Source: an uncultured Treponema sp. (GTDB taxonomy: Bacteria > Spirochaetota > Spirochaetia > Treponematales > Treponemataceae). From it: a stretch of DNA of 64,000 bases. Of this stretch, positions 1 to 64,000 are shown one piece after another. The notes under the pieces were generated by a model. That model did not search any database. It saw only the letters and a program-made list of their open reading frames with translations, and was not told the origin of the DNA. The position numbers and the translations under genes were made by a program. Position 1 is the stretch's first letter, and every line of letters starts with the position of its first letter. The stretch is from contig CAMNDY010000004.1 in the NCBI GenBank assembly GCA_946535985.1, forward strand, positions 1-64,000. Reading direction: 5' to 3'.

Positions 1-113
1 AAATTGCAGGAAACTATCGCTATACAACTCCTGTAAGAGATAAAGCAAAGTCTCTCTTGAAGAAACTTTCTAATTCTTCTTCCGGAAAAAACTCAAAATC
101 GGACGAAAAATAA
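1..113 (+). CDS. C-terminal end of an unidentified protein (partial)
   Basis: An open frame enters from the left edge and ends at TAA 111-113, giving the last 36 residues of a protein. The tail is basic and then Ser/Lys-rich and looks like a disordered C-terminus. No domain can be recognised. It ends 14 bases before maf on the same strand, so the two could be co-transcribed. The function is unknown. Confidence 0.55.
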   Translation, partial: IAGNYRYTTPVRDKAKSLLKKLSNSSSGKNSKSDEK

Positions 114-127
114 GTCTGGAGTAACCT

Positions 128-718
128 TTGGAACCAATTATTCTCGCTTCATCCTCGCCTCGCAGACAAGAAATTCTTAAAATGCTCAAAATCCCATATA
201 GGGTTATTATGCCAAACATTGATGAAACAATTTCAACAATGCTTTCGCATGAAGAAATTCCTGAATTACTTGCAAGAGAAAAAGTAACTGCTGTTATTCG
301 CTCACTTCCTGCAGGTCAAGAAATCCCCTGGGTTTTGGGTGCTGATACAATTATTTCATATAACGGTTCTCTTTATGGAAAGCCTCAGGACCAGGACGAA
401 GCATTTAAATTCTTAAAAGAATTTCAGGGAAACACCCATACAATTCTTACAGCTTTAGTTCTTTATAACGGAAAAACTCATTCCACAACTTCAAAAATAT
501 GTAAAACCGAAGTAACCTTCAGTAGTCTTTCAGATGAAGAAATTCAGTGGTATGTAGACACAGGTGAATGGCATGGAGCGGCAGGTGGTTACCGAATCCA
601 GAGTCTGGCATCTATGTTTATTAAGCATATCAAGGGCTCTTATTCAGGTGCCATCGGGTTGCCTATTTCGGAGCTTTACGATATATTAAAAGAACAGGGA
701 TATAAAATCCTTGAATAG
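128..718 (+). CDS. maf: Maf-family nucleotide pyrophosphatase
   Basis: Maf/YhdE proteins hydrolyse non-canonical or surplus nucleoside triphosphates (typically dTTP/UTP) to monophosphates and pyrophosphate in the cytoplasm. The family signature SSSPRR lies at residues 8-13, the conserved acidic pair in NIDET near residue 32, the catalytic Asp in GADTI near residue 69, and the closing motif GSYSGAIGLP near residue 170. Length (196 residues) is normal. The start is TTG, preceded by GGAG at 118-121. The stop codon borders a small perfect hairpin that begins the rpsB leader. Family assignment is firm; the exact substrate is inferred. Confidence 0.93.
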   Translation: MEPIILASSSPRRQEILKMLKIPYRVIMPNIDETISTMLSHEEIPELLAREKVTAVIRSLPAGQEIPWVLGADTIISYNGSLYGKPQDQDEAFKFLKEFQGNTHTILTALVLYNGKTHSTTSKICKTEVTFSSLSDEEIQWYVDTGEWHGAAGGYRIQSLASMFIKHIKGSYSGAIGLPISELYDILKEQGYKILE

Positions 719-868
719 AGCCGTCGGCTCAAATATCTTCCGTGCGTAAGGAGCTTTGCTCCGATCGTATCGAGAAACAGAGTTTGGAAGGGGAAAGGGT
801 ACGAGCCCTTCGACAGGCTCAGGGACCGCTCAGTTGGTTTTATAGCTTTCCCCGTGAAGGAGTTAATC
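718..868 (+). promoter_or_regulatory. rpsB leader with a chain of small hairpins and a REP-like motif
   Basis: Three short perfect hairpins with 3-base loops follow maf: GAGCC/GGCTC at 718-730, GGAGC/GCTCC at 750-762 and CGAT/ATCG at 762-772. A further 8-bp stem, GGGGAAAG (790-797) with CTTTCCCC (846-853), encloses a REP-like motif at 805-827. The rpsB ribosome-binding site AAGGAG (857-862) follows directly. S2 leaders that regulate rpsB are known in bacteria, but I cannot match this one to a described type. No clear promoter was seen. Confidence 0.45.
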
Positions 869-1735
869 ATGGCTGTTGTTACCATGAAGAACCTGCTTGA
901 ATCCGGAGTACATTTCGGTCATCAGGTAAAACGCTGGGATCCACGTATGAAGAAGTATATCTTCGCAGAACGCAATGGAATCCATATTATTGACTTGCAG
1001 AAGACAATCGCTGCAATTAAAGACGGATATGATGAAGTTCGTCGTGTTACTGCTGCAGGAAAATCAGTTCTGTTCGTAGGAACAAAAAAACAGGCACAGC
1101 AGGCTGTACAGAAAGAAGCTGAACGCTGTGGTATGTTCTATGTAAACAACCGCTGGCTTGGTGGTATGCTTACAAACTTCGCTACAATCAAAAAATCACT
1201 TCAGCGCCTCAAGAAAATCGAAAAGATGGAAATTGACGGCACATTCGAAAATCTTACAAAGAAAGAAGTAGCTGCTCTCCAGAAGGAAAAGGCTAAGCTC
1301 GAAAAAAACCTTGGCGGTATTAAGGAAATGAAAGAGCTCCCTGGATGTATCTTCATTATCGATACTCACAAGGAACAGCTTGCAGTTGCAGAAGCCCGCA
1401 GAATGGGTATTCCAATCATCGCCGTAGTAGATACAAACTGTAACCCAGAAGGTATTGACTACCCTATTCCTGGAAACGATGACGCTATCCGCGCTATCTC
1501 ATTGTTCACATCAATCATTGCTAACGCTGTAATTGAATCAGACAACGAAGCAGGTCTTAAGATTCTTGAAAACCTTAACGACGACGAAGAAGTTGTTACA
1601 GATGCAGCTAAAAAAGATGAAGATGAAGAAATTGTTGACTATTCAAACTATCAGCCAACAGAAATTAAAGAAGAAGACCGCGAAGCTGACGAAGCTGAAA
1701 GTCTTGTAGACGAAGATAAGATTTATAAGGACTAA
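869..1735 (+). CDS. rpsB: 30S ribosomal protein S2
   Basis: S2 is a late-assembling small-subunit protein needed for S1 binding. The start chosen is ATG 869, six bases after AAGGAG, giving [19 protein letters not shown], the canonical S2 N-terminus; an upstream in-frame GTG at 854 lies in the ribosome-binding region and is less likely. The typical FVGTKKQAQ and [12 protein letters not shown] segments are present. The last 50 or so residues form an acidic Asp/Glu-rich tail beyond the usual fold. tsf follows after 3 bases, the standard rpsB-tsf pair. Confidence 0.97.
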
Positions 1736-1738
1736 TAT

Positions 1739-2572
1739 ATGGCATTTACAGCAAGTGATATTAAAAACCTGCGTGAAATGACAGGTGCCGGAATGATGGA
1801 GTGTAAAAAAGCACTTACAGAATGTGACGGTAACATTGACGAAGCAGCTAAATATCTTAAAGAAAAAGGTCTTGCTGCTGCTGCAAAACGTGCAGACCGC
1901 GCTACTGCAGAAGGACGTCTTTTTATCCGCAATACTGGAGACAAGGTTTACGTTGTAGAACTTACATGTGAAACAGACTTTGTTGCAAAGAATGCAGATT
2001 TTATCGCTCTTGGCGAAAAGATGCTCGACGTATCTATCGAAAAGGGTTATACAAAGGTAGAAGAAGAACACACAAAGATGCTCGAACCACTCAAGGTTTC
2101 TATCCGCGAAAACATGAATGTTGCAAAGGTAGAAGTTATTGATGTTCCAGCTGGATGTACAGCTTCTTACTATATCCACTCTGATTACAAAACTGGTGCT
2201 GTTGTAGTAATCAGCGGATCTACTGCCGATGTTGTTAAGACATTTGCTTATGACTGCTGTCTCCACATTGCAGCCTTTACACCAGCTTATACATCTAAGA
2301 AAGATGTTCCACAGAGCTACGTTGATGAACAGAAAGAAATCTTCAAGGCTCAGATGGATCAAGATGAAAAGATGGCTTCTAAACCGGAAAATGTTAAGGA
2401 AGGAATCTTACAGGGTAAGGTTAACAAACACCTTGCAGAAATCTGTTTTGAAGACCAGATGTTCGTAAAGGATGACAAAAAGACTGTAACTGCAAAACTC
2501 GCAGAGGTTGGTAAGGAAGCAGGAGCAACTCTTGCTTTTGTTACAGCTAAGCTTTTTGTACTTGGTAAGTAG
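1739..2572 (+). CDS. tsf: Translation elongation factor Ts
   Basis: EF-Ts is the nucleotide exchange factor that recycles EF-Tu. The N-terminal UBA-like module (ASDIKNLREMTGAGMMECKK) is at residues 4-23, and the EF-Tu contact motif TDFVAKN lies near residue 80. Length (277 residues) is typical of the bacterial form. ATG 1739 is preceded by AAGG in the end of rpsB, so translation is probably coupled. An inverted pair of REP-like motifs separates it from frr. Confidence 0.97.
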   Translation: MAFTASDIKNLREMTGAGMMECKKALTECDGNIDEAAKYLKEKGLAAAAKRADRATAEGRLFIRNTGDKVYVVELTCETDFVAKNADFIALGEKMLDVSIEKGYTKVEEEHTKMLEPLKVSIRENMNVAKVEVIDVPAGCTASYYIHSDYKTGAVVVISGSTADVVKTFAYDCCLHIAAFTPAYTSKKDVPQSYVDEQKEIFKAQMDQDEKMASKPENVKEGILQGKVNKHLAEICFEDQMFVKDDKKTVTAKLAEVGKEAGATLAFVTAKLFVLGK

Positions 2573-2582
2573 AATTAATAAG

Positions 2583-2639
2583 GCCCTTCGACAGGCTCAG
2601 GGACCACACATTTGGGGGCCCTGAACTTGTCGAAGGGGC
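2583..2639. repeat. Inverted pair of REP-like motifs forming a hairpin
   Basis: GCCCTTCGACAGGCTCAGGG (2583-2602) faces CCCTGAACTTGTCGAAGGGG (2619-2638) across a 16-base spacer. The two copies are nearly complementary, so the transcript or single-stranded DNA would form a stem of about 20 bp. It lies between tsf and frr. This motif recurs at 805-827, 23202-23225, 32865-32885 and 40158-40180. It has no U-tract and so is not a standard terminator. Confidence 0.85.
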
Positions 2640-2657
2640 AATAAAAGGAGATTAAAA

Positions 2658-3200
2658 ATGGCTGAAAACACAGAAGAGAGAATGGAAAAGACTATTGCGT
2701 CTTTAAAAGATTCTTTAAACACTATCAGAACTGGACGTGCCAACGCTGCAATCTTTGATAAGGTTCGCGTAGATTATTACGGCACTAAATCACCGCTTAA
2801 TCAGGTTGCCACTATTCAGATTCCGGAAGCAAGATCTGTAATAATTCAGCCGTTTGATAAATCTCTTATAACCGAAATCGAAAAGGCAATTCAGGTTGCT
2901 GACCTTGGTTTCAATCCTTCCAATGATGGAAAGGTTATCCGCATTACTATCCCAGCTCTTACTGCAGACCGCCGTAAGGAACTTGTAAAACAAGCTAAAA
3001 CAATTGCCGAAAACAGCCGTACTGCAATCCGCAATATCCGCCGCGATGGGAATGATGACCTTAAAAAACAGCAGAAGGACGGAACTTTGACAGAAGACGG
3101 TCTTAAAACCGAAACTGACAAGCTCCAGAAACTTACAGACAAATACATCGAAGAAATCAACAAGATTTACGATGCAAAAGAAAAGGAAATCCTGAACTAG
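2658..3200 (+). CDS. frr: Ribosome recycling factor
   Basis: RRF splits post-termination ribosomes together with EF-G. The N-terminal helix carries the family segment LNTIRTGRANAAIFDKV at about residues 20-36, followed by YYGTKSPLNQVA. The C-terminal half has the helical NIRRDGNDDLKK motif. Length (180 residues) is near the usual 185. AAAGGAG precedes ATG 2658. Its TAG stop overlaps the GTG start of uppS by one base, so uppS translation is likely coupled to frr. Confidence 0.97.
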   Translation: MAENTEERMEKTIASLKDSLNTIRTGRANAAIFDKVRVDYYGTKSPLNQVATIQIPEARSVIIQPFDKSLITEIEKAIQVADLGFNPSNDGKVIRITIPALTADRRKELVKQAKTIAENSRTAIRNIRRDGNDDLKKQQKDGTLTEDGLKTETDKLQKLTDKYIEEINKIYDAKEKEILN

Positions 3201-3913
3201 TGTCTTTGGATAAAAACAATCTTCCGCTTCATGTTGCCATTACAATGGACGGAAACGGAAGATGGGCAACTCAACGAAAACTTCCCCGCTCAGCCGGTCA
3301 CGATAAAGGCCTTCATACAGTAAAAACTATTGTCAAAGCAGCCTCGGATCTGGGCATTAAACATCTTACACTTTACATTTTTTCTACAGAAAACTGGAAG
3401 CGTACAGAAGCAGAAGTGGGATTTTTGATGAATTTAATCCATACACATTTAAAGCAGGAGCTCGATTTTTACAGAGAAAACGGTATCAAACTTAATCACA
3501 TAGGAGATTTAGACGCGCTTCCTCCTGCAATAAAAAAAGATATTACAGAAGCCATCGAAGATACCAGAGATTTTAAAGGAATGATTTTGAACCTTGCAAT
3601 CAATTATGGTGGCAGGGACGAAATTATCCGAGGAATTAAAAAAATTATAAAAAGTGGTGCAAGCGAAGATCAGATTACTGAGGAATTTATTTCAAAATCG
3701 CTTGATATGCCGCAAAGTCCTGACGTTGATTTATTAATCCGTACAGGGGGCGAAAAGAGACTTAGCAATTTCCTGCTCTGGCATATTCCTTATGCCGAAC
3801 AGATTTATATAGACACACTCTGGCCTGACTACACAGTAGAAGAATTTTATGCTAACATAGAAGAGTTTCAGACCAGAAACAGAAGGTTTGGTGCAGAAAA
3901 AGCATCAAAGTAA
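3200..3913 (+). CDS. uppS: Isoprenyl transferase (undecaprenyl diphosphate synthase)
   Basis: This cis-prenyltransferase condenses isopentenyl diphosphate units onto farnesyl diphosphate to make the C55 lipid carrier for cell-wall and glycan synthesis. The catalytic Asp is in TMDGNGRWA near residue 17, and the C-terminal signature RTGGEKRLSNFLLWHIPYAE is complete except for His where Gln is commonest. Length (237 residues) is normal. The start is GTG 3200, overlapping the frr stop. It precedes cdsA, dxr and rseP in a frequent bacterial arrangement. Confidence 0.95.
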   Translation: MSLDKNNLPLHVAITMDGNGRWATQRKLPRSAGHDKGLHTVKTIVKAASDLGIKHLTLYIFSTENWKRTEAEVGFLMNLIHTHLKQELDFYRENGIKLNHIGDLDALPPAIKKDITEAIEDTRDFKGMILNLAINYGGRDEIIRGIKKIIKSGASEDQITEEFISKSLDMPQSPDVDLLIRTGGEKRLSNFLLWHIPYAEQIYIDTLWPDYTVEEFYANIEEFQTRNRRFGAEKASK

Positions 3914-3924
3914 AAAGGTAATTT

Positions 3925-4776
3925 ATGAACAAAGTAGCAAAACGACTTTTAGTATTTTTTATAGGTCTTCCAATTGTAATTGGAATAACTACTCTTGATT
4001 ATTACAATCACATTGCTCTAAATATTGTTGCTATTTTTGCTTCTGCTTTTGCCGCACATGAATTCTATAACATGGCTAAACTCAAGTTTAAGATGTTTCC
4101 AAAAACACTTGTTATAATTCTAACATGTGCACTCCCCTTCTTAGCTTATAATTCAATTTTAGTAGACATGGACTTTTCAAACCTATCCTGGTTTTTAGTT
4201 CTTGAAATATTTATATTTATGGGAGCAGAATCAATCATTGCAAAAGATTTTACAGATTCTGTTTCTAAAATTGCAGTAACCATTCTTATTTTATTCTACT
4301 GCGGATTTATGATTACTTTCATTACAAGAATGACAGCCATAAAAGATAATGCAACAATTTTCCTTTATCTTTATTTTATTCTTGTATTTATGACAGACTC
4401 CGGAGCCTGGTTCTTTGGAGTTCTCTTTGGAAAATCAACAAGAGGATTCTTTAAAGCAAGTCCAAATAAAAGTATCGTAGGATTTTTTGGTGGAATTATA
4501 ACTGCTATAGCCTGTGGTATTCTTTTTAAGCTTATATTCCCGACAATTTTCTTTGGTTCAATCTGGAAGATTGTTCTTTTAAGCTTTGCAACAGCACTTG
4601 CAGCAATAATCGGAGATTTAATAGAATCAGTTTTCAAGCGCTCTTTAGGAGTTAAAGACAGTGGAACAATTATTCCGGGTCGTGGAGGTCTTCTTGACTG
4701 TCTTGATTCTTTAATTTTGGGTGCTCCGATTTTTTATATTGGAGTACATTTCCTTTATCTTATTGCAAAATCATGA
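3925..4776 (+). CDS. cdsA: Phosphatidate cytidylyltransferase (CDP-diacylglycerol synthase)
   Basis: CdsA makes CDP-diacylglycerol from phosphatidic acid and CTP, the branch point for phospholipids, at the inner membrane. The protein is strongly hydrophobic with about seven or eight predicted membrane segments. The C-terminal family signature SVFKRSLGVKDSGTIIPGRG followed by GLLDCLDS carries the metal-binding Asp residues. Length (283 residues) is typical. Its TGA overlaps the ATG of dxr (ATGA), implying coupled translation. Confidence 0.95.
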   Translation: MNKVAKRLLVFFIGLPIVIGITTLDYYNHIALNIVAIFASAFAAHEFYNMAKLKFKMFPKTLVIILTCALPFLAYNSILVDMDFSNLSWFLVLEIFIFMGAESIIAKDFTDSVSKIAVTILILFYCGFMITFITRMTAIKDNATIFLYLYFILVFMTDSGAWFFGVLFGKSTRGFFKASPNKSIVGFFGGIITAIACGILFKLIFPTIFFGSIWKIVLLSFATALAAIIGDLIESVFKRSLGVKDSGTIIPGRGGLLDCLDSLILGAPIFYIGVHFLYLIAKS

Positions 4777-5861
4777 AAAAAGTTTTAGTTCTTGGTTCCA
4801 CAGGCTCAATTGGAACAAATACCTTAAATATCATAAAATATATGCCGGAAGATTTTACTCTTTGCGGCCTTCAGGCTCATACAAATAAAGAAAGGCTTTT
4901 AGACATTGCAAATAAAGCTAAATGTCCTTACCTTTTAACAAGCGAAGATAATTCTCCACAAGCATTTCAAAAGCTCATTGACGAATCTAAGCCTGATATT
5001 GTTGTAAACGGCATTTCGGGAGCAGCAGGTCTTCTTCCTTCAAAAATCGTTCTTGAAAACGGATTATCTTTAGCCCTTGCAAATAAAGAAACAATTGTTA
5101 TGGCTGGTGATTTAATTAAAGAACTAGCCTACGATAAAGGTGCAAAAATTATTCCTGTTGATTCTGAACATTCTGCAATTTTCTGCCTGACAGAAAAAAT
5201 CGGAAAAGAAAATATTTCTAAAATAATTATTACTGCAAGCGGCGGCCCATTCAGAACTTTAACAAAAGCCCAGCTTGAACAAGTAACAGTTGAACAGGCT
5301 TTGAATCATCCAACCTGGCAGATGGGAAAAAAGATTACTGTTGATTCTGCAACTCTTGCAAATAAAGGTCTTGAAGTTATAGAAGCTGCTAAGCTTTTTG
5401 ATGTTACAGCAGATAAAATAGAAGTTGTTGTTCATCCTCAAAGTCTTATTCATTCGCTGGTAAGAACTAATGACGGAATGCTTTATGCCCAAATTTCTGA
5501 ACCTGATATGAAACATCCTATTTTGAACGCTCTTACATGGCCACAAAATAAAGAAAACTATCTTGAACCTTTTGATTTGTTTGATAAAACAATGACTTTC
5601 TTTAAGCCTCGCCTTCAGGATTTTCCAATGCTTTCTTATGCATTTGAATGCGTTAAGTTTGGCAAGGCATATCCAATTGCTTTTAATGCGGCTAACGAAG
5701 TTGCTGTAAACGCCTTCCTCCAGGAAAAGATTTCTTTCCAGGCAATATCCCGAGTTGTTCGTTCTGTATTAGACAAAAACTGGAATCACAAAATCAAAAA
5801 CTTTGATGATGTTTTTGCAGCAGACGAAGAAGCCAGAAAATATACTGCGGAGCTTATATGA
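4773..5861 (+). CDS. dxr: 1-deoxy-D-xylulose 5-phosphate reductoisomerase
   Basis: DXR (IspC) carries out the second step of the MEP isoprenoid pathway, converting DXP to MEP with NADPH. The NADPH-binding loop GSTGSIGTNTL is at residues 8-18, the metal and substrate motif VDSEHSAIF near residue 130, ASGGPF near residue 154, and NHPTWQMGKKITVDSATLAN near residue 178. Length (362 residues) is slightly shorter than the usual 380-400. dxs, the first MEP enzyme, lies separately at 30.5-32.4 kb. Stop and start overlap with rseP as ATGA. Confidence 0.96.
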   Translation: MKKVLVLGSTGSIGTNTLNIIKYMPEDFTLCGLQAHTNKERLLDIANKAKCPYLLTSEDNSPQAFQKLIDESKPDIVVNGISGAAGLLPSKIVLENGLSLALANKETIVMAGDLIKELAYDKGAKIIPVDSEHSAIFCLTEKIGKENISKIIITASGGPFRTLTKAQLEQVTVEQALNHPTWQMGKKITVDSATLANKGLEVIEAAKLFDVTADKIEVVVHPQSLIHSLVRTNDGMLYAQISEPDMKHPILNALTWPQNKENYLEPFDLFDKTMTFFKPRLQDFPMLSYAFECVKFGKAYPIAFNAANEVAVNAFLQEKISFQAISRVVRSVLDKNWNHKIKNFDDVFAADEEARKYTAELI

Positions 5862-6982
5862 AATGGCTTTATGGAATTCTTTGTCTCTTCTTTTTAATTT
5901 TATTTCATGAATTCGGACATTTTCTGGCAGCCAAACTTTTTGGTGTAAAGGTTGAATCTTTTTCTGTAGGCTTTGGCCCTATTCTTCTGCATAGAACAAT
6001 TAAAGGCACAGATTACAGACTTTCGCTTATTCCTCTTGGCGGCTATTGCGGAATGAAAGGTGAAAATGATTTTCGCGAAGCAATGGAACAAAACCTTAAA
6101 GAAGTAAAGGGAGAGCCGGATTCTCTTTATGGCGTTCATCCAATGAAAAGAGCCGCAATTGGTTTTGCAGGTCCTTTTTTTAATTTTATTTTTGCAATTT
6201 TTTGTTTTTCTTTAATAAATGGAATCGGCTACAATTACTACACTTACTCAAATAAAATCATTCTTGCAGATGAACTTTATGAAAACACTTGCACTGCCGC
6301 CCGAGATGCTGGCCTTCTTACCGGAGACCAAATCATCAGAATTAATGGAAAAGAGATTTTAGATTTTAGTCAGATTATTGAAGAAGTCTCAATACGTCCA
6401 GCAGAAAATATTAATGTTACAGTTTTGCGTAACAATAAAGAACTTTCGTTTGTTGTTCATACACAGATGGACAAAGAAAGTGGAACAGGAAAAATTGGAG
6501 TTGCCGCAGATACAGAAAGCCTTCTTATGCAAAGTACTCCCGACTACAATTTTTTTGAAGCTATAGGCCACGGCTTTTTAGATACCTTTGAATATATTGG
6601 TCTTACTTTTAAAAGTATTGCTATATTGTTTAAAGGTGTAGATCTAAAAAATGCAGTAGGTGGTCCAGCACGAATTACAGAAATGCTTGGCTCTACTGCA
6701 GAGGAAGGATTTTCTGAAAGTTTTAAGGTTGGATTTATAAGCCTTTCGCAGCTTATGGCAGTAATAAGCATTTCTCTTTTTATAATGAATCTTCTTCCTA
6801 TTCCAGTTCTCGACGGTGGATTGATTTTAGTTGCAATTATTGAAACAATAAGCCGCAAAAAAGTTCCGCCAAAGGTTCAGTATCGCATACAGTTTATCGG
6901 TTTTGCATTTATTGCAATTTTGTTTATAATAGGATTAATCGGTGATATCACTTATTTTATTTCCGGAGCTAAATTAAAATGA
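5858..6982 (+). CDS. rseP: RIP metalloprotease RseP (site-2 protease)
   Basis: RseP-type proteases cut membrane-embedded substrates such as anti-sigma factors and remnant signal peptides. The zinc motif HEFGH is at residues 17-21 in the first membrane segment, a PDZ domain occupies about residues 140-215, and the second active-site motif NLLPIPVLDGG lies near residue 315. At least four membrane segments are visible. Length (374 residues) fits single-PDZ forms. Its stop overlaps the next gene's start (ATGA). The substrate is not indicated by the neighbours. Confidence 0.94.
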   Translation: MKWLYGILCLFFLILFHEFGHFLAAKLFGVKVESFSVGFGPILLHRTIKGTDYRLSLIPLGGYCGMKGENDFREAMEQNLKEVKGEPDSLYGVHPMKRAAIGFAGPFFNFIFAIFCFSLINGIGYNYYTYSNKIILADELYENTCTAARDAGLLTGDQIIRINGKEILDFSQIIEEVSIRPAENINVTVLRNNKELSFVVHTQMDKESGTGKIGVAADTESLLMQSTPDYNFFEAIGHGFLDTFEYIGLTFKSIAILFKGVDLKNAVGGPARITEMLGSTAEEGFSESFKVGFISLSQLMAVISISLFIMNLLPIPVLDGGLILVAIIETISRKKVPPKVQYRIQFIGFAFIAILFIIGLIGDITYFISGAKLK

Positions 6983-8907
6983 AAAAGATTTTTCGATACG
7001 TTTTAAAATATTTGATTTTTTGCGCAGCTTCAGCCCTTGCTTTTGCAGAAGCTCATATTTCAACTCAATCACATCAGTCGCAGGTAACATCCGTATGTTC
7101 CGTTCCTGTTACTGCAGGAAATGATTTTGAATATTTTACAGCAGGAGACGACGGGTTTTTAATCCGCTGGAACGAAAATAACGAAGGTGAACATTATCAG
7201 ATTTCGGATGTTGGAATTAAACAAATTGCAGTTTCTCCAAGCGGAAATCTTGTTGCTGTTTATGAAAGTGATGGTGGTTCTGTAAATAAGGTAAGTGTCT
7301 GGGACTGGAGAACTTTGTCCCGCAAAAAGTTCTGGCGTTATAAGGATTCTATTACATCGCTTAAATTTTCATCAAAAGGAACATATTTAATTGTTGGAAC
7401 TGCTTCTGTAGATGGTGTTGAATTTTATAACACATCAAACTGGTCAAAAATTAATAAGATTAAAGCAAACACAGGTATTGTAAATTATATTCACACAAGC
7501 GACACAGAAAAAACTGCAGTATTCTACTCTCCTGCCGGAAATCTTTCTTACTACAATATGCAGAACGGACAGCTCAAAGAAAAGTTTACTGTAATTCAGG
7601 GCTTGAGCCAGCCACTTCTTTATAATGACAATAAATTTCTTGCCGGTATAAAAGACAATACAATTTATATTATCAATGCATATAAGGGAACTTCCGTAAC
7701 TTCAATTAAATCTCAAAATCCTATTATTCTTTCTACCCACAAAGATACAAATCTTTACTATCTTGAATATGACGGCAAAAATAACTACGACCTTAAAATG
7801 CTCGAAAATATGGATGGCGGAAAAGTTTCAAATCCTAGAATTGTAAAATCCTTCAGAGGTCCTAGAGGAAATGCCGCTATAAATTACGGAATTAAAAATT
7901 ACACAGAGATTCTTTTAGGCAGCAAGTCAGGTTCTGTTTATAAGGTAGATACAGATCCGTCAATTACAACTTCAAACATGACAGAAATAACTCAGAACAC
8001 CTACGCCAAAATTTATGATATGTGCGAAGCTCCAAGCGATTTTTACTTTCTTACTGATAAAGCAATTTTCAAATCTTCTTATGATTCTGGTGTAGTAAAC
8101 AAAATGTATACAACCAACGGTCAGACTAACATTATTAATTACAATGATGACAATGTGATTTTGTGGTCTGAATCTTCCCGCTCGGCAGTTGAACTCGTAA
8201 ACCTTAGTTCAAAATCTAAAACTACACTCTTTACTCCAACAGGAAATATCCAGAATCTTCGTTTAGGAAAAGTTGGCGAAAAGAATTATCTTATTGAAAT
8301 TGAAAGTAATTCTCTTATTAATCTTTATGATTTTACAAATAAAACCTTCAAGGAAGTATATTCAGGAACTGGTATTCAGGATGCAGTTTTGTGCGATAAC
8401 GGAAATCTTTATATTGCAAAATCTGCTGCATATAATCCCCAGGTTCCACTTATCTGCGTAAATCTTGAAACTTATGAAACTGTACCTCTTAGCCTGAACG
8501 GAAATGTTTCTTTTGGTTTAAGTACAAACGGCCATTTAATTTATGGTATAGTTCTTCAATCTGATGATAATGTACAGACAACTTATGTTTATTCTTTCAA
8601 CACTTCTACAAATAAACCTACAAACTTGTTGAAGTTCCAGGAAGAAGATGCAGAAGCCTTTACTTATCTTTACGGCTCGGTAGTTTACACTAACATTGGT
8701 AAGAACAAATTGTATTTTTATAATACAACAACAAAGAAAAATGGTTCATATAACCGTTCTGCATCTATTCCAAAGAGCGTTGCCCAGAACGGAAACCGCG
8801 TAGTTATTTTGAATGACAATGGTTCAATTTCCTGGTGCGGAACAAACAATTCAAATATTACAGCAGACTGGTACCTCACCACCGATGAACAATGGTATGA
8901 ATTTTAA
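6979..8907 (+). CDS. Secreted WD40-type beta-propeller protein
   Basis: The protein has an N-terminal signal sequence (basic start, hydrophobic stretch, Ala-rich cleavage region near residue 24) followed by WD40/quinoprotein-like repeats across most of its 642 residues. Examples are the blades containing FTAGDDGFLIRWN and VSVWDWRTLSR. No catalytic residues are evident; propellers of this type normally act as protein-binding scaffolds, here probably in the periplasm. Its ATG overlaps the rseP stop, so it is probably made with RseP. The last codons form one arm of a long perfect palindrome. The exact role is unknown. Confidence 0.8.
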   Translation: MKKIFRYVLKYLIFCAASALAFAEAHISTQSHQSQVTSVCSVPVTAGNDFEYFTAGDDGFLIRWNENNEGEHYQISDVGIKQIAVSPSGNLVAVYESDGGSVNKVSVWDWRTLSRKKFWRYKDSITSLKFSSKGTYLIVGTASVDGVEFYNTSNWSKINKIKANTGIVNYIHTSDTEKTAVFYSPAGNLSYYNMQNGQLKEKFTVIQGLSQPLLYNDNKFLAGIKDNTIYIINAYKGTSVTSIKSQNPIILSTHKDTNLYYLEYDGKNNYDLKMLENMDGGKVSNPRIVKSFRGPRGNAAINYGIKNYTEILLGSKSGSVYKVDTDPSITTSNMTEITQNTYAKIYDMCEAPSDFYFLTDKAIFKSSYDSGVVNKMYTTNGQTNIINYNDDNVILWSESSRSAVELVNLSSKSKTTLFTPTGNIQNLRLGKVGEKNYLIEIESNSLINLYDFTNKTFKEVYSGTGIQDAVLCDNGNLYIAKSAAYNPQVPLICVNLETYETVPLSLNGNVSFGLSTNGHLIYGIVLQSDDNVQTTYVYSFNTSTNKPTNLLKFQEEDAEAFTYLYGSVVYTNIGKNKLYFYNTTTKKNGSYNRSASIPKSVAQNGNRVVILNDNGSISWCGTNNSNITADWYLTTDEQWYEF

Positions 8908-9000
8908 TCAGCTTCGCTGATTAAAATTCATACCTGCGAGATTTTTGCTTGCTCGCAAAAGGCTCGCATTTTTGCTTCGCAAAAACCGCAAAAACTCGTG
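8894..9000. repeat. Palindromic element D1 overlapping a stop codon
   Basis: GGTATGAATTTTAATCAGC (8894-8912) and its exact complement (8916-8934) form a 19-bp stem with a TTC loop; the left arm contains the last codons and TAA stop of the beta-propeller gene. A second stem follows, CGAG-A-TTTTTGC (8937-8948) with GCAAAAACTCG (8988-8998), enclosing GCATTTTTGC/GCAAAAAC. The inner core resembles the element at 44796-44855. It lies between convergent genes, but no U-tract follows. Confidence 0.8.
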
Positions 9001-9009
9001 GTATGAGTT

Positions 9010-10500
9010 CTAAACCCAATCGTTTGTATTAATTCCACAACCACGCATGAGGGCTTCGGAGTAGACTCCCATGTAGCCGTCAACGGAACGGTCCCAGCTA
9101 AAATCTTTTTGCATACCTTTTAGCTGCATCTTTTTGATGTGGTCTTTTTTGTTGTAGTATGCGTATACAGCCCAGCCTACAGTGTCGTAAATTGCTCCAG
9201 GGGTTAGAGAATCAAAGAGGAAGCCTGTTCCGTCTCCTGTTGCTTCGTTATACTGCTCTACTGTATCGGCAAGACCTCCGGTTCGTCTTACAATTGGCAG
9301 AGTTCCATAAAGCATGGAATACATCTGGTTTAATCCGCAAGGTTCATAACGAGATGGCATAAGGAAGAAGTCAGAACCGGCTTCTATAAGGTGACTGAGG
9401 CTTTCATCATAACCGATATATGCTCTGAGGTTTGGTAAGCGAGATTGAATTGCGTTAATTTCATCTTCGCACCATTTTTCGCCGCTACCAAGAATTGCAA
9501 ACTGAATATTCATGTTTACGCACATAGAAAAGATTGAACCGTATGTTGGTGCAAATACTTCGGCGATACCTTTTTGTTCTGCAAGACGGGTTACAATACC
9601 AATTAAAGGTACATCCGGATCAACAGGAAGCCCCATTCGTTTTTGGAGTTCTGCTTTACAAACTGCTTTTCCACTTAAATCTTTGTAATCAAAATTCTTA
9701 GGTAAAAGCTTGTCTTTTTTAGGATTCCAGGTTTCTAGATCACAGCCGTTTAATACACCGCGTACGCAGTCAGATCGAACACGCAAAAGTCCGTCAAGTC
9801 CAAAGCCGCCTTCTGTGGTTTGCATTTCTCCTGCATAAGTTGGAGAAACTGTTGTAATCATATCGGCGCAGGATATTGCTGACTGCAAAAGGTTTATGCT
9901 GCCGTTGCGTTCAAGACCTGCACCATGATAAAGATTCCAGTCTAGCCCAAGTGCCGGGAAAGAATCTTTTGGATACCAGCCCTGATATCCAAGATTATGA
10001 ATTGTAAATACACTTGCGGTATGTGCAAAGTAGCCGTTACGACAAACATGTTTTAAAAGAACCGGTACTAAGGCACAGAACCAGTCGTGAGCGTGCATAA
10101 TATCAGGATACCAGCCTAAGAAACGGCACAACTGGAAGGCACCATGGCACAAAAGAGCAGAACGATATGGATTATCATGAAAATCTGGTTCTGCTTTTGT
10201 TCCGTATATTCCGTCGCGACCAAAGGCCTGCTCGTGGTCAATAAAATAAACAGGAACGTCTGTACCAGGTAAATCGGCATAATAAAACTTTACCCAGGTT
10301 TCTACCTGTCCTGCGGCAACTGCAACAGGTTCATCTATTGCCTTTAAATTTTTTCGGTCTATCTTATAAAAACGTGGCATTACAATTTTTACATCATGTC
10401 CCTGTTTGCGTAAATTAATTGCAAGTGCGCTCACTGCATCGGCAAGACCACCTGTTTTTGCAAAAGGAACAGCTTCGGAAGTTACCATCAAGATTTTCAT
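9010..10500 (-). CDS. glgA: Glycogen synthase (ADP-glucose type, GT5)
   Basis: GlgA extends alpha-1,4-glucan chains from ADP-glucose. The N-terminal KTGGLADAV motif at residues 15-23 binds the nucleotide sugar diphosphate, and the C-terminal SRYEPCGLNQMYSM segment near residue 380 is the conserved acceptor/donor region followed by a GGLADTV repeat motif. Length (496 residues) is typical. An AGGAG site precedes the ATG. It lies 21 bases downstream of the aminotransferase gene on the same strand. A GH57-like protein, possibly also glucan-related, is encoded at 45-46.5 kb. Confidence 0.96.
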   Translation of the reverse strand: MKILMVTSEAVPFAKTGGLADAVSALAINLRKQGHDVKIVMPRFYKIDRKNLKAIDEPVAVAAGQVETWVKFYYADLPGTDVPVYFIDHEQAFGRDGIYGTKAEPDFHDNPYRSALLCHGAFQLCRFLGWYPDIMHAHDWFCALVPVLLKHVCRNGYFAHTASVFTIHNLGYQGWYPKDSFPALGLDWNLYHGAGLERNGSINLLQSAISCADMITTVSPTYAGEMQTTEGGFGLDGLLRVRSDCVRGVLNGCDLETWNPKKDKLLPKNFDYKDLSGKAVCKAELQKRMGLPVDPDVPLIGIVTRLAEQKGIAEVFAPTYGSIFSMCVNMNIQFAILGSGEKWCEDEINAIQSRLPNLRAYIGYDESLSHLIEAGSDFFLMPSRYEPCGLNQMYSMLYGTLPIVRRTGGLADTVEQYNEATGDGTGFLFDSLTPGAIYDTVGWAVYAYYNKKDHIKKMQLKGMQKDFSWDRSVDGYMGVYSEALMRGCGINTNDWV

Positions 10501-10521
10501 AAGACACTCCTGTGTTATTTG

Positions 10522-11709
10522 TTATTTAGAATGTACAGCATCGTAAAATGCCTGTTTGCTGTTTAAGATTGTTGATTCTGCAACACAATATGCAATGCGG
10601 AACCAGCCTTTTCCACCAAAGGCAGAACCCGGCGCACACAAAATATTGTAATTCTTAAGATGATTTGTAAATGCAAGGTCATCATCATTCCAGCCTTTTG
10701 GAACTTTTACGAATAAGTAGAAGGCACCTTCTGGCATAGCATATTCAAGACCAGCATAATCCATAATCTCTATAAGTTCATTACGGCGTTTTTCATAAAG
10801 GGAATAATCGCACTGGCAATCCCAGGTTTTTGCAATAACTTTCTGGAAGAAAGCCGGTGCATTAACATAGCCTAAAACTCTTGTTGCAAAAACTGCTGCG
10901 GCTATAAAATCTTTTGCTTCGGGACAGGCTGGATTTACACAAATATAGCCTATTCTTTCTCCCGGCAGACTCAGATTTTTTGCAAAGCTTGTTACTACAA
11001 GAGAATATTCATATTTTGGAAATACAGCTGCAACTTTTTTACCATAAGTAATTGCACGGTATGGTTCATCACAAATTAAATATGGATATCTGCCTGTTTT
11101 TTTACCATGCTCTTTAAGAACATTAACTACAGCAAGGATTTCTTCGTCTGAATAAATGCGGCCGCTTGGATTGTTAGGAGAGTTTATAATTATTGCAGCT
11201 GTTTTTTCGTTTAAGGCAGCTTTAATTGTGTCAGGATCAAGGCCAAAGTCTGCTTTTGTAGACACTCTTACAATTTCTCCACTATGATTATGAATATAAT
11301 GGTCATATTCTGTAAAATAAGGACATGGAACTATAACTTCATCGTTTGGATTTAAGAGGGCTTTTAAAGTGGAATTAAGGGCTCCGGCTGCTCCTACAGC
11401 CATGACTACGCATTCTTTGGGAACAGGAACTCCCTGCTCTTTTGCAGATTTGTCTGCCATGGCCTGTCTTGCCTGAGGATATCCTGCATTTTGCATATAT
11501 CCGTGGCAATTATGGGAGGTATCCTGGGCATATTCCTTAATTGCATCTACAACGGCCTGTGGAGGATCCAGATCAGGGTTTCCAAGGCTAAAATCATATA
11601 CTTTATCTTCACCGTATTTTTGTTTTAACACTGCACCTTCTTCGAACATTTTTCTGATTACGCCGGCAGAAGGGCTTTCGACCAAAGATTTTATATTTTT
11701 ACTAATCAT
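10522..11709 (-). CDS. Pyridoxal phosphate-dependent aminotransferase, class I/II
   Basis: A fold-type I aminotransferase of the AspC/alanine-transaminase kind. Visible motifs are the NSPNNPSGR segment near residue 171, CDEPYR near residue 202, and SFAKNLSLPGERIG near residue 232, which contains the PLP-binding Lys. The substrate cannot be told. The start chosen is ATG 11709 (MISKNIKSL); reading further upstream would run into palindromic element A1 and gives no family-like sequence. The ATG lacks a Shine-Dalgarno site and sits 6 bases after a perfect TATAAT, so the mRNA may be leaderless. Confidence 0.88.
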   Translation of the reverse strand: MISKNIKSLVESPSAGVIRKMFEEGAVLKQKYGEDKVYDFSLGNPDLDPPQAVVDAIKEYAQDTSHNCHGYMQNAGYPQARQAMADKSAKEQGVPVPKECVVMAVGAAGALNSTLKALLNPNDEVIVPCPYFTEYDHYIHNHSGEIVRVSTKADFGLDPDTIKAALNEKTAAIIINSPNNPSGRIYSDEEILAVVNVLKEHGKKTGRYPYLICDEPYRAITYGKKVAAVFPKYEYSLVVTSFAKNLSLPGERIGYICVNPACPEAKDFIAAAVFATRVLGYVNAPAFFQKVIAKTWDCQCDYSLYEKRRNELIEIMDYAGLEYAMPEGAFYLFVKVPKGWNDDDLAFTNHLKNYNILCAPGSAFGGKGWFRIAYCVAESTILNSKQAFYDAVHSK

Positions 11710-11715
11710 AACTTC

Positions 11716-11744
11716 ATTATAGCACAAATTATGCAAATTGTCAT
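11716..11744 (-). promoter_or_regulatory. Promoter of the aminotransferase gene (leaderless type)
   Basis: On the minus strand, -35 ATGACA (11739-11744) and -10 TATAAT (11716-11721) are separated by 17 bases. Only six bases separate the -10 box from the ATG, which places the expected transcription start at or next to the start codon. Confidence 0.7.
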
Positions 11745-11763
11745 AAAAACATGCATTTATAAG

Positions 11764-11866
11764 TAAATTATGAAAAATGCTCCCGCGAAGAACCATGTTT
11801 TGCTCCACTAAAAGAAGAGGACGTTCCGCAAAACATGAACCTTCGCTCCGCATTTTTCATAATTTA
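11764..11866. repeat. Palindromic element A1
   Basis: The outer arms TAAATTATGAAAAATGC (11764-11780) and GCATTTTTCATAATTTA (11850-11866) are perfectly complementary over 17 bp. Inner arms CATGTTTTG and CAAAACATG flank the family core, here CTCCACTAAAAGAAGAGGAC. It lies in the divergent region between the aminotransferase gene and the gene at 12053, about 55 bases upstream of the former's start. Confidence 0.9.
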
Positions 11867-11944
11867 AGATGGGATTTTATAAAACGTTGCAAACCGCAAA
11901 CTTTCTTCAAAAAAAAGGCTCAGCCCGCAGACGCACATACTTTT

Positions 11945-11968
11945 CCACGGGAGTAGCATATATTTTTC
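11945..11968 (+). repeat. Half of a family B palindromic element
   Basis: This stretch, CCACGGGAGTAG followed by CATATATTTTTC, is identical to the right half of the family B element at 47425-47447, but no matching left arm (GAAAAATATATG) is present. It appears to be a degenerate or partial copy. Confidence 0.6.
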
Positions 11969-12010
11969 TAATAAAATTTTTATGAAACTAATCCGGCGAG
12001 AAAATGTTTA

Positions 12011-12039
12011 TTGAATAGAACTTTTATTTTGACTATAAT
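12011..12039 (+). promoter_or_regulatory. Promoter-like site before the gene at 12053
   Basis: TTGAAT (12011-12016), a 17-base spacer and TATAAT (12034-12039) make a good sigma-70 promoter. A GGAGGT ribosome-binding site directly abuts the -10 box, and a start 7 bases downstream of the -10 would leave it outside the mRNA. Either the transcript is almost leaderless or the true promoter is further upstream. Confidence 0.5.
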
Positions 12040-12052
12040 GGAGGTATACAAT

Positions 12053-12811
12053 ATGAAAAATGCTTTTAATGTGTTCAAAAAATCACTTTTTCCATTAATT
12101 TTATTTTGTTTTTTCTCTAATGGGCTTTTTGCGGGGGTTTTTAACAGCAAATTAACTGTTGATGAGCAGAAAACACTCGATAAGGGCCAGGTTCTTATTA
12201 AAAATATCGCTTATCAAAAGAATATGTGTCTGAATAAGGATTTTAATGCAGATTGTCAGGCATTAACCGAAGAAATTAAGCAGCTTAATCCTAAATATCT
12301 GGCAGAAATCATCCAGATTAAGCCTTATAAGGGTAACGAAAACCTTCCGGAAGTCCTTACTCAACTTTTGTATAATGTTTCGGAATATAAAGGAATCCCA
12401 TATTTTTCTGAAAGACGTCAAAAATATTTTAATCTTTATGATTCTGCAGAAATCCAGAATGAAAAAGTGATTTATTCTGATGCTTCTAAAACTACAAAAG
12501 AGCTTAATGCCCTTTTTGTTATGGAACCTTTTGATAAAGTTTATGAAACAATCAGTCTTACACAAACTTTAGATTCTGTATATTATTCTTCAATAAATAC
12601 AAATAAACTTCGCTATAAAGATGAATTTGATTGTGTATGGCCTAAAAAACTTAAAATCTGTATTCTTCTTTTTAGAGACGGAGATAACTGGGTTTTATAT
12701 GGAATTGGTGGTGTAAATGCTCCTCGTATTCCATTTTTTACAGAAAGAATTGAAACTTCATTTATAAACAGAATCAAAACATTCTGCTCTTTTATATTTT
12801 CGAAATTTTAA
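12053..12811 (+). CDS. Secreted protein of unknown function
   Basis: The start chosen is ATG 12053, eight bases after GGAGGT; an in-frame TTG at 12011 coincides with the -35 box and is unlikely. The 252-residue product starts with a signal peptide (MKNAFNVFKK, hydrophobic run, then GLFAG near residue 22). The remainder is rich in Lys, Asn and aromatic residues with no recognised domain. It is probably periplasmic or outer-surface. It stands alone between an upstream divergent aminotransferase and rfbD 39 bases downstream. Confidence 0.7.
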   Translation: MKNAFNVFKKSLFPLILFCFFSNGLFAGVFNSKLTVDEQKTLDKGQVLIKNIAYQKNMCLNKDFNADCQALTEEIKQLNPKYLAEIIQIKPYKGNENLPEVLTQLLYNVSEYKGIPYFSERRQKYFNLYDSAEIQNEKVIYSDASKTTKELNALFVMEPFDKVYETISLTQTLDSVYYSSINTNKLRYKDEFDCVWPKKLKICILLFRDGDNWVLYGIGGVNAPRIPFFTERIETSFINRIKTFCSFIFSKF

Positions 12812-12850
12812 TGTGTAAGGCTGCCAGAGGCCTTTCACTGGAGGAAAAAA

Positions 12851-13792
12851 ATGATTTGGCTTATCGGTTGTAAAGGAATGCTTGGTCAGGAAGTTGCACG
12901 CCAGCTTGATGAAAAAAAGTATCATTGGGTTGGAACAGATAAGGAAGTAGACATTACAGATAGAGAAGCACTTTCTGCTTTTGAAAAATCTGTAGAAACT
13001 TCTTCATACCTTGATACGACCAGCAACGATAAGCACATCAAATGGATTATCAACTGTTCGGCCTACACAAATGTAGATAAAGCCGAAGAAGAAACCGAAC
13101 TTGCAGATAAATTAAACAACCTTGGAGCTTTGAATATTGCCAGAACTGCCCGCTCAATTGGTGCAAAGCTCATTCATATTTCTACTGATTACGTTTTTAA
13201 TGGACAAGGCAGCGAGCCCTACACAGAAGATATGGAAAAGGAACCTCTTGGTGTATACGGAAGAACAAAGGCAGCTGGCGAAGAAGCAATTCAAAAAGAA
13301 ATGACTCAATTCTATATTCTGCGCACTGCCTGGCTTTATGGTTTTGATGGCAAAAATTTTGTATATACTATGACAAATCTTATGAACACTCATGATCAGA
13401 TTCGAGTTGTAAATGATCAGAGAGGAACTCCTACCTGTACAGTTGACCTTGCCAGCACAATCTTAAAAATCATTGAAAAGTCAGACAATGCAACAGAAGC
13501 TTTTGGAAAACACAGTGCTCCTTCTTATGGTATATATCACTTTACAAATGGCGGAGAAACTACCTGGTATGATTTTGCCTGTGAAATCAATCGTCTTGGA
13601 AAAAAATATGGCCGCATCACTCAAAACTGCACCGTAAACCCATGTACAACCGCCGAATACGGCGCCAAAGTTCAACGCCCCGCCTACTCCGTTTTAAGCA
13701 AAGATAAAATCTGTAAAGAACTAAAAATCAAACTTCCCACCTGGCAAGCCAGCCTCGAAAAATTTATAAAAAATCCCCGCTTTAAGATATAA
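12851..13792 (+). CDS. rfbD: dTDP-4-dehydrorhamnose reductase-type sugar nucleotide reductase
   Basis: An extended short-chain dehydrogenase of the RmlD/RfbD family, which reduces dTDP-4-keto-L-rhamnose for polysaccharide synthesis. The NAD(P)-binding GCKGMLGQEV motif is at residues 6-15, STDYVFNGQG near residue 114, and the catalytic YGRTK near residue 136. GGAGG precedes ATG 12851. Length (313 residues) is slightly above the usual 290-300. No other rhamnose genes are adjacent, so the product sugar is inferred from the family only. Confidence 0.88.
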   Translation: MIWLIGCKGMLGQEVARQLDEKKYHWVGTDKEVDITDREALSAFEKSVETSSYLDTTSNDKHIKWIINCSAYTNVDKAEEETELADKLNNLGALNIARTARSIGAKLIHISTDYVFNGQGSEPYTEDMEKEPLGVYGRTKAAGEEAIQKEMTQFYILRTAWLYGFDGKNFVYTMTNLMNTHDQIRVVNDQRGTPTCTVDLASTILKIIEKSDNATEAFGKHSAPSYGIYHFTNGGETTWYDFACEINRLGKKYGRITQNCTVNPCTTAEYGAKVQRPAYSVLSKDKICKELKIKLPTWQASLEKFIKNPRFKI

Positions 13793-13851
13793 AATATTAT
13801 AATTCATTAAATTGATTTGATTGTTTGAATAATAAAACTATGTATTGGTTT

Positions 13852-13941
13852 ATAAAAAATGCGGAGCGAAAATTTGAGTTTTGCGTAACGTCCTCTTTCT
13901 TAGTGGAGCAAAAGGCAAATTTTCGCGGGAGCATTTTTTAT
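13852..13941. repeat. Palindromic element A2
   Basis: Outer arms ATAAAAAATGC (13852-13862) and GCATTTTTTAT (13931-13941) pair perfectly. Inner arms GCGAAAATTTG and CAAATTTTCGC also pair (11 bp), followed by TTTTGC/GCAAAA. The inner arm sequence differs from A1, A3 and A4, yet both sides changed together. The core is in the opposite orientation to A1. It lies between rfbD and folC. Confidence 0.88.
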
Positions 13942-13983
13942 CTAAAAAAATCATATTAAATATATATATAGACTATTATTTTA

Positions 13984-14012
13984 ATGACTAAATTCCATAA
14001 ATGAATTATAAT
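13984..14012 (+). promoter_or_regulatory. folC promoter (leaderless type)
   Basis: ATGACT (13984-13989) and TATAAT (14007-14012) are spaced by 17 bases; seven bases then separate the -10 box from the ATG. No purine-rich ribosome-binding site exists in the interval. Confidence 0.65.
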
Positions 14013-14019
14013 ATTTTAT

Positions 14020-15354
14020 ATGAATGCAATTGAGGTTTTTGAGGACTGGCTGGACGATTACCTTAATTTTGAAAACAATCCAAAAAAAGACATTTTCTGG
14101 CTCGACACAATAGATTTCCTCTGCAAAAGATTTGATAATCCTCAGGATTTTGCCCCATGTATTCATGTAGCCGGCTCAAAAGGTAAAGGTTCTGTTTCAA
14201 GAATGATTGCCTGTATTTTGCAGGAAGCCGGATACAACGTTGGACTTTATTCATCCCCACACATTACAGACTTTAGAGAACGCATTTCAAAACCAGATTC
14301 TTTTTTTGACGAAAAAATTTACGAAGCTGCAGTTAAAGAAATAATGCCTAACATCGATTCAATCATCAATCTGCCGGCAGACCGCCCTATTACCTGGTTT
14401 GAACTTGTTACTTTATATGCTTTCCTCTGCTTTAGAAAAGCTAAGGTTGACTGGTCTGTTTTTGAAGTTGGCATGGGTGGACGTCTTGATGCAACAAATG
14501 TAATCAGACCAAAGCTTTGTTGTATTACAGGCATTGAACTTGAACATACAGAATTTCTTGGTGATACTCTTGAAAAGATTGCAGCGGAAAAAGCAGGAAT
14601 TATTAAAAACTGTACTCCTGTCGTTATAGCACGTCAGCAGTCAGAAAATGTAAAGATTATTTTAAGGGAAAAGGCCTTTACCCGCCACGCACCATGCTAT
14701 TTTGTTGATGAAATAATTAAAAAGGCAACTTATTGCTTTAATGAAGATGAAAAAACAATGAGCCTTAAGCTGGAAAGTGATATTTTCTCAAGACCAATTA
14801 AAACAAAATTAAGTATGCTTGGTAAATGTCAGGTTTTGAATGCGGCTCAGGCTGCTATTTCAATCCGCAAAATCCTGCCAAATCTTGATGAAGCTATAAT
14901 TGAACGGGGTCTTGCAAAGGCAAAGCTTCCGGGACGTTTTGAAATTATTGACAATGTTCCAGGTTATGTAGGAATTCCTCATTTAATTTTAGATGGTGCA
15001 CATACATTGAACAGCATAAAGCTTACGTTGGAAACTCTTGGCCGCATGTATGATGATAAAAAAGTAAATCTTCTTTTTGCCTGTGCAGCCGACAAAGACA
15101 TTAAAGATATTTCAAAAGAGTTCCGCTACAGATTTAATCATGTTTATGTTACCAAACCTGGTTCAAAAAAGCAGTCTGATATTAACGCAGAAATTGAAGC
15201 CTTTAAGAATGCAGGCATAGACTTTACAGCCGATGCCGACTACAAAAAAATGATTCAAAAAGCCTTTGCAGATTCCGCAGAGGCAGGCAATATTCTCCTT
15301 GTAACAGGTTCCTTCTATCTGGTTTCAGAAGTAAAGCAGATGATGATGATATAA
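14020..15354 (+). CDS. folC: Folylpolyglutamate synthase / dihydrofolate synthase
   Basis: FolC adds glutamate to dihydropteroate and tetrahydrofolates with ATP. The nucleotide-binding loop HVAGSKGKGSVSRMI begins near residue 48, followed by YSSPHITDFRERI near residue 78 and FEVGMGGRLDATN near residue 149, all Mur-ligase/FolC hallmarks. Length (444 residues) is normal. folP, the preceding folate enzyme, lies at 29.7-30.5 kb. ATG 14020 has no Shine-Dalgarno sequence and sits just after a TATAAT box. It ends 120 bases before the convergent alr gene. Confidence 0.95.
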   Translation: MNAIEVFEDWLDDYLNFENNPKKDIFWLDTIDFLCKRFDNPQDFAPCIHVAGSKGKGSVSRMIACILQEAGYNVGLYSSPHITDFRERISKPDSFFDEKIYEAAVKEIMPNIDSIINLPADRPITWFELVTLYAFLCFRKAKVDWSVFEVGMGGRLDATNVIRPKLCCITGIELEHTEFLGDTLEKIAAEKAGIIKNCTPVVIARQQSENVKIILREKAFTRHAPCYFVDEIIKKATYCFNEDEKTMSLKLESDIFSRPIKTKLSMLGKCQVLNAAQAAISIRKILPNLDEAIIERGLAKAKLPGRFEIIDNVPGYVGIPHLILDGAHTLNSIKLTLETLGRMYDDKKVNLLFACAADKDIKDISKEFRYRFNHVYVTKPGSKKQSDINAEIEAFKNAGIDFTADADYKKMIQKAFADSAEAGNILLVTGSFYLVSEVKQMMMI

Positions 15355-15370
15355 AATCTATTCTAATTCA

Positions 15371-15460
15371 TGAAAAAATGCTTCCGCGAAGAACCATGTT
15401 TTGCTCCGCTAAGAAAGAGGACGCTCCACAAAACATGAACCTTCGCTCCGCATTTTTTCA
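15371..15460. repeat. Palindromic element A3
   Basis: Outer arms TGAAAAAATGC (15371-15381) and GCATTTTTTCA (15450-15460) pair perfectly. Inner arms CATGTTTTG/CAAAACATG flank the core CTCCGCTAAGAAAGAGGACG. The 90 bp differ from A4 by only two bases. It lies between the convergent ends of folC and alr. Confidence 0.92.
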
Positions 15461-15473
15461 AAAGCATTTATTA

Positions 15474-16640
15474 TTATATTATTACCCTCTGAACACGTTT
15501 AGTGATTGAAGTTAATACTTCATAAGAAATAGTCTTTCCCAGTTTTGCAAGATCATCAGCGGTATTTGCGGCGCCGCTTTCTTTTGGACCAAAAATCAGA
15601 ACTTTATCCCAGAGGTGAACGTCTTTGTTGTCTTTGCCAATGTTTACCATGCACTGGTCCATACAGATTCTTCCACAAACAGGATAGTTTTTACCGTTTA
15701 TGGTTACCTGCAGCCCAGGAGAATATCTTCGCAAAAGACCATCCGCATAACCGATTGGTAAAACTGCAATATCTGTATCTTCTTCGCAGGTGTATGTACG
15801 GCCGTAAGAAATTGATTTTCCTTTATAAAAATGTCTTATTGCCACAACCTTTGTTTCAAGTGTAAGAACAGGCTTTATATCAAAGCTTTTTCCTTTTGAA
15901 GTCAAATATTCATGAGTAATTTCATCAGGATAATATCCGTAAGTTATAATGCCTGGACGAACCATGTCAAAATGAACTTGTGGATTATTTAAAAGCGCCG
16001 CACTACTTCCGCAAGAACAGATTCCAGGATTAATTCCCTGTGCCTTTACATTTTCTACAGCTTTCTTAAACTCTTCATACTGCTGCATTGTATATTTCTG
16101 GTTATCATCAGAAAGGCTGTCAGAAACTGCAAAATGAGTACACATTCCGCCAAGCTCAAGATGTTTAGAGTCTGCAATTAATTTTGCCTGCTCCCCTGCT
16201 TCTTCCGGATAACATCCAATTCTTCCCATACCGGTATCAACAGCAAGATGAACCTTAAACTTTGTATTCAAATTATGAGTTTCGCAAAAAAGATCAGCAG
16301 TTTTGCTTAAAAGAGTTATATATTCCCTGCTGAATACGAGCGGAGTTATCTGATATTCAAAAAGGTCATTCATTTCGGGAGGTGTGCAAATACTCAAAAG
16401 AAGGATATTTGTTTTAATACCGGCATTACGAAGTTCAAGCGCTTCATCAACTGTAGCAACTGCAAGAAAATCAATTCCTTCTTCCTGGGCAATCTGGGCA
16501 GTAAGCACTGCATTGTGACCATACCCATCGGCTTTAACCGCTACACAGATTTTTACATTTTTATCTACATATTTTCTTATCTGCTGTAAATTATATTTTA
16601 AGTTTTCTTTATAAATTATTGCTTTTGTACATCTGTTCAT
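15474..16640 (-). CDS. alr: Alanine racemase
   Basis: Alr interconverts L- and D-alanine, supplying D-Ala for peptidoglycan. The PLP-binding Lys is in VAVKADGYGHNAVL near residue 37, the second catalytic residue, Tyr, in SISYGRTY near residue 270, and the substrate-binding RICMDQCMVN near residue 315. Length (388 residues) is typical. The ATG lacks a ribosome-binding site and lies 6 bases after a TAGAAT -10 box. The gene is bracketed by two near-identical, same-orientation palindromic elements (A3 and A4). Confidence 0.96.
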   Translation of the reverse strand: MNRCTKAIIYKENLKYNLQQIRKYVDKNVKICVAVKADGYGHNAVLTAQIAQEEGIDFLAVATVDEALELRNAGIKTNILLLSICTPPEMNDLFEYQITPLVFSREYITLLSKTADLFCETHNLNTKFKVHLAVDTGMGRIGCYPEEAGEQAKLIADSKHLELGGMCTHFAVSDSLSDDNQKYTMQQYEEFKKAVENVKAQGINPGICSCGSSAALLNNPQVHFDMVRPGIITYGYYPDEITHEYLTSKGKSFDIKPVLTLETKVVAIRHFYKGKSISYGRTYTCEEDTDIAVLPIGYADGLLRRYSPGLQVTINGKNYPVCGRICMDQCMVNIGKDNKDVHLWDKVLIFGPKESGAANTADDLAKLGKTISYEVLTSITKRVQRVII

Positions 16641-16646
16641 AATAAC

Positions 16647-16675
16647 ATTCTATTTTTTATAAGGGATTTTTACAA
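16647..16675 (-). promoter_or_regulatory. alr promoter (leaderless type)
   Basis: Minus-strand TTGTAA (16670-16675), 17-base spacer and TAGAAT (16647-16652), then six bases to the alr ATG. The predicted transcription start falls on the start codon. Confidence 0.65.
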
Positions 16676-16731
16676 GATAATTTTATATAAAGATATAAAA
16701 TTATTACTTTAAAAATTAAATATCTAATAAT

Positions 16732-16833
16732 TGTTTATGAAAAAATGCTCACGCGAAGAACCATGTTTTGCTCCGCTAAGAAAGAGGACGCTCCACAAAA
16801 CATGAACCTTCGCTCCGCATTTTTTCATAAACA
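16732..16833. repeat. Palindromic element A4
   Basis: Outer arms TGTTTATGAAAAAATGC (16732-16748) and GCATTTTTTCATAAACA (16817-16833) are perfectly complementary over 17 bp. Six of these bases (TGTTTA/TAAACA) are specific to this locus and absent from A3. Core and inner arms match A3. It lies in the divergent region between alr and the lipoprotein gene. Confidence 0.92.
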
Positions 16834-16893
16834 GAATTAAATTCGATTTATATAATTGTACTTTAATATAAGTATAATTTTATATAAATCCCA

Positions 16894-16923
16894 TTGTAAA
16901 ACCCTATTATTTTATGGTATTAT
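16894..16923 (+). promoter_or_regulatory. Promoter of the lipoprotein gene (extended -10)
   Basis: TTGTAA (16894-16899) and extended -10 TGG-TATTAT (16915-16923) are spaced by 18 bases; ATG 16932 follows eight bases after the -10. No Shine-Dalgarno sequence is present. Confidence 0.6.
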
Positions 16924-16931
16924 AGTGCATT

Positions 16932-17909
16932 ATGAAAAAAGGGAAATTGTTTATAAAATCATTATTATTTACAAGTATTTTGTGCTTTACTCTTATTTCT
17001 TGTGCTACAACTAATCAAGAAGAGTCAAAATCAGAAGTTATCAGCGGTTTTGAAGAAGAAATGCCTGCAGAAGAAGAGGTAATTATTGTTGAGCCTACTG
17101 CAGAAGAATTGTTCTTAGAAAAACTTTCTGGTATTTCTATTAAATTTACCAACACTCCTGCAAAAATCAAAAAAGGTAAAGAGTTTAAATCTGCATTTGA
17201 TGTAATGGTAACTAATGCTGACGGAGAACCTGTATCTGATTTTGAACTTTCTTTTAAATATCCTGCAGGTAAATCTGGCTCACAGCTTGTATTTGAAACT
17301 ACTACTATCACAAGTAATTCAGACGGAATTGCAAGCTTTATGCCTTCAAATACATCTTTTGCTGCAAATACAAAAATCACAGCATTACCTGCTTATGATT
17401 CTGAATTGAATATCACAGAAGAAGAACTTGCCCCATATACGGCAGAGGCTGATTTTTTAATTGAATCTGATATTACTACTCGCGGTGCAATTATGTTTGT
17501 TTTTGAGTTTACAGAAAGCGGAAAGCCTTCTAAAAACTCTTATGATATTCTTTCGGCACTCCGCAAAAAAGGTGTTTACCAGATTGGTAATGCTCCAATC
17601 AGCGATACTGAATATATTAATGCTTCAAAAGCAAAAATCTACAAAGAAAATTATGAATATGTTGGTTCTGAGATCGGTTATTTAATTGGTGGAACTGTTA
17701 AATTTGTTTGCCCGGTTGAAAAAATTGAGGACGAATACAAGGCAACTCTCTGCGCCGATATTTATGGAATTGACATGAAAACTGGCCAGGTAATTTATGA
17801 AAATAAACATGAGACATCTGCAACAGGAGCCAACTGGAATACAGCAGTTACAAACTGTAAGACTAATCTTACAAAAATTGTTGCAGATGCAATTATGTTT
17901 GGACTTTAA
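16932..17909 (+). CDS. Lipoprotein of unknown function with Ig-like segment
   Basis: A lipoprotein signal peptide is clear: basic MKKGK, a hydrophobic run and the lipobox LISC with the acylated Cys at residue 24. An acidic linker (about residues 30-55) leads to a region resembling a bacterial Ig-like fold (about 60-170, with FKSAFDVMVTNADGEPVSDF and SDGIASF), then a mixed C-terminal domain that ends with a conserved-looking hydrophobic helix. It is probably membrane-anchored in the periplasm or on the surface. The biological role cannot be told. Confidence 0.75.
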   Translation: MKKGKLFIKSLLFTSILCFTLISCATTNQEESKSEVISGFEEEMPAEEEVIIVEPTAEELFLEKLSGISIKFTNTPAKIKKGKEFKSAFDVMVTNADGEPVSDFELSFKYPAGKSGSQLVFETTTITSNSDGIASFMPSNTSFAANTKITALPAYDSELNITEEELAPYTAEADFLIESDITTRGAIMFVFEFTESGKPSKNSYDILSALRKKGVYQIGNAPISDTEYINASKAKIYKENYEYVGSEIGYLIGGTVKFVCPVEKIEDEYKATLCADIYGIDMKTGQVIYENKHETSATGANWNTAVTNCKTNLTKIVADAIMFGL

Positions 17910-17939
17910 TTTTTTAATGGAATACAGGAGGTGTAATTA

Positions 17940-19355
17940 ATGATTTACACAGATACTAGAGACAGCAGCGCACAGGTTGATTTTAAAACTGCTGTAATGA
18001 GTGGAATGAACCAGAAAACAGGCGGACTTTACATTCCTACAAGTTTTCCAAAAATAGATTCTTCTTTGCTTAATAAAGATCCGGCTCCTTCTTTTAGAGA
18101 TATTGCTTTTAATATGGCTAAGCCTTATGTAGAAGGTGAAATCCCGGATGTTGACCTTGCTGCAATTATTCAGGATGCTTATCCATTCTCGCCAAAGGTT
18201 GCCCCTCTTGATAATACTTCTTACATTCTTGAACTTTTCCACGGACCAACCTGCGCCTTTAAAGATTTTGGAGCCCGCTTTATGGCCCGAACAATGTCAT
18301 ATTTTAACAGAAACGAAGATTCACCTTTACATATTCTTGTTGCAACTTCCGGAGATACAGGATCTGCAGTAGGAAGTGCCTTTCACGGAGTTCCTGGCCT
18401 TGACGTAACAATCCTCTACCCTGATGGAAAAATAAGTCCTCTCCAGGAAAAACAGCTTTCTACATTCACAGGAAACGTTCGTGCCCTTAAAGTAAAGGGA
18501 ACTTTTGATGACTGTCAGAAGCTTGTAAAAACAGCCTTTACCGATGACCAGCTTCGCGGTAAACTCAGACTTTCTTCGGCTAACTCAATTAACATTGCAC
18601 GCCTTTTGCCACAGAGCTTCTACTATATGTATGCAGCACTTATTGTACGTAATCGTGCAGCCCTTCAAAATAAAATTACAGATCCTGCAATTATCATGGT
18701 TGTTCCTAGCGGAAACTTTGGTAATCTTACATCGGGTCTTATTGCCCGCGAAATGGGTGGACCAATTGAAGGCTTTGTTGCTGCAACTAACACAAACAAG
18801 ACAATTCCAGACTGGATTGCAACCGGTAATTACAATGCTCGTCCTTCTGTAGAAACATATGCTAACGCTATGGACGTTGGTGCACCAAGTAACTACGAAC
18901 GCATTAAGGCCATGTATTCTCTTGACCAGGTACGCAAGCTCTTTGGTTCTTACTGGCTTGATAATGATGGAATTATGAAAGCTATTGAAGACTGCCACCG
19001 CATGACTGGTTATATCATTGATCCACACGGAGCAATTGGTTATAAAGCCTGGAAGGATATTTATAACGGCGGTATGGAAAAGCTTATTGCAGGAGAAAAG
19101 CCAGACTTTAACCTTCCTGGTCTTACACCAAATATTCCTGACTGGGCTAATAAAGTTACAGATAAAAAGGCTGTGGGTGTTATTCTTGAAACTGCAAGTC
19201 CTGCAAAGTTTGGTTCAATTGTTACACAGGCTATTGGCCGCGAACCTCCAATGCCGGATCGTCTTGAAGAAGTTCTTAGACTTCCTGATAATGCAATTCC
19301 TATGGAAAATGATTACGAGAAGTTTAAAGATTGGTTGATTGGTAATCTGGAATAG
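17940..19355 (+). CDS. thrC: Threonine synthase
   Basis: ThrC is a PLP enzyme that converts O-phospho-L-homoserine to threonine. The PLP Lys lies in GPTCAFKDFGARF near residue 109, the phosphate-binding ATSGDTGSAVG near residue 142, and PSGNFGNLTSG near residue 258. The length (471 residues) and the N-terminal segment beginning YTDTRDSSAQVDF fit the longer ThrC form. AGGAGGTG precedes the ATG. A strong bidirectional terminator follows. No other threonine genes are adjacent. Confidence 0.95.
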   Translation: MIYTDTRDSSAQVDFKTAVMSGMNQKTGGLYIPTSFPKIDSSLLNKDPAPSFRDIAFNMAKPYVEGEIPDVDLAAIIQDAYPFSPKVAPLDNTSYILELFHGPTCAFKDFGARFMARTMSYFNRNEDSPLHILVATSGDTGSAVGSAFHGVPGLDVTILYPDGKISPLQEKQLSTFTGNVRALKVKGTFDDCQKLVKTAFTDDQLRGKLRLSSANSINIARLLPQSFYYMYAALIVRNRAALQNKITDPAIIMVVPSGNFGNLTSGLIAREMGGPIEGFVAATNTNKTIPDWIATGNYNARPSVETYANAMDVGAPSNYERIKAMYSLDQVRKLFGSYWLDNDGIMKAIEDCHRMTGYIIDPHGAIGYKAWKDIYNGGMEKLIAGEKPDFNLPGLTPNIPDWANKVTDKKAVGVILETASPAKFGSIVTQAIGREPPMPDRLEEVLRLPDNAIPMENDYEKFKDWLIGNLE

Positions 19356-19357
19356 AT

Positions 19358-19394
19358 AAAAAAATCCCGTGGTTGAATACCACGGGATTTTTTT
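19358..19394. terminator. Bidirectional intrinsic terminator between thrC and the permease
   Basis: A GC-rich stem ATCCCGTGGT/ACCACGGGAT with a 5-base loop is flanked by seven A and seven T residues, so it can stop transcription from both convergent genes. Confidence 0.95.
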
Positions 19395-19410
19395 ATGTTT
19401 TTAGGCTTTT

Positions 19411-20838
19411 TTATACAGCCAGAAAGAACTTGATGAGGAAGATTGCAGAAAGGATGTATGTAAGAACAGAAACTTCCTTTGCTTTTCCTGTAAAGAGCTT
19501 GATTACAGTAAATGTAATAAGTGCAAGACCAATTCCATGACCAATAGAACCAGAAACTGGCATAGCAAGAAGCATAATAAATACAGGTGCAGTCTGTGTA
19601 ATATCCTCAAAATCAATTTTCTTCAAACCGCTGAGCATTAAAATACCAACATAAATTAATGCAGAAGAAGTTGCAGCAGCAGGAATAATTGCAGCGATTG
19701 GAGCAATGAACATACAAAGAAGGAAAATAATTCCAGTTGTAAGAGCTGTAAGACCTGTACGTCCACCAGCTTCTACACCAGATGCTGATTCAACGAAGGT
19801 TGTTACAGTTGAAGTACCGGTACAAGCACCTGCTACAGTACCAACAGCATCGGCAAGCAGAGCTTCCTTCATTTGTGGCATATTACCATTTTCATCGAGC
19901 ATGTTTGCTTTTGCAGCAGTACCAACAAGAGTACCAATAGTATCAAACATATCAATTATACAGAAAGTAATAATCAAAGTAATAATTGTGAACCAACCGA
20001 TTTGAGGAAGACTCTTAAAATTGAATTTGAACAAGGTATTTGCAGCCATATCTTTAAATGGAGGAATCCATGAAGCAGAAGCAAGAGATGCAAATGGATT
20101 AACTTTAAAGAAGATTGCCTGTCCAGCCCAATACAATACACTTGCAACGAGCATTCCAAGAATTACAGAACCTTTTACGCCCTTGTGAGCAAGAACAATA
20201 ATTGTAAAGAGTCCTACAAACATTGTAACTACAGTAAGAACCATTGCTCCATAACCGCTTCCCATGTTGCCTTTTGCAAAATTAGCTGTAAGAGCACCAA
20301 AGAAATCGCGCATTACAAAGAAAGGTCCGCCAGTTTCTGAATATATTCCGGCATTTGAACCTAAACCAATGTTCATGAGCATAAGACCAATTGCAGGTCC
20401 AATACCAAGACGTACACCAAGAGGAATAGCATCTACAATTTTATCACGAATATTTAAAACTGAAAGAATTACAAATATAACACCTTCAATAAGAATTATA
20501 CAAAGTCCAGCCTGAAATGATTCAACATAAGAAAGACCTGTAATTGAAACAATCTGAGCAATTACAAAAGCAAAGAAGCTGTTTAATCCCATTCCTGGAG
20601 CCATTGCAAAAGGTTTATTGGCACAAAAGGCCATAACAAACATACCAATTGCAGAAGCAATACAAGTTGCAAGGAATATACCGTTCCATAATCCTGGTCC
20701 TCCAGCAGAACCAAAACCTGTCAGAAGGTTAGGATTTAATGCAATGATATAAGCCATTGTCATAAAAGTTGTAAGTCCGGCAATAATTTCTGTTTTAACA
20801 GTTGTGCCGTTCTCATTTAATTTGAATAACTTTTCCAT
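19411..20838 (-). CDS. Guanine/hypoxanthine permease, AzgA (NCS2) family
   Basis: A polytopic proton-coupled nucleobase transporter with about 12-14 membrane segments. The N-terminus (EIIAGLTTFMTMAYIIALNP) and the segments GTSTVTTFVESASGVEAGGR near residue 345 and MAPGMGLNSFFAF near residue 78 are diagnostic of the AzgA/PbuG subgroup, which imports adenine, guanine or hypoxanthine. Length (475 residues) is normal. A TATAAT box lies about 35 bases before the AGGAGG site; no purine riboswitch was seen in the short leader. Confidence 0.92.
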   Translation of the reverse strand: MEKLFKLNENGTTVKTEIIAGLTTFMTMAYIIALNPNLLTGFGSAGGPGLWNGIFLATCIASAIGMFVMAFCANKPFAMAPGMGLNSFFAFVIAQIVSITGLSYVESFQAGLCIILIEGVIFVILSVLNIRDKIVDAIPLGVRLGIGPAIGLMLMNIGLGSNAGIYSETGGPFFVMRDFFGALTANFAKGNMGSGYGAMVLTVVTMFVGLFTIIVLAHKGVKGSVILGMLVASVLYWAGQAIFFKVNPFASLASASWIPPFKDMAANTLFKFNFKSLPQIGWFTIITLIITFCIIDMFDTIGTLVGTAAKANMLDENGNMPQMKEALLADAVGTVAGACTGTSTVTTFVESASGVEAGGRTGLTALTTGIIFLLCMFIAPIAAIIPAAATSSALIYVGILMLSGLKKIDFEDITQTAPVFIMLLAMPVSGSIGHGIGLALITFTVIKLFTGKAKEVSVLTYILSAIFLIKFFLAV

Positions 20839-20929
20839 ATTAAATATCCTCCTTATATGGATACTTCTATTATAGTACCAAGTTGGAAAAATATAAAGTT
20901 ATAAATTCTTTTTCTTTCAGCTTTTATTC

Positions 20930-21829
20930 TTAGTCCGGGAATTTTGGAAGTTTTACAGGGAAAAGTGGTTGTGGATCGGGTTTGCGGCGGGAGTTGGCTT
21001 CTTTGATAATCTGGAATATATCATCTAAGGTTTCTTTATCGGTGAGTTTGGTAAGATATGCCTCTTCATTTAAGATGAGAACACTTTTATCCTGATTGTA
21101 CAAAAGCTTTTGATTTTGAATCTGGAATGCAGGTTGAGTATTGCGGACCTTTTTACTGCGGCCGTTTACGCTTGAATAATTTTTTCCTTCGGCAAAAAGA
21201 TGTTTGGGCACAAGGAAGTTATCATCCTGATATTTGAAAGTAACAAGAGAACTTTCGTAATCCATATCGGTTTGCCAGTAACGGACATCATAAAACTTAT
21301 CTTTTAGCAAAATTAAAAGTCCTATGTTTTCATCCATGGGCTGACTGTTTAAGATAAAACCATCAGAATGCTGATATCCGCGATAAAGGGTGATATCCTT
21401 ATTTAATTCATCATCAATCTGGTCATATTTTGTATACATATTAAGATAAATTTTATCATCAATAATGGCAAAGCTAGTTGTATTTGAGTAATGCTTTGAA
21501 TAAGTTACTTTAAGCTGATAAGCATCTGTAATATCATCAATTTGTTTTAATTCAAAGGGAATTATTTCGGGATTTTTGTGTGTGGCAGAGTTTAAGGTGC
21601 GGGCTTCTTTTTGAGAATAGGAGGCCGGTTCTGCTGCTCTGTCGTAATACCAGTCGTAATATTCTTTTAAGACAATCACGAATTGAGGATTTTCATCGTC
21701 TGCAGCATTTTCAAAGAAAACAAATCTGTCCTTGCCTTCCCAAATTCCTTTCAAATTTTCAGGTATATCAAGGGAAAACACTGGAAAGATTAATGCAAAT
21801 AACAGAACGACTAAAAATCCTTTTTTCAT
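20930..21829 (-). CDS. Secreted protein of unknown function
   Basis: A signal peptide (MKKGFLVVLLFALIFPVFS, cleavage near residue 20) precedes about 280 residues rich in Asp, Tyr and Lys, starting DIPENLKGIWEGKDRFVFFE. The opening resembles small periplasmic lipocalin-like or surface proteins of treponemes, but no domain can be named. It is divergent from thiI, with only 40 bases between the starts. No ribosome-binding site is evident before the ATG. Confidence 0.65.
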   Translation of the reverse strand: MKKGFLVVLLFALIFPVFSLDIPENLKGIWEGKDRFVFFENAADDENPQFVIVLKEYYDWYYDRAAEPASYSQKEARTLNSATHKNPEIIPFELKQIDDITDAYQLKVTYSKHYSNTTSFAIIDDKIYLNMYTKYDQIDDELNKDITLYRGYQHSDGFILNSQPMDENIGLLILLKDKFYDVRYWQTDMDYESSLVTFKYQDDNFLVPKHLFAEGKNYSSVNGRSKKVRNTQPAFQIQNQKLLYNQDKSVLILNEEAYLTKLTDKETLDDIFQIIKEANSRRKPDPQPLFPVKLPKFPD

Positions 21830-21857
21830 GTATATAGATTATCGGAGGATTTTAGTT

Positions 21858-21863
21858 TATACT
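21858..21863 (+). promoter_or_regulatory. thiI -10 box close to the start codon
   Basis: TATACT lies six bases before ATG 21870, with only a weak -35 match upstream. The nearest GGAGG (21844-21848) is more than 20 bases from the ATG, too far to act as its ribosome-binding site. Confidence 0.45.
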
Positions 21864-21869
21864 TTATGT

Positions 21870-23069
21870 ATGACATATCTTGCAAAACTTGGTGAACTTA
21901 CATTAAAAGGTTCTAACATACAAGAATTTGAAAATCTTTTACGACATAATGTTTCTAAATGTCTTGAAGGTACAGGCTGCAGAACCATTCTTCGTGCCGG
22001 TAGACTTTATATTGAATGTGATGATGATAAAGCAGATGAGCTTGGTCCAAAAATTGAGTTCATGCTTAATCATATAATCGGAATTACAGGCTGGGCAAAG
22101 TGCCAAGTTTGCGAAAAAGAACTTGAAGCAATAAGTAAAACAGCTTTTGAAGTAGCAAAAAAACAGGCAGATAAAGGTGCCAAAACTTTTAAGATTGATT
22201 CCCGCCGTTCTGATAAAGGATTTCCATTAAACTCATACGAGCTTTCGTGTGAAGTTGCAGGTCCTATTGAAAGCCTAATGAAGGTTGATGTTCATAAGCC
22301 TGATTGTATTATTTATATAGAAGTACGCGAAAAGGTATTTATTTATTGTGATAATGAAAAAGGCTGCAGAGGCCTGCCAGTTGGTTCAAGCGGAAAAGGA
22401 CTTCTTTTACTTTCAGGAGGGCTGGACTCCCCTGTTGCCGGTTACAGAATGCTCAGACGTGGAATGAAAATTGAATGCTGTTATTTCCACTCATATCCTT
22501 ATACATCGGAAGAAGCAAAACAAAAGGTTGTTACTCTTGCACAAAAACTTGCTTATTACGGAATACAAACATATTTGAATATTATTCCTTTTACAGATGT
22601 ACAGATGCGCATAAAAGAAAAAGCCCCCGAAGCGTGGTCAACTCTTATTCTTCGCGTTTGTATGATGAAGATTGCAAATATGTTGGCAAAACGCTGTAAT
22701 GCAAAATGTATTATTACAGGAGAAAGCGTTGGTCAGGTTGCAAGCCAGACAATTGAAAACATGACTGTTACAGAAAGTTTTTCTGAATTTCCTATGATGA
22801 GGCCTTGCTGTGGTCTTGATAAAGAAGAAATAATAAGAACTGCAGAAGAGATTGACACATACGAAACTTCAATTTTACCTTATGAAGACTGTTGCGTTTT
22901 ATTCAGTCCGCGTCATCCTGTTTTAAGGGGAAAGGTTGAAGATGCCCGGGCAATTTATGAAGGCCTTGAAGTAGATGATTTAATAAAAAAAGCCTATGAA
23001 GAAAGAGAAATTGTAAAGCTTACATTTGGGGAAAAGCCGGAGTGGAAATGTAAAAATGAAGAAGAATGA
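21870..23069 (+). CDS. thiI: tRNA 4-thiouridine synthase ThiI
   Basis: ThiI transfers sulfur to U8 of tRNA and contributes to thiazole synthesis in some bacteria. The N-terminal ferredoxin-like and THUMP domains cover about residues 1-165; the PP-loop motif SGGLDSPVAGYRML begins near residue 180. The CCVLFSPRHP segment near residue 343 carries the conserved Cys of the catalytic region. No C-terminal rhodanese domain is present (399 residues), as in Gram-positive ThiI. The start MTYLAKLGELTLKG matches the family. It overlaps the next gene by 14 bases. Confidence 0.93.
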   Translation: MTYLAKLGELTLKGSNIQEFENLLRHNVSKCLEGTGCRTILRAGRLYIECDDDKADELGPKIEFMLNHIIGITGWAKCQVCEKELEAISKTAFEVAKKQADKGAKTFKIDSRRSDKGFPLNSYELSCEVAGPIESLMKVDVHKPDCIIYIEVREKVFIYCDNEKGCRGLPVGSSGKGLLLLSGGLDSPVAGYRMLRRGMKIECCYFHSYPYTSEEAKQKVVTLAQKLAYYGIQTYLNIIPFTDVQMRIKEKAPEAWSTLILRVCMMKIANMLAKRCNAKCIITGESVGQVASQTIENMTVTESFSEFPMMRPCCGLDKEEIIRTAEEIDTYETSILPYEDCCVLFSPRHPVLRGKVEDARAIYEGLEVDDLIKKAYEEREIVKLTFGEKPEWKCKNEEE

Positions 23070-23817
23070 AAAAGAATTAATATATGACCTTCTCAAAAAG
23101 GCAGATGCGCATATTACAGGATTTGTAAGTGAAGCATTTAAACAGGATGTTAACTTTGAAGATGATGTTGCGATTATAAAGGCCACATCTTCCGTTACTG
23201 CGGTCCCTGAGCCCGTCGAAGGGGGCAAAGAGGTCGCAGGAGTCGATACATCCGGTCTTACATTAACTGACCTTTATACAAAAATTGCCCGCTGTACTAA
23301 ATGTCCGCTTGCACGAACACGTAATAATGTTGTTCCAGGTGAAGGTGTTGAAAATCCTGATGTTCTTGTAATTGGAGAAGGTCCTGGTTATGACGAGGAT
23401 ATGTCCGGCCGCCCCTTTGTTGGAAAAGCCGGTGTTCTTCTTGATAAGATGCTTGCTGCAATTGGTCTTGACCGAACAAAAAATTGCTATATTGCCAATG
23501 TTGTAAAATGTCGTCCTCCACAGAACAGAGATCCTTTACCGGATGAACAGGCAACCTGTAATGCCTTCCTCCAGGCTCAGATTCATATTTTAAAACCAAA
23601 AATGATTTTATGTATGGGGCGCATTGCAGGACATAAAATGCTTGAAAGTCAGGAATCTTTGAATAAACTGCGGGGACAGTTTTTTGAATATAATGGCATT
23701 CCACTTATGGTAACTTATCATCCAAGTGCCTTATTAAGAGACGAAAGCCTTAAGGCTCCGGCCTGGCAGGATTTAAAATTATTCAGGAGTAAATTGTCCG
23801 AACTTAAAAACTCATGA
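23056..23817 (+). CDS. Uracil-DNA glycosylase, family 4 (Fe-S type)
   Basis: This removes uracil from DNA. After an N-terminal helical extension of about 75 residues, the domain begins with CTKCPLARTRNNVVPGEG, then VIGEGPGYDEDMSGRPFVGKAG, and a C-terminal MVTYHPSALLRD; the Cys residues of CTKC, NVVKC and ATC fit the family's 4Fe-4S cluster. The extension contains a REP-like DNA motif (23202-23225) read in frame as VPEPVEGG. The start is ATG 23056, overlapping the end of thiI; the TGA overlaps the priA ATG. Confidence 0.92.
   Translation: MKKNEKELIYDLLKKADAHITGFVSEAFKQDVNFEDDVAIIKATSSVTAVPEPVEGGKEVAGVDTSGLTLTDLYTKIARCTKCPLARTRNNVVPGEGVENPDVLVIGEGPGYDEDMSGRPFVGKAGVLLDKMLAAIGLDRTKNCYIANVVKCRPPQNRDPLPDEQATCNAFLQAQIHILKPKMILCMGRIAGHKMLESQESLNKLRGQFFEYNGIPLMVTYHPSALLRDESLKAPAWQDLKLFRSKLSELKNS
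23202..23225 (+). repeat. REP-like motif inside the uracil-DNA glycosylase gene
   Basis: GGTCCCTGAGCCCGTCGAAG followed by a G run is the reverse orientation of the motif at 805-827 and 2583-2602. It is translated in frame within the linker before the catalytic domain. Confidence 0.85.
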
Positions 23818-25838
23818 TATATCTTGAAGTAATCCTGAACCTTCCTATAAATCAGGGCTTTACATATTCCTATACTCCTCCTGCAGACGAAAAACCAGAG
23901 CTTGTTCCAATGATTGGTAAAAGAGCCGAAATAATGTTTGGGAACAAAAAAACAGAAGGTTTTATAATTGGAATTACAAATGAGATTCCACCTTCCTGCA
24001 AAGTAGATGCATCAAAAATAAAACCAATAAGGCGGGTAATAGATAAAGAACCCCTTTTTGGAAAAGAACTTATAGAAATTGCAAATTGGATCAGCAGATA
24101 TTATTTATGCACTTTAGGAGAAGCTGTTTTTTCTATGATTCCATCCGGTCGCAGGGAATCTTCGGCCGGTGGCTTTGGTTTTGAAGATGAAATAGCAGCC
24201 GCCAAAAAGAATGAATTGTCTGATGAACAGAAGAAGTGTGTAAAGGATATTTTATCTTCAATAGATGGATTGCTTCGCTCCGCTCGCAATGACGTGGGTG
24301 GACTATATCATTACATCTACGGGCCGACGGGAACCGGTAAAACAGAGGTCTTTCTTTCGCTTGCAGAAAAAATGCTTGAAGAGGATAAGGGCGTAATCTA
24401 TCTTGTTCCAGAAATCGGACTTACAGGTCAGGTTGTTCAATCTGTAAAACAAAGATTTGGAAATACTGCAGCGGTTCTTCATTCTGGGCTCACTCCATCT
24501 CAAAGACTAAAAGAATGGAACAGAATTATGCATAAAGAAGCACGTGTAATTGTTGGTGCACGTTCTGCAATTTTTGCGCCGGTTCCGGACCTTGGTCTTA
24601 TAATAATTGACGAAGAACACGACGGTTCATATAAATCGGGAAACAATCCCCGCTACCATGCCCGCCAGGTTGCAATGCACAGAGCTTCTAACTTAAAGAT
24701 TCCTCTTGTTATGGGAAGTGCCACCCCAAGCGTTGAAGCCTGGTATGGAATGAAAACAGGAACAATAGTAAAACACACATTAACAAAAAGACTTGCAGGT
24801 GGCGAGATGCCTCACATCTCCTGCATAAACTTAAAAAACTACAGGACAGAAGGTTCAATCTCTGAGCCGCTTGAAAAACAGATTAATGCAGTCTTAGAGC
24901 GGGGACATCAGGTAATTTTATTTTTGAACAGACGAGGCTTTACTCACTTTTTCAGCTGTAATTCCTGCGGATATGAACTTGTCTGTAAAAACTGTTCTGT
25001 TCCACTCACCTATCATAAAACAGAAAATCGTCTTAAATGTCATTACTGCGGCTGGTCAATTATTCCTCCTCAAAGCTGTCCTTCCTGCGGCTCGGTAGAT
25101 ATTGGCTCTTCCGGCTTTGGAACAGAATATATAGAAGCAGAAACAAAAGCAAAATTTCCAGGGGCAAAAATTGTGCGCCTTGATACTGATGTTCTTAAAA
25201 ACAAAGAGCAGCTTTTGGCAACCCTTGAAGATTTTAAAAATGGAAAATATGACATAATGCTTGGAACTCAAATGGTTGCCAAAGGTTTGAACTTTCCAAA
25301 GCTCGAATTAGTAGGAGTCATCCTTGCAGATGCCGGTCTTCATATGCCGGACTTTAGAGCCGGAGAAAGAACCTTCTCTTTAATAACACAGGTTGCTGGA
25401 CGAGCCGGAAGATATTTTCCGGATGGAAAAGTTATCGTTCAAACCTACAGCCCTACTCTGGAACCAATTTTATTTTCATGCCAAAATAGAATAGAGGATT
25501 TTTATAACTACGAACTTGAACAGCGGCAGTTTTTGGAGTTCCCGCCCTTTTCAAGATTACTCCGTCTTGTATTCCGCAGCTTTAATAAAAAAGAAGCCGC
25601 TGATACTGCTCAAGATGCAGTGCGCATTTTACAGGAAAAGAAAGCCCGTGGTGTAGAAATAATCGGGCCGGCCGAATGTCCAATAGAAAAAATTAATTCT
25701 TCCTGGAGATATCAGATTTTATTAAAATCAACTTCCGTTGTCCCTCTGCAGGCAATGGCAAGAAGTCTGTTACAGGACTATACTCACAGCCAGAACGTTT
25801 ATATTGAATATGATGTTGATCCTGTGAGTTTGTTGTAG
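23814..25838 (+). CDS. priA: Primosomal protein N' (replication restart helicase PriA)
   Basis: PriA binds abandoned forks and reloads the replisome. An N-terminal DNA-binding domain (about 1-110) is followed by the DEAH helicase core: Walker A GPTGTGKTEV near residue 169, IIDEEHD near residue 265, GSATPSVEAW near residue 301. Eight Cys residues near 382-430 (CNSCGYELVCKNC, CHYCG, CPSCG) bind two zincs. RAGRAG lies in the last helicase motif. A REP-like DNA motif is read in frame just before Walker A. Length (674 residues) is slightly short but complete. Confidence 0.96.
   Translation: MIYLEVILNLPINQGFTYSYTPPADEKPELVPMIGKRAEIMFGNKKTEGFIIGITNEIPPSCKVDASKIKPIRRVIDKEPLFGKELIEIANWISRYYLCTLGEAVFSMIPSGRRESSAGGFGFEDEIAAAKKNELSDEQKKCVKDILSSIDGLLRSARNDVGGLYHYIYGPTGTGKTEVFLSLAEKMLEEDKGVIYLVPEIGLTGQVVQSVKQRFGNTAAVLHSGLTPSQRLKEWNRIMHKEARVIVGARSAIFAPVPDLGLIIIDEEHDGSYKSGNNPRYHARQVAMHRASNLKIPLVMGSATPSVEAWYGMKTGTIVKHTLTKRLAGGEMPHISCINLKNYRTEGSISEPLEKQINAVLERGHQVILFLNRRGFTHFFSCNSCGYELVCKNCSVPLTYHKTENRLKCHYCGWSIIPPQSCPSCGSVDIGSSGFGTEYIEAETKAKFPGAKIVRLDTDVLKNKEQLLATLEDFKNGKYDIMLGTQMVAKGLNFPKLELVGVILADAGLHMPDFRAGERTFSLITQVAGRAGRYFPDGKVIVQTYSPTLEPILFSCQNRIEDFYNYELEQRQFLEFPPFSRLLRLVFRSFNKKEAADTAQDAVRILQEKKARGVEIIGPAECPIEKINSSWRYQILLKSTSVVPLQAMARSLLQDYTHSQNVYIEYDVDPVSLL
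24268..24294 (+). repeat. Second REP-like motif, read in frame inside priA
   Basis: GATTGCTTCGCTCCGCTCGC followed by AATGACG is an imperfect palindrome of a type seen dispersed in many bacterial genomes. Here it encodes GLLRSARNDVGG between the N-terminal domain and the Walker A motif of PriA. Confidence 0.75.
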
Positions 25839-25839
25839 C

Positions 25840-26634
25840 CTATACATGACGGCGGATTCCATCAAACTTTATTTTGTATAAGAACAATCCTGTGGGAGGA
25901 GCCGTAACTCCTGCTTTTGTGCGGTCATGTGCATTTAATATTTTTTCCATTGCATCTTCGGCTGCATTTGTTTTATCCAGATTCACAAGAGTGCCTGTCA
26001 GCGTACGGACCATCTTCCACAAAAAAGCATTTGCTTCAATTTCAAAAACAAGAAGGTCCTGACCCCAAATATCTTTTTGAATAAAAAATCTTGCTCCGTC
26101 TATATAACGATTTGTAGATATACTGTCATCTCCGCTTGCTGCAAATGAAGCACAATCGATTTCACCTTTAAGACACTGGCAGTATTTATTAAGTCTTTCA
26201 AGATTTGGTTTATAATTTGCTACATGCCAGGAAAATCTTGCATTGTTTGCAGGAACCGCATCTCCAAGACTTATAAAATATCGGTAGGTTCTGCTTGTTG
26301 CAGTTTTTCTAGCATTAAAATCTTCGTCAACCTGGCAGGCTTCAAGGATTCTTACGTCTTCCGGTAAAAAGGCATTTAAAGCTCGAACAAAATTTTGGGC
26401 AGGAATAGAAGATATTGGTGTATAAAAATTTGCAGCCTGAGCCAGAGCATGAACTCCGCTGTCTGTACGGCCTGAACCATAAAGGGTTATTTTTTCTTTG
26501 TGTAATTTTTCAAGCGCTTTTTCTAATTCGCCCTGAACAGTTCTGTTTGCTTCACCACCGTCTTTATCATCCTGACGCTGCCATCCGCAAAAATCTGTTC
26601 CGTCATAAGAAATTGTAAGAAGAATATTACGCAT
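25840..26634 (-). CDS. truA: tRNA pseudouridine(38-40) synthase
   Basis: TruA modifies uridines 38-40 in the anticodon arm. The catalytic Asp lies in GSGRTDSGVHALAQ near residue 57, with the conserved FNARKTATSRTYRY segment near residue 107 and the C-terminal FLWKMVRTLTGTLV near residue 206. Length (264 residues) is typical. The ATG overlaps the stop of the upstream DUF2225 gene by one base. It is the last gene of the run beginning with cdaA. Confidence 0.95.
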   Translation of the reverse strand: MRNILLTISYDGTDFCGWQRQDDKDGGEANRTVQGELEKALEKLHKEKITLYGSGRTDSGVHALAQAANFYTPISSIPAQNFVRALNAFLPEDVRILEACQVDEDFNARKTATSRTYRYFISLGDAVPANNARFSWHVANYKPNLERLNKYCQCLKGEIDCASFAASGDDSISTNRYIDGARFFIQKDIWGQDLLVFEIEANAFLWKMVRTLTGTLVNLDKTNAAEDAMEKILNAHDRTKAGVTAPPTGLFLYKIKFDGIRRHV

Positions 26635-27524
26635 TACAAATCATCATCTTTGAGCTCTTTTGTAAGGTTATCGTAAAGAGTCCTTGCATGCTCAAGCAAA
26701 GGTCCCGGTTTATTTTTTGAAGATTTACCAAGACCAAAAATACGTGCAATAGCAGTCTTTGATTCGCTAAGCTTTTTAAGACGAAGCTGAATATCATCAA
26801 GCTGTCCGTATTTATATTCCAGAAGTCCACTCAAATAAACAACGCCATCCCAACCATAGTTTTTATCCATATCGGGACCAAAGTTATTTAAGGTAGAACA
26901 TTTTTCGGTGCGTTCCTGTTCATTAACAAGTGCCTGCTGGTAAAAGAACAAAGCCTTTCTATAAAAAACCTGCGAAACATAATCATAATTATGATCTGTA
27001 CAGGCGTCATCAATTTCTTTTGTAAGCCAGGCTAGACGAAGAGAAATAATTGCCTTCTTCAAAGTTGGAAGCATATCTACATCGCAAACGTCATAAGTCT
27101 GCAGAGCCATGTAATACATTGCGGCTCCATCATATAATGTGCGTTCTTTTTTCAAATTAAAATAAGGAAAAATTGTTTCGGTTTGTTTTTTGCGTTTTTC
27201 ATAATTGTCGTAAATCCGGTCTGCAACATCGGGATTTTTAATAGGTCCAAAATCATTCCATAAAAAAGCAGTATAACAGTTTGGACAGCATCCTACTTCG
27301 TAAATCAGAGGATAAACTTTTCCGTATTTTGCAGAAGGAATATAATCGCGGTGCAGTTCATCACTAAGATTACCTGCATTCATACGACCATTACCACTAC
27401 GCATTATTTCACGATCAAAGGGCTTTTTGCAAACAGGGCAATTACACTTATCTTTAGACCAATAGGAAATTGAAGCTTTTTTTTCTGGAGCAGCAGACTT
27501 ATTTTTTGATGACGAATACGCCAT
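26634..27524 (-). CDS. DUF2225 family protein
   Basis: A cytoplasmic protein of the DUF2225 family, known from spirochaetes and Firmicutes but with unknown function. Two CxxC pairs, CPVCKKPF near residue 33 and CCPNCYTAF near residue 75, suggest a zinc ribbon; the C-terminal part is helical and TPR-like. ATG 27524 with GAGG five bases upstream is preferred over the GTG six bases earlier. It is located between acpS and truA in a minus-strand run with cdaA and cdaR. Confidence 0.82.
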   Translation of the reverse strand: MAYSSSKNKSAAPEKKASISYWSKDKCNCPVCKKPFDREIMRSGNGRMNAGNLSDELHRDYIPSAKYGKVYPLIYEVGCCPNCYTAFLWNDFGPIKNPDVADRIYDNYEKRKKQTETIFPYFNLKKERTLYDGAAMYYMALQTYDVCDVDMLPTLKKAIISLRLAWLTKEIDDACTDHNYDYVSQVFYRKALFFYQQALVNEQERTEKCSTLNNFGPDMDKNYGWDGVVYLSGLLEYKYGQLDDIQLRLKKLSESKTAIARIFGLGKSSKNKPGPLLEHARTLYDNLTKELKDDDL

Positions 27525-27554
27525 AAACACCTCTACTTTTATTTTACACTATTT

Positions 27555-27929
27555 TTATTTTTTTTCTATAATAACAATAGCAATTGCGTTATTTCTTTCG
27601 TGACTAAGTGATACATGAAGAGTGCAATCCCCATATATTTTTTTCAGCATTTTTTCTGCAGAGCCTGTTACTTTTAAAACAGGTTTACCGTTTGCTTCAC
27701 TTTTTATATAAACATCAACAAGATTAAATCCTGTAATACCTGTTCCCAGGGCTTTACCAAAAGCTTCTTTTGCAGCAAATCGGGCAGCATAATGTTCTTT
27801 TTGAAAAACTATATTTGGATTTGTGGTCATTTCTTCTTTATTAAAAAACCTTTCAATCATTTCCGGTTTTTCAATCCATTTGAGAAATCTTTCTACAGTA
27901 GTCATATCAATGCCAATTCCACAAATCAT
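27555..27929 (-). CDS. acpS: Holo-[acyl-carrier-protein] synthase
   Basis: AcpS transfers phosphopantetheine from CoA to acyl carrier protein. The N-terminal MICGIGIDMTTVERF holds the metal-binding Asp at residue 8, and the second signature RFAAKEAFGKALGTG (Glu near residue 52) is intact. Length (124 residues) is typical. Its ATG overlaps the cdaR TGA (ATGA), so the two are translationally coupled. Confidence 0.96.
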   Translation of the reverse strand: MICGIGIDMTTVERFLKWIEKPEMIERFFNKEEMTTNPNIVFQKEHYAARFAAKEAFGKALGTGITGFNLVDVYIKSEANGKPVLKVTGSAEKMLKKIYGDCTLHVSLSHERNNAIAIVIIEKK

Positions 27930-28912
27930 TCTGTTATCCCCTCTGTTACATTTTCTTCTGAACTTTCTTCTTCTTTATTTAATACAGTTATGTGAACAGT
28001 TTTTTCTGATGAATCAATAAAATATAAATAAGAAGGAACATTAAAGGTTAAAGGTAAATCATATTCACCAGGCTCAAGGATTCTTTGAAGTTCAAGTGTA
28101 ACAAGTCTTCTGCCAGGACTATAATTTTCTAGATCTACAACGTTTCCTTCAAGAGTAATGGAAACAGGTAATACATCATCTTTAAGATAGAATCTTTCGC
28201 TCAAGCCTACGACCGAAACATTTACATTATCAATTGTACGTTCCATTTCCTGAGCTTCAATAATTACCGATACCTTGAAAGGTCCATTTTCTTTAACACT
28301 AAGCAGTTTGTTTAAAGATTTATATTGAACTGAAAAATCCTGATTTGCAGTAAGATTAGAAACATCTATTTTTTCAAGAAATAACTTCTGTGTATTTTCA
28401 ACAATAGTTTGAGGGCCATCAATTTCTACAAAGTTTGGCTCTACATGAAGCTCTGTAATTTCATAACCATGAGCAGGCTCGCCTATAATTGTAGGCTCAA
28501 TTGGAATATATTTAAAATCTTTATTTTCAACTTTTATTTTTATATACTCAGGCTTAACTTTTATTTCAAAAGGATCAAATGCCATAATCTCATCTGCAAC
28601 ATTTACTTTTACAGGAAGATTATATTCCCCACTTTTTGCTATTCCATTTAAGTTTACAAAAGCATGGAGCTGATTAGAATGAAGGGCACTCAGTTCTTCC
28701 ATATTTGCGCGCACTACTACAGTTACGTTTGATGTATAATCTCCTGTATGCATTACCCCGCCTTCTTCTATTAGAGTAAGCGGAATAACAAAAGAACGTT
28801 TATCTGTTAAAGAAGCCTGATGAAATAAATAAATGCATATTGCAACAATGAGGCAGCATACTTTTACAGGCCATTTGTCGAGGATTTTTTCAAAGAACCG
28901 GTTTGCTTTCAT
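27926..28912 (-). CDS. cdaR: YbbR-domain regulator of diadenylate cyclase (CdaR)
   Basis: CdaR proteins are membrane-anchored and modulate CdaA activity from outside the membrane. One N-terminal membrane segment (about residues 15-33, VKVCCLIVAICIYLFHQA) precedes about three YbbR repeats, each containing the VxVxGxP/PxxVxVxG pattern, for example PTIIGEPAHGYEITELHVEPN near residue 150. The start overlaps the end of cdaA by 23 bases. This cdaA-cdaR arrangement is the known one, although glmM is not next to it here. Confidence 0.9.
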   Translation of the reverse strand: MKANRFFEKILDKWPVKVCCLIVAICIYLFHQASLTDKRSFVIPLTLIEEGGVMHTGDYTSNVTVVVRANMEELSALHSNQLHAFVNLNGIAKSGEYNLPVKVNVADEIMAFDPFEIKVKPEYIKIKVENKDFKYIPIEPTIIGEPAHGYEITELHVEPNFVEIDGPQTIVENTQKLFLEKIDVSNLTANQDFSVQYKSLNKLLSVKENGPFKVSVIIEAQEMERTIDNVNVSVVGLSERFYLKDDVLPVSITLEGNVVDLENYSPGRRLVTLELQRILEPGEYDLPLTFNVPSYLYFIDSSEKTVHITVLNKEEESSEENVTEGITE

Positions 28913-29705
28913 CTATTGTATCCTCTATATTTTTTGCTTCAGGTGGTAATTCAAGAAGTTTTTCAAGAATCTTTGTAAGTTCACTCATATTTAAATCATA
29001 GTTAAGTTTAGAATCAAAAGCCAGACTTATTGCTCCTGTCTCTTCTGATACAACAAGAACTACTGCATCAGAAACTTCTGAAAGTCCAAGAGCAGCTCTG
29101 TGTCTTGTACCGAAAGTCTTTTTAATATTGTAATCTTCGCTGAGCGGAAGGAAGCAGCCTGCAGCAAGAAGTTTTCCTCCCTGAATAAAACAGGCTCCAT
29201 CATGAAGTGGAGTGTCTTTACCAAAAATTGTTACAAGCAAGCTTGAGGACAAATCGGCATTAAGTTTTGTACCGGACTGCATGTAATTATCAAGCTTTGT
29301 ATGTCGAAGAAAAACTGCCAGCATTCCACGTCTTTCTTTTGAAAGCATTTCGGCAGCGGTAAGAACAGCATCTACATAAGTATGTTTTGAACGGTTACCA
29401 AAGGCAAACCAGCGGCTTTGACCGATTTTTAAAAAGATTTTTCGGATTTCCGGCTGGAAAATAACTGCAAAAGCAATTACAAGTCCTGGAGCAAGAATTC
29501 GTAAAATCCAAAGAATTGTATTTAATTTAAGAAGTTCAGCAACGCCATAAGCCAGAAAAATAATGATGGCTGATTTTAATAACTGCAAACTGTTTGATTT
29601 TGTAATAAAATCATAGGCTTTGTATAAAATAAATGTGAGGACTGCAATATCTAGAATTGGGCGGATGAAATCGTATATGTATAAAAGTTTGTTAAATATT
29701 TCCAT
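28890..29705 (-). CDS. cdaA: Diadenylate cyclase CdaA
   Basis: CdaA makes the second messenger c-di-AMP from two ATP. Three hydrophobic segments occupy about residues 10-75, and the DAC domain follows with both catalytic motifs, DGACFIQGG near residue 169 and GTRHRAALGLSE near residue 200. Length (271 residues) is standard. The ATG has no ribosome-binding site; an extended -10 (TGATATAAT) lies 13 bases upstream and overlaps the end of folP, so the five-gene run can be transcribed independently with a very short leader. Confidence 0.95.
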   Translation of the reverse strand: MEIFNKLLYIYDFIRPILDIAVLTFILYKAYDFITKSNSLQLLKSAIIIFLAYGVAELLKLNTILWILRILAPGLVIAFAVIFQPEIRKIFLKIGQSRWFAFGNRSKHTYVDAVLTAAEMLSKERRGMLAVFLRHTKLDNYMQSGTKLNADLSSSLLVTIFGKDTPLHDGACFIQGGKLLAAGCFLPLSEDYNIKKTFGTRHRAALGLSEVSDAVVLVVSEETGAISLAFDSKLNYDLNMSELTKILEKLLELPPEAKNIEDTIDESKPVL

Positions 29706-29718
29706 TTTTATGAAAATA

Positions 29719-29727
29719 ATTATATCA
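29719..29727 (-). promoter_or_regulatory. Extended -10 box before cdaA
   Basis: Minus-strand TGA-TATAAT sits in the 24-base gap between folP and cdaA, leaving an expected leader of about seven bases without a Shine-Dalgarno site. Confidence 0.5.
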
Positions 29728-29729
29728 TA

Positions 29730-30503
29730 CTATTGAATAAATTTCATCACTTTTAAAGTATCAATTGCTTGAGAAACATCGTGAACCCTTATAATTTTTG
29801 CACCTTTTTGAACAGAAATGAGGTCTGCGGCAAGAGTTCCGGCAAGTCTTTCGCAAACTTCTCTTCCTGTCATCTGGCCTATGCTGGATTTTCTTGAAAG
29901 AGCCATTAGAACTGCAAAGCCTGTTGCACAAAGTTTACCAGTGTTTTTTATAGCATCAATATTCTCTTCAAAGCTTTTTCCAAAGCCAATTCCCGGGTCA
30001 ATAATGATTTTTTCTTTTTGAATTCCGGCTTTAAGACATCTGTCTGCCTGATTTTTTAAGTACTCAAGTATGTCGTCTGAAAAACCTTTAGTATGATGCA
30101 TAAGAACTATAGAAACTCCGGCTTCTTTACATAAAGAAAGTTCCTGGTCTGTAAACTCGCTGACATTATTAATAATATCAGCTCCATTTTTAAGTGCCTC
30201 TTTGATAACTGAAGTTTTTCTTGTATCTATAGAAATAACAGCATCTGTACGTTTTTTTAATTCAATAAGTAAAGGAATTACTCGTTCAATTTCTTCATCT
30301 TCACTTACCGGTGTAAAGCCAGGCCTTGTTGATTCTCCGCCAATATCTATAATGTGAGCGCCCTCTTCTACCAGTTTAAGTGCCTGTTCAAGTCCGCCGC
30401 GACTCTTATCATAAAAGGAATCGGGAGTTGCATTTACAATTCCCATAACAAAGGCAGGAAGCTCTGTGCTGATTTTCTTATTTCCAAAAATCATCTCAAG
30501 CAT
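29730..30503 (-). CDS. folP: Dihydropteroate synthase
   Basis: FolP joins p-aminobenzoate to the pterin diphosphate in folate synthesis. The signatures GIVNATPDSFYDKSRG near residue 21 and IDIGGESTRPGF near residue 53 are complete; the distal IDPGIGFGKSFEEN near residue 167 completes the pterin site. Length (257 residues) is typical. The ATG at 30503, after AAGGA, overlaps the end of dxs by eight bases, so dxs and folP form a coupled pair. Confidence 0.95.
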   Translation of the reverse strand: MLEMIFGNKKISTELPAFVMGIVNATPDSFYDKSRGGLEQALKLVEEGAHIIDIGGESTRPGFTPVSEDEEIERVIPLLIELKKRTDAVISIDTRKTSVIKEALKNGADIINNVSEFTDQELSLCKEAGVSIVLMHHTKGFSDDILEYLKNQADRCLKAGIQKEKIIIDPGIGFGKSFEENIDAIKNTGKLCATGFAVLMALSRKSSIGQMTGREVCERLAGTLAADLISVQKGAKIIRVHDVSQAIDTLKVMKFIQ

Positions 30504-32376
30504 TTGAAAGTCCTTTTAAGGTCAAGGCAATTTGTTTTGGAGAAAGTCCTGCATCTTCGAGAATCTGTGCACGGTTTCCATGGGCGTAGTATTTATCACC
30601 GAAGGCAAGAATTTTTGTTTTAAGATATTTTTGTTTTGAAAGAAGTCCACAAAGGTGTTCGCTTATTCCTCCGGCTTCTACACCGTCTTCTACAAAAAGA
30701 AGACCTTTGTATTGAGTTGCAAGTGATACAAAATATTCTTCATTAAATGGTTTTATAAAACGCATTATATAAATGTCTGCTTTTATTTTTTTTGCAGCTT
30801 CTTCATTTAATGCGGCCTGAACTTCCTGATACATGCTGCCGGTAGTAACAATAAGATATTTATTTTTTACAGCCTTTCCTTCTGATTCAATTAAAATGCC
30901 TTTTCCACTTTTTACCTTTTGAGAAAACTCAGGACGCTCCTCCGGGCAATTTGCTTTTGGATATCTTATTACAACCGGGCCTTTTGCAGAAACTGCATAT
31001 TCAAAACAAAGCTTTAAATCCTGGGCACTAACAGGACTCAAAATTTCAAGCCCAGGAATTGGTCTGAATAAGGCAATATCAAACAAGCCCTGATGTGTAA
31101 CTCCATCATTTGGTACAACGCCTGCACGGTCAAGAACAAAAATAGCATGTGATTTTTGAAGGGAAATATCATGAATCATCTGGTCTACCGCACGCTGAAT
31201 GAAGGTAGAATAAATGCATACAACAGGAAGCATCCCCCCACGAGCCTGCCCCCCTGCAAAGGTTACTGCATGTTCTTCTGCAATTCCTACATCAAAAAAT
31301 CTATCGCGGTATTTTTTACTGAATTCTGTAAGACCTGTTCCCTGAGCCATAGCCGCAGTAATTGCTGTGATTTTTGGATTTTTTTCTGCCTGCTCTAATA
31401 TTACATTGCTGAAAGCCTGGGTAAAAGTAAGGTGTTCATCTTTTGTTACAGAACCGTCTTCGATATTAAAAGGTCCTACTCCATGATAATTTTCGGGATT
31501 CGTTTCTGCTGGTGTGTAGCCCTTTCCTTTTTTTGTGATTACATGAACTACAACCGGGCGTGAAAGATTTCTTACTTTTTTAAGAACGTTTTCCAATACA
31601 GCTTCATTGTGTCCATTTAAAGGTCCAACATATTCAAAACCCAAATCTGTAAAAAGATTATTTGCTAGTAAAAGTCCTTTTAAGGATCGCTTAAAACGGA
31701 AGATAAATTTATCCATTGGTCGGCCAAGACTTGGGATTTTCACAACAAGGCGTTCCACCACTTTATCTACTCTGTAACGGAAAGACTGATATCCTTTTGT
31801 CATTGTAAGGCGGCTAAGATAGCGAGAAACAGCACCTGTGTTCTGGTCGATTGACATCTGATTATCATTTAAGATAACTATAAGATTTTTTCGCATCTGG
31901 CCGGCATTTGAAAGTCCTTCAAAAGCCATGCCGCCTGTAAGAGCTCCGTCACCTAAAACAGCAATTACCTTACCATCTTTTTTCTGCAGGTTCCAGGAAG
32001 TAAGTAAGCCCAAGGCTGATGAAATTGAAGTTGAAGAATGTCCGTTTATAAAAAAGTCGTGGGGACTTTCCTGTGTATTTGTAAAGCCCGAAATTCCGTC
32101 TTTCTGGCGGAGGGTCGAAAAGTCCTTGTATCTGCCTGTCAAAAGTTTATGTGCATAACACTGATGGCTTACGTCAAAAATAATTGCATCTTCCGGCGAA
32201 GAAAAAACACGGTGCAGCGCTATGGTAAGCTCTACTACTCCAAGATTGCTTGCAAGATGTCCACCGTTTTTACCTACGGTTTGTATTATTGTGTTACGGA
32301 TTTCTTGAGCTAGTTCTTTAAGCTCTTTTTGAGAAAAGTTCTTAATATCTGCGGGCGAATTAATGCTTTCTAACAT
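30496..32376 (-). CDS. dxs: 1-deoxy-D-xylulose 5-phosphate synthase
   Basis: DXS condenses pyruvate and glyceraldehyde 3-phosphate with thiamine diphosphate, the first MEP-pathway step. The ThDP motif GDGALTGGMAFEGLSNAG near residue 148 and LNDN near 178, the HxxC-type VSHQCYAHKLLTG near residue 68, and the transketolase-like AGGQARGG near residue 375 are present. ATG 32376 (MLESINSPADIKNFS) after AAGGA is chosen; an upstream in-frame start would run through the terminator of the preceding gene. Length is 626 residues. dxr is in a separate operon at 4.8 kb. Confidence 0.95.
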   Translation of the reverse strand: MLESINSPADIKNFSQKELKELAQEIRNTIIQTVGKNGGHLASNLGVVELTIALHRVFSSPEDAIIFDVSHQCYAHKLLTGRYKDFSTLRQKDGISGFTNTQESPHDFFINGHSSTSISSALGLLTSWNLQKKDGKVIAVLGDGALTGGMAFEGLSNAGQMRKNLIVILNDNQMSIDQNTGAVSRYLSRLTMTKGYQSFRYRVDKVVERLVVKIPSLGRPMDKFIFRFKRSLKGLLLANNLFTDLGFEYVGPLNGHNEAVLENVLKKVRNLSRPVVVHVITKKGKGYTPAETNPENYHGVGPFNIEDGSVTKDEHLTFTQAFSNVILEQAEKNPKITAITAAMAQGTGLTEFSKKYRDRFFDVGIAEEHAVTFAGGQARGGMLPVVCIYSTFIQRAVDQMIHDISLQKSHAIFVLDRAGVVPNDGVTHQGLFDIALFRPIPGLEILSPVSAQDLKLCFEYAVSAKGPVVIRYPKANCPEERPEFSQKVKSGKGILIESEGKAVKNKYLIVTTGSMYQEVQAALNEEAAKKIKADIYIMRFIKPFNEEYFVSLATQYKGLLFVEDGVEAGGISEHLCGLLSKQKYLKTKILAFGDKYYAHGNRAQILEDAGLSPKQIALTLKGLSNA

Positions 32377-32404
32377 AGCGTGATCCTTAAGCTTGTTGAA
32401 GGTT

Positions 32405-32441
32405 AAAAAAAAAGGGGATGTCAAAAACGACAAAACCCCTT
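32405..32441 (-). terminator. Intrinsic terminator of the bS22-like gene
   Basis: Read on the minus strand, AAGGGG and GTC pair with GAC and CCCCTT around a short loop, and a run of at least nine T follows. It lies between the small ribosomal protein gene and dxs, so dxs would need its own promoter or readthrough. Confidence 0.8.
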
Positions 32442-32470
32442 ATCTGAAACACAAGCTGTCGACAAAGAAA

Positions 32471-32560
32471 CTACTTGCTCTTATGTCGATTTCTTCTAAG
32501 CATCTTCTTACGCTTATGTGTCGCCATCTTCTGGCGCTTTCTTTTCTTACCACAAGGCAC
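32471..32560 (-). CDS. Very small basic ribosomal protein, bS22-like (AURKAIP1/COX24 motif)
   Basis: A 29-codon gene starting at GTG 32560, with GGAG seven bases upstream and TAG at 32473-32471. The product begins MPCGKKRKRQKMATHKRKKM and continues with LRRNRHKSK: 17 Lys/Arg/His residues of 29. It matches the pattern of the AURKAIP1/COX24-type short proteins, of which mycobacterial bS22 is a ribosome-bound example. Promoter, ribosome-binding site and terminator are all present, so it is an independent transcription unit. The family match is by eye; ribosome binding in this organism is inferred. Confidence 0.8.
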   Translation of the reverse strand: MPCGKKRKRQKMATHKRKKMLRRNRHKSK

Positions 32561-32590
32561 GATGGCACTCCTACTTTATAAAGTTTGTAT

Positions 32591-32619
32591 ATTATGGCAA
32601 AAATTGAGTCATTAGTCAA
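32591..32619 (-). promoter_or_regulatory. Promoter of the bS22-like gene
   Basis: Minus-strand TTGACT (32614-32619) and CATAAT (32591-32596) are spaced by 17 bases; the expected leader of about 24 bases contains the GGAG site. Confidence 0.7.
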
Positions 32620-32678
32620 GAGTTTACATAAAAATTGAATCTTGTTATGTAAAACTACTCTTAAAATTGGATCAGATG

Positions 32679-32809
32679 GAAAACAAACATACTCCCGCTG
32701 CGTCGTTCCGGCAAACTACTGCTGAGCTTGTAAGGAAGATTTTCCTCGCGAAGCTCGGCAAGCTCAGATGTAGTTTGCCGTACCGACTCGCTCGCGTATG
32801 TTTGTTTTC
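32679..32809. repeat. Multi-branched palindromic element C1
   Basis: Four nested stems share one axis: GAAAACAAACATAC (32679-32692)/GTATGTTTGTTTTC (32796-32809), CGGCAAACTAC (32709-32719)/GTAGTTTGCCG (32770-32780), CTGAGCTTG (32722-32730)/CAAGCTCAG (32759-32767), and an inner AGGAA/TTCCT. All but the last are perfect. The stem sequences are unrelated to family A, but the layout is the same (A-rich outer arm, CTCCCGC-like and CTCGCG-like junctions, inner arm, core). It lies between miaA and the bS22-like gene. Confidence 0.88.
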
Positions 32810-32864
32810 AATTTTTTCATGTTTAAGAACAGTTTTTCATGATTTTTTTATATGAATACCGGTG

Positions 32865-32885
32865 CTCCCTGAGCCTGTCGAAGGG
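32865..32885 (-). repeat. REP-like motif after miaA
   Basis: CTCCCTGAGCCTGTCGAAGG is another copy of the motif at 805-827, in the opposite orientation, four bases beyond the miaA stop codon. Confidence 0.8.
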
Positions 32886-32888
32886 TGA

Positions 32889-33836
32889 CTAATGAAATCT
32901 TTCTTTTATAATAGTACAAACTTTATCAAGGTCGTCGGACGGAGTTTTAAAAGGGATAATGATACTGTTGGAGATGTCTCTTATGTAGGTGTATTGTTTT
33001 TTGGCGTATTTTCGGGTGTGGTGTTTTATTTGGGTTATTATTTCTTCTTTGGTTGGGTATTGAAACCATTCCTGGTAGCCTATGGCTTTTAATCCGGGGG
33101 AGTTTTGGGTGTAACCTTGCTCTAGCAGAGATTTTACTTCTTTTTCCAGGCCTTGACTTATCATCTGATCTACTCTTTTATTTATGCGATCGTATAAAAG
33201 TTCACGTGGAGGGTCTAAAACTATAAATGTATAATTGTATTCCGCTCGTAATGCAGGGGAAATTGCAAAATCAGTTCGAGGTTTGCCAGTAAGGTAATAA
33301 ACTTCCAGGGCTCGGCAGATTCTGTAAGAATCATTCGGGTGGATTTTTTTTGCGCTTTGGGAATCTATTTTTTTTAGTTCTTCGTAAAGAACCAGGTTTC
33401 CTTCTTTTTGAATTCTTTCTTTTAATTGATTTCGCAGGTTTTCATCACTTTGAGGAGTTTTGGGAATGTCATAAAGAAAGCTTCTTATATAAAAACCTGT
33501 GCCACCACAAACTACAGGAATTTTCTCTCTTGAGTAAATGTCCCGGCATAAATCATCGGCCTGATCTATAAAGTCGGAAACGTTATATTGCTCATCAGGA
33601 TTTAGAATATCAATTAAATGATGAGGGATTATTTTTTGAAGCTCAGGCTCGGGCTTTGCGGTTCCAATATCCATTCCTTTATAAACAGCCTGACTGTCAG
33701 CGCTGATAACTTCGGCATTTAAAATAAAATGACTGCCCTCTTTAGAGAATAACTCTTTTGTAAGGGCAGTCTTTCCAGAAGCTGTAGGAGCAAAAATTAC
33801 AATAACAGGTATTTTGCTTTCCTGTTTTACTTCCAT
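32889..33836 (-). CDS. miaA: tRNA dimethylallyltransferase
   Basis: MiaA prenylates A37 of tRNAs reading UNN codons, using dimethylallyl diphosphate from the MEP pathway. The P-loop APTASGKTALTKEL is at residues 16-29, followed by SADSQAVYKGMDIGTAKP near residue 45, the YxxxDIxNP-like DILNPDEQYNVSDF near residue 76, and VCGGTGFYIRSFLY near residue 109. Length (315 residues) is standard. It begins three bases after rpoZ on the same strand. Confidence 0.96.
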   Translation of the reverse strand: MEVKQESKIPVIVIFAPTASGKTALTKELFSKEGSHFILNAEVISADSQAVYKGMDIGTAKPEPELQKIIPHHLIDILNPDEQYNVSDFIDQADDLCRDIYSREKIPVVCGGTGFYIRSFLYDIPKTPQSDENLRNQLKERIQKEGNLVLYEELKKIDSQSAKKIHPNDSYRICRALEVYYLTGKPRTDFAISPALRAEYNYTFIVLDPPRELLYDRINKRVDQMISQGLEKEVKSLLEQGYTQNSPGLKAIGYQEWFQYPTKEEIITQIKHHTRKYAKKQYTYIRDISNSIIIPFKTPSDDLDKVCTIIKERFH

Positions 33837-33839
33837 AAC

Positions 33840-34037
33840 TTACTGTTTTTCTTCGATTCTGTAATTTACTACGTGATTAAAAAGCTGTCTTGCGGCAACA
33901 CAAACGACTTTGTCTGAGTTAGCAGCAATTTCTGGATCATTTACTTTTGCAAGCTGATAAGCACGGCGGCTAGCAGCAACGGTAATTTCATAAATATTAC
34001 CATTAAATTGAACAAGCTGTTCCAAAGGAAAAATCAT
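33840..34037 (-). CDS. rpoZ: RNA polymerase omega subunit
   Basis: Omega helps fold and stabilise the beta' subunit. The 65-residue product contains the family pattern around NIYEITVAASRRAYQLAK at residues 14-31. ATG 34037 after GAGGT is chosen over a longer reading that would extend into the AT-rich upstream region. Together with miaA it forms a minus-strand pair. A family B palindrome lies 70 bases upstream. Confidence 0.88.
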   Translation of the reverse strand: MIFPLEQLVQFNGNIYEITVAASRRAYQLAKVNDPEIAANSDKVVCVAARQLFNHVVNYRIEEKQ

Positions 34038-34106
34038 TACACTACCTCTTAAAATAATATAATAGTTTAACAATATATAGTATTTAGGTCAATATGTATC
34101 CTATAG

Positions 34107-34144
34107 TGAAAAAAATATACTACTCCCGTGGCATATTTTTTTCA
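34107..34144. repeat. Family B palindromic element (single, uninterrupted copy)
   Basis: TGAAAAAAATAT (34107-34118) and ATATTTTTTTCA (34133-34144) pair perfectly around ACTACTCCCGTGGC. The central bases, read on the minus strand, match the CACGGGAGTAG of the interrupted copy at 47267-47447 and the half copy at 11945. It lies between the serine hydrolase stop and rpoZ, where it could also serve as a terminator. Confidence 0.85.
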
Positions 34145-34155
34145 AGGTATATATA

Positions 34156-35355
34156 TTACAGTGAACTATATATTATATTCTTCACTCTGCGGGTAAGATC
34201 CCAGGTGCCTGCATCGACTTTTTGCATGGTCATTACTACAACGAGTTGATTTGGGATGTCTACGCTAAGGTATGGGCCAAGCCAGCCGTCCCAGCCGAAC
34301 TCACCTTTAGTTGTGAGCATTTTGCATTTTGATGGGTCAGTTGCTATTCTTAAAAGATTGCAATAGGTGTAGCCGCTTAAATGTTCCATTTTGATGTCAA
34401 ATTTCTTTTGAATATCTTCACGTAAAGTTGCGCTGCTCATAAAATCTACTGTGGCACTTTCAAGGATTTTTCCATTGTCGTATGAACCTTTGTTCATAAG
34501 CATTAATCCGAATTTCATAAAATCATCGGCAGTAGAACATATTCCGGCGCCTCCACTTTCAAAGGCTGGAGGTCTGTCCATTTTATAACCTATTCCTAAA
34601 TTGCAGCCTGTAAATTCTTCAAGCTTTTCATCAGGCAAAGAGCGGTAGATTTTTGAAAGTCTGTTCTGTTTTTCTGCAGGCACATAAAATGCTGTATCTT
34701 CCATCTTCAGCGGTTTAAAAATATTTTCATTTAAAAACTCGCTGAACTTTTTACCGGAAACTTTTTCTATAACTGCTCCAAGAATATCGGCTGAATATCC
34801 GTAGTTGTAATCTGACCCAGGTTCAAAGTTTAAAGGGATTTTTGAAATGCGTTGGGCAAAATCCTGGGTTGTAATTTCATTCTTACCGGCAACATCTTCA
34901 TTCAAGGCATCAATTAATTCGGAAGTTTTATGTTCACCGTAAGTACTTCCTTCCCACCAGGCTCCGTAACCATAACCGCTTGTCATGTTTAATAAATCCT
35001 GGATAAGAATTGGCCTTTGAGCAGGCACTGGATTTCCAACTTTTCCTTTTTCGTAAGCGACAGTAACATTTGCAAATTGTGGAAGAATATCTTTTAATGC
35101 CTGTCCTAAATCAAGTTTACCCTGCTCTATTAATTTAAAGGCTGCGGCACTTGTAATTGTTTTACTCATCGAATACATTCTGCAGATTGTATCCCGTGAA
35201 TAAGTTTTCTTCGCTGCAATATCAGAAAAGCCTGACTGCCAGTATCCGATTTCTTTATTGTCTTTATAAATAAGAACGTTTACACCCGCAACAGCGTTCT
35301 TAGAAACATATTCATCCAAAACATTTTGAATATTATTTAAATGTAAAATATCCAT
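34156..35355 (-). CDS. Serine hydrolase of the beta-lactamase class C / EstB family
   Basis: A penicillin-binding-like esterase or peptidase. The catalytic SxxK tetrad lies in MYSMSKTITSAAA near residue 63 and the YxN-type second motif in SDYNYGYSADILGAV near residue 168; the C-terminal HxG/KTG position is less clear. There is no obvious signal peptide, suggesting a cytoplasmic protein. Many members are carboxylesterases, so resistance to beta-lactams should not be assumed. It starts one base after the phosphatase gene's stop, so it belongs to the same transcription unit. Confidence 0.85.
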   Translation of the reverse strand: MDILHLNNIQNVLDEYVSKNAVAGVNVLIYKDNKEIGYWQSGFSDIAAKKTYSRDTICRMYSMSKTITSAAAFKLIEQGKLDLGQALKDILPQFANVTVAYEKGKVGNPVPAQRPILIQDLLNMTSGYGYGAWWEGSTYGEHKTSELIDALNEDVAGKNEITTQDFAQRISKIPLNFEPGSDYNYGYSADILGAVIEKVSGKKFSEFLNENIFKPLKMEDTAFYVPAEKQNRLSKIYRSLPDEKLEEFTGCNLGIGYKMDRPPAFESGGAGICSTADDFMKFGLMLMNKGSYDNGKILESATVDFMSSATLREDIQKKFDIKMEHLSGYTYCNLLRIATDPSKCKMLTTKGEFGWDGWLGPYLSVDIPNQLVVVMTMQKVDAGTWDLTRRVKNIIYSSL

Positions 35356-35356
35356 T

Positions 35357-38300
35357 TTAAATCCTCTTTATTGCAATTAACGTAATATCATCTGCCTGTT
35401 TATCTTCTGTAATCCAGCCATAGCGTGTAAGGTTTGGATCTTCAAGAGCACGCTGTTTTTCAAGTTCTGCCATTGATTGTTCACCACCTTCGTTGCCCGC
35501 ACCTTGAACCGGTAAACAGTATCGGTTATACAAAGTGAAATGCTCCTTAAGGAATTCATCGATGAACTTTTCAATTTCAATTTCATCATCTGCTCTGACT
35601 GTAGGGGCCTTAACCATTCTGAAAACTCTTTCTACTGCTGCAAGTGCTATGATTGTTTCATCTATAGTTCCTTTACAGGTTGAAAAATCAAATTCAAGAA
35701 CTTCGGTTTTGTTAGGATTGTCTAACTTTTCCAGAATAAACTTTTTGCGCATTGTTACGGCTTCTATGATCTGAGCAATTCTTTCTGTTCCGAACTGTTC
35801 TTTTTCATCAAGAATCTGAACATTCTTAGTTTCTTTTCCTGTTCGTGGATCTGTTCTAACATCTTCCTGTACTGTCTGTTTTACAGCCCAGTTTTCATCA
35901 CGAACAAGACGCTCAGCTTCATCAATACCGTCAGTGTAGAGATACAAAACATCTCCATGATTTAAATTGAGTTTTTCAACTTTGTAGCCACCTGCTGTCA
36001 TTTCTACAAGGTCTGTTGAAACACCACCGGCTGTAGGAGTATTAGACAAAGTGATTTCTTTAAGCTTCTTTGTAACACCGTCAAGTATGTGAATCTTATT
36101 ATCTCCTGCATTACAAACATAAAGCTCACCTGTAATTTTATTGTAAAGGCTTATATTTATTGTACTGAACTTTCCGCGGGTACCAAGATCAAAAATAAAA
36201 TCATTTACAGCAGAAACAAACTTTTTAAGGTTAATTCCCTGCTTATTAAATTTCCAGTCAGAGAAATAATAAAAATCCTTGAACTTAGTTGCAACTACAG
36301 AAACAAGAAGAGCTGCCGGTACACCATGACCGGAAATATCGCACTTAATAAATACATACCACTGGTCGTCAAGTTTTTTGTAATCGAAGTAGTCACCACT
36401 AACAGCTGAGTCTCCCTTGTAGAAGGCATACAAATCAAGTTTTTCTTCATTCAATTTAACAACCGGAAGCTTACGTCCACCCTGACCATCCATTAAAGGA
36501 ATAAAGCGTTCCTGTACAGCCTTACCGTCCAGCTGCAGGAATTCTTCATAAGCCGCAAGACCTGCAGAAAGGGTCATCTTATTTACAACATCCCCAAGGT
36601 GACCAATTTCATCCTTAGACTTAATATCAATATGCTTTTTCTCAAGCTTCTGTCTTTCGCGGACAGATTTTGTCATAAGAGAACCAACTTCTACAAGATG
36701 ACTTTCGAGTTTTTTAATTGGTTTTACAATAAGACTTGCAAGCAGCCAGGCACCAATTGCACCAAGAATAACTGCAGCCAAAGCCGAAATTGCACCGGTA
36801 ATATAAATCTTTCTAACTTCTGCCCTAAGCTGATCTACAAGTTCCTGTACAGTTACTTCCATAAGAATTGCACCGTGAACATAATTATCAGAATTTCCTG
36901 AACGATAAAGAACCGGTCTGTAGAAAAGATAATCTGTAATATCACTTTCGAGCATGTCAGAAGCAAAACCCGGATATGAAGATGAGTTTTCTGTTGCAAT
37001 AGATGTAAGAAGACTATTCAATTCGTTACGAAGCTTTGTTGTAGTATCAGAAACAACCTGTCGGCGTAAATTGCTTTCTTCATCGGTTTTAAGTGCAAGC
37101 TCGGTATTTTCCTGAGAGAACAAGGTAATCTGTTTTGAAATATCATTTGCCTTTGCAATAACCTTATCATTAAGACCATTAAAGCGTTTTAGAATTGTAA
37201 GTACATCTTCGTCTATCATGCGGGTTTCTCCGGCAACAATTCCGTACTCTCCATAATTTACAACCTTCTGGCTTATTGCAGGATCGTTCGAAGCCCATAC
37301 ATAACTAATAGAGTCGGCCGCACCATTTAAAGATACAAAACCTTCTTCTTCTGCAGCAGATGAACTTTTTGTTCCAAGAATTGTTATATATTTTACTTCG
37401 GACATTGCATCCTTTTGAGTTGGAAGAGCACCAATTTCCAGGTCGTTTTCGGTTGGGAGAAAGTTTCGAACGCCAGAAGAAAGACTTTCCATAAGAACAT
37501 CAATTCGATTATAAAGTGCCGTAACAAGAGTTTCTTCCTGAGTAGAAATCATGTTGTTTCCGTTTTGCAGCGTTACAAAAAGAACAACAATTGCAACCAG
37601 GACAATTGTAAAGCCAACGAGTTTTCCTCGCAGCGAACGCTGTTTTTCTTTTTTAGTTTTGATTTTTGATGTTGGCATAGCTTCTCCCGAAATAAGTGCT
37701 TTTATTTCCATTGATATTATTTTTTGTTCATTGTGACGCTGAACTGCATAAATAATCAGAGACTGCAAACTGATTATTATAAAGATTCCAATCAGCACAG
37801 AAATTATCATTGCAATTGTTAATGAGAATCTTACAGAGCTTGTTACAGCCTGATATTTATTTTTATGAATGTATTCCGGTTCAATTTTTACAGTACCGTT
37901 TTGAAGAATTGAAAGAATCTGACTGCTCATGTAAAGACCACGATCTGTATGAACAAGCCCTACCCTGTATTTTCCTTCATCAAGATCTGTTCCAATTTTT
38001 ACCTGCGAAATACGGGAATCTGAATTAACCTTAAATTGACCGTCTGCTGCAGTAAGGGTCATATCATAAGGAGCAAGACCATCTCTATCAATATAGATAC
38101 GCGAAATACTTCCTTCATAAGTAAAGCCTCCACCTGTAATTTCAAGCTCCGGCTCACCAAAATCATTTATTTTTTGTTTAGCCGAAGTTATAAAGGTTGA
38201 AGGACGATATTTATTTAAGAAAACAAGAATTGATCTTGAAGATCCTATATTTCCAACTTCGTCAATTGCATTTACAGTAAAGCGGTAAACACCGTTAGAT

Positions 38301-40147
38301 TGATTGTTATAATTCTTTGATTTTGTTGAAGAGGTTTTTATGTTACCCTTAAGGGCATTTTCTTTTTCAAGCATTGGATTATATTTTTGAGTAAGGGCAT
38401 CAATCTCTTTTGCAACTCTTTCTGTGCTGTAAGAAATTCTGTGGGTTTTATTTTCTACCAGTGTTTTTGGAATTGAGCCAAGATATACAAGCTCATAATT
38501 ATAACCTGATGTATCAGAATCAACTGAAGGCTTCCAGTCAAATGAAAGTGTATTGGAATATGCAAATCCATATTTATCTAAATTCGGTGCAAGGGGCTCG
38601 GGAGGCATTGGTGGAGTCAAGTCTCTGTGATAAGTAATCTTTGCACTCTGCGACCAGTTACCGGCTTTATCCTGAACACGAACCAAAAGATTATAAAAAC
38701 CATCTTCCGGTGCCTGAACATTTATAGTTTTAATATTTGAAAAATATTGGATTCTTGCAGGAGGTTCGGCGGCATTATCTTTACCCCAGGAATAGGAATA
38801 ACCGTTTATACCAGAAGAATCATCTGGAAATCCAATTTGAATATATACGTTTTTATCGCGGCTTGCTTTTCCTTCGCGGAATGAAGTTGGTGAAAGTCTT
38901 GGCGGAGAAACTGTGGTATCAGGTAAAAGTATGGAAAGATTATTTGCAGATTTAGAACTTTGCTGCCAGATAAAGCTGAGTTGTTTTTGAGCAGCGTTCT
39001 TTTTTACAATGAGAGGAGAAACAAACATATTTGAATAAGAATTTTCCAGAAGAGTAATCTGCTCCCAATCGTTTCCCTCTTTTTCGGCCATGTAGATCTG
39101 TTCAGAACCGGTACGTGTATCAAACCAAAGAGCGTAAAGTTTTCTGTTGTAATCAAATAGCATTGCGCGGTTTGAGTTTCCCCTGTCAGAAATCTTTATT
39201 GCAGATCTTAAAACAAGACCATATTTATTTATTTCTGCAGACCAGATTGCGGCAGATACAGATTCCATTCTTTCCCATACTAAGTAAGTATTGCCATCAT
39301 AAGTATATAAATATGGCCGTTGATTTTGGAAATTTGCAAAATTTCTTTTTTCATTAGAAGGAAGCGAGCTTTGATCTGTAAGAAGAGTTGGTTCTGTCCA
39401 TGTTTGTCCATCGCTTGTAAAAGTGCTGAACAATTGATAAGAAAGTCTGTTAGTTACAGTTGAAGAATAATATGCCTGGAATACAACAAGGTCTCCATCT
39501 GCAAGAGAAATCTGATAAGGGACAAAAGGATTTCTCATTTGCAGACATGGTTCAAACTGTTTAAAGTCACTCCACTTTTTGCCGTCTTTTGATTCTGCTG
39601 TATAAATATAAAAAGCATCGTTTATTGCAACAGAAGCAAAAAGTCTGAAGGAACCGTCTGCACAAGAATATACACGAGGTGCAATAAAATACTGATCACT
39701 TGAAATTTCAGTTTTTATAAAGGAACGACAATTATTGGTAGAAAGATATGCAGATACACTTTTTTTGTCAGAAAGCACTGTTACAAGTACAGAATCATTT
39801 GTTGCAGTACCGCTCTTACCAGCTGTTACCGAAAAGATATCCGGAACTTCGCCAGAAAATCTAAAAGGACCTGCAAACCTAAGATTATCAAAATAAGAAG
39901 TATTATTTGTGTAAACACGGCATGAAAGCCAGATTTGATTTTTTGAAGAATCAATTTCCTGCCAGAAAACATAAGATGCGTCTTCTTTGTTAATTACAAG
40001 AGGAAATCGGGAATCGCCGGAAGTTATTACCTTTGGATTTTCCCAATAATATTTTTCTGCAGAAAAAATTGAAAAGGTAAAAGCAATAAAGCAAAGCAAA
40101 AGTAAAGAGGATTTTTTTAATGTCGATTTTCTTAAAAAATTAAACAT
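35357..40147 (-). CDS. Giant membrane sensor with SpoIIE-type (PP2C) phosphatase domain
   Basis: A 1596-residue protein. A signal/anchor (about 1-29) is followed by a sialidase-like beta-propeller (about 30-420) and Ig/fibronectin-like domains (about 430-760). Membrane segments lie near 775-800, 841-863 and 1115-1140, the last two bracketing an extracytoplasmic sensor region; a HAMP linker is near 1143-1200. The C-terminal PP2C domain has SGDYFD near 1255, DISGHGVPAALL near 1275 and YTDGIDEAE near 1405, the metal-binding Asp set. It probably dephosphorylates an anti-sigma-factor antagonist in response to an external signal; no partner gene lies nearby. Confidence 0.88.
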   Translation of the reverse strand: MFNFLRKSTLKKSSLLLLCFIAFTFSIFSAEKYYWENPKVITSGDSRFPLVINKEDASYVFWQEIDSSKNQIWLSCRVYTNNTSYFDNLRFAGPFRFSGEVPDIFSVTAGKSGTATNDSVLVTVLSDKKSVSAYLSTNNCRSFIKTEISSDQYFIAPRVYSCADGSFRLFASVAINDAFYIYTAESKDGKKWSDFKQFEPCLQMRNPFVPYQISLADGDLVVFQAYYSSTVTNRLSYQLFSTFTSDGQTWTEPTLLTDQSSLPSNEKRNFANFQNQRPYLYTYDGNTYLVWERMESVSAAIWSAEINKYGLVLRSAIKISDRGNSNRAMLFDYNRKLYALWFDTRTGSEQIYMAEKEGNDWEQITLLENSYSNMFVSPLIVKKNAAQKQLSFIWQQSSKSANNLSILLPDTTVSPPRLSPTSFREGKASRDKNVYIQIGFPDDSSGINGYSYSWGKDNAAEPPARIQYFSNIKTINVQAPEDGFYNLLVRVQDKAGNWSQSAKITYHRDLTPPMPPEPLAPNLDKYGFAYSNTLSFDWKPSVDSDTSGYNYELVYLGSIPKTLVENKTHRISYSTERVAKEIDALTQKYNPMLEKENALKGNIKTSSTKSKNYNNQSNGVYRFTVNAIDEVGNIGSSRSILVFLNKYRPSTFITSAKQKINDFGEPELEITGGGFTYEGSISRIYIDRDGLAPYDMTLTAADGQFKVNSDSRISQVKIGTDLDEGKYRVGLVHTDRGLYMSSQILSILQNGTVKIEPEYIHKNKYQAVTSSVRFSLTIAMIISVLIGIFIIISLQSLIIYAVQRHNEQKIISMEIKALISGEAMPTSKIKTKKEKQRSLRGKLVGFTIVLVAIVVLFVTLQNGNNMISTQEETLVTALYNRIDVLMESLSSGVRNFLPTENDLEIGALPTQKDAMSEVKYITILGTKSSSAAEEEGFVSLNGAADSISYVWASNDPAISQKVVNYGEYGIVAGETRMIDEDVLTILKRFNGLNDKVIAKANDISKQITLFSQENTELALKTDEESNLRRQVVSDTTTKLRNELNSLLTSIATENSSSYPGFASDMLESDITDYLFYRPVLYRSGNSDNYVHGAILMEVTVQELVDQLRAEVRKIYITGAISALAAVILGAIGAWLLASLIVKPIKKLESHLVEVGSLMTKSVRERQKLEKKHIDIKSKDEIGHLGDVVNKMTLSAGLAAYEEFLQLDGKAVQERFIPLMDGQGGRKLPVVKLNEEKLDLYAFYKGDSAVSGDYFDYKKLDDQWYVFIKCDISGHGVPAALLVSVVATKFKDFYYFSDWKFNKQGINLKKFVSAVNDFIFDLGTRGKFSTINISLYNKITGELYVCNAGDNKIHILDGVTKKLKEITLSNTPTAGGVSTDLVEMTAGGYKVEKLNLNHGDVLYLYTDGIDEAERLVRDENWAVKQTVQEDVRTDPRTGKETKNVQILDEKEQFGTERIAQIIEAVTMRKKFILEKLDNPNKTEVLEFDFSTCKGTIDETIIALAAVERVFRMVKAPTVRADDEIEIEKFIDEFLKEHFTLYNRYCLPVQGAGNEGGEQSMAELEKQRALEDPNLTRYGWITEDKQADDITLIAIKRI

Positions 40148-40157
40148 CTTTTTTATT

Positions 40158-40180
40158 GCCCTTCGACTAGCTCAGGGACC
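40158..40180 (+). repeat. REP-like motif before the phosphatase gene
   Basis: GCCCTTCGACTAGCTCAGGG then ACC differs from the copy at 805-827 by one position in the centre. It lies in the 53-base gap between the TPR protein gene and the phosphatase gene, just upstream of the latter's start. Confidence 0.8.
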
Positions 40181-40200
40181 ACCCACACAAGAATTATACA

Positions 40201-43200
40201 CTACAACTGAGATTTAATCTTGTTGTTTAAGTCCTCCACTTCTTTGATTTTTATATTATTAGGATTATTATTCAAAAGTCTGAGCATGTAGGTATTGGCA
40301 TCATCAATGTTACCAGTCTGGTATGCCTTTTTAGCCTGGGTTAAAAGATTCTGGTCGCTGCTTGAAAGAACAATAATTGTACTGCTACCAATCTTAAGAG
40401 AAATGCGGTCCTTCAAGGCTTCTGCACTTCTATTATTTGGATTAATTCTAAGAGCCTCGTTTACAGTTTCAAGTGCCTGATTAAGTTTTGCAGTATTTGA
40501 ACCCGCACTATTAAACTGATTTTGAGCCTGAGTAGTAAGTCTTGTTGAACGTGCCTGGGCACTATTATCTACAGGACGCTGTCTCATTCCAATTTCAATT
40601 TCAAGATTGTAGATTGCTTCTTTTAATCCCTTGTAATCCGGTTCCAGGTTGTAATAATCTGTAAGTGTGTTATAAACCTGGGCCATTGTATCTTTCTTTT
40701 TACTTTGAGCAATTGCAGATTTTACCTTTTGGGCAAATTCTTCTTCAAACTTTACAGGATCATGAAGGCGGTCAATTTTAAGAAGAAGCAGAGATGCCTC
40801 GTTATTAAGAGGATAAACTGCTTTAATTTTGTTCAGATTTTCTTCTGCATTAGAAAGTGCTTCATCAGCGCCGTTAGAATCACCTTTTTTAAGAAGAGCT
40901 TCTCCTTCGTCGTAATACTGATAAGCAATACTCAAAAGCTGAGACATTTCGGAATACAAAGGATCAGAAGGAATAAGGATTCTACCGGTTTTCATAGAGA
41001 CGGCTGTATTAACAAGCTCAAGGAAACTTTCAAATTCGGGGTTCTTTTCTGTATGGGTTTCGGCCCATTTATTTATAGCTGCATTTATCAAAGCTTCAGA
41101 ATCTTCATAGCGGTCGTAGTTCAAAGCATCACGAGCCTGTGTATAAAGCTGACGCGATTCTTTTACAACAAGCTCGTTCTTGGCATCCATAATCTGAGTA
41201 CTTAAAGCTGCTACAATCCTGTCAACTTCATTTCTAAGCTCTTCATTATCTGCAACAGCAAGAGATTCTGAATATTTTTCACTGGCTTCAAGAAGAAGCT
41301 TTTCTGCATTGTTAAGATTTCCACGGGCAAGAGCGTCGCGGGATTCTTCAATAATCGAAGCAGCATAGTTTTTAGAATAAGCAGCCTCATCAAGCTTTAC
41401 ATTTTCTTCTGCCAAAAGTTGAGAAGACTGCATTCGGTTTAATTCAAGTTCTGACTTTCTTGCCTGCATATAATCAATACTTGACTTTACAACTTCAACC
41501 AGATCTTCATTTTGCAGCCAGTCCTCATGGGCATTTAAGTTATCATTAAGAGATTTTTGTTTTTCTTCAATATCTTCAATGTAAACTGTCGATTTGTTTC
41601 TAGAGTATTCATACATTTTTACAGAAAGCTCAGGATATCTGTAAACAGGATTTTTTTGAGAGCCGGCATTTTTTGCATAATCCAATAAGCCGCTGCCGTC
41701 TTTAGCTTGAGTAATCGATTTGTACTTTGCAGAATCAATCGGTTCATCAAAACCGGAACTATATGCAGCAGCAAAATATTTATAGTCGTTTGAATCAGAA
41801 ACATATCGGTCAGAATCTGCGCGGTAACTGTCTGTAATAATTGTCCATGAATCTGTCATCGAAGCTGCAGATCTTTCAAAAAGTTTATCAAGATATTTAT
41901 TATAAAGCTCTGTATGAACAGCCCATTGAGATTTATCAGGCAAAGAAAGATAAGCACTTCCCCATTCAAATGATGAAGGCATAAGACTTGATTTTGAACC
42001 CAGGATTGTTGTCATTCGGAATACAGAATCGAACAAAGGCCTGATATCTGTATTAGTCTGGGCTAACAAAGTTTTCTGAATATCTTGTTCTTTCTGGAAA
42101 TCCTGACTTTTATTAAGAAGTTCAATTGTAAGGTCACAAAGAGCAGGTTCATAATTAAGAAGAATATCATATTTTGAACTTTCGGTATTTGTAATAAGAT
42201 TCGAAATATCACCCTGTAAAAGAGAATAAAGTCCGTTTGTGTTTTGTCCAAGCTTTGTAAATTCTTCAAGAGGCAGAACAAAAGCAGACTTGTTAGTCAG
42301 ACTAACATAATCAATCGAAGCTTCAAGAATTTCGGCCGGCAGCAAAGACAAGTATTGATTTTCATGCTGCTTTTCAATATCCAGAATTGCAGTTTTTATA
42401 GTCTCTATATTCTTTGTAAACTTACAGTCTATGGCACCAAGAATACCGGAATATTTTGGAGACTGCACTCCCAGAATAAAACGCTGGATAAAAGGCAGAT
42501 AAGAAGCGTCTGTAATTTCATTATCTAAGTCTTTTTGAATTTCATATAAATCCTTTATTTTCTCACCACAGCCATAAACTTCATTTCTAATTTCAATATA
42601 TCTTTTGCAGACACTTTCAAACTGAGGATACAGAGCTGCCGCTTCTACATAATTGTCATTGTTTATAGCCCGCAGATACTGAGCAGAAATATTATCAAAA
42701 TCTCTTTGTAAAACAGGATCTTCAAAACGAGCAACAGCCGCATTTAAAGCACTTATAATTTCTTCTGCATTTTGAATCATCTGAGTATTTTCGTTTTCAA
42801 AGGAATCGTAATATTCGTCCTTATAAATATCAAAGCCTTCGCTTATTACCTGTGAAATTGCAGTAAAGTATTCTCCCTTTTCAGAAAGTTCTGCAGACTC
42901 ATTAAGAATTTTATCAAAAAGAAAGGCATAATACTTAAAAAGGTGCATCTCTTCAAGCATATCAATCATTCTCTTAATTTCTGCAGGCGGATTTTTTTCA
43001 ATACTGCGCATCTGAAGAATAATTTTAGCCGGAGTCTCGTGGTCTTCGGGATCTTCGGTACTCGACTTTATTGCTTTTTCTGCCAGGATAGAATACTGCT
43101 TACGGCGATTCATAATGATTTTTATAAGACGCTGAGCATTATCAAAATAATCAGGCCTTTTTTCAATGTAAATGTTAAGCTGTTTTAAAGCTTCTGTATA

Positions 43201-43365
43201 ATCAGTTCGGCGGATAAGTCTTTCAATTTCAAACAATGACATTACCTGCCCGTTATCATCATCATGCTCAATTTCTTCAACAGTTTGAGCAAAAAGAGGC
43301 ATAACAGCGTACAGCATCATGAGAAAAATTACTAAAATTTGAAAAAGCAGACTCTTCCTTTTCAT
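40201..43365 (-). CDS. Large periplasmic helical/TPR protein
   Basis: A 1054-residue protein with an N-terminal signal sequence (MKRKSLLFQILVIFLMMLYA, cleavage near residue 26) and an otherwise almost wholly helical, charged sequence. Degenerate TPR units are visible, notably the AREALARGNLNNAEKLL-type segments around residue 690 and the C-terminal LNQALETVNEALRINPNNRS near 965. No enzyme domain is seen. It directly precedes the SpoIIE-type phosphatase and is divergent from the UPF0164 gene, suggesting an envelope scaffold partner of one of them. Function unknown. Confidence 0.8.
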   Translation of the reverse strand: MKRKSLLFQILVIFLMMLYAVMPLFAQTVEEIEHDDDNGQVMSLFEIERLIRRTDYTEALKQLNIYIEKRPDYFDNAQRLIKIIMNRRKQYSILAEKAIKSSTEDPEDHETPAKIILQMRSIEKNPPAEIKRMIDMLEEMHLFKYYAFLFDKILNESAELSEKGEYFTAISQVISEGFDIYKDEYYDSFENENTQMIQNAEEIISALNAAVARFEDPVLQRDFDNISAQYLRAINNDNYVEAAALYPQFESVCKRYIEIRNEVYGCGEKIKDLYEIQKDLDNEITDASYLPFIQRFILGVQSPKYSGILGAIDCKFTKNIETIKTAILDIEKQHENQYLSLLPAEILEASIDYVSLTNKSAFVLPLEEFTKLGQNTNGLYSLLQGDISNLITNTESSKYDILLNYEPALCDLTIELLNKSQDFQKEQDIQKTLLAQTNTDIRPLFDSVFRMTTILGSKSSLMPSSFEWGSAYLSLPDKSQWAVHTELYNKYLDKLFERSAASMTDSWTIITDSYRADSDRYVSDSNDYKYFAAAYSSGFDEPIDSAKYKSITQAKDGSGLLDYAKNAGSQKNPVYRYPELSVKMYEYSRNKSTVYIEDIEEKQKSLNDNLNAHEDWLQNEDLVEVVKSSIDYMQARKSELELNRMQSSQLLAEENVKLDEAAYSKNYAASIIEESRDALARGNLNNAEKLLLEASEKYSESLAVADNEELRNEVDRIVAALSTQIMDAKNELVVKESRQLYTQARDALNYDRYEDSEALINAAINKWAETHTEKNPEFESFLELVNTAVSMKTGRILIPSDPLYSEMSQLLSIAYQYYDEGEALLKKGDSNGADEALSNAEENLNKIKAVYPLNNEASLLLLKIDRLHDPVKFEEEFAQKVKSAIAQSKKKDTMAQVYNTLTDYYNLEPDYKGLKEAIYNLEIEIGMRQRPVDNSAQARSTRLTTQAQNQFNSAGSNTAKLNQALETVNEALRINPNNRSAEALKDRISLKIGSSTIIVLSSSDQNLLTQAKKAYQTGNIDDANTYMLRLLNNNPNNIKIKEVEDLNNKIKSQL

Positions 43366-43381
43366 CTTATTTTTCTATTTT

Positions 43382-43447
43382 ATTATACTATATTTTCGGT
43401 ATTTAACCCTATATCTAGGAGAAAAAAAACCGATAATATAGTATAAT
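43382..43447. promoter_or_regulatory. Mirror-image divergent promoter region
   Basis: ATTATACTATATTTTCGGT (43382-43400) and ACCGATAATATAGTATAAT (43429-43447) are inverted copies with one mismatch in 19. Each copy ends in TATAAT facing its own gene: the TPR protein gene leftwards and the UPF0164 gene rightwards. No convincing -35 box exists on either side, so a shared regulator or another sigma factor may be needed. Confidence 0.65.
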
Positions 43448-43466
43448 TTTTTGGGATTTGTGCAGA

Positions 43467-44777
43467 ATGAAAAACTTCTCAAAAACAGTTTTTACAAGTA
43501 TAGCATTTCTCTTTTTTATTAATTCTTTTTCATTATTTGCACTTGATTATGAAGATCTTACAGACACACTTACAGACCTTGGATATTTTAGCGGCAATAA
43601 AGATGAAGGTGCTACTTCCTTTCGTTCCCTTTTAATCCCGGTTGGAGGTCGCCCTGAAAGTCTTGGTTCTGCATATACAGGACTTTGCGATGATGCGGGT
43701 TATATAAATTTTAATTCTGCTGCAAGTTGTATTATTAACGATACTCAAGCCTGCGCTTTTCATAATTCCTGGATTGCCGATTCAAAGATGGATACCCTTG
43801 TTTATACAACCCGAATCGATAATGTTGGAATTGGATTTCAGGCAGGATGTTTATATTTACCCTTCTCGGAATATAATATTTTTGGAGAGCGTGTAAATGC
43901 AAGTTATTATTCAGAAACTAATGTTGCGGCCAATATTTCATATAACTTTCTGGCAGGATATGATTTTAAAGGACTTGCCCTTGGAGCTACAATAAAATCG
44001 GCATTTCGTTCTGTCCCTGATTATACAGATAATGATACAGATGCAATTATCAGACTTTCCGGTTTAGAACAGTCAGGATTTGCAATTATGGCAGATCTTG
44101 GAATGATGATGCAGTTTAATTTCTTAAAATTCTTTGCATCCCGCACTCCAAATGTTAGAATCGGCCTTTCTGCCCAGAATCTTGGAGTTGCTTTAACAGG
44201 TTTTGGAGGTAAATCAGGTATTAAACTGGATGATCCTCTGCCAACTTTCTTTGCTGCAGGTATGTCCTGCCAATTTTTGCCGATTATAACTGCTACTTTT
44301 GATATAAAACAACCCGTGAATCTCTTTAATATGACTGAATATCAGATGTTTTCCTTTAGCGCAGGGGTGATTCTTGCCTTTACAAAGCAGTTTAACCTTT
44401 TAATGGGCGCAGAAATCAAAGGAGGAAACCCAAGATTCTCTGTTGGTTCAGAACTTCAGTTTACAAATGCCAGATTAAACTTTAATTATACACTTGATTT
44501 AACTTCTTCATTCAATCCTATAAACCGTATAAGTGTTTCTGCAAAAATCCTTTTGGGAGACAGAGGTCGTGCAGAACGCCAGGCAATGATTGATAAACTT
44601 TATTCAAAAGGTCTTGAATATTACGCAAATTCCGAATGGGAAAAAGCTATAGAAGAATGGCAGGCAATTCTTATTTTAAATAAAAGATATGATCCTGCAA
44701 TTTTGGGTATTGAAAGTGCGAGGTCCCAGATTGAAATGTACCAGCGGGTGCGCGAATCTATGTTCTTTGAGGAATAA
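43467..44777 (+). CDS. UPF0164-family outer-membrane protein
   Basis: A treponemal protein family proposed to be FadL-like outer-membrane beta-barrels. After a signal peptide (about residues 1-26, ending SLFA) comes the family segment LLIPVGGRPESLGSAYTG near residue 52 and SAASCIINDTQACAFH near residue 85. Alternating hydrophobic strands follow, rich in Gly and aromatic residues. The last 60 residues form a TPR-like helical tail (YANSEWEKAIEEWQAIL). ATG 43467 is chosen over an upstream TTG. The C-terminal codons carry one arm of palindromic element D2. The substrate is unknown. Confidence 0.86.
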   Translation: MKNFSKTVFTSIAFLFFINSFSLFALDYEDLTDTLTDLGYFSGNKDEGATSFRSLLIPVGGRPESLGSAYTGLCDDAGYINFNSAASCIINDTQACAFHNSWIADSKMDTLVYTTRIDNVGIGFQAGCLYLPFSEYNIFGERVNASYYSETNVAANISYNFLAGYDFKGLALGATIKSAFRSVPDYTDNDTDAIIRLSGLEQSGFAIMADLGMMMQFNFLKFFASRTPNVRIGLSAQNLGVALTGFGGKSGIKLDDPLPTFFAAGMSCQFLPIITATFDIKQPVNLFNMTEYQMFSFSAGVILAFTKQFNLLMGAEIKGGNPRFSVGSELQFTNARLNFNYTLDLTSSFNPINRISVSAKILLGDRGRAERQAMIDKLYSKGLEYYANSEWEKAIEEWQAILILNKRYDPAILGIESARSQIEMYQRVRESMFFEE

Positions 44778-44865
44778 ATTCATGCTGCGCACCCGAGAGT
44801 TTTTACTTGCTCGCGAAGGCTCGCATTTTTGCCTTGCAAAAACCGTAAAAACTCTACCTACTGGT
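44745..44865. repeat. Palindromic element D2 at the end of the UPF0164 gene
   Basis: CGGGTGCGC (44745-44753, within the last codons) pairs with GCGCACCCG (44787-44795) after the stop. AGAGTTTTTAC (44796-44806) then pairs with GTAAAAACTCT (44845-44855), enclosing a core with GCATTTTTGC that closely matches element D1. ACCAG (44740) and CTGGT (44861-44865) can extend it. It lies between convergent genes. Confidence 0.75.
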
Positions 44866-44884
44866 CTTTTCTGATAAGAATCCA

Positions 44885-46480
44885 CTATTTTTTAATAGAG
44901 AAAATCTTGTAGTTAATCCATGGGAAGAGGTTGTCTAACAGTTCGAGCTTGGTCAGCCATTCTGTACTTACTGTATTTGAACCAAGAGCATCAAAAACTA
45001 CTGTAAAGGCATTTATAGAAAGACGGAAGCGTCTGTCTGCGTATTCTGAATCAATTCCCTCATCAATCATTTTTGCAAGAGAGCTTGATTGTGCTAAAAG
45101 AAGTTCAAGAGCACCAATATTCAAAAGTCTTGTTTTTAAGCCGGTATCGCTTGGGAAACGCTCTGCAAGGTCAATCATTCTTTCTGTTGCTTTACGAACA
45201 TAGCGCATCATCCAGCAGTTGCGGCTAGAAAGAAGATTTTCACCATAGCCTCCGCTTGTTCCAGCAGAATAATATGGCAGGATTTTTTCAAGTGTAAATT
45301 GTTTTGAAATAATTTCTTTACACAAGGTAATATTCAAATCTTTTTTCGGAGCTTCTTCAATTACATTTTCAAGCCAGATTAAGTATTCAGACCACTGTTT
45401 TCTTGCCTGATCTTCATTAATACAGCAGATAGAAGCAACATAATCTGCAGACTCAACATTTTCTGCCGCTTTAGAAAGCAAGCCTGCCCTCTTTTCTACA
45501 AAATCTAAGGCATCTTCTTTAGTCTGAGCCTCTGCTTCTTCAAAATTATATGATACAGAAAGGTCATCGCTAAAGTCTTTTTTCCAATATTTGTAGCCTG
45601 TTGAACATCGGGCAGAATTTTCTTCCATGATTGGTGTAAGTTTTTTAAGTTCAAGCTCGAAACCGATATCTCGATTTTCGTTACGATAAACACTGTTTGT
45701 ACTATAACCTTCTTCTCCAAAGAGTAAATCTGAAGTAAAAGGATCGGCTGTAAATATTCCAAGGGAATTTTCTGTTCTTACAGGATAAAAGATTCCATTT
45801 ACAGGTGGAGTATCAGACAGAAGAATGCTTCGGCTGTTTAAGATTGTATAAGTATAGCCGTAGGCACGAATTATTTTTTCAATTCCTGGAGTATAACCAA
45901 ATTCCGGAAGGAAAAAACCTTCCGGCAACTCTCCAAAGCTTTTTTTATAGGACTGCTGCCCCATTTCTACCTGGGCAGAAAGAGCTTCCGGTAAATCGGC
46001 ATAATAAGGCATAAAAATATCTGTTGCACAGGTACCAAGAATTTCAATAAATCCTTTTTTCTGCCATAATGCAAATTGTTTTATAAGATTTTTTTCATAA
46101 TCATCAGTAAATTTCTTTTTTAATTCCTTATTTCTTTCCACTGTACTGCGGATTAATTCCAAAGCCTGCTGATTATCTTTATATCGGTTTAGCTCTTTTT
46201 TACCAAGGGCAATACGCTTGTCAAGAAATTCAATATAAAGTGACTGAACTTTCTCATCTTCGAGCATAGAACATAATAATGGAGGAAGAACAAGTCCAAG
46301 CTTAAAAGAAATCTGCTTTTCACTAAGTCGCTCAAACATCTGTAAAAGCGGAATCATAGAATCTGAAACAGACTCAAATAAGGAATTTAATTTTAAGCTA
46401 TCGCATGCAGGGATATTCTCGTCGTTTGTTCTTATAAAATCATGATATAACTTTATAATAAATGTCAGATTTTTTAACAT
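44885..46480 (-). CDS. Glycoside hydrolase family 57-like protein, active site partly eroded
   Basis: The fold and order of segments resemble GH57 alpha-glucan enzymes: a (beta/alpha)7 domain (about residues 1-330) with GFFLPEFGYTPGIEKIIRAY near residue 186, the site of the catalytic Glu, and a helical C-terminal domain. The usual N-terminal His motif (HxHxP) reads KLYHDF here, and the Asp-containing motif with FGHWW is not found. It may be a weak or non-catalytic member. It is preceded by the DUF4912 gene, a pairing common in spirochaetes as far as I recall. Length is 531 residues. Confidence 0.72.
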   Translation of the reverse strand: MLKNLTFIIKLYHDFIRTNDENIPACDSLKLNSLFESVSDSMIPLLQMFERLSEKQISFKLGLVLPPLLCSMLEDEKVQSLYIEFLDKRIALGKKELNRYKDNQQALELIRSTVERNKELKKKFTDDYEKNLIKQFALWQKKGFIEILGTCATDIFMPYYADLPEALSAQVEMGQQSYKKSFGELPEGFFLPEFGYTPGIEKIIRAYGYTYTILNSRSILLSDTPPVNGIFYPVRTENSLGIFTADPFTSDLLFGEEGYSTNSVYRNENRDIGFELELKKLTPIMEENSARCSTGYKYWKKDFSDDLSVSYNFEEAEAQTKEDALDFVEKRAGLLSKAAENVESADYVASICCINEDQARKQWSEYLIWLENVIEEAPKKDLNITLCKEIISKQFTLEKILPYYSAGTSGGYGENLLSSRNCWMMRYVRKATERMIDLAERFPSDTGLKTRLLNIGALELLLAQSSSLAKMIDEGIDSEYADRRFRLSINAFTVVFDALGSNTVSTEWLTKLELLDNLFPWINYKIFSIKK

Positions 46481-46516
46481 CCTATTTTCTCCAATTTTAA
46501 GTCCTGATTTACCCTA

Positions 46517-47179
46517 TTACAAAAATGAATGACGATAATTTGTATATTGGTCAGAAAGAACTTTTTCTATTCCCGAAAGCTTCATAATTTCAGGGAAATC
46601 ATTCTGAACACCAGGCTGATAATTTTCTATATATTCAGAACTTTTTGGAATTGATAAAACCTGCGAAAAGGCCAGAACTTCTCTTGTAGAACCGCTTGTA
46701 TAAACAAGTTCAATTCTTAAGAAGCTTTTTCCTGCAGGAATAAGTACATACTGTTCATTTACGCCGTTAGGAAGCTCAATTTCAAGAACTTCTTCAGGTG
46801 TAAGATCAGTTTCAGAAGAAAGAATGCAAACTCTAAGCCCAAGTGAATAATCAGGAAGCGCTTTTAGCATATTCATATCTGTATCGCTTATATCCCAGAA
46901 GGCAAAAATCCATACAGGATTTCTTAAAACGCAGGAAATATTTGTTTCATTATATCCATCAGGAAGATTTGTACTTTGATTTACATCTTTATCAAAGGAA
47001 ATTATCATAGCCGCGTCTTTGTCATGTCGTGATTCTTCTACAATTTCAAGAATTTCACTCAAAAGAAATCGACTGTCTAAATCTTCTGGAACATCTACAC
47101 CATATTCATCTGCAAGTTTTTTCAAATCCGAAAAAGAAAGTGTTTCCAGATACGCGCGGGTTATCTTCTCTTCATCCAT
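46517..47179 (-). CDS. DUF4912 protein with N-terminal Rho/SAP-like helix pair
   Basis: The 220-residue protein starts with a SAP/Rho-N-like helical module (YLETLSFSDLKKLADEYGVD at residues 10-29) followed by a DUF4912 domain whose core contains NPVWIFAFWDISDTDM near residue 88 and later VNEQYVLIPAGKSFLRIEL. DUF4912 proteins are found next to GH57 genes and are thought to be glucan-related, but no activity is established. It is encoded 36 bases upstream of the GH57-like gene, in the same transcription unit. Confidence 0.8.
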   Translation of the reverse strand: MDEEKITRAYLETLSFSDLKKLADEYGVDVPEDLDSRFLLSEILEIVEESRHDKDAAMIISFDKDVNQSTNLPDGYNETNISCVLRNPVWIFAFWDISDTDMNMLKALPDYSLGLRVCILSSETDLTPEEVLEIELPNGVNEQYVLIPAGKSFLRIELVYTSGSTREVLAFSQVLSIPKSSEYIENYQPGVQNDFPEIMKLSGIEKVLSDQYTNYRHSFL

Positions 47180-47266
47180 AGCACAATATAATCTAAAAAA
47201 AAACGGTTTAAGTCAAGATACTGATCTACGGTTATAAGAAGGAATTAATTAAATGAATATAAATCT

Positions 47267-47447
47267 GAAAAATATATGCTACGGAGTGGGAAAATATAAA
47301 TATTACTTTTAATATAAATTATGAAAAAATACGGAGCGAAGGTTCGTGTTTTGCGGAACGTCCTTTTCTTTTAGTGGAGCAAAATACGGTTCTTCGCGGG
47401 AGTATTTTTTCATTATAAATATGTCACGGGAGTAGCATATATTTTTC
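47267..47447. repeat. Family B palindrome interrupted by a family A element
   Basis: Outer arms GAAAAATATATGCTAC (47267-47282) and GTAGCATATATTTTTC (47432-47447) are exact complements. Between them, with AT-rich spacers, lies a complete family A element (47321-47413). Compared with the uninterrupted B copy at 34107, this looks like one palindrome inserted within another. Confidence 0.88.
47321..47413. repeat. Palindromic element A5, nested inside family B
   Basis: Outer arms ATGAAAAAATAC (47321-47332) and GTATTTTTTCAT (47402-47413) pair perfectly. At the arm's base the pair is ATAC/GTAT here but ATGC/GCAT in A1-A4, a compensated change. The core is in the opposite orientation to A1, A3 and A4. 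Confidence 0.9.
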
Positions 47448-47469
47448 CTTTTATATTAATTTTTTGCTA

Positions 47470-47613
47470 AACCCATCGGCCTAGGGACCGATAATAAAGT
47501 ATGCGGCACTTGAACGGGTGATTTTCGACATCCAGGCACCTGTGTTAGATGCCCCTAGTTTTGTTTACTTTTATTAAGATGAAAGGCGTGTGAGGTCTTT
47601 CATCTTTTTTTTT
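47470..47613 (+). ncRNA. Candidate structured RNA with pseudoknot, unidentified
   Basis: Hairpin ATCGG (47475-47479)/CCGAT (47488-47492) has a loop containing CTAGGG (47481-47486), complementary to CCCTAG (47553-47558). Between them, GGCA (47505-47508)/TGCC (47550-47553) and GAACGGGTG/CACCTGTGTT form a long stem with a 16-base loop. The region ends with a strong terminator, and DUF975 downstream has its own -10 box, which argues for a separate small RNA rather than a leader. It does not match the consensus of tRNA, SRP RNA, 6S, tmRNA or the riboswitches I know. The 5' end is a guess; TATATT near 47450 could be its -10. Confidence 0.45.
47576..47613 (+). terminator. Strong intrinsic terminator
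   Basis: AAGATGAAAG (47576-47585) pairs with CTTTCATCTT (47597-47606) around an 11-base loop, followed by a run of nine T. There is no protein gene immediately upstream on this strand, which supports a short RNA ending here. Confidence 0.88.
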
Positions 47614-47635
47614 ACTTCAATTTAGCCTGATTGTA

Positions 47636-47644
47636 TGATATAAT
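47636..47644 (+). promoter_or_regulatory. Extended -10 box before the DUF975 gene
   Basis: TGA-TATAAT lies 20 bases before ATG 47665, downstream of the terminator, with a leader that contains the GGAG ribosome-binding site. Confidence 0.6.
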
Positions 47645-47664
47645 ATTTTGAATGGAGTAAAAAA

Positions 47665-48492
47665 ATGACATTAGATATACCAAAATACAAAAAGTTTGCA
47701 TTTATGCAGTTACAAGGCAGATGGAAGCCTGCAATTCTAGGAACACTTATTTCTATCCTTCTTTTATTTATTTTTTCTTTTTTTCAAAGCAAAGCACCTT
47801 CAATCAATTATTCAGAATTAATGACTGTACCTTCTGAACAATTATTTACTGCTCTTCAGGAGTCTGCAAGTGGTTCCGGAGTAGGTTTTATTCTTGAGCT
47901 ACTTAATACAATTGTAGATTTTATAGTTGAAATGGTACTTGTTACTTTCTTCCTTATCTTTTCGCGTTCTCCGGATCCGGTTTCATTAAAGGATTATTTT
48001 GAAGGCTATAATAAATGGGCCCGCGCTATTCTCTGCGGATTATGGAAGTTATTATGGACATTCCTCTGGGGATTACTGGCTATTCCTTTAGTTGTTATTT
48101 TTGTAATTATAATTTCATGCTTTTCCAATTTTGACGGCCCAGATTCTTTAAATTACACAATCTGTATGATTTTACTCTTTATAGGCTTTATTCCAATGTT
48201 TATAAAAACAATCGAATATTCTTTTGCCTTCTTTTTCGCATCTGAATTCCCTGAAATTGGAATACGAAAATCGCTTAGATTAAGTATTACAATCGCAAAA
48301 GGTCACAGATGGGAAATATTTGTATTAAATATCAGTTTTATAGGCTGGGTTCTTTTGAGTATTCTTACATTCTGTATAGGATTCTTATGGACTTTACCAT
48401 ATTATTATATGACATTAACAAACGCATATCATGCACTTTTGCAGGATGCTCTTGAAACAGGAAAAATCAAACCGGAGGAATTGAACTCATGA
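47665..48492 (+). CDS. DUF975-like integral membrane protein
   Basis: The 275-residue protein begins with a cytoplasmic segment containing LQGRWKPAILGTLISILLLF, similar to the DUF975 pattern of a LKGRW-like motif leading into the first membrane segment. About six hydrophobic segments follow (near residues 20-40, 85-105, 125-155, 165-195, 230-260). No catalytic residues are seen. Its TGA overlaps the sppA ATG, so the two are coupled, suggesting a membrane-quality or signal-peptide-related role, which is inference only. Confidence 0.65.
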   Translation: MTLDIPKYKKFAFMQLQGRWKPAILGTLISILLLFIFSFFQSKAPSINYSELMTVPSEQLFTALQESASGSGVGFILELLNTIVDFIVEMVLVTFFLIFSRSPDPVSLKDYFEGYNKWARAILCGLWKLLWTFLWGLLAIPLVVIFVIIISCFSNFDGPDSLNYTICMILLFIGFIPMFIKTIEYSFAFFFASEFPEIGIRKSLRLSITIAKGHRWEIFVLNISFIGWVLLSILTFCIGFLWTLPYYYMTLTNAYHALLQDALETGKIKPEELNS

Positions 48493-49499
48493 AAAAAGAA
48501 AGTAAATCTGGAATAATTGTTTTTATAATACTTCTTCTAGTCGCAGGAGTGTGCTTCTGGTATACCAGGTCACATCAAAATCAGGATACAGCACGCTTTT
48601 CAAAAGCTAATCCAACCGGAAATCCAAGCGGCTATTCTTCCGATTCTATCGATTACAAAAACAGCGGAAAAGAATATATTGCTGCCCTTTATGTAGAAGG
48701 TGTAATCGAAGCTGCTAATTCTTCTTACAATCAAAAATGGCTGCTTTCTACAATAAATAATCTTAAAAACGATCCTAATAATGTTGCAATTGCAATGTAT
48801 GTAAACTCACCGGGAGGGGCTGTTTACCAGGCCGATGAAGTTTATTTTGCACTCAAGGATTATAAAAAAGCAGGCAAAAAGATTTATGTTTATATGGGAC
48901 CTTTAGCAGCTTCCGGCGGATATTATATTTCCTGCCCTGCCGATATGATTTATGCAAACAGAAATACCCTTACAGGTTCCATTGGTGTTATAGCAGGCCA
49001 GCTTATTGATGCAACAGAGCTTTTAGATGATATTGGAATAACTATAGAAGCTGTTCATTCTGGCCGCAATAAAGTTATGGGAAACTTTTACAGCGAAATT
49101 ACCGAAGAACAGGAAGAAATCATGCAGTCAATTTCTGATGAATGTTATGATCAATTTGTTTCTATTGTTGTACAAAACCGTGGAATGAATGCTAAAAAAG
49201 TGCGTGAGCTTGCAGATGGTCGCATTTACACTGCAGCTCAGGCAGTTCAATACCATTTAATTGACCAGATAGACACCTGGGATAACATGATAAATACACT
49301 AAGAAATAAAGAATTAAAAATACCAGACTGCAAGGTAATTGCTTACCGCTACGAGCACAGGCAAACCTTTAGAGAATCTATGTTTGGTATAATTTCTCAA
49401 ATGCAGGAGAAGTCAATTGCCGCAAAGCTTGGCATTCCTCTTTCTGTTTTGAATGATATGGAAAAATTTAATTCATATCCGGCTTATCTTTATAAATAA
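48489..49499 (+). CDS. sppA: Signal peptide peptidase SppA (S49 family)
   Basis: SppA degrades leftover signal peptides in the membrane with a Ser/Lys dyad. One N-terminal membrane segment (about residues 8-26) precedes the S49 domain: NSPGGAVYQADEVY near residue 104, the nucleophile Ser in LAASGGYYISCPAD near residue 142, TGSIGVI near residue 162, and the Lys in SGRNKVMG near residue 197. Length (336 residues) fits the short single-domain form. Its 3' end overlaps the convergent methyltransferase gene by 10 bases. Confidence 0.93.
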   Translation: MKKESKSGIIVFIILLLVAGVCFWYTRSHQNQDTARFSKANPTGNPSGYSSDSIDYKNSGKEYIAALYVEGVIEAANSSYNQKWLLSTINNLKNDPNNVAIAMYVNSPGGAVYQADEVYFALKDYKKAGKKIYVYMGPLAASGGYYISCPADMIYANRNTLTGSIGVIAGQLIDATELLDDIGITIEAVHSGRNKVMGNFYSEITEEQEEIMQSISDECYDQFVSIVVQNRGMNAKKVRELADGRIYTAAQAVQYHLIDQIDTWDNMINTLRNKELKIPDCKVIAYRYEHRQTFRESMFGIISQMQEKSIAAKLGIPLSVLNDMEKFNSYPAYLYK

Positions 49500-50476
49500 T
49501 ATAAGGTTGCCTTTTTACCGTTTACAAGCGTGTGCAGTGATTTTTGAATTGTAAGATTACTTTCTCTTACAGCATTTTCAAATTCTGCTGTACGCGCTGT
49601 AAGTATTGTCATCTTTCCCTGTGCTTTTAAAACCCTCTTAAAAGATACAAACATCTTTTTATAAAAACCTTCAATATCTTCTATATTTTCCCATAAGCCC
49701 CAGGGCGGATCTGTTATTATAGAATCAATTGAATTATCACTTATCTGCGCAAGCTCAAAAGCATCAGCCTTTGAAATACTCACCTTTGCAGAGCCTGCAA
49801 TTTTTTTAGTCTGCAGCAGCTTGATTTTTTCATCATCAATATCGGAAACATAGATTTTTTTACATTCAAAACGTTTATCAAGCTGAATAGGTATAGAACC
49901 ATAACCGCAGAAGGGTTCAAGAATTACGTCATCCGGCTTTACCTGGGCAAAAGAGCAGATAAGATATGCAAGCTCAGGCCTTAGTTCTCCTTTGTTCAGA
50001 TTTTTTTCTGTAAAGTCTCTTTTAGAAATAAGCTCCCCGCAAAAAGCAAAACCTTCACGTCTTATAGAAAACCAAATTTCATTTGTAGGCGAAAGCCTGT
50101 CCAGCTGAAGTTTTGAATTCCTTAGCACATATTCTTCTACCCTTTTTGTAAGATTTTTATCAACCTTAGCAAATTGATTTTCGTTTTGAAACCTAACCCT
50201 AAAACTTCCCTTATTTACAAGAAAATAATTTTTTGCCGAACACACCGCCCCAATCAAAGAAGGAAAATTAAGCCCCTTCCCCTTCATAGTCTTCAAAACA
50301 AAAAAGGTATTATTAAAATAAATAATCTTTTCAAGCTCCCTTGAATCCCCATCAAATTTATAATGCACCAACCCGTCAAAAAGATTAAGTATTTTAATTT
50401 TCGGATTTCTTTTCTCCAGGTCATCCTTCACAACCTCTTGAAATCCCGTAGTAAAACTTGAAACAAATTCGGCCAT
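49490..50476 (-). CDS. THUMP-type RNA methyltransferase (UPF0020/TrmN-like)
   Basis: A SAM-dependent RNA N-methyltransferase. The N-terminal half (about residues 1-150) fits a THUMP-like RNA-binding region; the Rossmann domain has motif I LEPFCGYGSIPIQL near residue 187 and motif IV ITDPPWGLWENI near residue 246, the DPPW/NPPY type that methylates an exocyclic amino group. A tRNA or rRNA guanine is the likely target, but the site cannot be assigned. It is shorter than RlmL and lacks its second domain. A single gene, divergent from the GT8 gene. Confidence 0.8.
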   Translation of the reverse strand: MAEFVSSFTTGFQEVVKDDLEKRNPKIKILNLFDGLVHYKFDGDSRELEKIIYFNNTFFVLKTMKGKGLNFPSLIGAVCSAKNYFLVNKGSFRVRFQNENQFAKVDKNLTKRVEEYVLRNSKLQLDRLSPTNEIWFSIRREGFAFCGELISKRDFTEKNLNKGELRPELAYLICSFAQVKPDDVILEPFCGYGSIPIQLDKRFECKKIYVSDIDDEKIKLLQTKKIAGSAKVSISKADAFELAQISDNSIDSIITDPPWGLWENIEDIEGFYKKMFVSFKRVLKAQGKMTILTARTAEFENAVRESNLTIQKSLHTLVNGKKATLYYL

Positions 50477-50551
50477 GAGTTTATTATATTATTTATTTTT
50501 TATTCTGTCTTTATAAATTATTTCTCGTTATCAATTTATTGATTCCATTAA

Positions 50552-50703
50552 AAAAAAATTGCGCGAGCCGAATTACGAATTGCAAAAAAAACTCTAAACT
50601 GCTGCCGCGTGAGCGGCTACGTAAATAATTCCAAGGCAGTTTAGCGTTTAAGCGGCTAGCCGCTGGTTTTTGCAAGGCGTAATTCGGCGGAAGCAATTTT
50701 TTT
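50552..50703. repeat. Multi-branched palindromic element C2
   Basis: Nested stems: AAAAAAATTGC (50552-50562)/GCAATTTTTTT (50693-50703); CCGAATTACG (50568-50577)/CGTAATTCGG (50678-50687); TTGCAAAAA (50580-50588)/TTTTTGCAA (50667-50675); TAAACTGC (50595-50602)/GCAGTTTA (50636-50643). Two side hairpins, CCGC/GCGG inside the last stem and AGCGG-CTA-GCCGCT at 50651-50664, give a cloverleaf-like outline. It fills most of the divergent region before the GT8 gene. Confidence 0.88.
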
Positions 50704-50759
50704 CTCATGTAATTGCATATTTAAACAATAACCATTATAATTTTATCAGGTGGTGATAA

Positions 50760-51836
50760 ATGATTTTTTTTAATAAACGGATTGAAACAATCCCTATCTT
50801 TTTTGCTTCGGATAATAATTATGCGCCCTACCTCGCAGTTGCTATAAAGTCACTGCTTTCTAATGCTTCTACTGATTATTTTTATAAAATACATATCCTT
50901 ACAACAAATCTTGACAAAGACATCTGCGACAAGCTTACACGCCTTGCTACAACAAATTCTTCAATTCAAATTATCAGTCTTAAAGATGAAATTGAACACA
51001 TAAAACATCGCTTTCAGCTTCGTGACTATTATTCAATTGAAACTTACTACAGATTCTTTATTGCCGATATGTTCCCACAGTATGACAAGGTTCTTTATCT
51101 TGACTGTGATATTATTGTACTTGGAGATATTTCAAACCTTTACCTTACAAACATCTCAAACTTCCTTTTGGGTGCAGTACAGGAACAGGTAATGGCTCAC
51201 TACAAAGTATTTGGAGACTACGTAGAAAGAGCTCTCGATGTTAAAGTAAAAAATTATTTTAATGCAGGTGTTCTTCTTATGAACACCAAGCTTTTCAGAG
51301 CCTATCAGATTCAAAGAAAATTCTTCAAACTCATGAACGAATTTAAATTCCGTGTTACTCAAGACGAAGATTACCTTAATGTAATTTGTAAAGATAAAGT
51401 TAAAAAGTTGAGCCTTGGCTGGAACAAAATGCCATTCGAAGAAACAGGCTTTGATGATATTGATCTTCAGCTTATTCATTACACTCTCGGATGGAAACCA
51501 TGGCATTATGAAAATGTTCTTTACGAAGAATACTTCTGGCAGTATGCACAACAGACAGAATTCTATGAACAAATCTATCATGGCTTAAAGAGCTACACAG
51601 ACGAGCAGCGCCAGAAAGACAAAGATGGATTTGAAAATCTTAAAATGATTGCAATTGAAGACATAAATGATCCATGTAATTACAGAAACAGCATGTACCG
51701 CAGCAAGAATTATATAACAAGAGGTCTAACTTCTTTTGCAAAGCTTCCTTATATAAAAGGAATCTACAGATTTATAGGATCACAAGGACACAAACTGCTT
51801 TATGAGTACACAAGAGATAGAGAAAGACAAGAGTAG
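50760..51836 (+). CDS. Glycosyltransferase family 8 protein
   Basis: GT8 enzymes transfer galactose or glucose from UDP-sugars, often onto lipopolysaccharide or glycolipids, retaining anomeric configuration. The N-terminal IPIFFASDNNYAPYLAVAI (near residue 10) and the metal-binding DxD in VLYLDCDIIVLGD near residue 120 are clear; NAGVLLMN near residue 166 and the distal HYTLGWKPWH near residue 240 are further GT8 landmarks. AGGTGG precedes the ATG. The 358-residue protein overlaps the PlsC-like gene by 35 bases, so they are co-expressed. Confidence 0.92.
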   Translation: MIFFNKRIETIPIFFASDNNYAPYLAVAIKSLLSNASTDYFYKIHILTTNLDKDICDKLTRLATTNSSIQIISLKDEIEHIKHRFQLRDYYSIETYYRFFIADMFPQYDKVLYLDCDIIVLGDISNLYLTNISNFLLGAVQEQVMAHYKVFGDYVERALDVKVKNYFNAGVLLMNTKLFRAYQIQRKFFKLMNEFKFRVTQDEDYLNVICKDKVKKLSLGWNKMPFEETGFDDIDLQLIHYTLGWKPWHYENVLYEEYFWQYAQQTEFYEQIYHGLKSYTDEQRQKDKDGFENLKMIAIEDINDPCNYRNSMYRSKNYITRGLTSFAKLPYIKGIYRFIGSQGHKLLYEYTRDRERQE

Positions 51837-52713
51837 ACTTGAAGTTCTAAAAAGAATTGAAGAATACGAAAAGAAAGGCTGGTTCTCCAAAGATGTTGAG
51901 GATGACCCGCCTACTATTCCTCTAACCCCCGATAAGGTTGATTACCTTAATAAAAAACTCAAAAACAAAATCGCAACCTTCTTTGTAAATATCATCGCTG
52001 TCCGCTTTATTAAAAAGCTTGTAAAAAACCAGCAGATGATTATTAAAGAAATTAAAGGCATAGAAAATTACGAAGCCGTTAAAGATAAGGGTGTTATCCT
52101 TACATGCAACCATTTTAATGCCTTTGATAATTTTGCAATTCATTATGCGCTTTTTCCTTACCTGTATAAGCTTGGAGGAAAACGTTTGTATAAGGTAATC
52201 CGCGAAGGTAACTTTACAAACTTCCCAGGTCTTTACGGCTTTTTCTTCCGCCACTGCGACACACTTCCTTTAAGTGCAAATTTTTCTACAATGAAAAATT
52301 TCTTACAGGCTGTAAAAGTCCTTCTTGCAAAAGGAAATAAAATCTTGGTTTATGCAGAACAGGGAATGTGGTGGAATTACAGAAAGCCTCGTCCACTTAC
52401 AGCAGGATCTTTTAGATTTGCAGTAGATTCAAATGTACCGGTTCTTCCAATTTTAATTACAATGAATGATTCAGATAAAATCGGCCCAGACGGATTTCCA
52501 ATTCAGGAATATACCATCAACTTTATGCCAGCCATCTATCCTGACCCTGCAAAATCCAAAAAAGAAAACATTGAGGAAATGAGAATGAAAAACTATCAGG
52601 CATGGAAAAAATGCTATGAAGATTTTTACAAAATTCCTCTAACCTATACAACTCAAAATTTTGATTACACCACTCTTTCCGTAAAATCAGAAGCATCCCA
52701 ACAGGAATCTTAG
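51802..52713 (+). CDS. PlsC-type 1-acyl-glycerol-phosphate acyltransferase family protein
   Basis: Lysophospholipid acyltransferase-like enzymes transfer acyl chains from acyl-ACP or acyl-CoA. The catalytic NHxxxxD motif reads NHFNAFDN near residue 93, the second block FRHCDTLPLS near residue 148, and the third YAEQGMWWNYRKPRPL near residue 180. No long hydrophobic segment precedes the domain; the first 60 residues are charged. A position between GT8 and a CrtO-like acyltransferase gene suggests glycolipid acylation. The substrate is not known. Confidence 0.82.
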   Translation: MSTQEIEKDKSRLEVLKRIEEYEKKGWFSKDVEDDPPTIPLTPDKVDYLNKKLKNKIATFFVNIIAVRFIKKLVKNQQMIIKEIKGIENYEAVKDKGVILTCNHFNAFDNFAIHYALFPYLYKLGGKRLYKVIREGNFTNFPGLYGFFFRHCDTLPLSANFSTMKNFLQAVKVLLAKGNKILVYAEQGMWWNYRKPRPLTAGSFRFAVDSNVPVLPILITMNDSDKIGPDGFPIQEYTINFMPAIYPDPAKSKKENIEEMRMKNYQAWKKCYEDFYKIPLTYTTQNFDYTTLSVKSEASQQES

Positions 52714-52721
52714 GAGCATTT

Positions 52722-53351
52722 ATGGCACTATATTTAATTTCAATAATCGGTGGAGACCTTTTAATTTTTATTTTAAATTACTTTTTTAATCCTAACATTG
52801 CCTTAGTTCCGCTTATTATTGGAACAGCTGTAGCCCCAATTGCCCTCATTGCCTGGGATGGAATTATTGCAACTTTTATCCGCCGTGCCCTACCAAACAA
52901 ATGGTATGATTATAAGGTTGAATGGAGAAAGGTTTCTCAAAAGGAATGTAAGTTTTATGATGCTCTCCATATTAAAGCCTGGAAAGACAAGGTTCTGGAG
53001 CTTGGAGTTTTTACAGCCTTCAGTAAAAAGAAAATCGAAAATCCCCGCAGCAGGGAATATCTTGAACAGTTTATTCTTGAATGCAACTACGGCTGGTCAA
53101 TTCATTTATGGAATGCAGTTTTAGGTTTTGCCTTGATTTTTGTATATCCTAAGGCTTTCTGGCTTCCTGTAATGCTTCCTGCTTGTATCATAAATTTTGT
53201 ACTAGGCATGCTTCCTTTTATGATTTTGCGTTACAACCTTCCTCGCCTTCACAGAACACGAGATATAGTTGAGTTAAAGGAAAACAGAAATAAAGGACAG
53301 GCTCAAGGGGCTTCGGAAACTTCTGCCCGGGAATCTTCAAGTCAGTCTTAA
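52722..53351 (+). CDS. CrtO-like membrane acyltransferase family protein
   Basis: A 209-residue protein with about four membrane segments (near residues 2-20, 24-45, 128-148, 150-170). The central soluble part has the pattern YKVEWRKVSQKECKFYDALH followed by IKAWKDKV, which resembles glycosyl-4,4'-diaponeurosporenoate acyltransferase (CrtO)-type proteins where a Trp-Lys-Asp element follows an FY motif. There is no sign of carotenoid genes here, so it is more likely to act on a glycolipid. The C-terminus is disordered. It is the third gene of a tight plus-strand group. Confidence 0.55.
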   Translation: MALYLISIIGGDLLIFILNYFFNPNIALVPLIIGTAVAPIALIAWDGIIATFIRRALPNKWYDYKVEWRKVSQKECKFYDALHIKAWKDKVLELGVFTAFSKKKIENPRSREYLEQFILECNYGWSIHLWNAVLGFALIFVYPKAFWLPVMLPACIINFVLGMLPFMILRYNLPRLHRTRDIVELKENRNKGQAQGASETSARESSSQS

Positions 53352-53417
53352 AAAATGACCCTACTACTCATAAACAATAATTTTCGCTATAATAATTTTT
53401 TAGAGGTATAAAATAAA

Positions 53418-54680
53418 ATGGTTCTTTTTGGTGGAATCTTATCAGTCAAAACAATCAGTTTTCTGGTATTTTGTGTTTTCTTAATCGCTGGATTAGGATA
53501 CTTGCTTGGTAGAATCACTATTAAAGGTGTTTCTTTGGGAACTGCAGGTGTATTTATTGTAGCCCTGCTTTTTGGTGCTTTCTTTTATGGTTTAGACAAA
53601 GATGGAAATATAGTTGGTGGCCTTGCTAAACAGCTTATAGTTGGTGGAAAATCATATATTTCAAATGCTCTTAAAATCATCGAAACACTTGGTTTGATTT
53701 TATTTGTAACATCTGTTGGATTTATTGCAGGTCCAAGCTTCTTTGGAGACTTAAAGAAAAACTTTAAATCTTACATTCTTCTTGGTTTAATGATTATTGT
53801 AATTGGCGGTCTTGCCTGTGCTGTCTGTATCTGGTTTGATTACAAGGTTTACAACAGACCGCTCGAAGAAGTATCTGCAATGCTTGTAGGACTTCTTTCG
53901 GGTTCCCTTACATCAACTCCTGCCTTCTCTGCTGCAAAAGCAACAGTAATTGATTCAGCCCGCTTTACTGCAGATCAGCTCGAAGACATTGTTGCTGTAG
54001 GACACGGAATTGCATATCTTTTTGGAGTAATTGGTGTAGTACTTTTTGTACAGCTTGTACCAAAGTTCGAAAAAGCAGATATGGATCTGGAACGTCAGAA
54101 GCTTTCTGAATCTGCACCAGAAGCTCCTTCTAAACTTGATGGTTCAGAAATGGAACTTGATCCACTTGGATTCTGTACCTTCTCTGTAGTAGCAATTCTT
54201 GGTATTTTAGTTGGTTCCTTTAAGTTTGGAAACTTCTCTCTTACAACAACCGGAGGCTGTCTCATTCTTGCCCTTATATTCGGACACTTCCAGAAAATCG
54301 GTAAAGTTCGCATTCTTCCACAGGCTGGAACACTTCAGGTTTTCCGAGAACTTGGTCTTATGTTGTTCCTGATTGGTGCCGGTGTTGCAGGTGGTGCAAG
54401 CTTTGTTAAATACTTTGAATGGGTATACTTCATCTACGGAATCATAATGACAATGCTTCCAATGATTATTGGATTCATCTTTGCAAAGTATGTTCTCAAG
54501 CTCAACCTTTTGAACAACCTTGGTTCTATCTGTGGTGGTATGACTTCTACTCCAGCTCTTGGAACTTTGATTGGAACTGCAAAAACAGAAAAGGTAGCCG
54601 GTGCTTATGCATCAACATACCCTATTGCTCTTGTAGCAGTAGTAATTGTTTCGCAAGTTCTTATTATTATCTTCAGATAA
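53418..54680 (+). CDS. AspT/YidE-YbjL family putative transporter
   Basis: An integral membrane protein of 420 residues with two homologous halves, the hallmark of the aspartate:alanine exchanger family. The duplicated signatures are LSGSLTSTPAFSAAK near residue 155 and GGMTSTPALGTLIGTA near residue 376, each followed by membrane segments; about ten are predicted. A charged central loop (about residues 220-250) replaces the TrkA_C domains of longer members. The substrate is unknown. GAGGT and a TATAAT box precede the start, so it has its own promoter. Confidence 0.86.
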   Translation: MVLFGGILSVKTISFLVFCVFLIAGLGYLLGRITIKGVSLGTAGVFIVALLFGAFFYGLDKDGNIVGGLAKQLIVGGKSYISNALKIIETLGLILFVTSVGFIAGPSFFGDLKKNFKSYILLGLMIIVIGGLACAVCIWFDYKVYNRPLEEVSAMLVGLLSGSLTSTPAFSAAKATVIDSARFTADQLEDIVAVGHGIAYLFGVIGVVLFVQLVPKFEKADMDLERQKLSESAPEAPSKLDGSEMELDPLGFCTFSVVAILGILVGSFKFGNFSLTTTGGCLILALIFGHFQKIGKVRILPQAGTLQVFRELGLMLFLIGAGVAGGASFVKYFEWVYFIYGIIMTMLPMIIGFIFAKYVLKLNLLNNLGSICGGMTSTPALGTLIGTAKTEKVAGAYASTYPIALVAVVIVSQVLIIIFR

Positions 54681-54684
54681 TATA

Positions 54685-54712
54685 GATTCCCGTGTCAAGC
54701 ACGGAAATGACA
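54685..54712. repeat. Third REP-like motif between convergent genes
   Basis: GATTCCCGTGTCAAGCACGG followed by AAATGACA contains the small stem CCGTG/CACGG. It is of a type seen scattered in many bacterial genomes. It lies between the transporter and dnaB stop codons. Confidence 0.6.
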
Positions 54713-54719
54713 ATAATTG

Positions 54720-56051
54720 TTAATCCTTCTGCTTGTTTGCAAAGGTTGAACAAGACGGAAGGAATGCAATTTCTATGTCGCCTGTAGGACCGTTACGCTG
54801 TTTTGCCAGAATAATCTTAGCATCCTGAACAGGCACATTTTCATCTCTCTTTCTTTCCCTATCAATAAACATAACAACATCGGCATCCTGTTCAACAGAA
54901 CCGGAACCTCGAAGCTGAGCCAGGTTTGGTTCATGACCTTCGGCATCGCGCGAAACCTGACAAAGGGCAACAACAGGAATTGCAAGTTCTCGGGCAAGAG
55001 CTTTTAGGGATTTTGAAATTTCCGATACCTGCTCAAAAACCTGGGCATTCGGATTTTCGGTAGTAATAAGTCCAATATAATCAATAAAGATAATTTTTAC
55101 ATCGTGATTTTTCACCATACGTCTGGCCATTGCACGTAAATCAAGAAGACGCATGTTAGGAGTATCTACTGTATATAAAGGAGCTTTAAACCAGTTGCTG
55201 GCCGCATCCTGTATTTTCATAAAGTCAGATTTCTGAAGCATACCGGATCTCATTCTTCCCATATCTACGTGTGATGTCATAGAAAGAAGACGCATACCAA
55301 TTGATTCATAAGGCATTTCAAGTGAGAAAAATCCGCAAGGAATATTCTTTTCAAGAGCAATATGACTCATCATTGAAAGTGCAAGTGCTGTCTTACCAAT
55401 TGAAGGACGAGCACCAATAATTATAAGTTCTGAATTCTGGAAGCCCGAAGTCATCATATCAAGTTTACCAAAACCGGAAGGTACACCTGTAAATGAAGTC
55501 TTCTGTTTAAATCGGTTATCGATAATTGTAATATCTGCTTTTACAATTTCCTGCATATTGTAAATCTTTGTTGTTTCATTTCGTTGAGAAAGTGCAAAGA
55601 TTTTTTTCTCGGCTTCATCAAGAAGATGCTTACTGTCTTCCTCGCCTCTTTCAAAGGCCATTGTGCGCAGTTCAGTTGCAATCTTTATTAATTCACGTCT
55701 TGTAGAACAATCAAGAACGATATCGGTATAGTGTTCAACATTTAAGGCAGAAGGCACAAGTTCTGTTAATGAGGCAATATATCCGGCACCACCAGCCTGC
55801 TCGAGTTTTCCTTCTTTAGTAAGCTCGTCTACAAGCGAAAGAGTATCTCCGCGTACACTGTTTGTATAAAGCTTTAAAAGGGCACTGTAAACAATCTGAT
55901 TTTGTAAAGAATAGAATCTATCGGGGCTTAATTTTGAAACAATTTCTGCCATGGCATTCCAGTCAACAAGGATTGCACCTAATACAGCTTGTTCTGCCTC
56001 AATATTGTGTGGGGGTGTTTTTGCTTCAAGATCGCTTCGTGATAATTCCAT
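54720..56051 (-). CDS. dnaB: Replicative DNA helicase
   Basis: DnaB unwinds the fork as a hexamer. The N-terminal domain (PHNIEAEQAVLGAIL, residues 14-28) is followed by the RecA-like core: Walker A GARPSIGKTALAL near residue 217, FSLEM near residue 242, the Walker B IFIDYIGL near residue 322, and QLRGSGSVEQDADVVMF near residue 384. Length (443 residues) is typical, with no intein. GGAGATG precedes the ATG. A bidirectional terminator separates it from rplI upstream. Confidence 0.97.
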   Translation of the reverse strand: MELSRSDLEAKTPPHNIEAEQAVLGAILVDWNAMAEIVSKLSPDRFYSLQNQIVYSALLKLYTNSVRGDTLSLVDELTKEGKLEQAGGAGYIASLTELVPSALNVEHYTDIVLDCSTRRELIKIATELRTMAFERGEEDSKHLLDEAEKKIFALSQRNETTKIYNMQEIVKADITIIDNRFKQKTSFTGVPSGFGKLDMMTSGFQNSELIIIGARPSIGKTALALSMMSHIALEKNIPCGFFSLEMPYESIGMRLLSMTSHVDMGRMRSGMLQKSDFMKIQDAASNWFKAPLYTVDTPNMRLLDLRAMARRMVKNHDVKIIFIDYIGLITTENPNAQVFEQVSEISKSLKALARELAIPVVALCQVSRDAEGHEPNLAQLRGSGSVEQDADVVMFIDRERKRDENVPVQDAKIILAKQRNGPTGDIEIAFLPSCSTFANKQKD

Positions 56052-56080
56052 TATTACATCTCCAATTAAATTTTTTAGAT

Positions 56081-56114
56081 AAAAAAAGCGGTATTTTTAA
56101 TATACCGCTTTTTC
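56081..56114. terminator. Bidirectional terminator between rplI and dnaB
   Basis: AAAAAGCGGTAT and ATACCGCTTTTT pair around a 7-base loop, with A and T runs on the two sides. It ends the rpsF operon on the minus strand, so dnaB needs its own promoter or readthrough. Confidence 0.93.
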
Positions 56115-56162
56115 AAGATAAATCTATAATGATTATCTTTTTTTCATTGAATAAAAATGTTT

Positions 56163-56750
56163 TTATTCAGCAGCTGGTGTTTCAGCAGGTGCTGCTTCTG
56201 GTGCAGGTTCTGCAGCAGGAGCGGCTTCGGCTTCGGCTTTTGGAGCCTTATTCTTTGCTGGTTTAGCTGCTTTTTCTTCTGAACCTTCAATGTTCTGTGC
56301 TTTTACAGCAACATGAACTTCTGCAGTCTGTGATTCATAAAGCTTAATGGTAACTTTGAATGTTCCAACAGATTTGATTGCGGCACCTGGAAGTTCGATG
56401 CGTTTGCGTTCAATTTCAAAGCCCTGCTTTGCAAGTGCTTCAGCTACAACGTGAGCAGAAACTGCTCCATAGAGCTTACCATTTGCTCCGGCTGGCATAA
56501 CAACTTCGAGTGTAAGAGCTTCAAGCTTATCTTTAAGACTAGCAGAATCCTTTCTCTTCTGTTCCTTGCGTGCTTCGATTTCTGCCTTGCGTGATTCAAA
56601 ATAAGCAACTGTTGCTTCGTTGTAAGGTACAGCAAGGTTACGTGGAAGAAGGAAGTTACGGGCATAACCGTTAGCTACGTTTTTTACGTCGCCTTCTTCT
56701 CCCAATGATTTAACGTCTACGTTAAGAATTACTTTCATTTGTTTCTCCAA
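56163..56750 (-). CDS. rplI: 50S ribosomal protein L9 with long Ala/Pro/Glu tail
   Basis: L9 binds 23S rRNA and extends from the stalk base. The N-terminal [22 protein letters not shown] (residues 14-35) is canonical, as is the central helix and the C-terminal domain with [17 protein letters not shown] near residue 95. The product is 195 residues against a usual 150, the extra part being an Ala/Pro/Glu repeat rich tail. GGAG precedes the ATG. It is the last gene of rpsF-ssb-rpsR-rplI. Confidence 0.96.
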
Positions 56751-56804
56751 GCTCCTATATTTTTTAAGTAACGTTTCGGAGTATAAAGCGTTACATTTTT
56801 AGAC

Positions 56805-57140
56805 TTAGTCTGCAACGAATGGCAAAAGGCTGATTGAGCGAGCTCTCTTGATTGCCTTTGCAACTTCACGCTGGTGCTTTGCACATGTACCTGTAATGCG
56901 GCGTGGAAGAATCTTACCACGTTCTGTCATATAGCGGCGGAGTGCATCTGCATCCTTGTAATCGATTTTTGCTTTATTAGCGCAGAAACGGCAAACCTTC
57001 TTGCGGAAGTATGTTTTTGCCTTTGAGCGTCCATCACGGTCATCTTCACGACCTTCATTTTCTGCTGTCACTTCGTTCATCTGAGCTTCCTGTGACATCA
57101 TATCCTGTTTTTCTTCCATTTCCTGATTTTCTTCAGACAT
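56805..57140 (-). CDS. rpsR: 30S ribosomal protein S18 with acidic N-terminal extension
   Basis: S18 pairs with S6 on the small subunit platform. The core (about residues 42-111) has [19 protein letters not shown] and [20 protein letters not shown], with CxxC plus Cys/His positions that fit the zinc-type S18. The first 40 residues form a Glu/Gln/Met-rich acidic extension not present in most S18 proteins (usual length 75-90). The start is supported by AGGAG at the normal distance, so the extension is real. It is located between ssb and rplI. Confidence 0.95.
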
Positions 57141-57162
57141 ATAAAATTCTCCTGTTTAATTA

Positions 57163-57645
57163 TTAGAACGGAATATCTTCCGGGAAGTCGCTTCCGGTAT
57201 CACCATAAGAATCTGATGAATATCCGCCAGAAAAGCCTGCAGAGGCTTGAGCATTATTAGGCTGGAACTTTGGAGCTCCTGGAACTGCAGGTGCAGCACC
57301 TTCACCCTTTCCACCTAAAAGCTGAACATTATTGGCTACAATTGTAACCTTGCTCATTTTCTGACCATCTTTTTCCCAACGATCCTGTTTAAGGTAACCG
57401 TCTACAGCAATCTGCTTACCTTTCAAAAGATAAGGCTTAAGATTTTCAGCTGTTTTTCCCCAGATAGTAACATCAAAATAATTTACTTCATCTGTCCACT
57501 GATCCCCAGTTTTCTTGCTTCTATTAACAGCGATGCTTACGTTTGCCCTTGCTTGTCCGCTAGAAACATAACCGAAACTGCGTTCATCTGTTCCTAAATC
57601 CTTTGTAAGACGTCCGATAAGTACAACATGATTTAAATCTGTCAT
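57163..57645 (-). CDS. ssb: Single-stranded DNA-binding protein
   Basis: SSB coats exposed single-stranded DNA and recruits repair and replication partners through its C-terminus. The OB fold covers about residues 1-110 (LNHVVLIGRLTKDLGTDE, WTDEVNYFDVTIWGKTAENL, KGKQIAVDGYLKQDRW), a Gly/Ala/Pro linker follows, and the tip is DFPEDIPF, the conserved partner-binding end. Length (160 residues) is typical. It occupies its usual place between rpsF and rpsR. Confidence 0.97.
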   Translation of the reverse strand: MTDLNHVVLIGRLTKDLGTDERSFGYVSSGQARANVSIAVNRSKKTGDQWTDEVNYFDVTIWGKTAENLKPYLLKGKQIAVDGYLKQDRWEKDGQKMSKVTIVANNVQLLGGKGEGAAPAVPGAPKFQPNNAQASAGFSGGYSSDSYGDTGSDFPEDIPF

Positions 57646-57682
57646 AAAAGCTCCTCCACTGTGATTAATGGTTTAAAAGAAA

Positions 57683-57967
57683 TTATTTTTCGTCAATGCG
57701 AACAAACTGATATTTCAAAAGATTCATGTTGATTTTGAATTCTTTGTCAATTTCAGCGATTTTGCTTGGATTGAGTTTCATTGTAAAGAGAACGAAACGA
57801 CCTCTTTTCTGCTTTTTGATTTCGTAGGTAAGATCACGGTCACCGAAAGGTTTTTCTTCTTCAATTTCGGCACCAAATTTGGTGAGTGTGCCTTTTACAT
57901 CTTCGGCACCTTTTTTTGACTTTTCATCCTCTAAAGGAAAAATAGTCATAAGTTCATACTTTTTCAT
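57683..57967 (-). CDS. rpsF: 30S ribosomal protein S6
   Basis: S6 binds S18 and the 16S rRNA platform. The 94-residue product has the ferredoxin-like pattern with YELMTIFPLEDEKS at residues 4-17 and the conserved KQKRGRFVLFTMKLNPSKIAE region near residues 52-72. It lacks the long acidic tail seen in some S6 proteins. AGGAG lies seven bases before the ATG but is held in a stem by the leader, suggesting feedback control. First gene of rpsF-ssb-rpsR-rplI. Confidence 0.96.
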   Translation of the reverse strand: MKKYELMTIFPLEDEKSKKGAEDVKGTLTKFGAEIEEEKPFGDRDLTYEIKKQKRGRFVLFTMKLNPSKIAEIDKEFKINMNLLKYQFVRIDEK

Positions 57968-57973
57968 AAGTAT

Positions 57974-58131
57974 CTCCTGAAAAATTTTATTCTGTAAAAA
58001 CAGAATTTTTCGGAGGACAGTAATACAAGTCCAAATCGACGATTATAGAAATGTACAACAAAAATCCGGCTGGATTTTTGTTCCTCCTTATGGACAAAGG
58101 AAAGCCACGAAAGCTTCCAAGGATAAAAAAT
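57974..58131 (-). promoter_or_regulatory. Structured rpsF leader covering the ribosome-binding site
   Basis: Read on the minus strand, CTCCGAAAAA (58015-58006) pairs with TTTTTC-A-GGAG (57984-57974), so the Shine-Dalgarno AGGAG is inside a 10-bp stem with one bulged A; an inner hairpin TTCTGT/ACAGAA caps it. Further upstream, AACAAAAATCC/GGATTTTTGTT (58082-58057) makes an 11-bp stem with a 4-base loop, and two weaker hairpins lie near the 5' end. S6:S18 is known to bind a CCG-containing leader motif in many bacteria, and a CCG occurs at the base of this stem. Confidence 0.65.
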
Positions 58132-58160
58132 ATTATATAAAAAATATCATATAAGGTCAA
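58132..58160 (-). promoter_or_regulatory. Promoter of the rpsF-ssb-rpsR-rplI operon
   Basis: Minus-strand TTGACC (58155-58160), 17-base spacer, TATAAT (58132-58137). This is one of the best sigma-70 promoters in the window and gives a leader of about 155 bases. Confidence 0.85.
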
Positions 58161-58203
58161 TTACAAAGGATTTTATAAGGAAATTAATAGATGCCTTCTA
58201 GTA

Positions 58204-58293
58204 TAAAAAATTGCTTTCGCCTGATTTTGGGTTTTACTCCGCTAAGAAAGAGGACGCTCCATAAAACCCAAAATCCTGCTCCGCAATTTTTTA
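58204..58293. repeat. Palindromic element A6 with divergent arms
   Basis: The core is the standard CTCCGCTAAGAAAGAGGACG, but the outer arms are TAAAAAATTGC (58204-58214)/GCAATTTTTTA (58283-58293) and the inner arms GATTTTGGGTTTTA (58223-58236)/TAAAACCCAAAATC (58262-58275), each a perfect pair unlike the other copies. It shows arms that changed while base pairing was kept. Confidence 0.92.
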
Positions 58294-58400
58294 AACTGGA
58301 ATTTATTATGAATTGAATTCCTTCTAATTCTATTAAAATTATATATATTTTTTTTCTTATAAGTTAAAAAACGGGAAAACGAATATATATATAGGCATTT

Positions 58401-58425
58401 TGAAAAATATAGGCTACGGAGTGGA
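58401..58425 (+). repeat. Left half of a family B element
   Basis: TGAAAAATATAGGCTACGGA followed by GTGG resembles the left half of the interrupted B element at 47267-47290. It is followed by family A element A7, but no right half of B (CACGGGAGTAGC...) is found after A7. Confidence 0.6.
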
Positions 58426-58454
58426 AAAAAATAAGAATGTAAATTTTAATAGGC

Positions 58455-58553
58455 ATAGTGAAAAAATACGGAGTGGAAATTTGGGTTTTGCGGAACGTCC
58501 TTTTCGTTTAGTGGAGCAAAACACAAATTTACGCGGGAGTATTTTTTCACTAT
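58455..58553. repeat. Palindromic element A7
   Basis: Outer arms ATAGTGAAAAAATAC (58455-58469) and GTATTTTTTCACTAT (58539-58553) pair perfectly over 15 bp, and inner arms GGAAATTTG/CAAATTT with GTTTTGC/GCAAAAC also pair. The core is in the opposite orientation to A6, 160 bases away. It lies upstream of the ankyrin gene. Confidence 0.9.
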
Positions 58554-58581
58554 AAATATTTATTTTTTTCGGGTTTGGTAT

Positions 58582-58587
58582 TATAAT
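58582..58587 (+). promoter_or_regulatory. -10 box of the ankyrin gene (leaderless type)
   Basis: TATAAT is followed by ATTAGA and then ATG 58594. The 9 bases ATTAGAATG also follow the -10 box of the gene at 61042. No Shine-Dalgarno sequence and no clear -35 box were seen. Confidence 0.6.
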
Positions 58588-58593
58588 ATTAGA

Positions 58594-60414
58594 ATGATTA
58601 ATCGAAGAATTGCTTTAGCTTTAATTATATTTTTAATAACTCTTTCTGCGGGTTTTGCTAAGCCTAAAAAAAAGGGAATAACTGTTCCGACAAAGGTCCA
58701 GGAAAAAATCAATAAAACAGAAGAATCTCCAAAGTCATGGTATATTTGTGAATTAAAAGGTAAAACAAAAGCTGGTAATGTTATAATTGGACCGGTTGAA
58801 CAAAGAGAGCTTATCCTTCTTGTATGGATTGCAAATTCAATCCAACCAAACAAGGATTATTGTATTGCAAAAAATAAAACTTACATTTCTAAAAATCCAG
58901 AAGTTTTTTTTAAAGATGAATTTACAAACATTAAAAATGATATAAACGAATTTGGTGTTGCCGATACTTACGAAAAATATTTCTTTACTAATTACCTTAC
59001 AAGGAGTCTTAAGCTTTCTGTAGACGGCACGGTTTTTGGCGAAAAAGCAAATGAAGAGACTCCTCCAGAAGATGAAGAACTTCCTCAAGAAGAAGGATCA
59101 AAACTAACAAGGGAATTAATAGAAGAACAGAAAAACACTGTAGAAGCAGAAGCCACTCCAGAACCAGAACCAGCTCCAGCACCAGAACCTCTTCCAGAGC
59201 CAGTACCAGAACCAAAAGAGGAGCCTGCTCCTGCACCAGAACCTGTTAAAGAAACAAAACCAAAAATTGTAGTTGAACAGAAAAAAGAAGAAATTCCAGA
59301 AGAACCTGCTCCTATAATTGAAGAAGAGCTCATACCAGAAACTACAAGAGAAATTGTTGAAGAGCAAAATCTTGAACCAATCATAGAAGCTCCACTTGAG
59401 ACTGCTTCAGAAACACTTGCCCAGGCTCAAAAAAAAGAAGAACAATCAGAATATGATAATCTTCTTTTCTCAAAATTAAATCAGGAAAAAACTGATTATG
59501 TTCCTCAGCCAGAAAGCAGACCGCAATCAGTTCCTCAACCAATACCAGAACCAGTTCAAACTCCTGTTCCTGCACCGGAGCCAGAACCAATACCGGAACC
59601 AGTTCCAGAACCAGCACCTGAGCCTATACAAGAACCAGCAGTAGAAACTGTTGCAGAAAATTCTTTTGAGCTTCCTATAAGCACAACTCCTTCTACTAGT
59701 GTAAACAGATATCAGCGTGAAAATCTTTTGGACTACGCACCTAAAAAGACACCACCACTTCCATCTGATGAAGACTTTACATCTTATCAGTTAATTGCTT
59801 CGCCGGATCAGGCCGATTCAAAAGGTGTTACTCTTCTTATGAAAGCTGCAAAAGCCGGCAACAACTGGGAATTAAAAAATCTTCTTAATTCCGGAGCAAA
59901 TGTAAATCTTAAAGATTCAGACGGATGGACTGCTTTAATGTACGCTGTCCGCTATCAGGAAAATACATCAATAATTGATTTATTAATCAGTGCAGGCGCT
60001 CAAGTAAAAACAAAAAATTCTTACAATGTTTCTGCACTCATGCTTGCTTCAACTTACAATGGAAATCCGGAAATTTTACGTAAGCTTTTAAGCTACTATT
60101 CACCTTCTGAAAAAGAAGTTGTTCAATCCTTTGTTTTGATGCTTTCTGACAATTATTCATCTGATTATTCTAAAGCTGCAAAAGTAGATACCTTTATAGA
60201 AAAATCAATTTCCCTCAATTCTTTCTACAATGGAAAAACTCCTTTAATGTATGCCGCTCAATATTGCAGCTCTACAATTGTAATCAAAAAACTTCTTGAT
60301 TATGGAGCCGGAACTTCAATCCGATCTGCCGACGGAAAAACAGCTTTTGATTTTGCAAAAGAAAATCCAACTCTTCCTCATGATGATGTTTACTGGATGT
60401 TAAATAGAAAATGA
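58594..60414 (+). CDS. Secreted Pro/Glu-rich protein with ankyrin repeats
   Basis: A signal peptide (about residues 1-23, ending SAGFA) leads to a globular domain of about 110 residues, then a long low-complexity region of Pro-Glu repeats (about residues 180-370, with PEPEPAPAPEPLPEPVPEP), as in TonB-like or envelope-spanning linkers. The C-terminal 190 residues contain ankyrin repeats (GVTLLMKAAKAGNNWELKNL, DGWTALMYAVRYQ, GKTPLMYAAQY). A periplasmic scaffold reaching across the envelope is a reasonable inference. ATG overlap (ATGA) couples it to rsmD. The role is unknown. Confidence 0.82.
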   Translation: MINRRIALALIIFLITLSAGFAKPKKKGITVPTKVQEKINKTEESPKSWYICELKGKTKAGNVIIGPVEQRELILLVWIANSIQPNKDYCIAKNKTYISKNPEVFFKDEFTNIKNDINEFGVADTYEKYFFTNYLTRSLKLSVDGTVFGEKANEETPPEDEELPQEEGSKLTRELIEEQKNTVEAEATPEPEPAPAPEPLPEPVPEPKEEPAPAPEPVKETKPKIVVEQKKEEIPEEPAPIIEEELIPETTREIVEEQNLEPIIEAPLETASETLAQAQKKEEQSEYDNLLFSKLNQEKTDYVPQPESRPQSVPQPIPEPVQTPVPAPEPEPIPEPVPEPAPEPIQEPAVETVAENSFELPISTTPSTSVNRYQRENLLDYAPKKTPPLPSDEDFTSYQLIASPDQADSKGVTLLMKAAKAGNNWELKNLLNSGANVNLKDSDGWTALMYAVRYQENTSIIDLLISAGAQVKTKNSYNVSALMLASTYNGNPEILRKLLSYYSPSEKEVVQSFVLMLSDNYSSDYSKAAKVDTFIEKSISLNSFYNGKTPLMYAAQYCSSTIVIKKLLDYGAGTSIRSADGKTAFDFAKENPTLPHDDVYWMLNRK

Positions 60415-60998
60415 GAATAACCGGCGGAAAATTAAAAGGCAGAATAATTCAATGTCCGGACGGAATAATCAGACCCGCCATGGACAGAATGCGTGAATCA
60501 GTTTTTTCTATACTCGGAGATTTAACCGGAAAATCCTGGCTCGATTTATTTTCGGGCTCAGGCACTATTGCACTTGAAGCTGCTTCGCGTGGTGCAAATC
60601 CAATTGAACTTTGCGAAAAAGATAAAATTAAAGTTGGAACACTTTTAAATAATGTAAAAGTTTCGGAAACCGAATGCGGTGTAAAAATCAAATGTCATTT
60701 TATGCCGGTAGAATATTTTATAAAACGCTGTAAGACATCCTTTGACTTTATATTTTTTGATCCACCCTTCCCTTATAAATTTCACGAACAGCTGGTCCTT
60801 CAGGCTGCACAAAATGGAATGCTAAAAGCAGGCGGTACAATTCTTGTTCACAGGCCGGAAGAACATTTCATGCCGGAAATTATAGGCCCGCTCAAAAGAA
60901 CAGATCAGCGTGAATACGGAAGATCAATTGTTGATTTTTATCAATTTTCTGATTCAGAGCCAAAAACAGACTCAAAAGAAGAAAATCCGTCAAATTAA
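60411..60998 (+). CDS. rsmD: 16S rRNA (guanine-N2)-methyltransferase RsmD
   Basis: RsmD methylates G966 of 16S rRNA. The N-terminal MRITGGKLKGRIIQCP and RPAMDRMRESVFSIL are diagnostic; SAM motif I is LDLFSGSGTIALEAASRGA near residue 44, and the catalytic FDPPFPYKF is near residue 121. Length (195 residues) is typical. Its ATG overlaps the ankyrin gene stop. coaD, often next to rsmD, is not here. Confidence 0.93.
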   Translation: MRITGGKLKGRIIQCPDGIIRPAMDRMRESVFSILGDLTGKSWLDLFSGSGTIALEAASRGANPIELCEKDKIKVGTLLNNVKVSETECGVKIKCHFMPVEYFIKRCKTSFDFIFFDPPFPYKFHEQLVLQAAQNGMLKAGGTILVHRPEEHFMPEIIGPLKRTDQREYGRSIVDFYQFSDSEPKTDSKEENPSN

Positions 60999-61026
60999 AA
61001 AAAAACTTTTATTATTTAACATTTTA

Positions 61027-61035
61027 TGGTAAAAT
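61027..61035 (+). promoter_or_regulatory. Extended -10 box of the small protein gene (leaderless type)
   Basis: TGG-TAAAAT is followed by ATTAGA and ATG 61042. There is no Shine-Dalgarno site in the interval. Confidence 0.6.
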
Positions 61036-61041
61036 ATTAGA

Positions 61042-61404
61042 ATGAGTAGAAAAGAAAAAGTACAGGAACAATTTGATGCTGCAATCAGGGAAAAACAGAT
61101 TCCTGAAGGATTTATCAAAGTAACTGATAATCCTGTCGGCGGATTAACTTCTGAACAAAAAGTTATACTCAACCGTAAGGCAAACGCCATGTTCAATGCA
61201 GGAAACATTGAAGACGCCAGAAGAATCTATATTACAACAGGTTATTCCGACGGACTCACCCGAGTGGGAAATTACTACATGGACAAAAACGAAGGTCTCA
61301 AAGCCCTCAAAGCGTATTATCTTGCACATAACAAACGTGATGCAGAACCGATTTATGAATCGATTGCTAACGTAATTTCGACTCTATTAAAAAACGACAT
61401 ATAA
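61042..61404 (+). CDS. Small cytoplasmic protein of unknown function
   Basis: A 120-residue protein with no signal peptide or membrane segment. The middle and C-terminus are helical with a TPR-like pattern (LNRKANAMFNAGNIEDARRIY at residues 48-68, GLKALKAYYLAHN near residue 92). Similar short proteins precede TPR proteins in treponemes as far as I recall, but no function is known. The next gene encodes a TPR protein 49 bases downstream, so the two may work together. Confidence 0.75.
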   Translation: MSRKEKVQEQFDAAIREKQIPEGFIKVTDNPVGGLTSEQKVILNRKANAMFNAGNIEDARRIYITTGYSDGLTRVGNYYMDKNEGLKALKAYYLAHNKRDAEPIYESIANVISTLLKNDI

Positions 61405-61453
61405 ATTATTTTGATTATTTAAAAATAATTTAAAAACAAGGAGTAAAAAAAAC

Positions 61454-62605
61454 ATGGAAAATTTGGACTCTACAACTAAGGACGTTTTCGAGCCGGAAAG
61501 TCTCGAAATGCCGGCAGAAGCAATTAAAGAAAGTAATGAAAAAATTGCAGAGCTTTCAAAAAAAGGCTATCAGCTTTTAAAAGAGAGTGAGTTTGACCAG
61601 GCACGTGAAGCATTCTTCCAGATTCTCGACATAGAAGACAATAACAACTATGCTCTCGTAGGACTTGGTGATACTGCAAGAAAAGAAAATAAATTCAACG
61701 ACGCAATTTCATTTTACAACAAATGTTTATCGTTTTACCCTTCTAACAATTACGCACTTTTTGGACTTGCCGATTGTTACAAGGCACTCAATCAGTATTC
61801 AAAAGCAATTGATATCTGGCAGCAGTATTTAGTTCATGATGATAAAAATATTACTGTCATTACACGCGTTGCCGATGCTTACCGAAAGATTCACGAATTC
61901 AAAAAATCAAAAGAGCTTTATCTTAAAGTTCTCGAAATGGAAAAAGACAATCCTTACGCCTTGATTGGTCTTGGACACCTTAGCTATGACTTTAAGGAAT
62001 ACAAGGACGCTCTTGGTTACTGGACCCGCATTTATGATTTGAATCTTGATAACGTAGACATCCGCGTTCTTACTGCAATTGGAAACTGTCACCGCAAGCT
62101 TAAGACTTTTGAAAAAGGAACATACTTCTTTGACAAAGCTCTTCAGCGTGATCCAAAAAACTTCTATGCCTTGTTTGGACTTGCCGACTGTTACCGAGGT
62201 ATGGGACAGCAGCCAAAATCAATTGAATACTGGAATAAAATTCTCGAAATTGATCCAAAGAATAAAGTAATTCTTACACGTGCCGGTGATGCTTATAGAA
62301 CAATCGGAAATTATGATGAAGCTGTAAAGTATTATACAAAGGCCCTTGAAATTGATTTTGATATTTATGCTGCAATTGGTCTTGCTTTGATTTGCAAAGG
62401 ACAGGGAAAACTTGATGAAGCAGTAGACCGCTTCAAAAATCTTATCCGCAATGATCCTCGCAACTCACGTCTTTATGTTGATCTTGCAGAGTGTTATTCT
62501 TTGATGAATCGCAAAGACGAAGCAATCAAGCTTTTGGAAGATTATCTTCACAACGATGGAAAAAACATCCAGATAAGAAATCTTTTGGAAAGATTGCGGA
62601 GATAA
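61454..62605 (+). CDS. Tetratricopeptide-repeat protein
   Basis: The 383 residues contain about nine consecutive TPR units of 34 residues, starting near residue 30; repeats such as NYALFGLADCYKALNQYSKA near residue 96 and FYALFGLADCYRGMGQQPKS near residue 235 are almost identical, pointing to internal duplication. No signal peptide is present, so it is cytoplasmic. It is a protein-interaction scaffold of unknown partner. It follows the small TPR-like protein and precedes rlmN by 15 bases. Confidence 0.88.
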   Translation: MENLDSTTKDVFEPESLEMPAEAIKESNEKIAELSKKGYQLLKESEFDQAREAFFQILDIEDNNNYALVGLGDTARKENKFNDAISFYNKCLSFYPSNNYALFGLADCYKALNQYSKAIDIWQQYLVHDDKNITVITRVADAYRKIHEFKKSKELYLKVLEMEKDNPYALIGLGHLSYDFKEYKDALGYWTRIYDLNLDNVDIRVLTAIGNCHRKLKTFEKGTYFFDKALQRDPKNFYALFGLADCYRGMGQQPKSIEYWNKILEIDPKNKVILTRAGDAYRTIGNYDEAVKYYTKALEIDFDIYAAIGLALICKGQGKLDEAVDRFKNLIRNDPRNSRLYVDLAECYSLMNRKDEAIKLLEDYLHNDGKNIQIRNLLERLRR

Positions 62606-62620
62606 ATCCCAGTATTCTTG

Positions 62621-63649
62621 ATGGAAAAGATAATCCTTACAGGTTGTAGTCCAGAGGAAATTACTCAAAAATTACAATTGACTCAAAGCTTCCGTGGTAA
62701 ACAGATTTTTAAATGGATTAGCACTGGTGTAGATAATTTTGATTCAATGACAAATCTGAGTCTTGATTTACGAAATGAATTAAAAGAAAAAGCTACCCTG
62801 CGAACTACAAAAATCAATGAAGTACTTACAGATCCTGACGGTACAATAAAAATTGTTGCAGGCCTCGAAGACGGGAACTCTGTAGAAACAGTTCTTCTTA
62901 CAGATAAAGAAGGACGTAAAACTGCCTGTGTTTCCTGCCAGGCCGGCTGTGCAATGAAATGTGCTTTTTGTATGACAGGAACCCTTGGACTTGCCAGAAA
63001 TCTTACTGCTGCCGAAATTGTTGAACAGTTTTTATACATGGAGCAGCAGGCCGGAACTTTAGACAACATTGTTTTTATGGGCATGGGAGAACCTATGCAA
63101 AATCTTCAGGCAATCCGTCGTACAATAGAGATTTTATGCAGCAAAGATGGTCGCGCTCTTTCTTCAAAAAGAATCACCCTTTCTACCTGTGGAATTGTAA
63201 AAGGCATTTATGACCTTGCAGATAATGGCCCTAATATTCGTCTTGCAGTTTCTCTTACAAGTGCCGATGAAGAGCTTAGAAAAGAACTCATGCCTGTTGC
63301 AAAAGGAAGTGAAAACTCTCTTGAAGAGCTTCGCAAAGCAATTGATTATTATGCTTCTAAAACAGGTAAACGAGTTACGCTGGAAGCAGCCCTTCTTCAT
63401 GACAAAAACACATCCGCTCAGTCTGCAAAAAACATGATTAACTTTGCAAAAGGCCTTGATATAAATATAAATCTTATTCCTTGGAATCCTGTTGCAAAGC
63501 TTGATTTTGAAGAACCAACATCTTCTGAAATCCGATTTTTTGTAGACCAGCTTGAAAAGGCCGGATTAAATGTAACACTTCGTACAAGACGTGGCAGAAA
63601 AATTGGTGGGGCCTGCGGGCAATTGGGGAAAGTTCAAAATGGAAAATGA
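62621..63649 (+). CDS. rlmN: 23S rRNA (adenine2503-C2)-methyltransferase RlmN
   Basis: A radical SAM enzyme that methylates A2503 of 23S rRNA and A37 of some tRNAs. The cluster motif CAMKCAFC near residue 110 is intact, with VFMGMGEPMQN near residue 149 and the two catalytic Cys residues in QAGC and GGACGQL (near residue 335). Length (342 residues) is typical. ATG 62621 is preferred to the TTG three bases earlier. It overlaps the next gene by 11 bases. Confidence 0.95.
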   Translation: MEKIILTGCSPEEITQKLQLTQSFRGKQIFKWISTGVDNFDSMTNLSLDLRNELKEKATLRTTKINEVLTDPDGTIKIVAGLEDGNSVETVLLTDKEGRKTACVSCQAGCAMKCAFCMTGTLGLARNLTAAEIVEQFLYMEQQAGTLDNIVFMGMGEPMQNLQAIRRTIEILCSKDGRALSSKRITLSTCGIVKGIYDLADNGPNIRLAVSLTSADEELRKELMPVAKGSENSLEELRKAIDYYASKTGKRVTLEAALLHDKNTSAQSAKNMINFAKGLDININLIPWNPVAKLDFEEPTSSEIRFFVDQLEKAGLNVTLRTRRGRKIGGACGQLGKVQNGK

Positions 63650-64000
63650 AAGCCAGCTACCGCTACGAAATGATGTAAAACGCGGTGTCTTTTTTATAAT
63701 ATCCTCTGCCTTTTTCTTTGCACTCATGGCAGTTTTTGTTAAGCTTGCCGGTGACATTCACTTTATTCAAAAGGCTTTTTTCCGTAACGTAGTTGCTTTT
63801 ATGATTGCACTCGGAGGAACAATTAAAGACATCCGCATTCATGGAAAAGAAACTCTGATTATTCCCAAAGGGGCCCTTCTCTTTTTGTTTATCCGTGCAA
63901 TTGCAGGTTCTGTTGGTGTATTTGGAAACTTTTACGCAATAGACAGAATTGTTCTTGCAGACGCAACCATACTTAATAAAATGGGACCTTTCTTTACGAT
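63639..64000 (+). CDS. EamA/DMT-family transporter (truncated by the window edge)
   Basis: Starting at ATG 63639 after GGGGAAAG, 120 residues are visible. A short polar N-terminus leads to a membrane segment FFIISSAFFFALMAVFVKLA, a second hydrophobic segment, and the EamA-type FIRAIAGSVGVFGNFYAID followed by ADATILNKMGPFF. This matches the first repeat of a 10-segment drug/metabolite exporter. The substrate is unknown. The frame is open to the end of the window. Confidence 0.85.
   Translation, partial: MENESQLPLRNDVKRGVFFIISSAFFFALMAVFVKLAGDIHFIQKAFFRNVVAFMIALGGTIKDIRIHGKETLIIPKGALLFLFIRAIAGSVGVFGNFYAIDRIVLADATILNKMGPFFT

Follow-up and report, generated by a model that had tools for sequence, protein, structure and literature searches.

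A6 is a hairpin-forming element in a 64,000-nucleotide stretch of DNA (the window) from the genome of an uncultured Treponema sp. (2.78 Mb in 148 contigs, 86% complete). It shares the intergenic region between the genes for ribosomal protein S6 and an ankyrin-repeat protein with a second copy of the same family at 58448 (Table 1), and inspection of the sequence placed it where the initial annotation had put it. The A6 core, which reads CTCCGCTAAGAAAGAGGACGCTCC on the plus strand (58237–58260), has exact matches at 5 places in the genome (7 with ≤3 mismatches), and 0 occurrences in the window are expected in shuffles. Both strands of A6 fold much better than shuffled sequences (z −6.9 and −8.4).

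The conserved unpaired bases sit on the strand opposite to the one on which the element was originally read. On this informative strand the arms are separated by an unpaired, fixed C-GNA-G facing C-GNRA-G; in 5′ to 3′ order, the element consists of an A-rich outer arm, C-GNA-G, an inner arm, a second GNA/GGA internal loop, a 2-bp stem, a 13–14-nt loop, the other inner arm, C-GNRA-G and a T-rich outer arm. When any 3-nt/4-nt internal loop flanked by two strong helices was sought with its bases left unspecified, GNA/GNRA made up 92 of the 213 matches, variable only at N and R (G/A), and nearly all of the others were singletons. Complementarity of the outer arms is 93–100% at positions 1–10, 86% at position 11 and 64% at position 12. 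A role as a CsrA sponge was rejected, as GNA is variable at its middle base (GTA, GCA).

Table 1. Features of the A6 locus and related elements, in window coordinates.
Feature	Position	Strand	Remarks
Ribosomal protein S6 gene	57683–57967	minus	Flanks A6/58448 region
A6 element	58204–58293	minus (informative GGA strand)	Core matches, folding, covariation, family model
A6 outer arm, left, TAAAAAATTGC	58204–58214	read on plus	Pairs with 58283–58293, 11 bp
A6 outer internal loop, GNRA side (GAAA on minus strand)	58215–58218	minus	
A6 inner arm, left, GATTTTGGGTTTTA	58223–58236	read on plus	14 bp with 58262–58275
A6 apical core: GGA/GGA internal loop, 2-bp stem, 13-nt loop	58237–58260	minus	
A6 inner arm, right, TAAAACCCAAAATC	58262–58275	read on plus	Pairs with 58223–58236
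A6 outer internal loop, GNA side (GGA on minus strand)	58280–58282	minus	
A6 outer arm, right, GCAATTTTTTA	58283–58293	read on plus	Pairs with 58204–58214
Family-A copy	58448–58559	plus	Second in A6's divergent intergenic region
Ankyrin-repeat gene	58594–60414	plus	Flanks A6/58448 region
Family-A copy	11760–11871	minus	G026 orthologue differs by paired changes
Family-A copy	13841–13951	plus	G026 site empty
Family-A copy	15361–15471	minus	G026 site empty; G019 has other palindromes there
Family-A copy	16728–16838	minus	Site empty in G026 and G019
Family-A copy	47311–47422	plus	Nested in second palindrome of same design
Family-B relative	50541–50713	plus	Same outer helix, GNRA/GNRA loop, several further helices inside

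A6 belongs to a family of palindromic elements (family A) of ~95–115 nt, with about 42 copies in the genome as found both with blast and with a covariance model trained on the copies, the E-values of this custom model being rough and the genomes drafts. The window contains 7 family-A copies and a longer relative at 50541–50713. The palindrome that encloses the copy at 47311 (window 47250–47460) has outer arms near 47266 and 47450 and a GGA/GGGA junction; a left half-palindrome at 58401–58434 resembles it. Two departures from the usual form were seen elsewhere: a short copy without the core, apparently the result of deletion between two CTCCGC repeats (L040, G000:C41:10728-10796), and a long derivative in which the usual outer arms enclose a different, structured interior of ~180 bp (L046, G000:C60:8259-8470).

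Family-A copies have no preferred gene context: among 41 classified copies (including the family-B copy at 50541), 15 lie between divergent, 16 between co-directional and 6 between convergent genes, the rest being unclear, and the co-directional copies are oriented with the genes in 10 cases and against them in 6. This distribution bears on the extremely unlikely proposal that the elements are intrinsic terminators acting in both directions, with a core shared by coincidence. Their outer arms do run from an A-tract to a T-tract, and at some sites they stand near gene ends; however, divergent positions outnumber convergent ones, termination needs neither the inner loops nor the apical core, and some sites are empty in relatives. 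A terminator role was rejected, since copies occur in any gene context.

Paired Change in the Arms and Constancy of the Loops

Covariation was assessed in an alignment of 35 genome copies covering 31 pairs in three helices. Paired cells amount to 96.8%, vs. 82.2% in shuffled alignments; 23 of the 31 pairs are changed on both sides (14.2 when shuffled), there are 164 double-change cells (41.9 when shuffled), and the covariation score is 0.486 vs. 0.194 in the control. Shifting the partner by 1–3 columns lowers pairing to 42–55%. Inner arms are distinct in 32 of the 35 copies.

The initial annotation held that structure is conserved in these elements and arm sequence is not, a statement borne out by this covariation and by the comparison of the same loci between species described below. 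Its further statement that all versions stay complementary goes slightly too far: a non-complementary GGTTC/GGTTC step is kept in about half of the copies, and in A6 a tandem CT/CT mismatch (58221–58222/58276–58277) separates the GATTTT arm from the outer GC step. Likewise, the sequence varies as described but is not free everywhere, given the conserved GNA/GNRA loops, a conserved TTTTG/CAAAA by the apex and conservation of most of the apical loop.

Change at orthologous loci was counted over 310 pairs at ten loci, eight of them shared with G026 (the sole close relative compared, at about 88% DNA identity), one with G008 and one with G019. The counts were 26 double and 14 single changes, vs. 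5.4 and 55 predicted by independence at equal rates. Of the double changes, 24 are Watson-Crick in both species, and 10 of these 24 are transversions, which are unable to pass via a G-U pair. Some paired changes are isolated, such as a T-A to A-T replacement in L050/L010; three in the inner arms of L355/L031 are clustered, with flanks 89–93% identical. At the copy at 58448, G026 has a nearly identical counterpart and lacks the A6 segment.

The loops behave differently from the arms. Among eleven ortholog pairs, fixed loop positions changed in 0 of 124 cases, a count partly favored by the choice of pairs among motif-recognizable copies; free N positions in the loops changed in 5 of 40 (12.5%), and the arms changed at 10.6% per site. 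All 13 of the G026 copies listed from the model keep the GNA/GNRA motif. Two G008 orthologs, L398 and L383, have lost the GNA/GNRA loops, and in one of the two the loop is partly to nearly closed into a helix.

Two causes had been offered for the matched arms, selection for a hairpin or copying of one arm from the other. Neutral copying, in which template switching keeps any palindrome perfect without selection on the fold (PMC8794818), is improbable as the whole explanation. The frequency of transversions among the double changes and the clustering at L355/L031 are what it would produce, as is the partly closed loop in G008; yet the G026 orthologs keep their loops open, with G, R and A in place, which copying that ran across a loop would have removed, and complementarity drops ~11 bp outside the loop. 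Since copying on its own would alter the loops along with the arms and tend to close them, the contrast between unchanged fixed positions and changing arms and N positions favors selection, and arm copying remains a candidate mutational route.

A third route to matched arms is gene conversion among copies, whereby whole interiors are swapped and matched arms are imported together. Different elements do occupy the same site in different species: the C15:18677 site holds an A element in one species and a B element in another, and at the 47311 site G026 has a different family-A element in the opposite orientation. However, with nearly all inner arms distinct, donors with the same arms were not seen in the genome, and isolated paired changes such as that in L050/L010 need no donor, which leaves this route very unlikely.

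RNA or DNA as the Folded Strand

Stems in RNA tolerate G-U pairs, and on the RNA strand G-U then outnumbers A-C. Outside the GGTTC step, the mismatches in a symmetric loop scan were 14 G-U and 12 A-C. Among the 35 own copies, outside the conserved motif, there were 14 G-U and 5 A-C, an excess that is not significant (p 0.06) but counts against a DNA explanation. In family B, the 51 pairs of 19 copies comprise 951 Watson-Crick, 4 G-U and 0 A-C cells, so that 4 of 955 pairs are G-U, compared with 9 of 175 pairs in the tRNAs of these genomes. Given near-equal counts of the two mismatches in the symmetric scan and the rarity of G-U in family B, the pattern appears to fit Watson-Crick DNA hairpins better than RNA.

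A structured RNA, in which a putatively transcribed GGA strand would act as a regulatory or small RNA and the arms would show ordinary RNA covariation, seems unlikely. Several features agree with it, namely the strong covariation and good folding, the conserved unpaired motifs of GNRA type, the GNRA-capped hairpins of family B, and the GGTTC/GGTTC step, which pairs as G-U, U-U and U-G solely on the GGA strand. Against these stand the mismatch counts just given, an orientation relative to co-directional genes that is near random, the many copies in divergent or convergent regions, a patchy presence within one genus, and the lack of any match to the covariance models of Rfam 15.

Relatives Across the Genus and Signs of Insertion

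Matches to the family model occur in 26 of the 118 genomes searched (own genome included), all in one genus. Many of the relatives are 105–170 nt long and have different apical parts on the same outer helix and GNA/GNRA junction, often with the GGTTC step. The initial view of a single family with variable arms was thus too narrow: family A forms one branch within a genus-wide group whose apical domains are exchangeable. Family B, another member of this group, has 51 pairs in a multi-branch fold with GNRA-capped hairpins; its Watson-Crick covariation is very strong, 23 of the pairs showing more than one Watson-Crick type among 19 copies (RNAalifold); G026 carries ~20 or more family-B copies. 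No relative of family A was found in a plasmid collection and none of family B in a phage collection, where the single match was a 34-base chance similarity (E 0.07). At L366 (G071:C3:62006-62468), three elements stand in tandem with ~175-bp spacing.

The copies at 13841, 15361 and 16728 are missing from G026, where their flanks are intact, and absence of the 16728 copy from both G026 and G019 points to insertion. A copy on contig C52 is also missing from both G026 and G008. A target-site duplication is clear only at 16728, where an exact 15-bp direct repeat, ATAATTTTATATAAA, lies at both ends of the insert; it is unclear or very short at three others. The inserts include AT-rich flank, and the ends of the unit are not fixed by the comparison. 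Different palindromes stand at several sites in other species, meaning that intergenic sites are reused. Two sites of family-A copies, L466 (C45) and L439 (C61), have palindromes of the GTCATTGCGAG... and GTCATTCCCGTG... types in G019.

The Y1 transposase (TnpA-REP, PF01797) was sought as a possible mobilizing enzyme. None was detected in the own genome or in G026, G086, G008, G004, G076, G024 and G080 (7–19 copies each), and it is present in five poorer carriers with 1–7 copies (G025, G031, G034, G088, and G090). No parent transposon was found.

A Proposed Mobile Hairpin and Its Comparison with Known Systems

We give about an even chance to the reading of the group as a genus-specific mobile hairpin, resembling REPs and MITEs, that is read as folded single-stranded DNA and selected for its fold and loops. 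A6 would then be one copy of an interspersed, non-coding palindrome spreading between intergenic sites, one DNA strand of which would fold into the acting hairpin; judged from sequence, the active form is probably single-stranded DNA rather than RNA. The features recognized would be the unpaired C-GNA-G/C-GNRA-G together with the apical GNA/GGA loop, which Watson-Crick arms keep in register whatever their sequence; presumably the loops are read by a protein, and the copies owe their movement to an enzyme. The arms could drift provided that both sides change together, with template switching between the arms as the likely source of paired changes, and selection would remove copies with spoiled loops or pairing. 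The failure to find a mobilizing enzyme, with Y1 transposase missing from copy-rich genomes, counts against a mobile element, and conservation of the loops in situ would be surprising in a simple relic of mobility and could point to a function for the host.

REP or GTAG palindromes are dispersed intergenic sequences of 20–40 nt moved by TnpA-REP (RAYT) (PMC3733652, PMC8266576), a Y1 transposase that acts on REPs (PMC8266576). The present elements resemble them as dispersed intergenic palindromes with an irregular stem, a strand-specific unpaired motif of the G(G/T/C)AG type and, by inference here, recognition of the folded strand; on the 5′ side of the inner hairpin lies GGAG, GTAG or GCAG, inside a longer stem and opposite GNRAG. 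They differ in their length (95–170 nt), in a motif placed within the stem as a two-sided GNA/GNRA loop, in their exchangeable apical domains and in having copy-rich genomes without Y1 transposase. Membership in the REP/RAYT system was rejected, as the transposase is missing from the genomes richest in copies.

CGTC-tagged REPs, which are palindromic, have variable stems, lack a dedicated transposase and have been reported in Spirochaetes (PMC3733652), share these first three properties with the present elements, and repeats seemingly of this kind occupy some of family A's sites in G019. However, the CGTC string of family A falls inside the apical loop, and a layout of CGTC, 8–9-bp stem and CCA tail is absent from the 35-copy consensus. 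With MITEs, the elements have in common their small size, lack of coding sequence, AT-rich surroundings, many copies and presence or absence between relatives; in contrast, they lack a common terminal sequence, and target duplication is clear at one site only.

The attC sites of integrons are recognized as a folded single strand via unpaired bases, and their arms are largely free in sequence and their terminal structure is variable. Largely free arms and a variable terminal structure are found here too, with unpaired bases as the proposed recognition features, but R and L boxes were not seen by eye in the 35-copy consensus, and the copies stand singly between ordinary genes rather than in cassette arrays. 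RNA hairpins maintained by template switching undergo multi-base compensatory change without a G-U intermediate (PMC8794818), as do the present elements, which differ in being dispersed and intergenic, in having fixed internal loops and in showing so far no sign of RNA genes; the same process may explain their Watson-Crick, transversion-rich and sometimes clustered double changes.

A broader form of the mobile-hairpin reading, possible but on the unlikely side, is a modular genus-wide hairpin system in which one frame (outer helix, GNA/GNRA junction, inner helix) would carry interchangeable apical domains, a non-Y1 enzyme would move the folded single-stranded DNA, and coupled copying of the arms would keep the fold while the sequence is renewed. 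Since each genome offers dozens of loci and several related species carry them, compensatory change can be traced one locus at a time. Two questions become testable on this material: whether template switching alters both sides of a hairpin pair at once, and how palindromic repeats are moved where a REP transposase is missing.

Other features of the window were noted in passing. Repeats of the GCCCTTCGACAGGCTCAGGGACC type at 805, 2583, and 40158 are a separate interspersed sequence, and a 39-bp repeat, AAGGCTCGCATTTTTGC..., occurs at 8959–8997 and 44816–44854 (92% identical). For the ribosomal protein L9 encoded in the window, the nearest PDB entry is 8fmw, a Borrelia ribosome, which is suggestive of a spirochaete. 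A noncoding segment at 47460–47620, for which Rfam yielded no match above threshold, lies upstream of a DUF975 gene and is almost identical in G026 despite a genome difference of ~12%.
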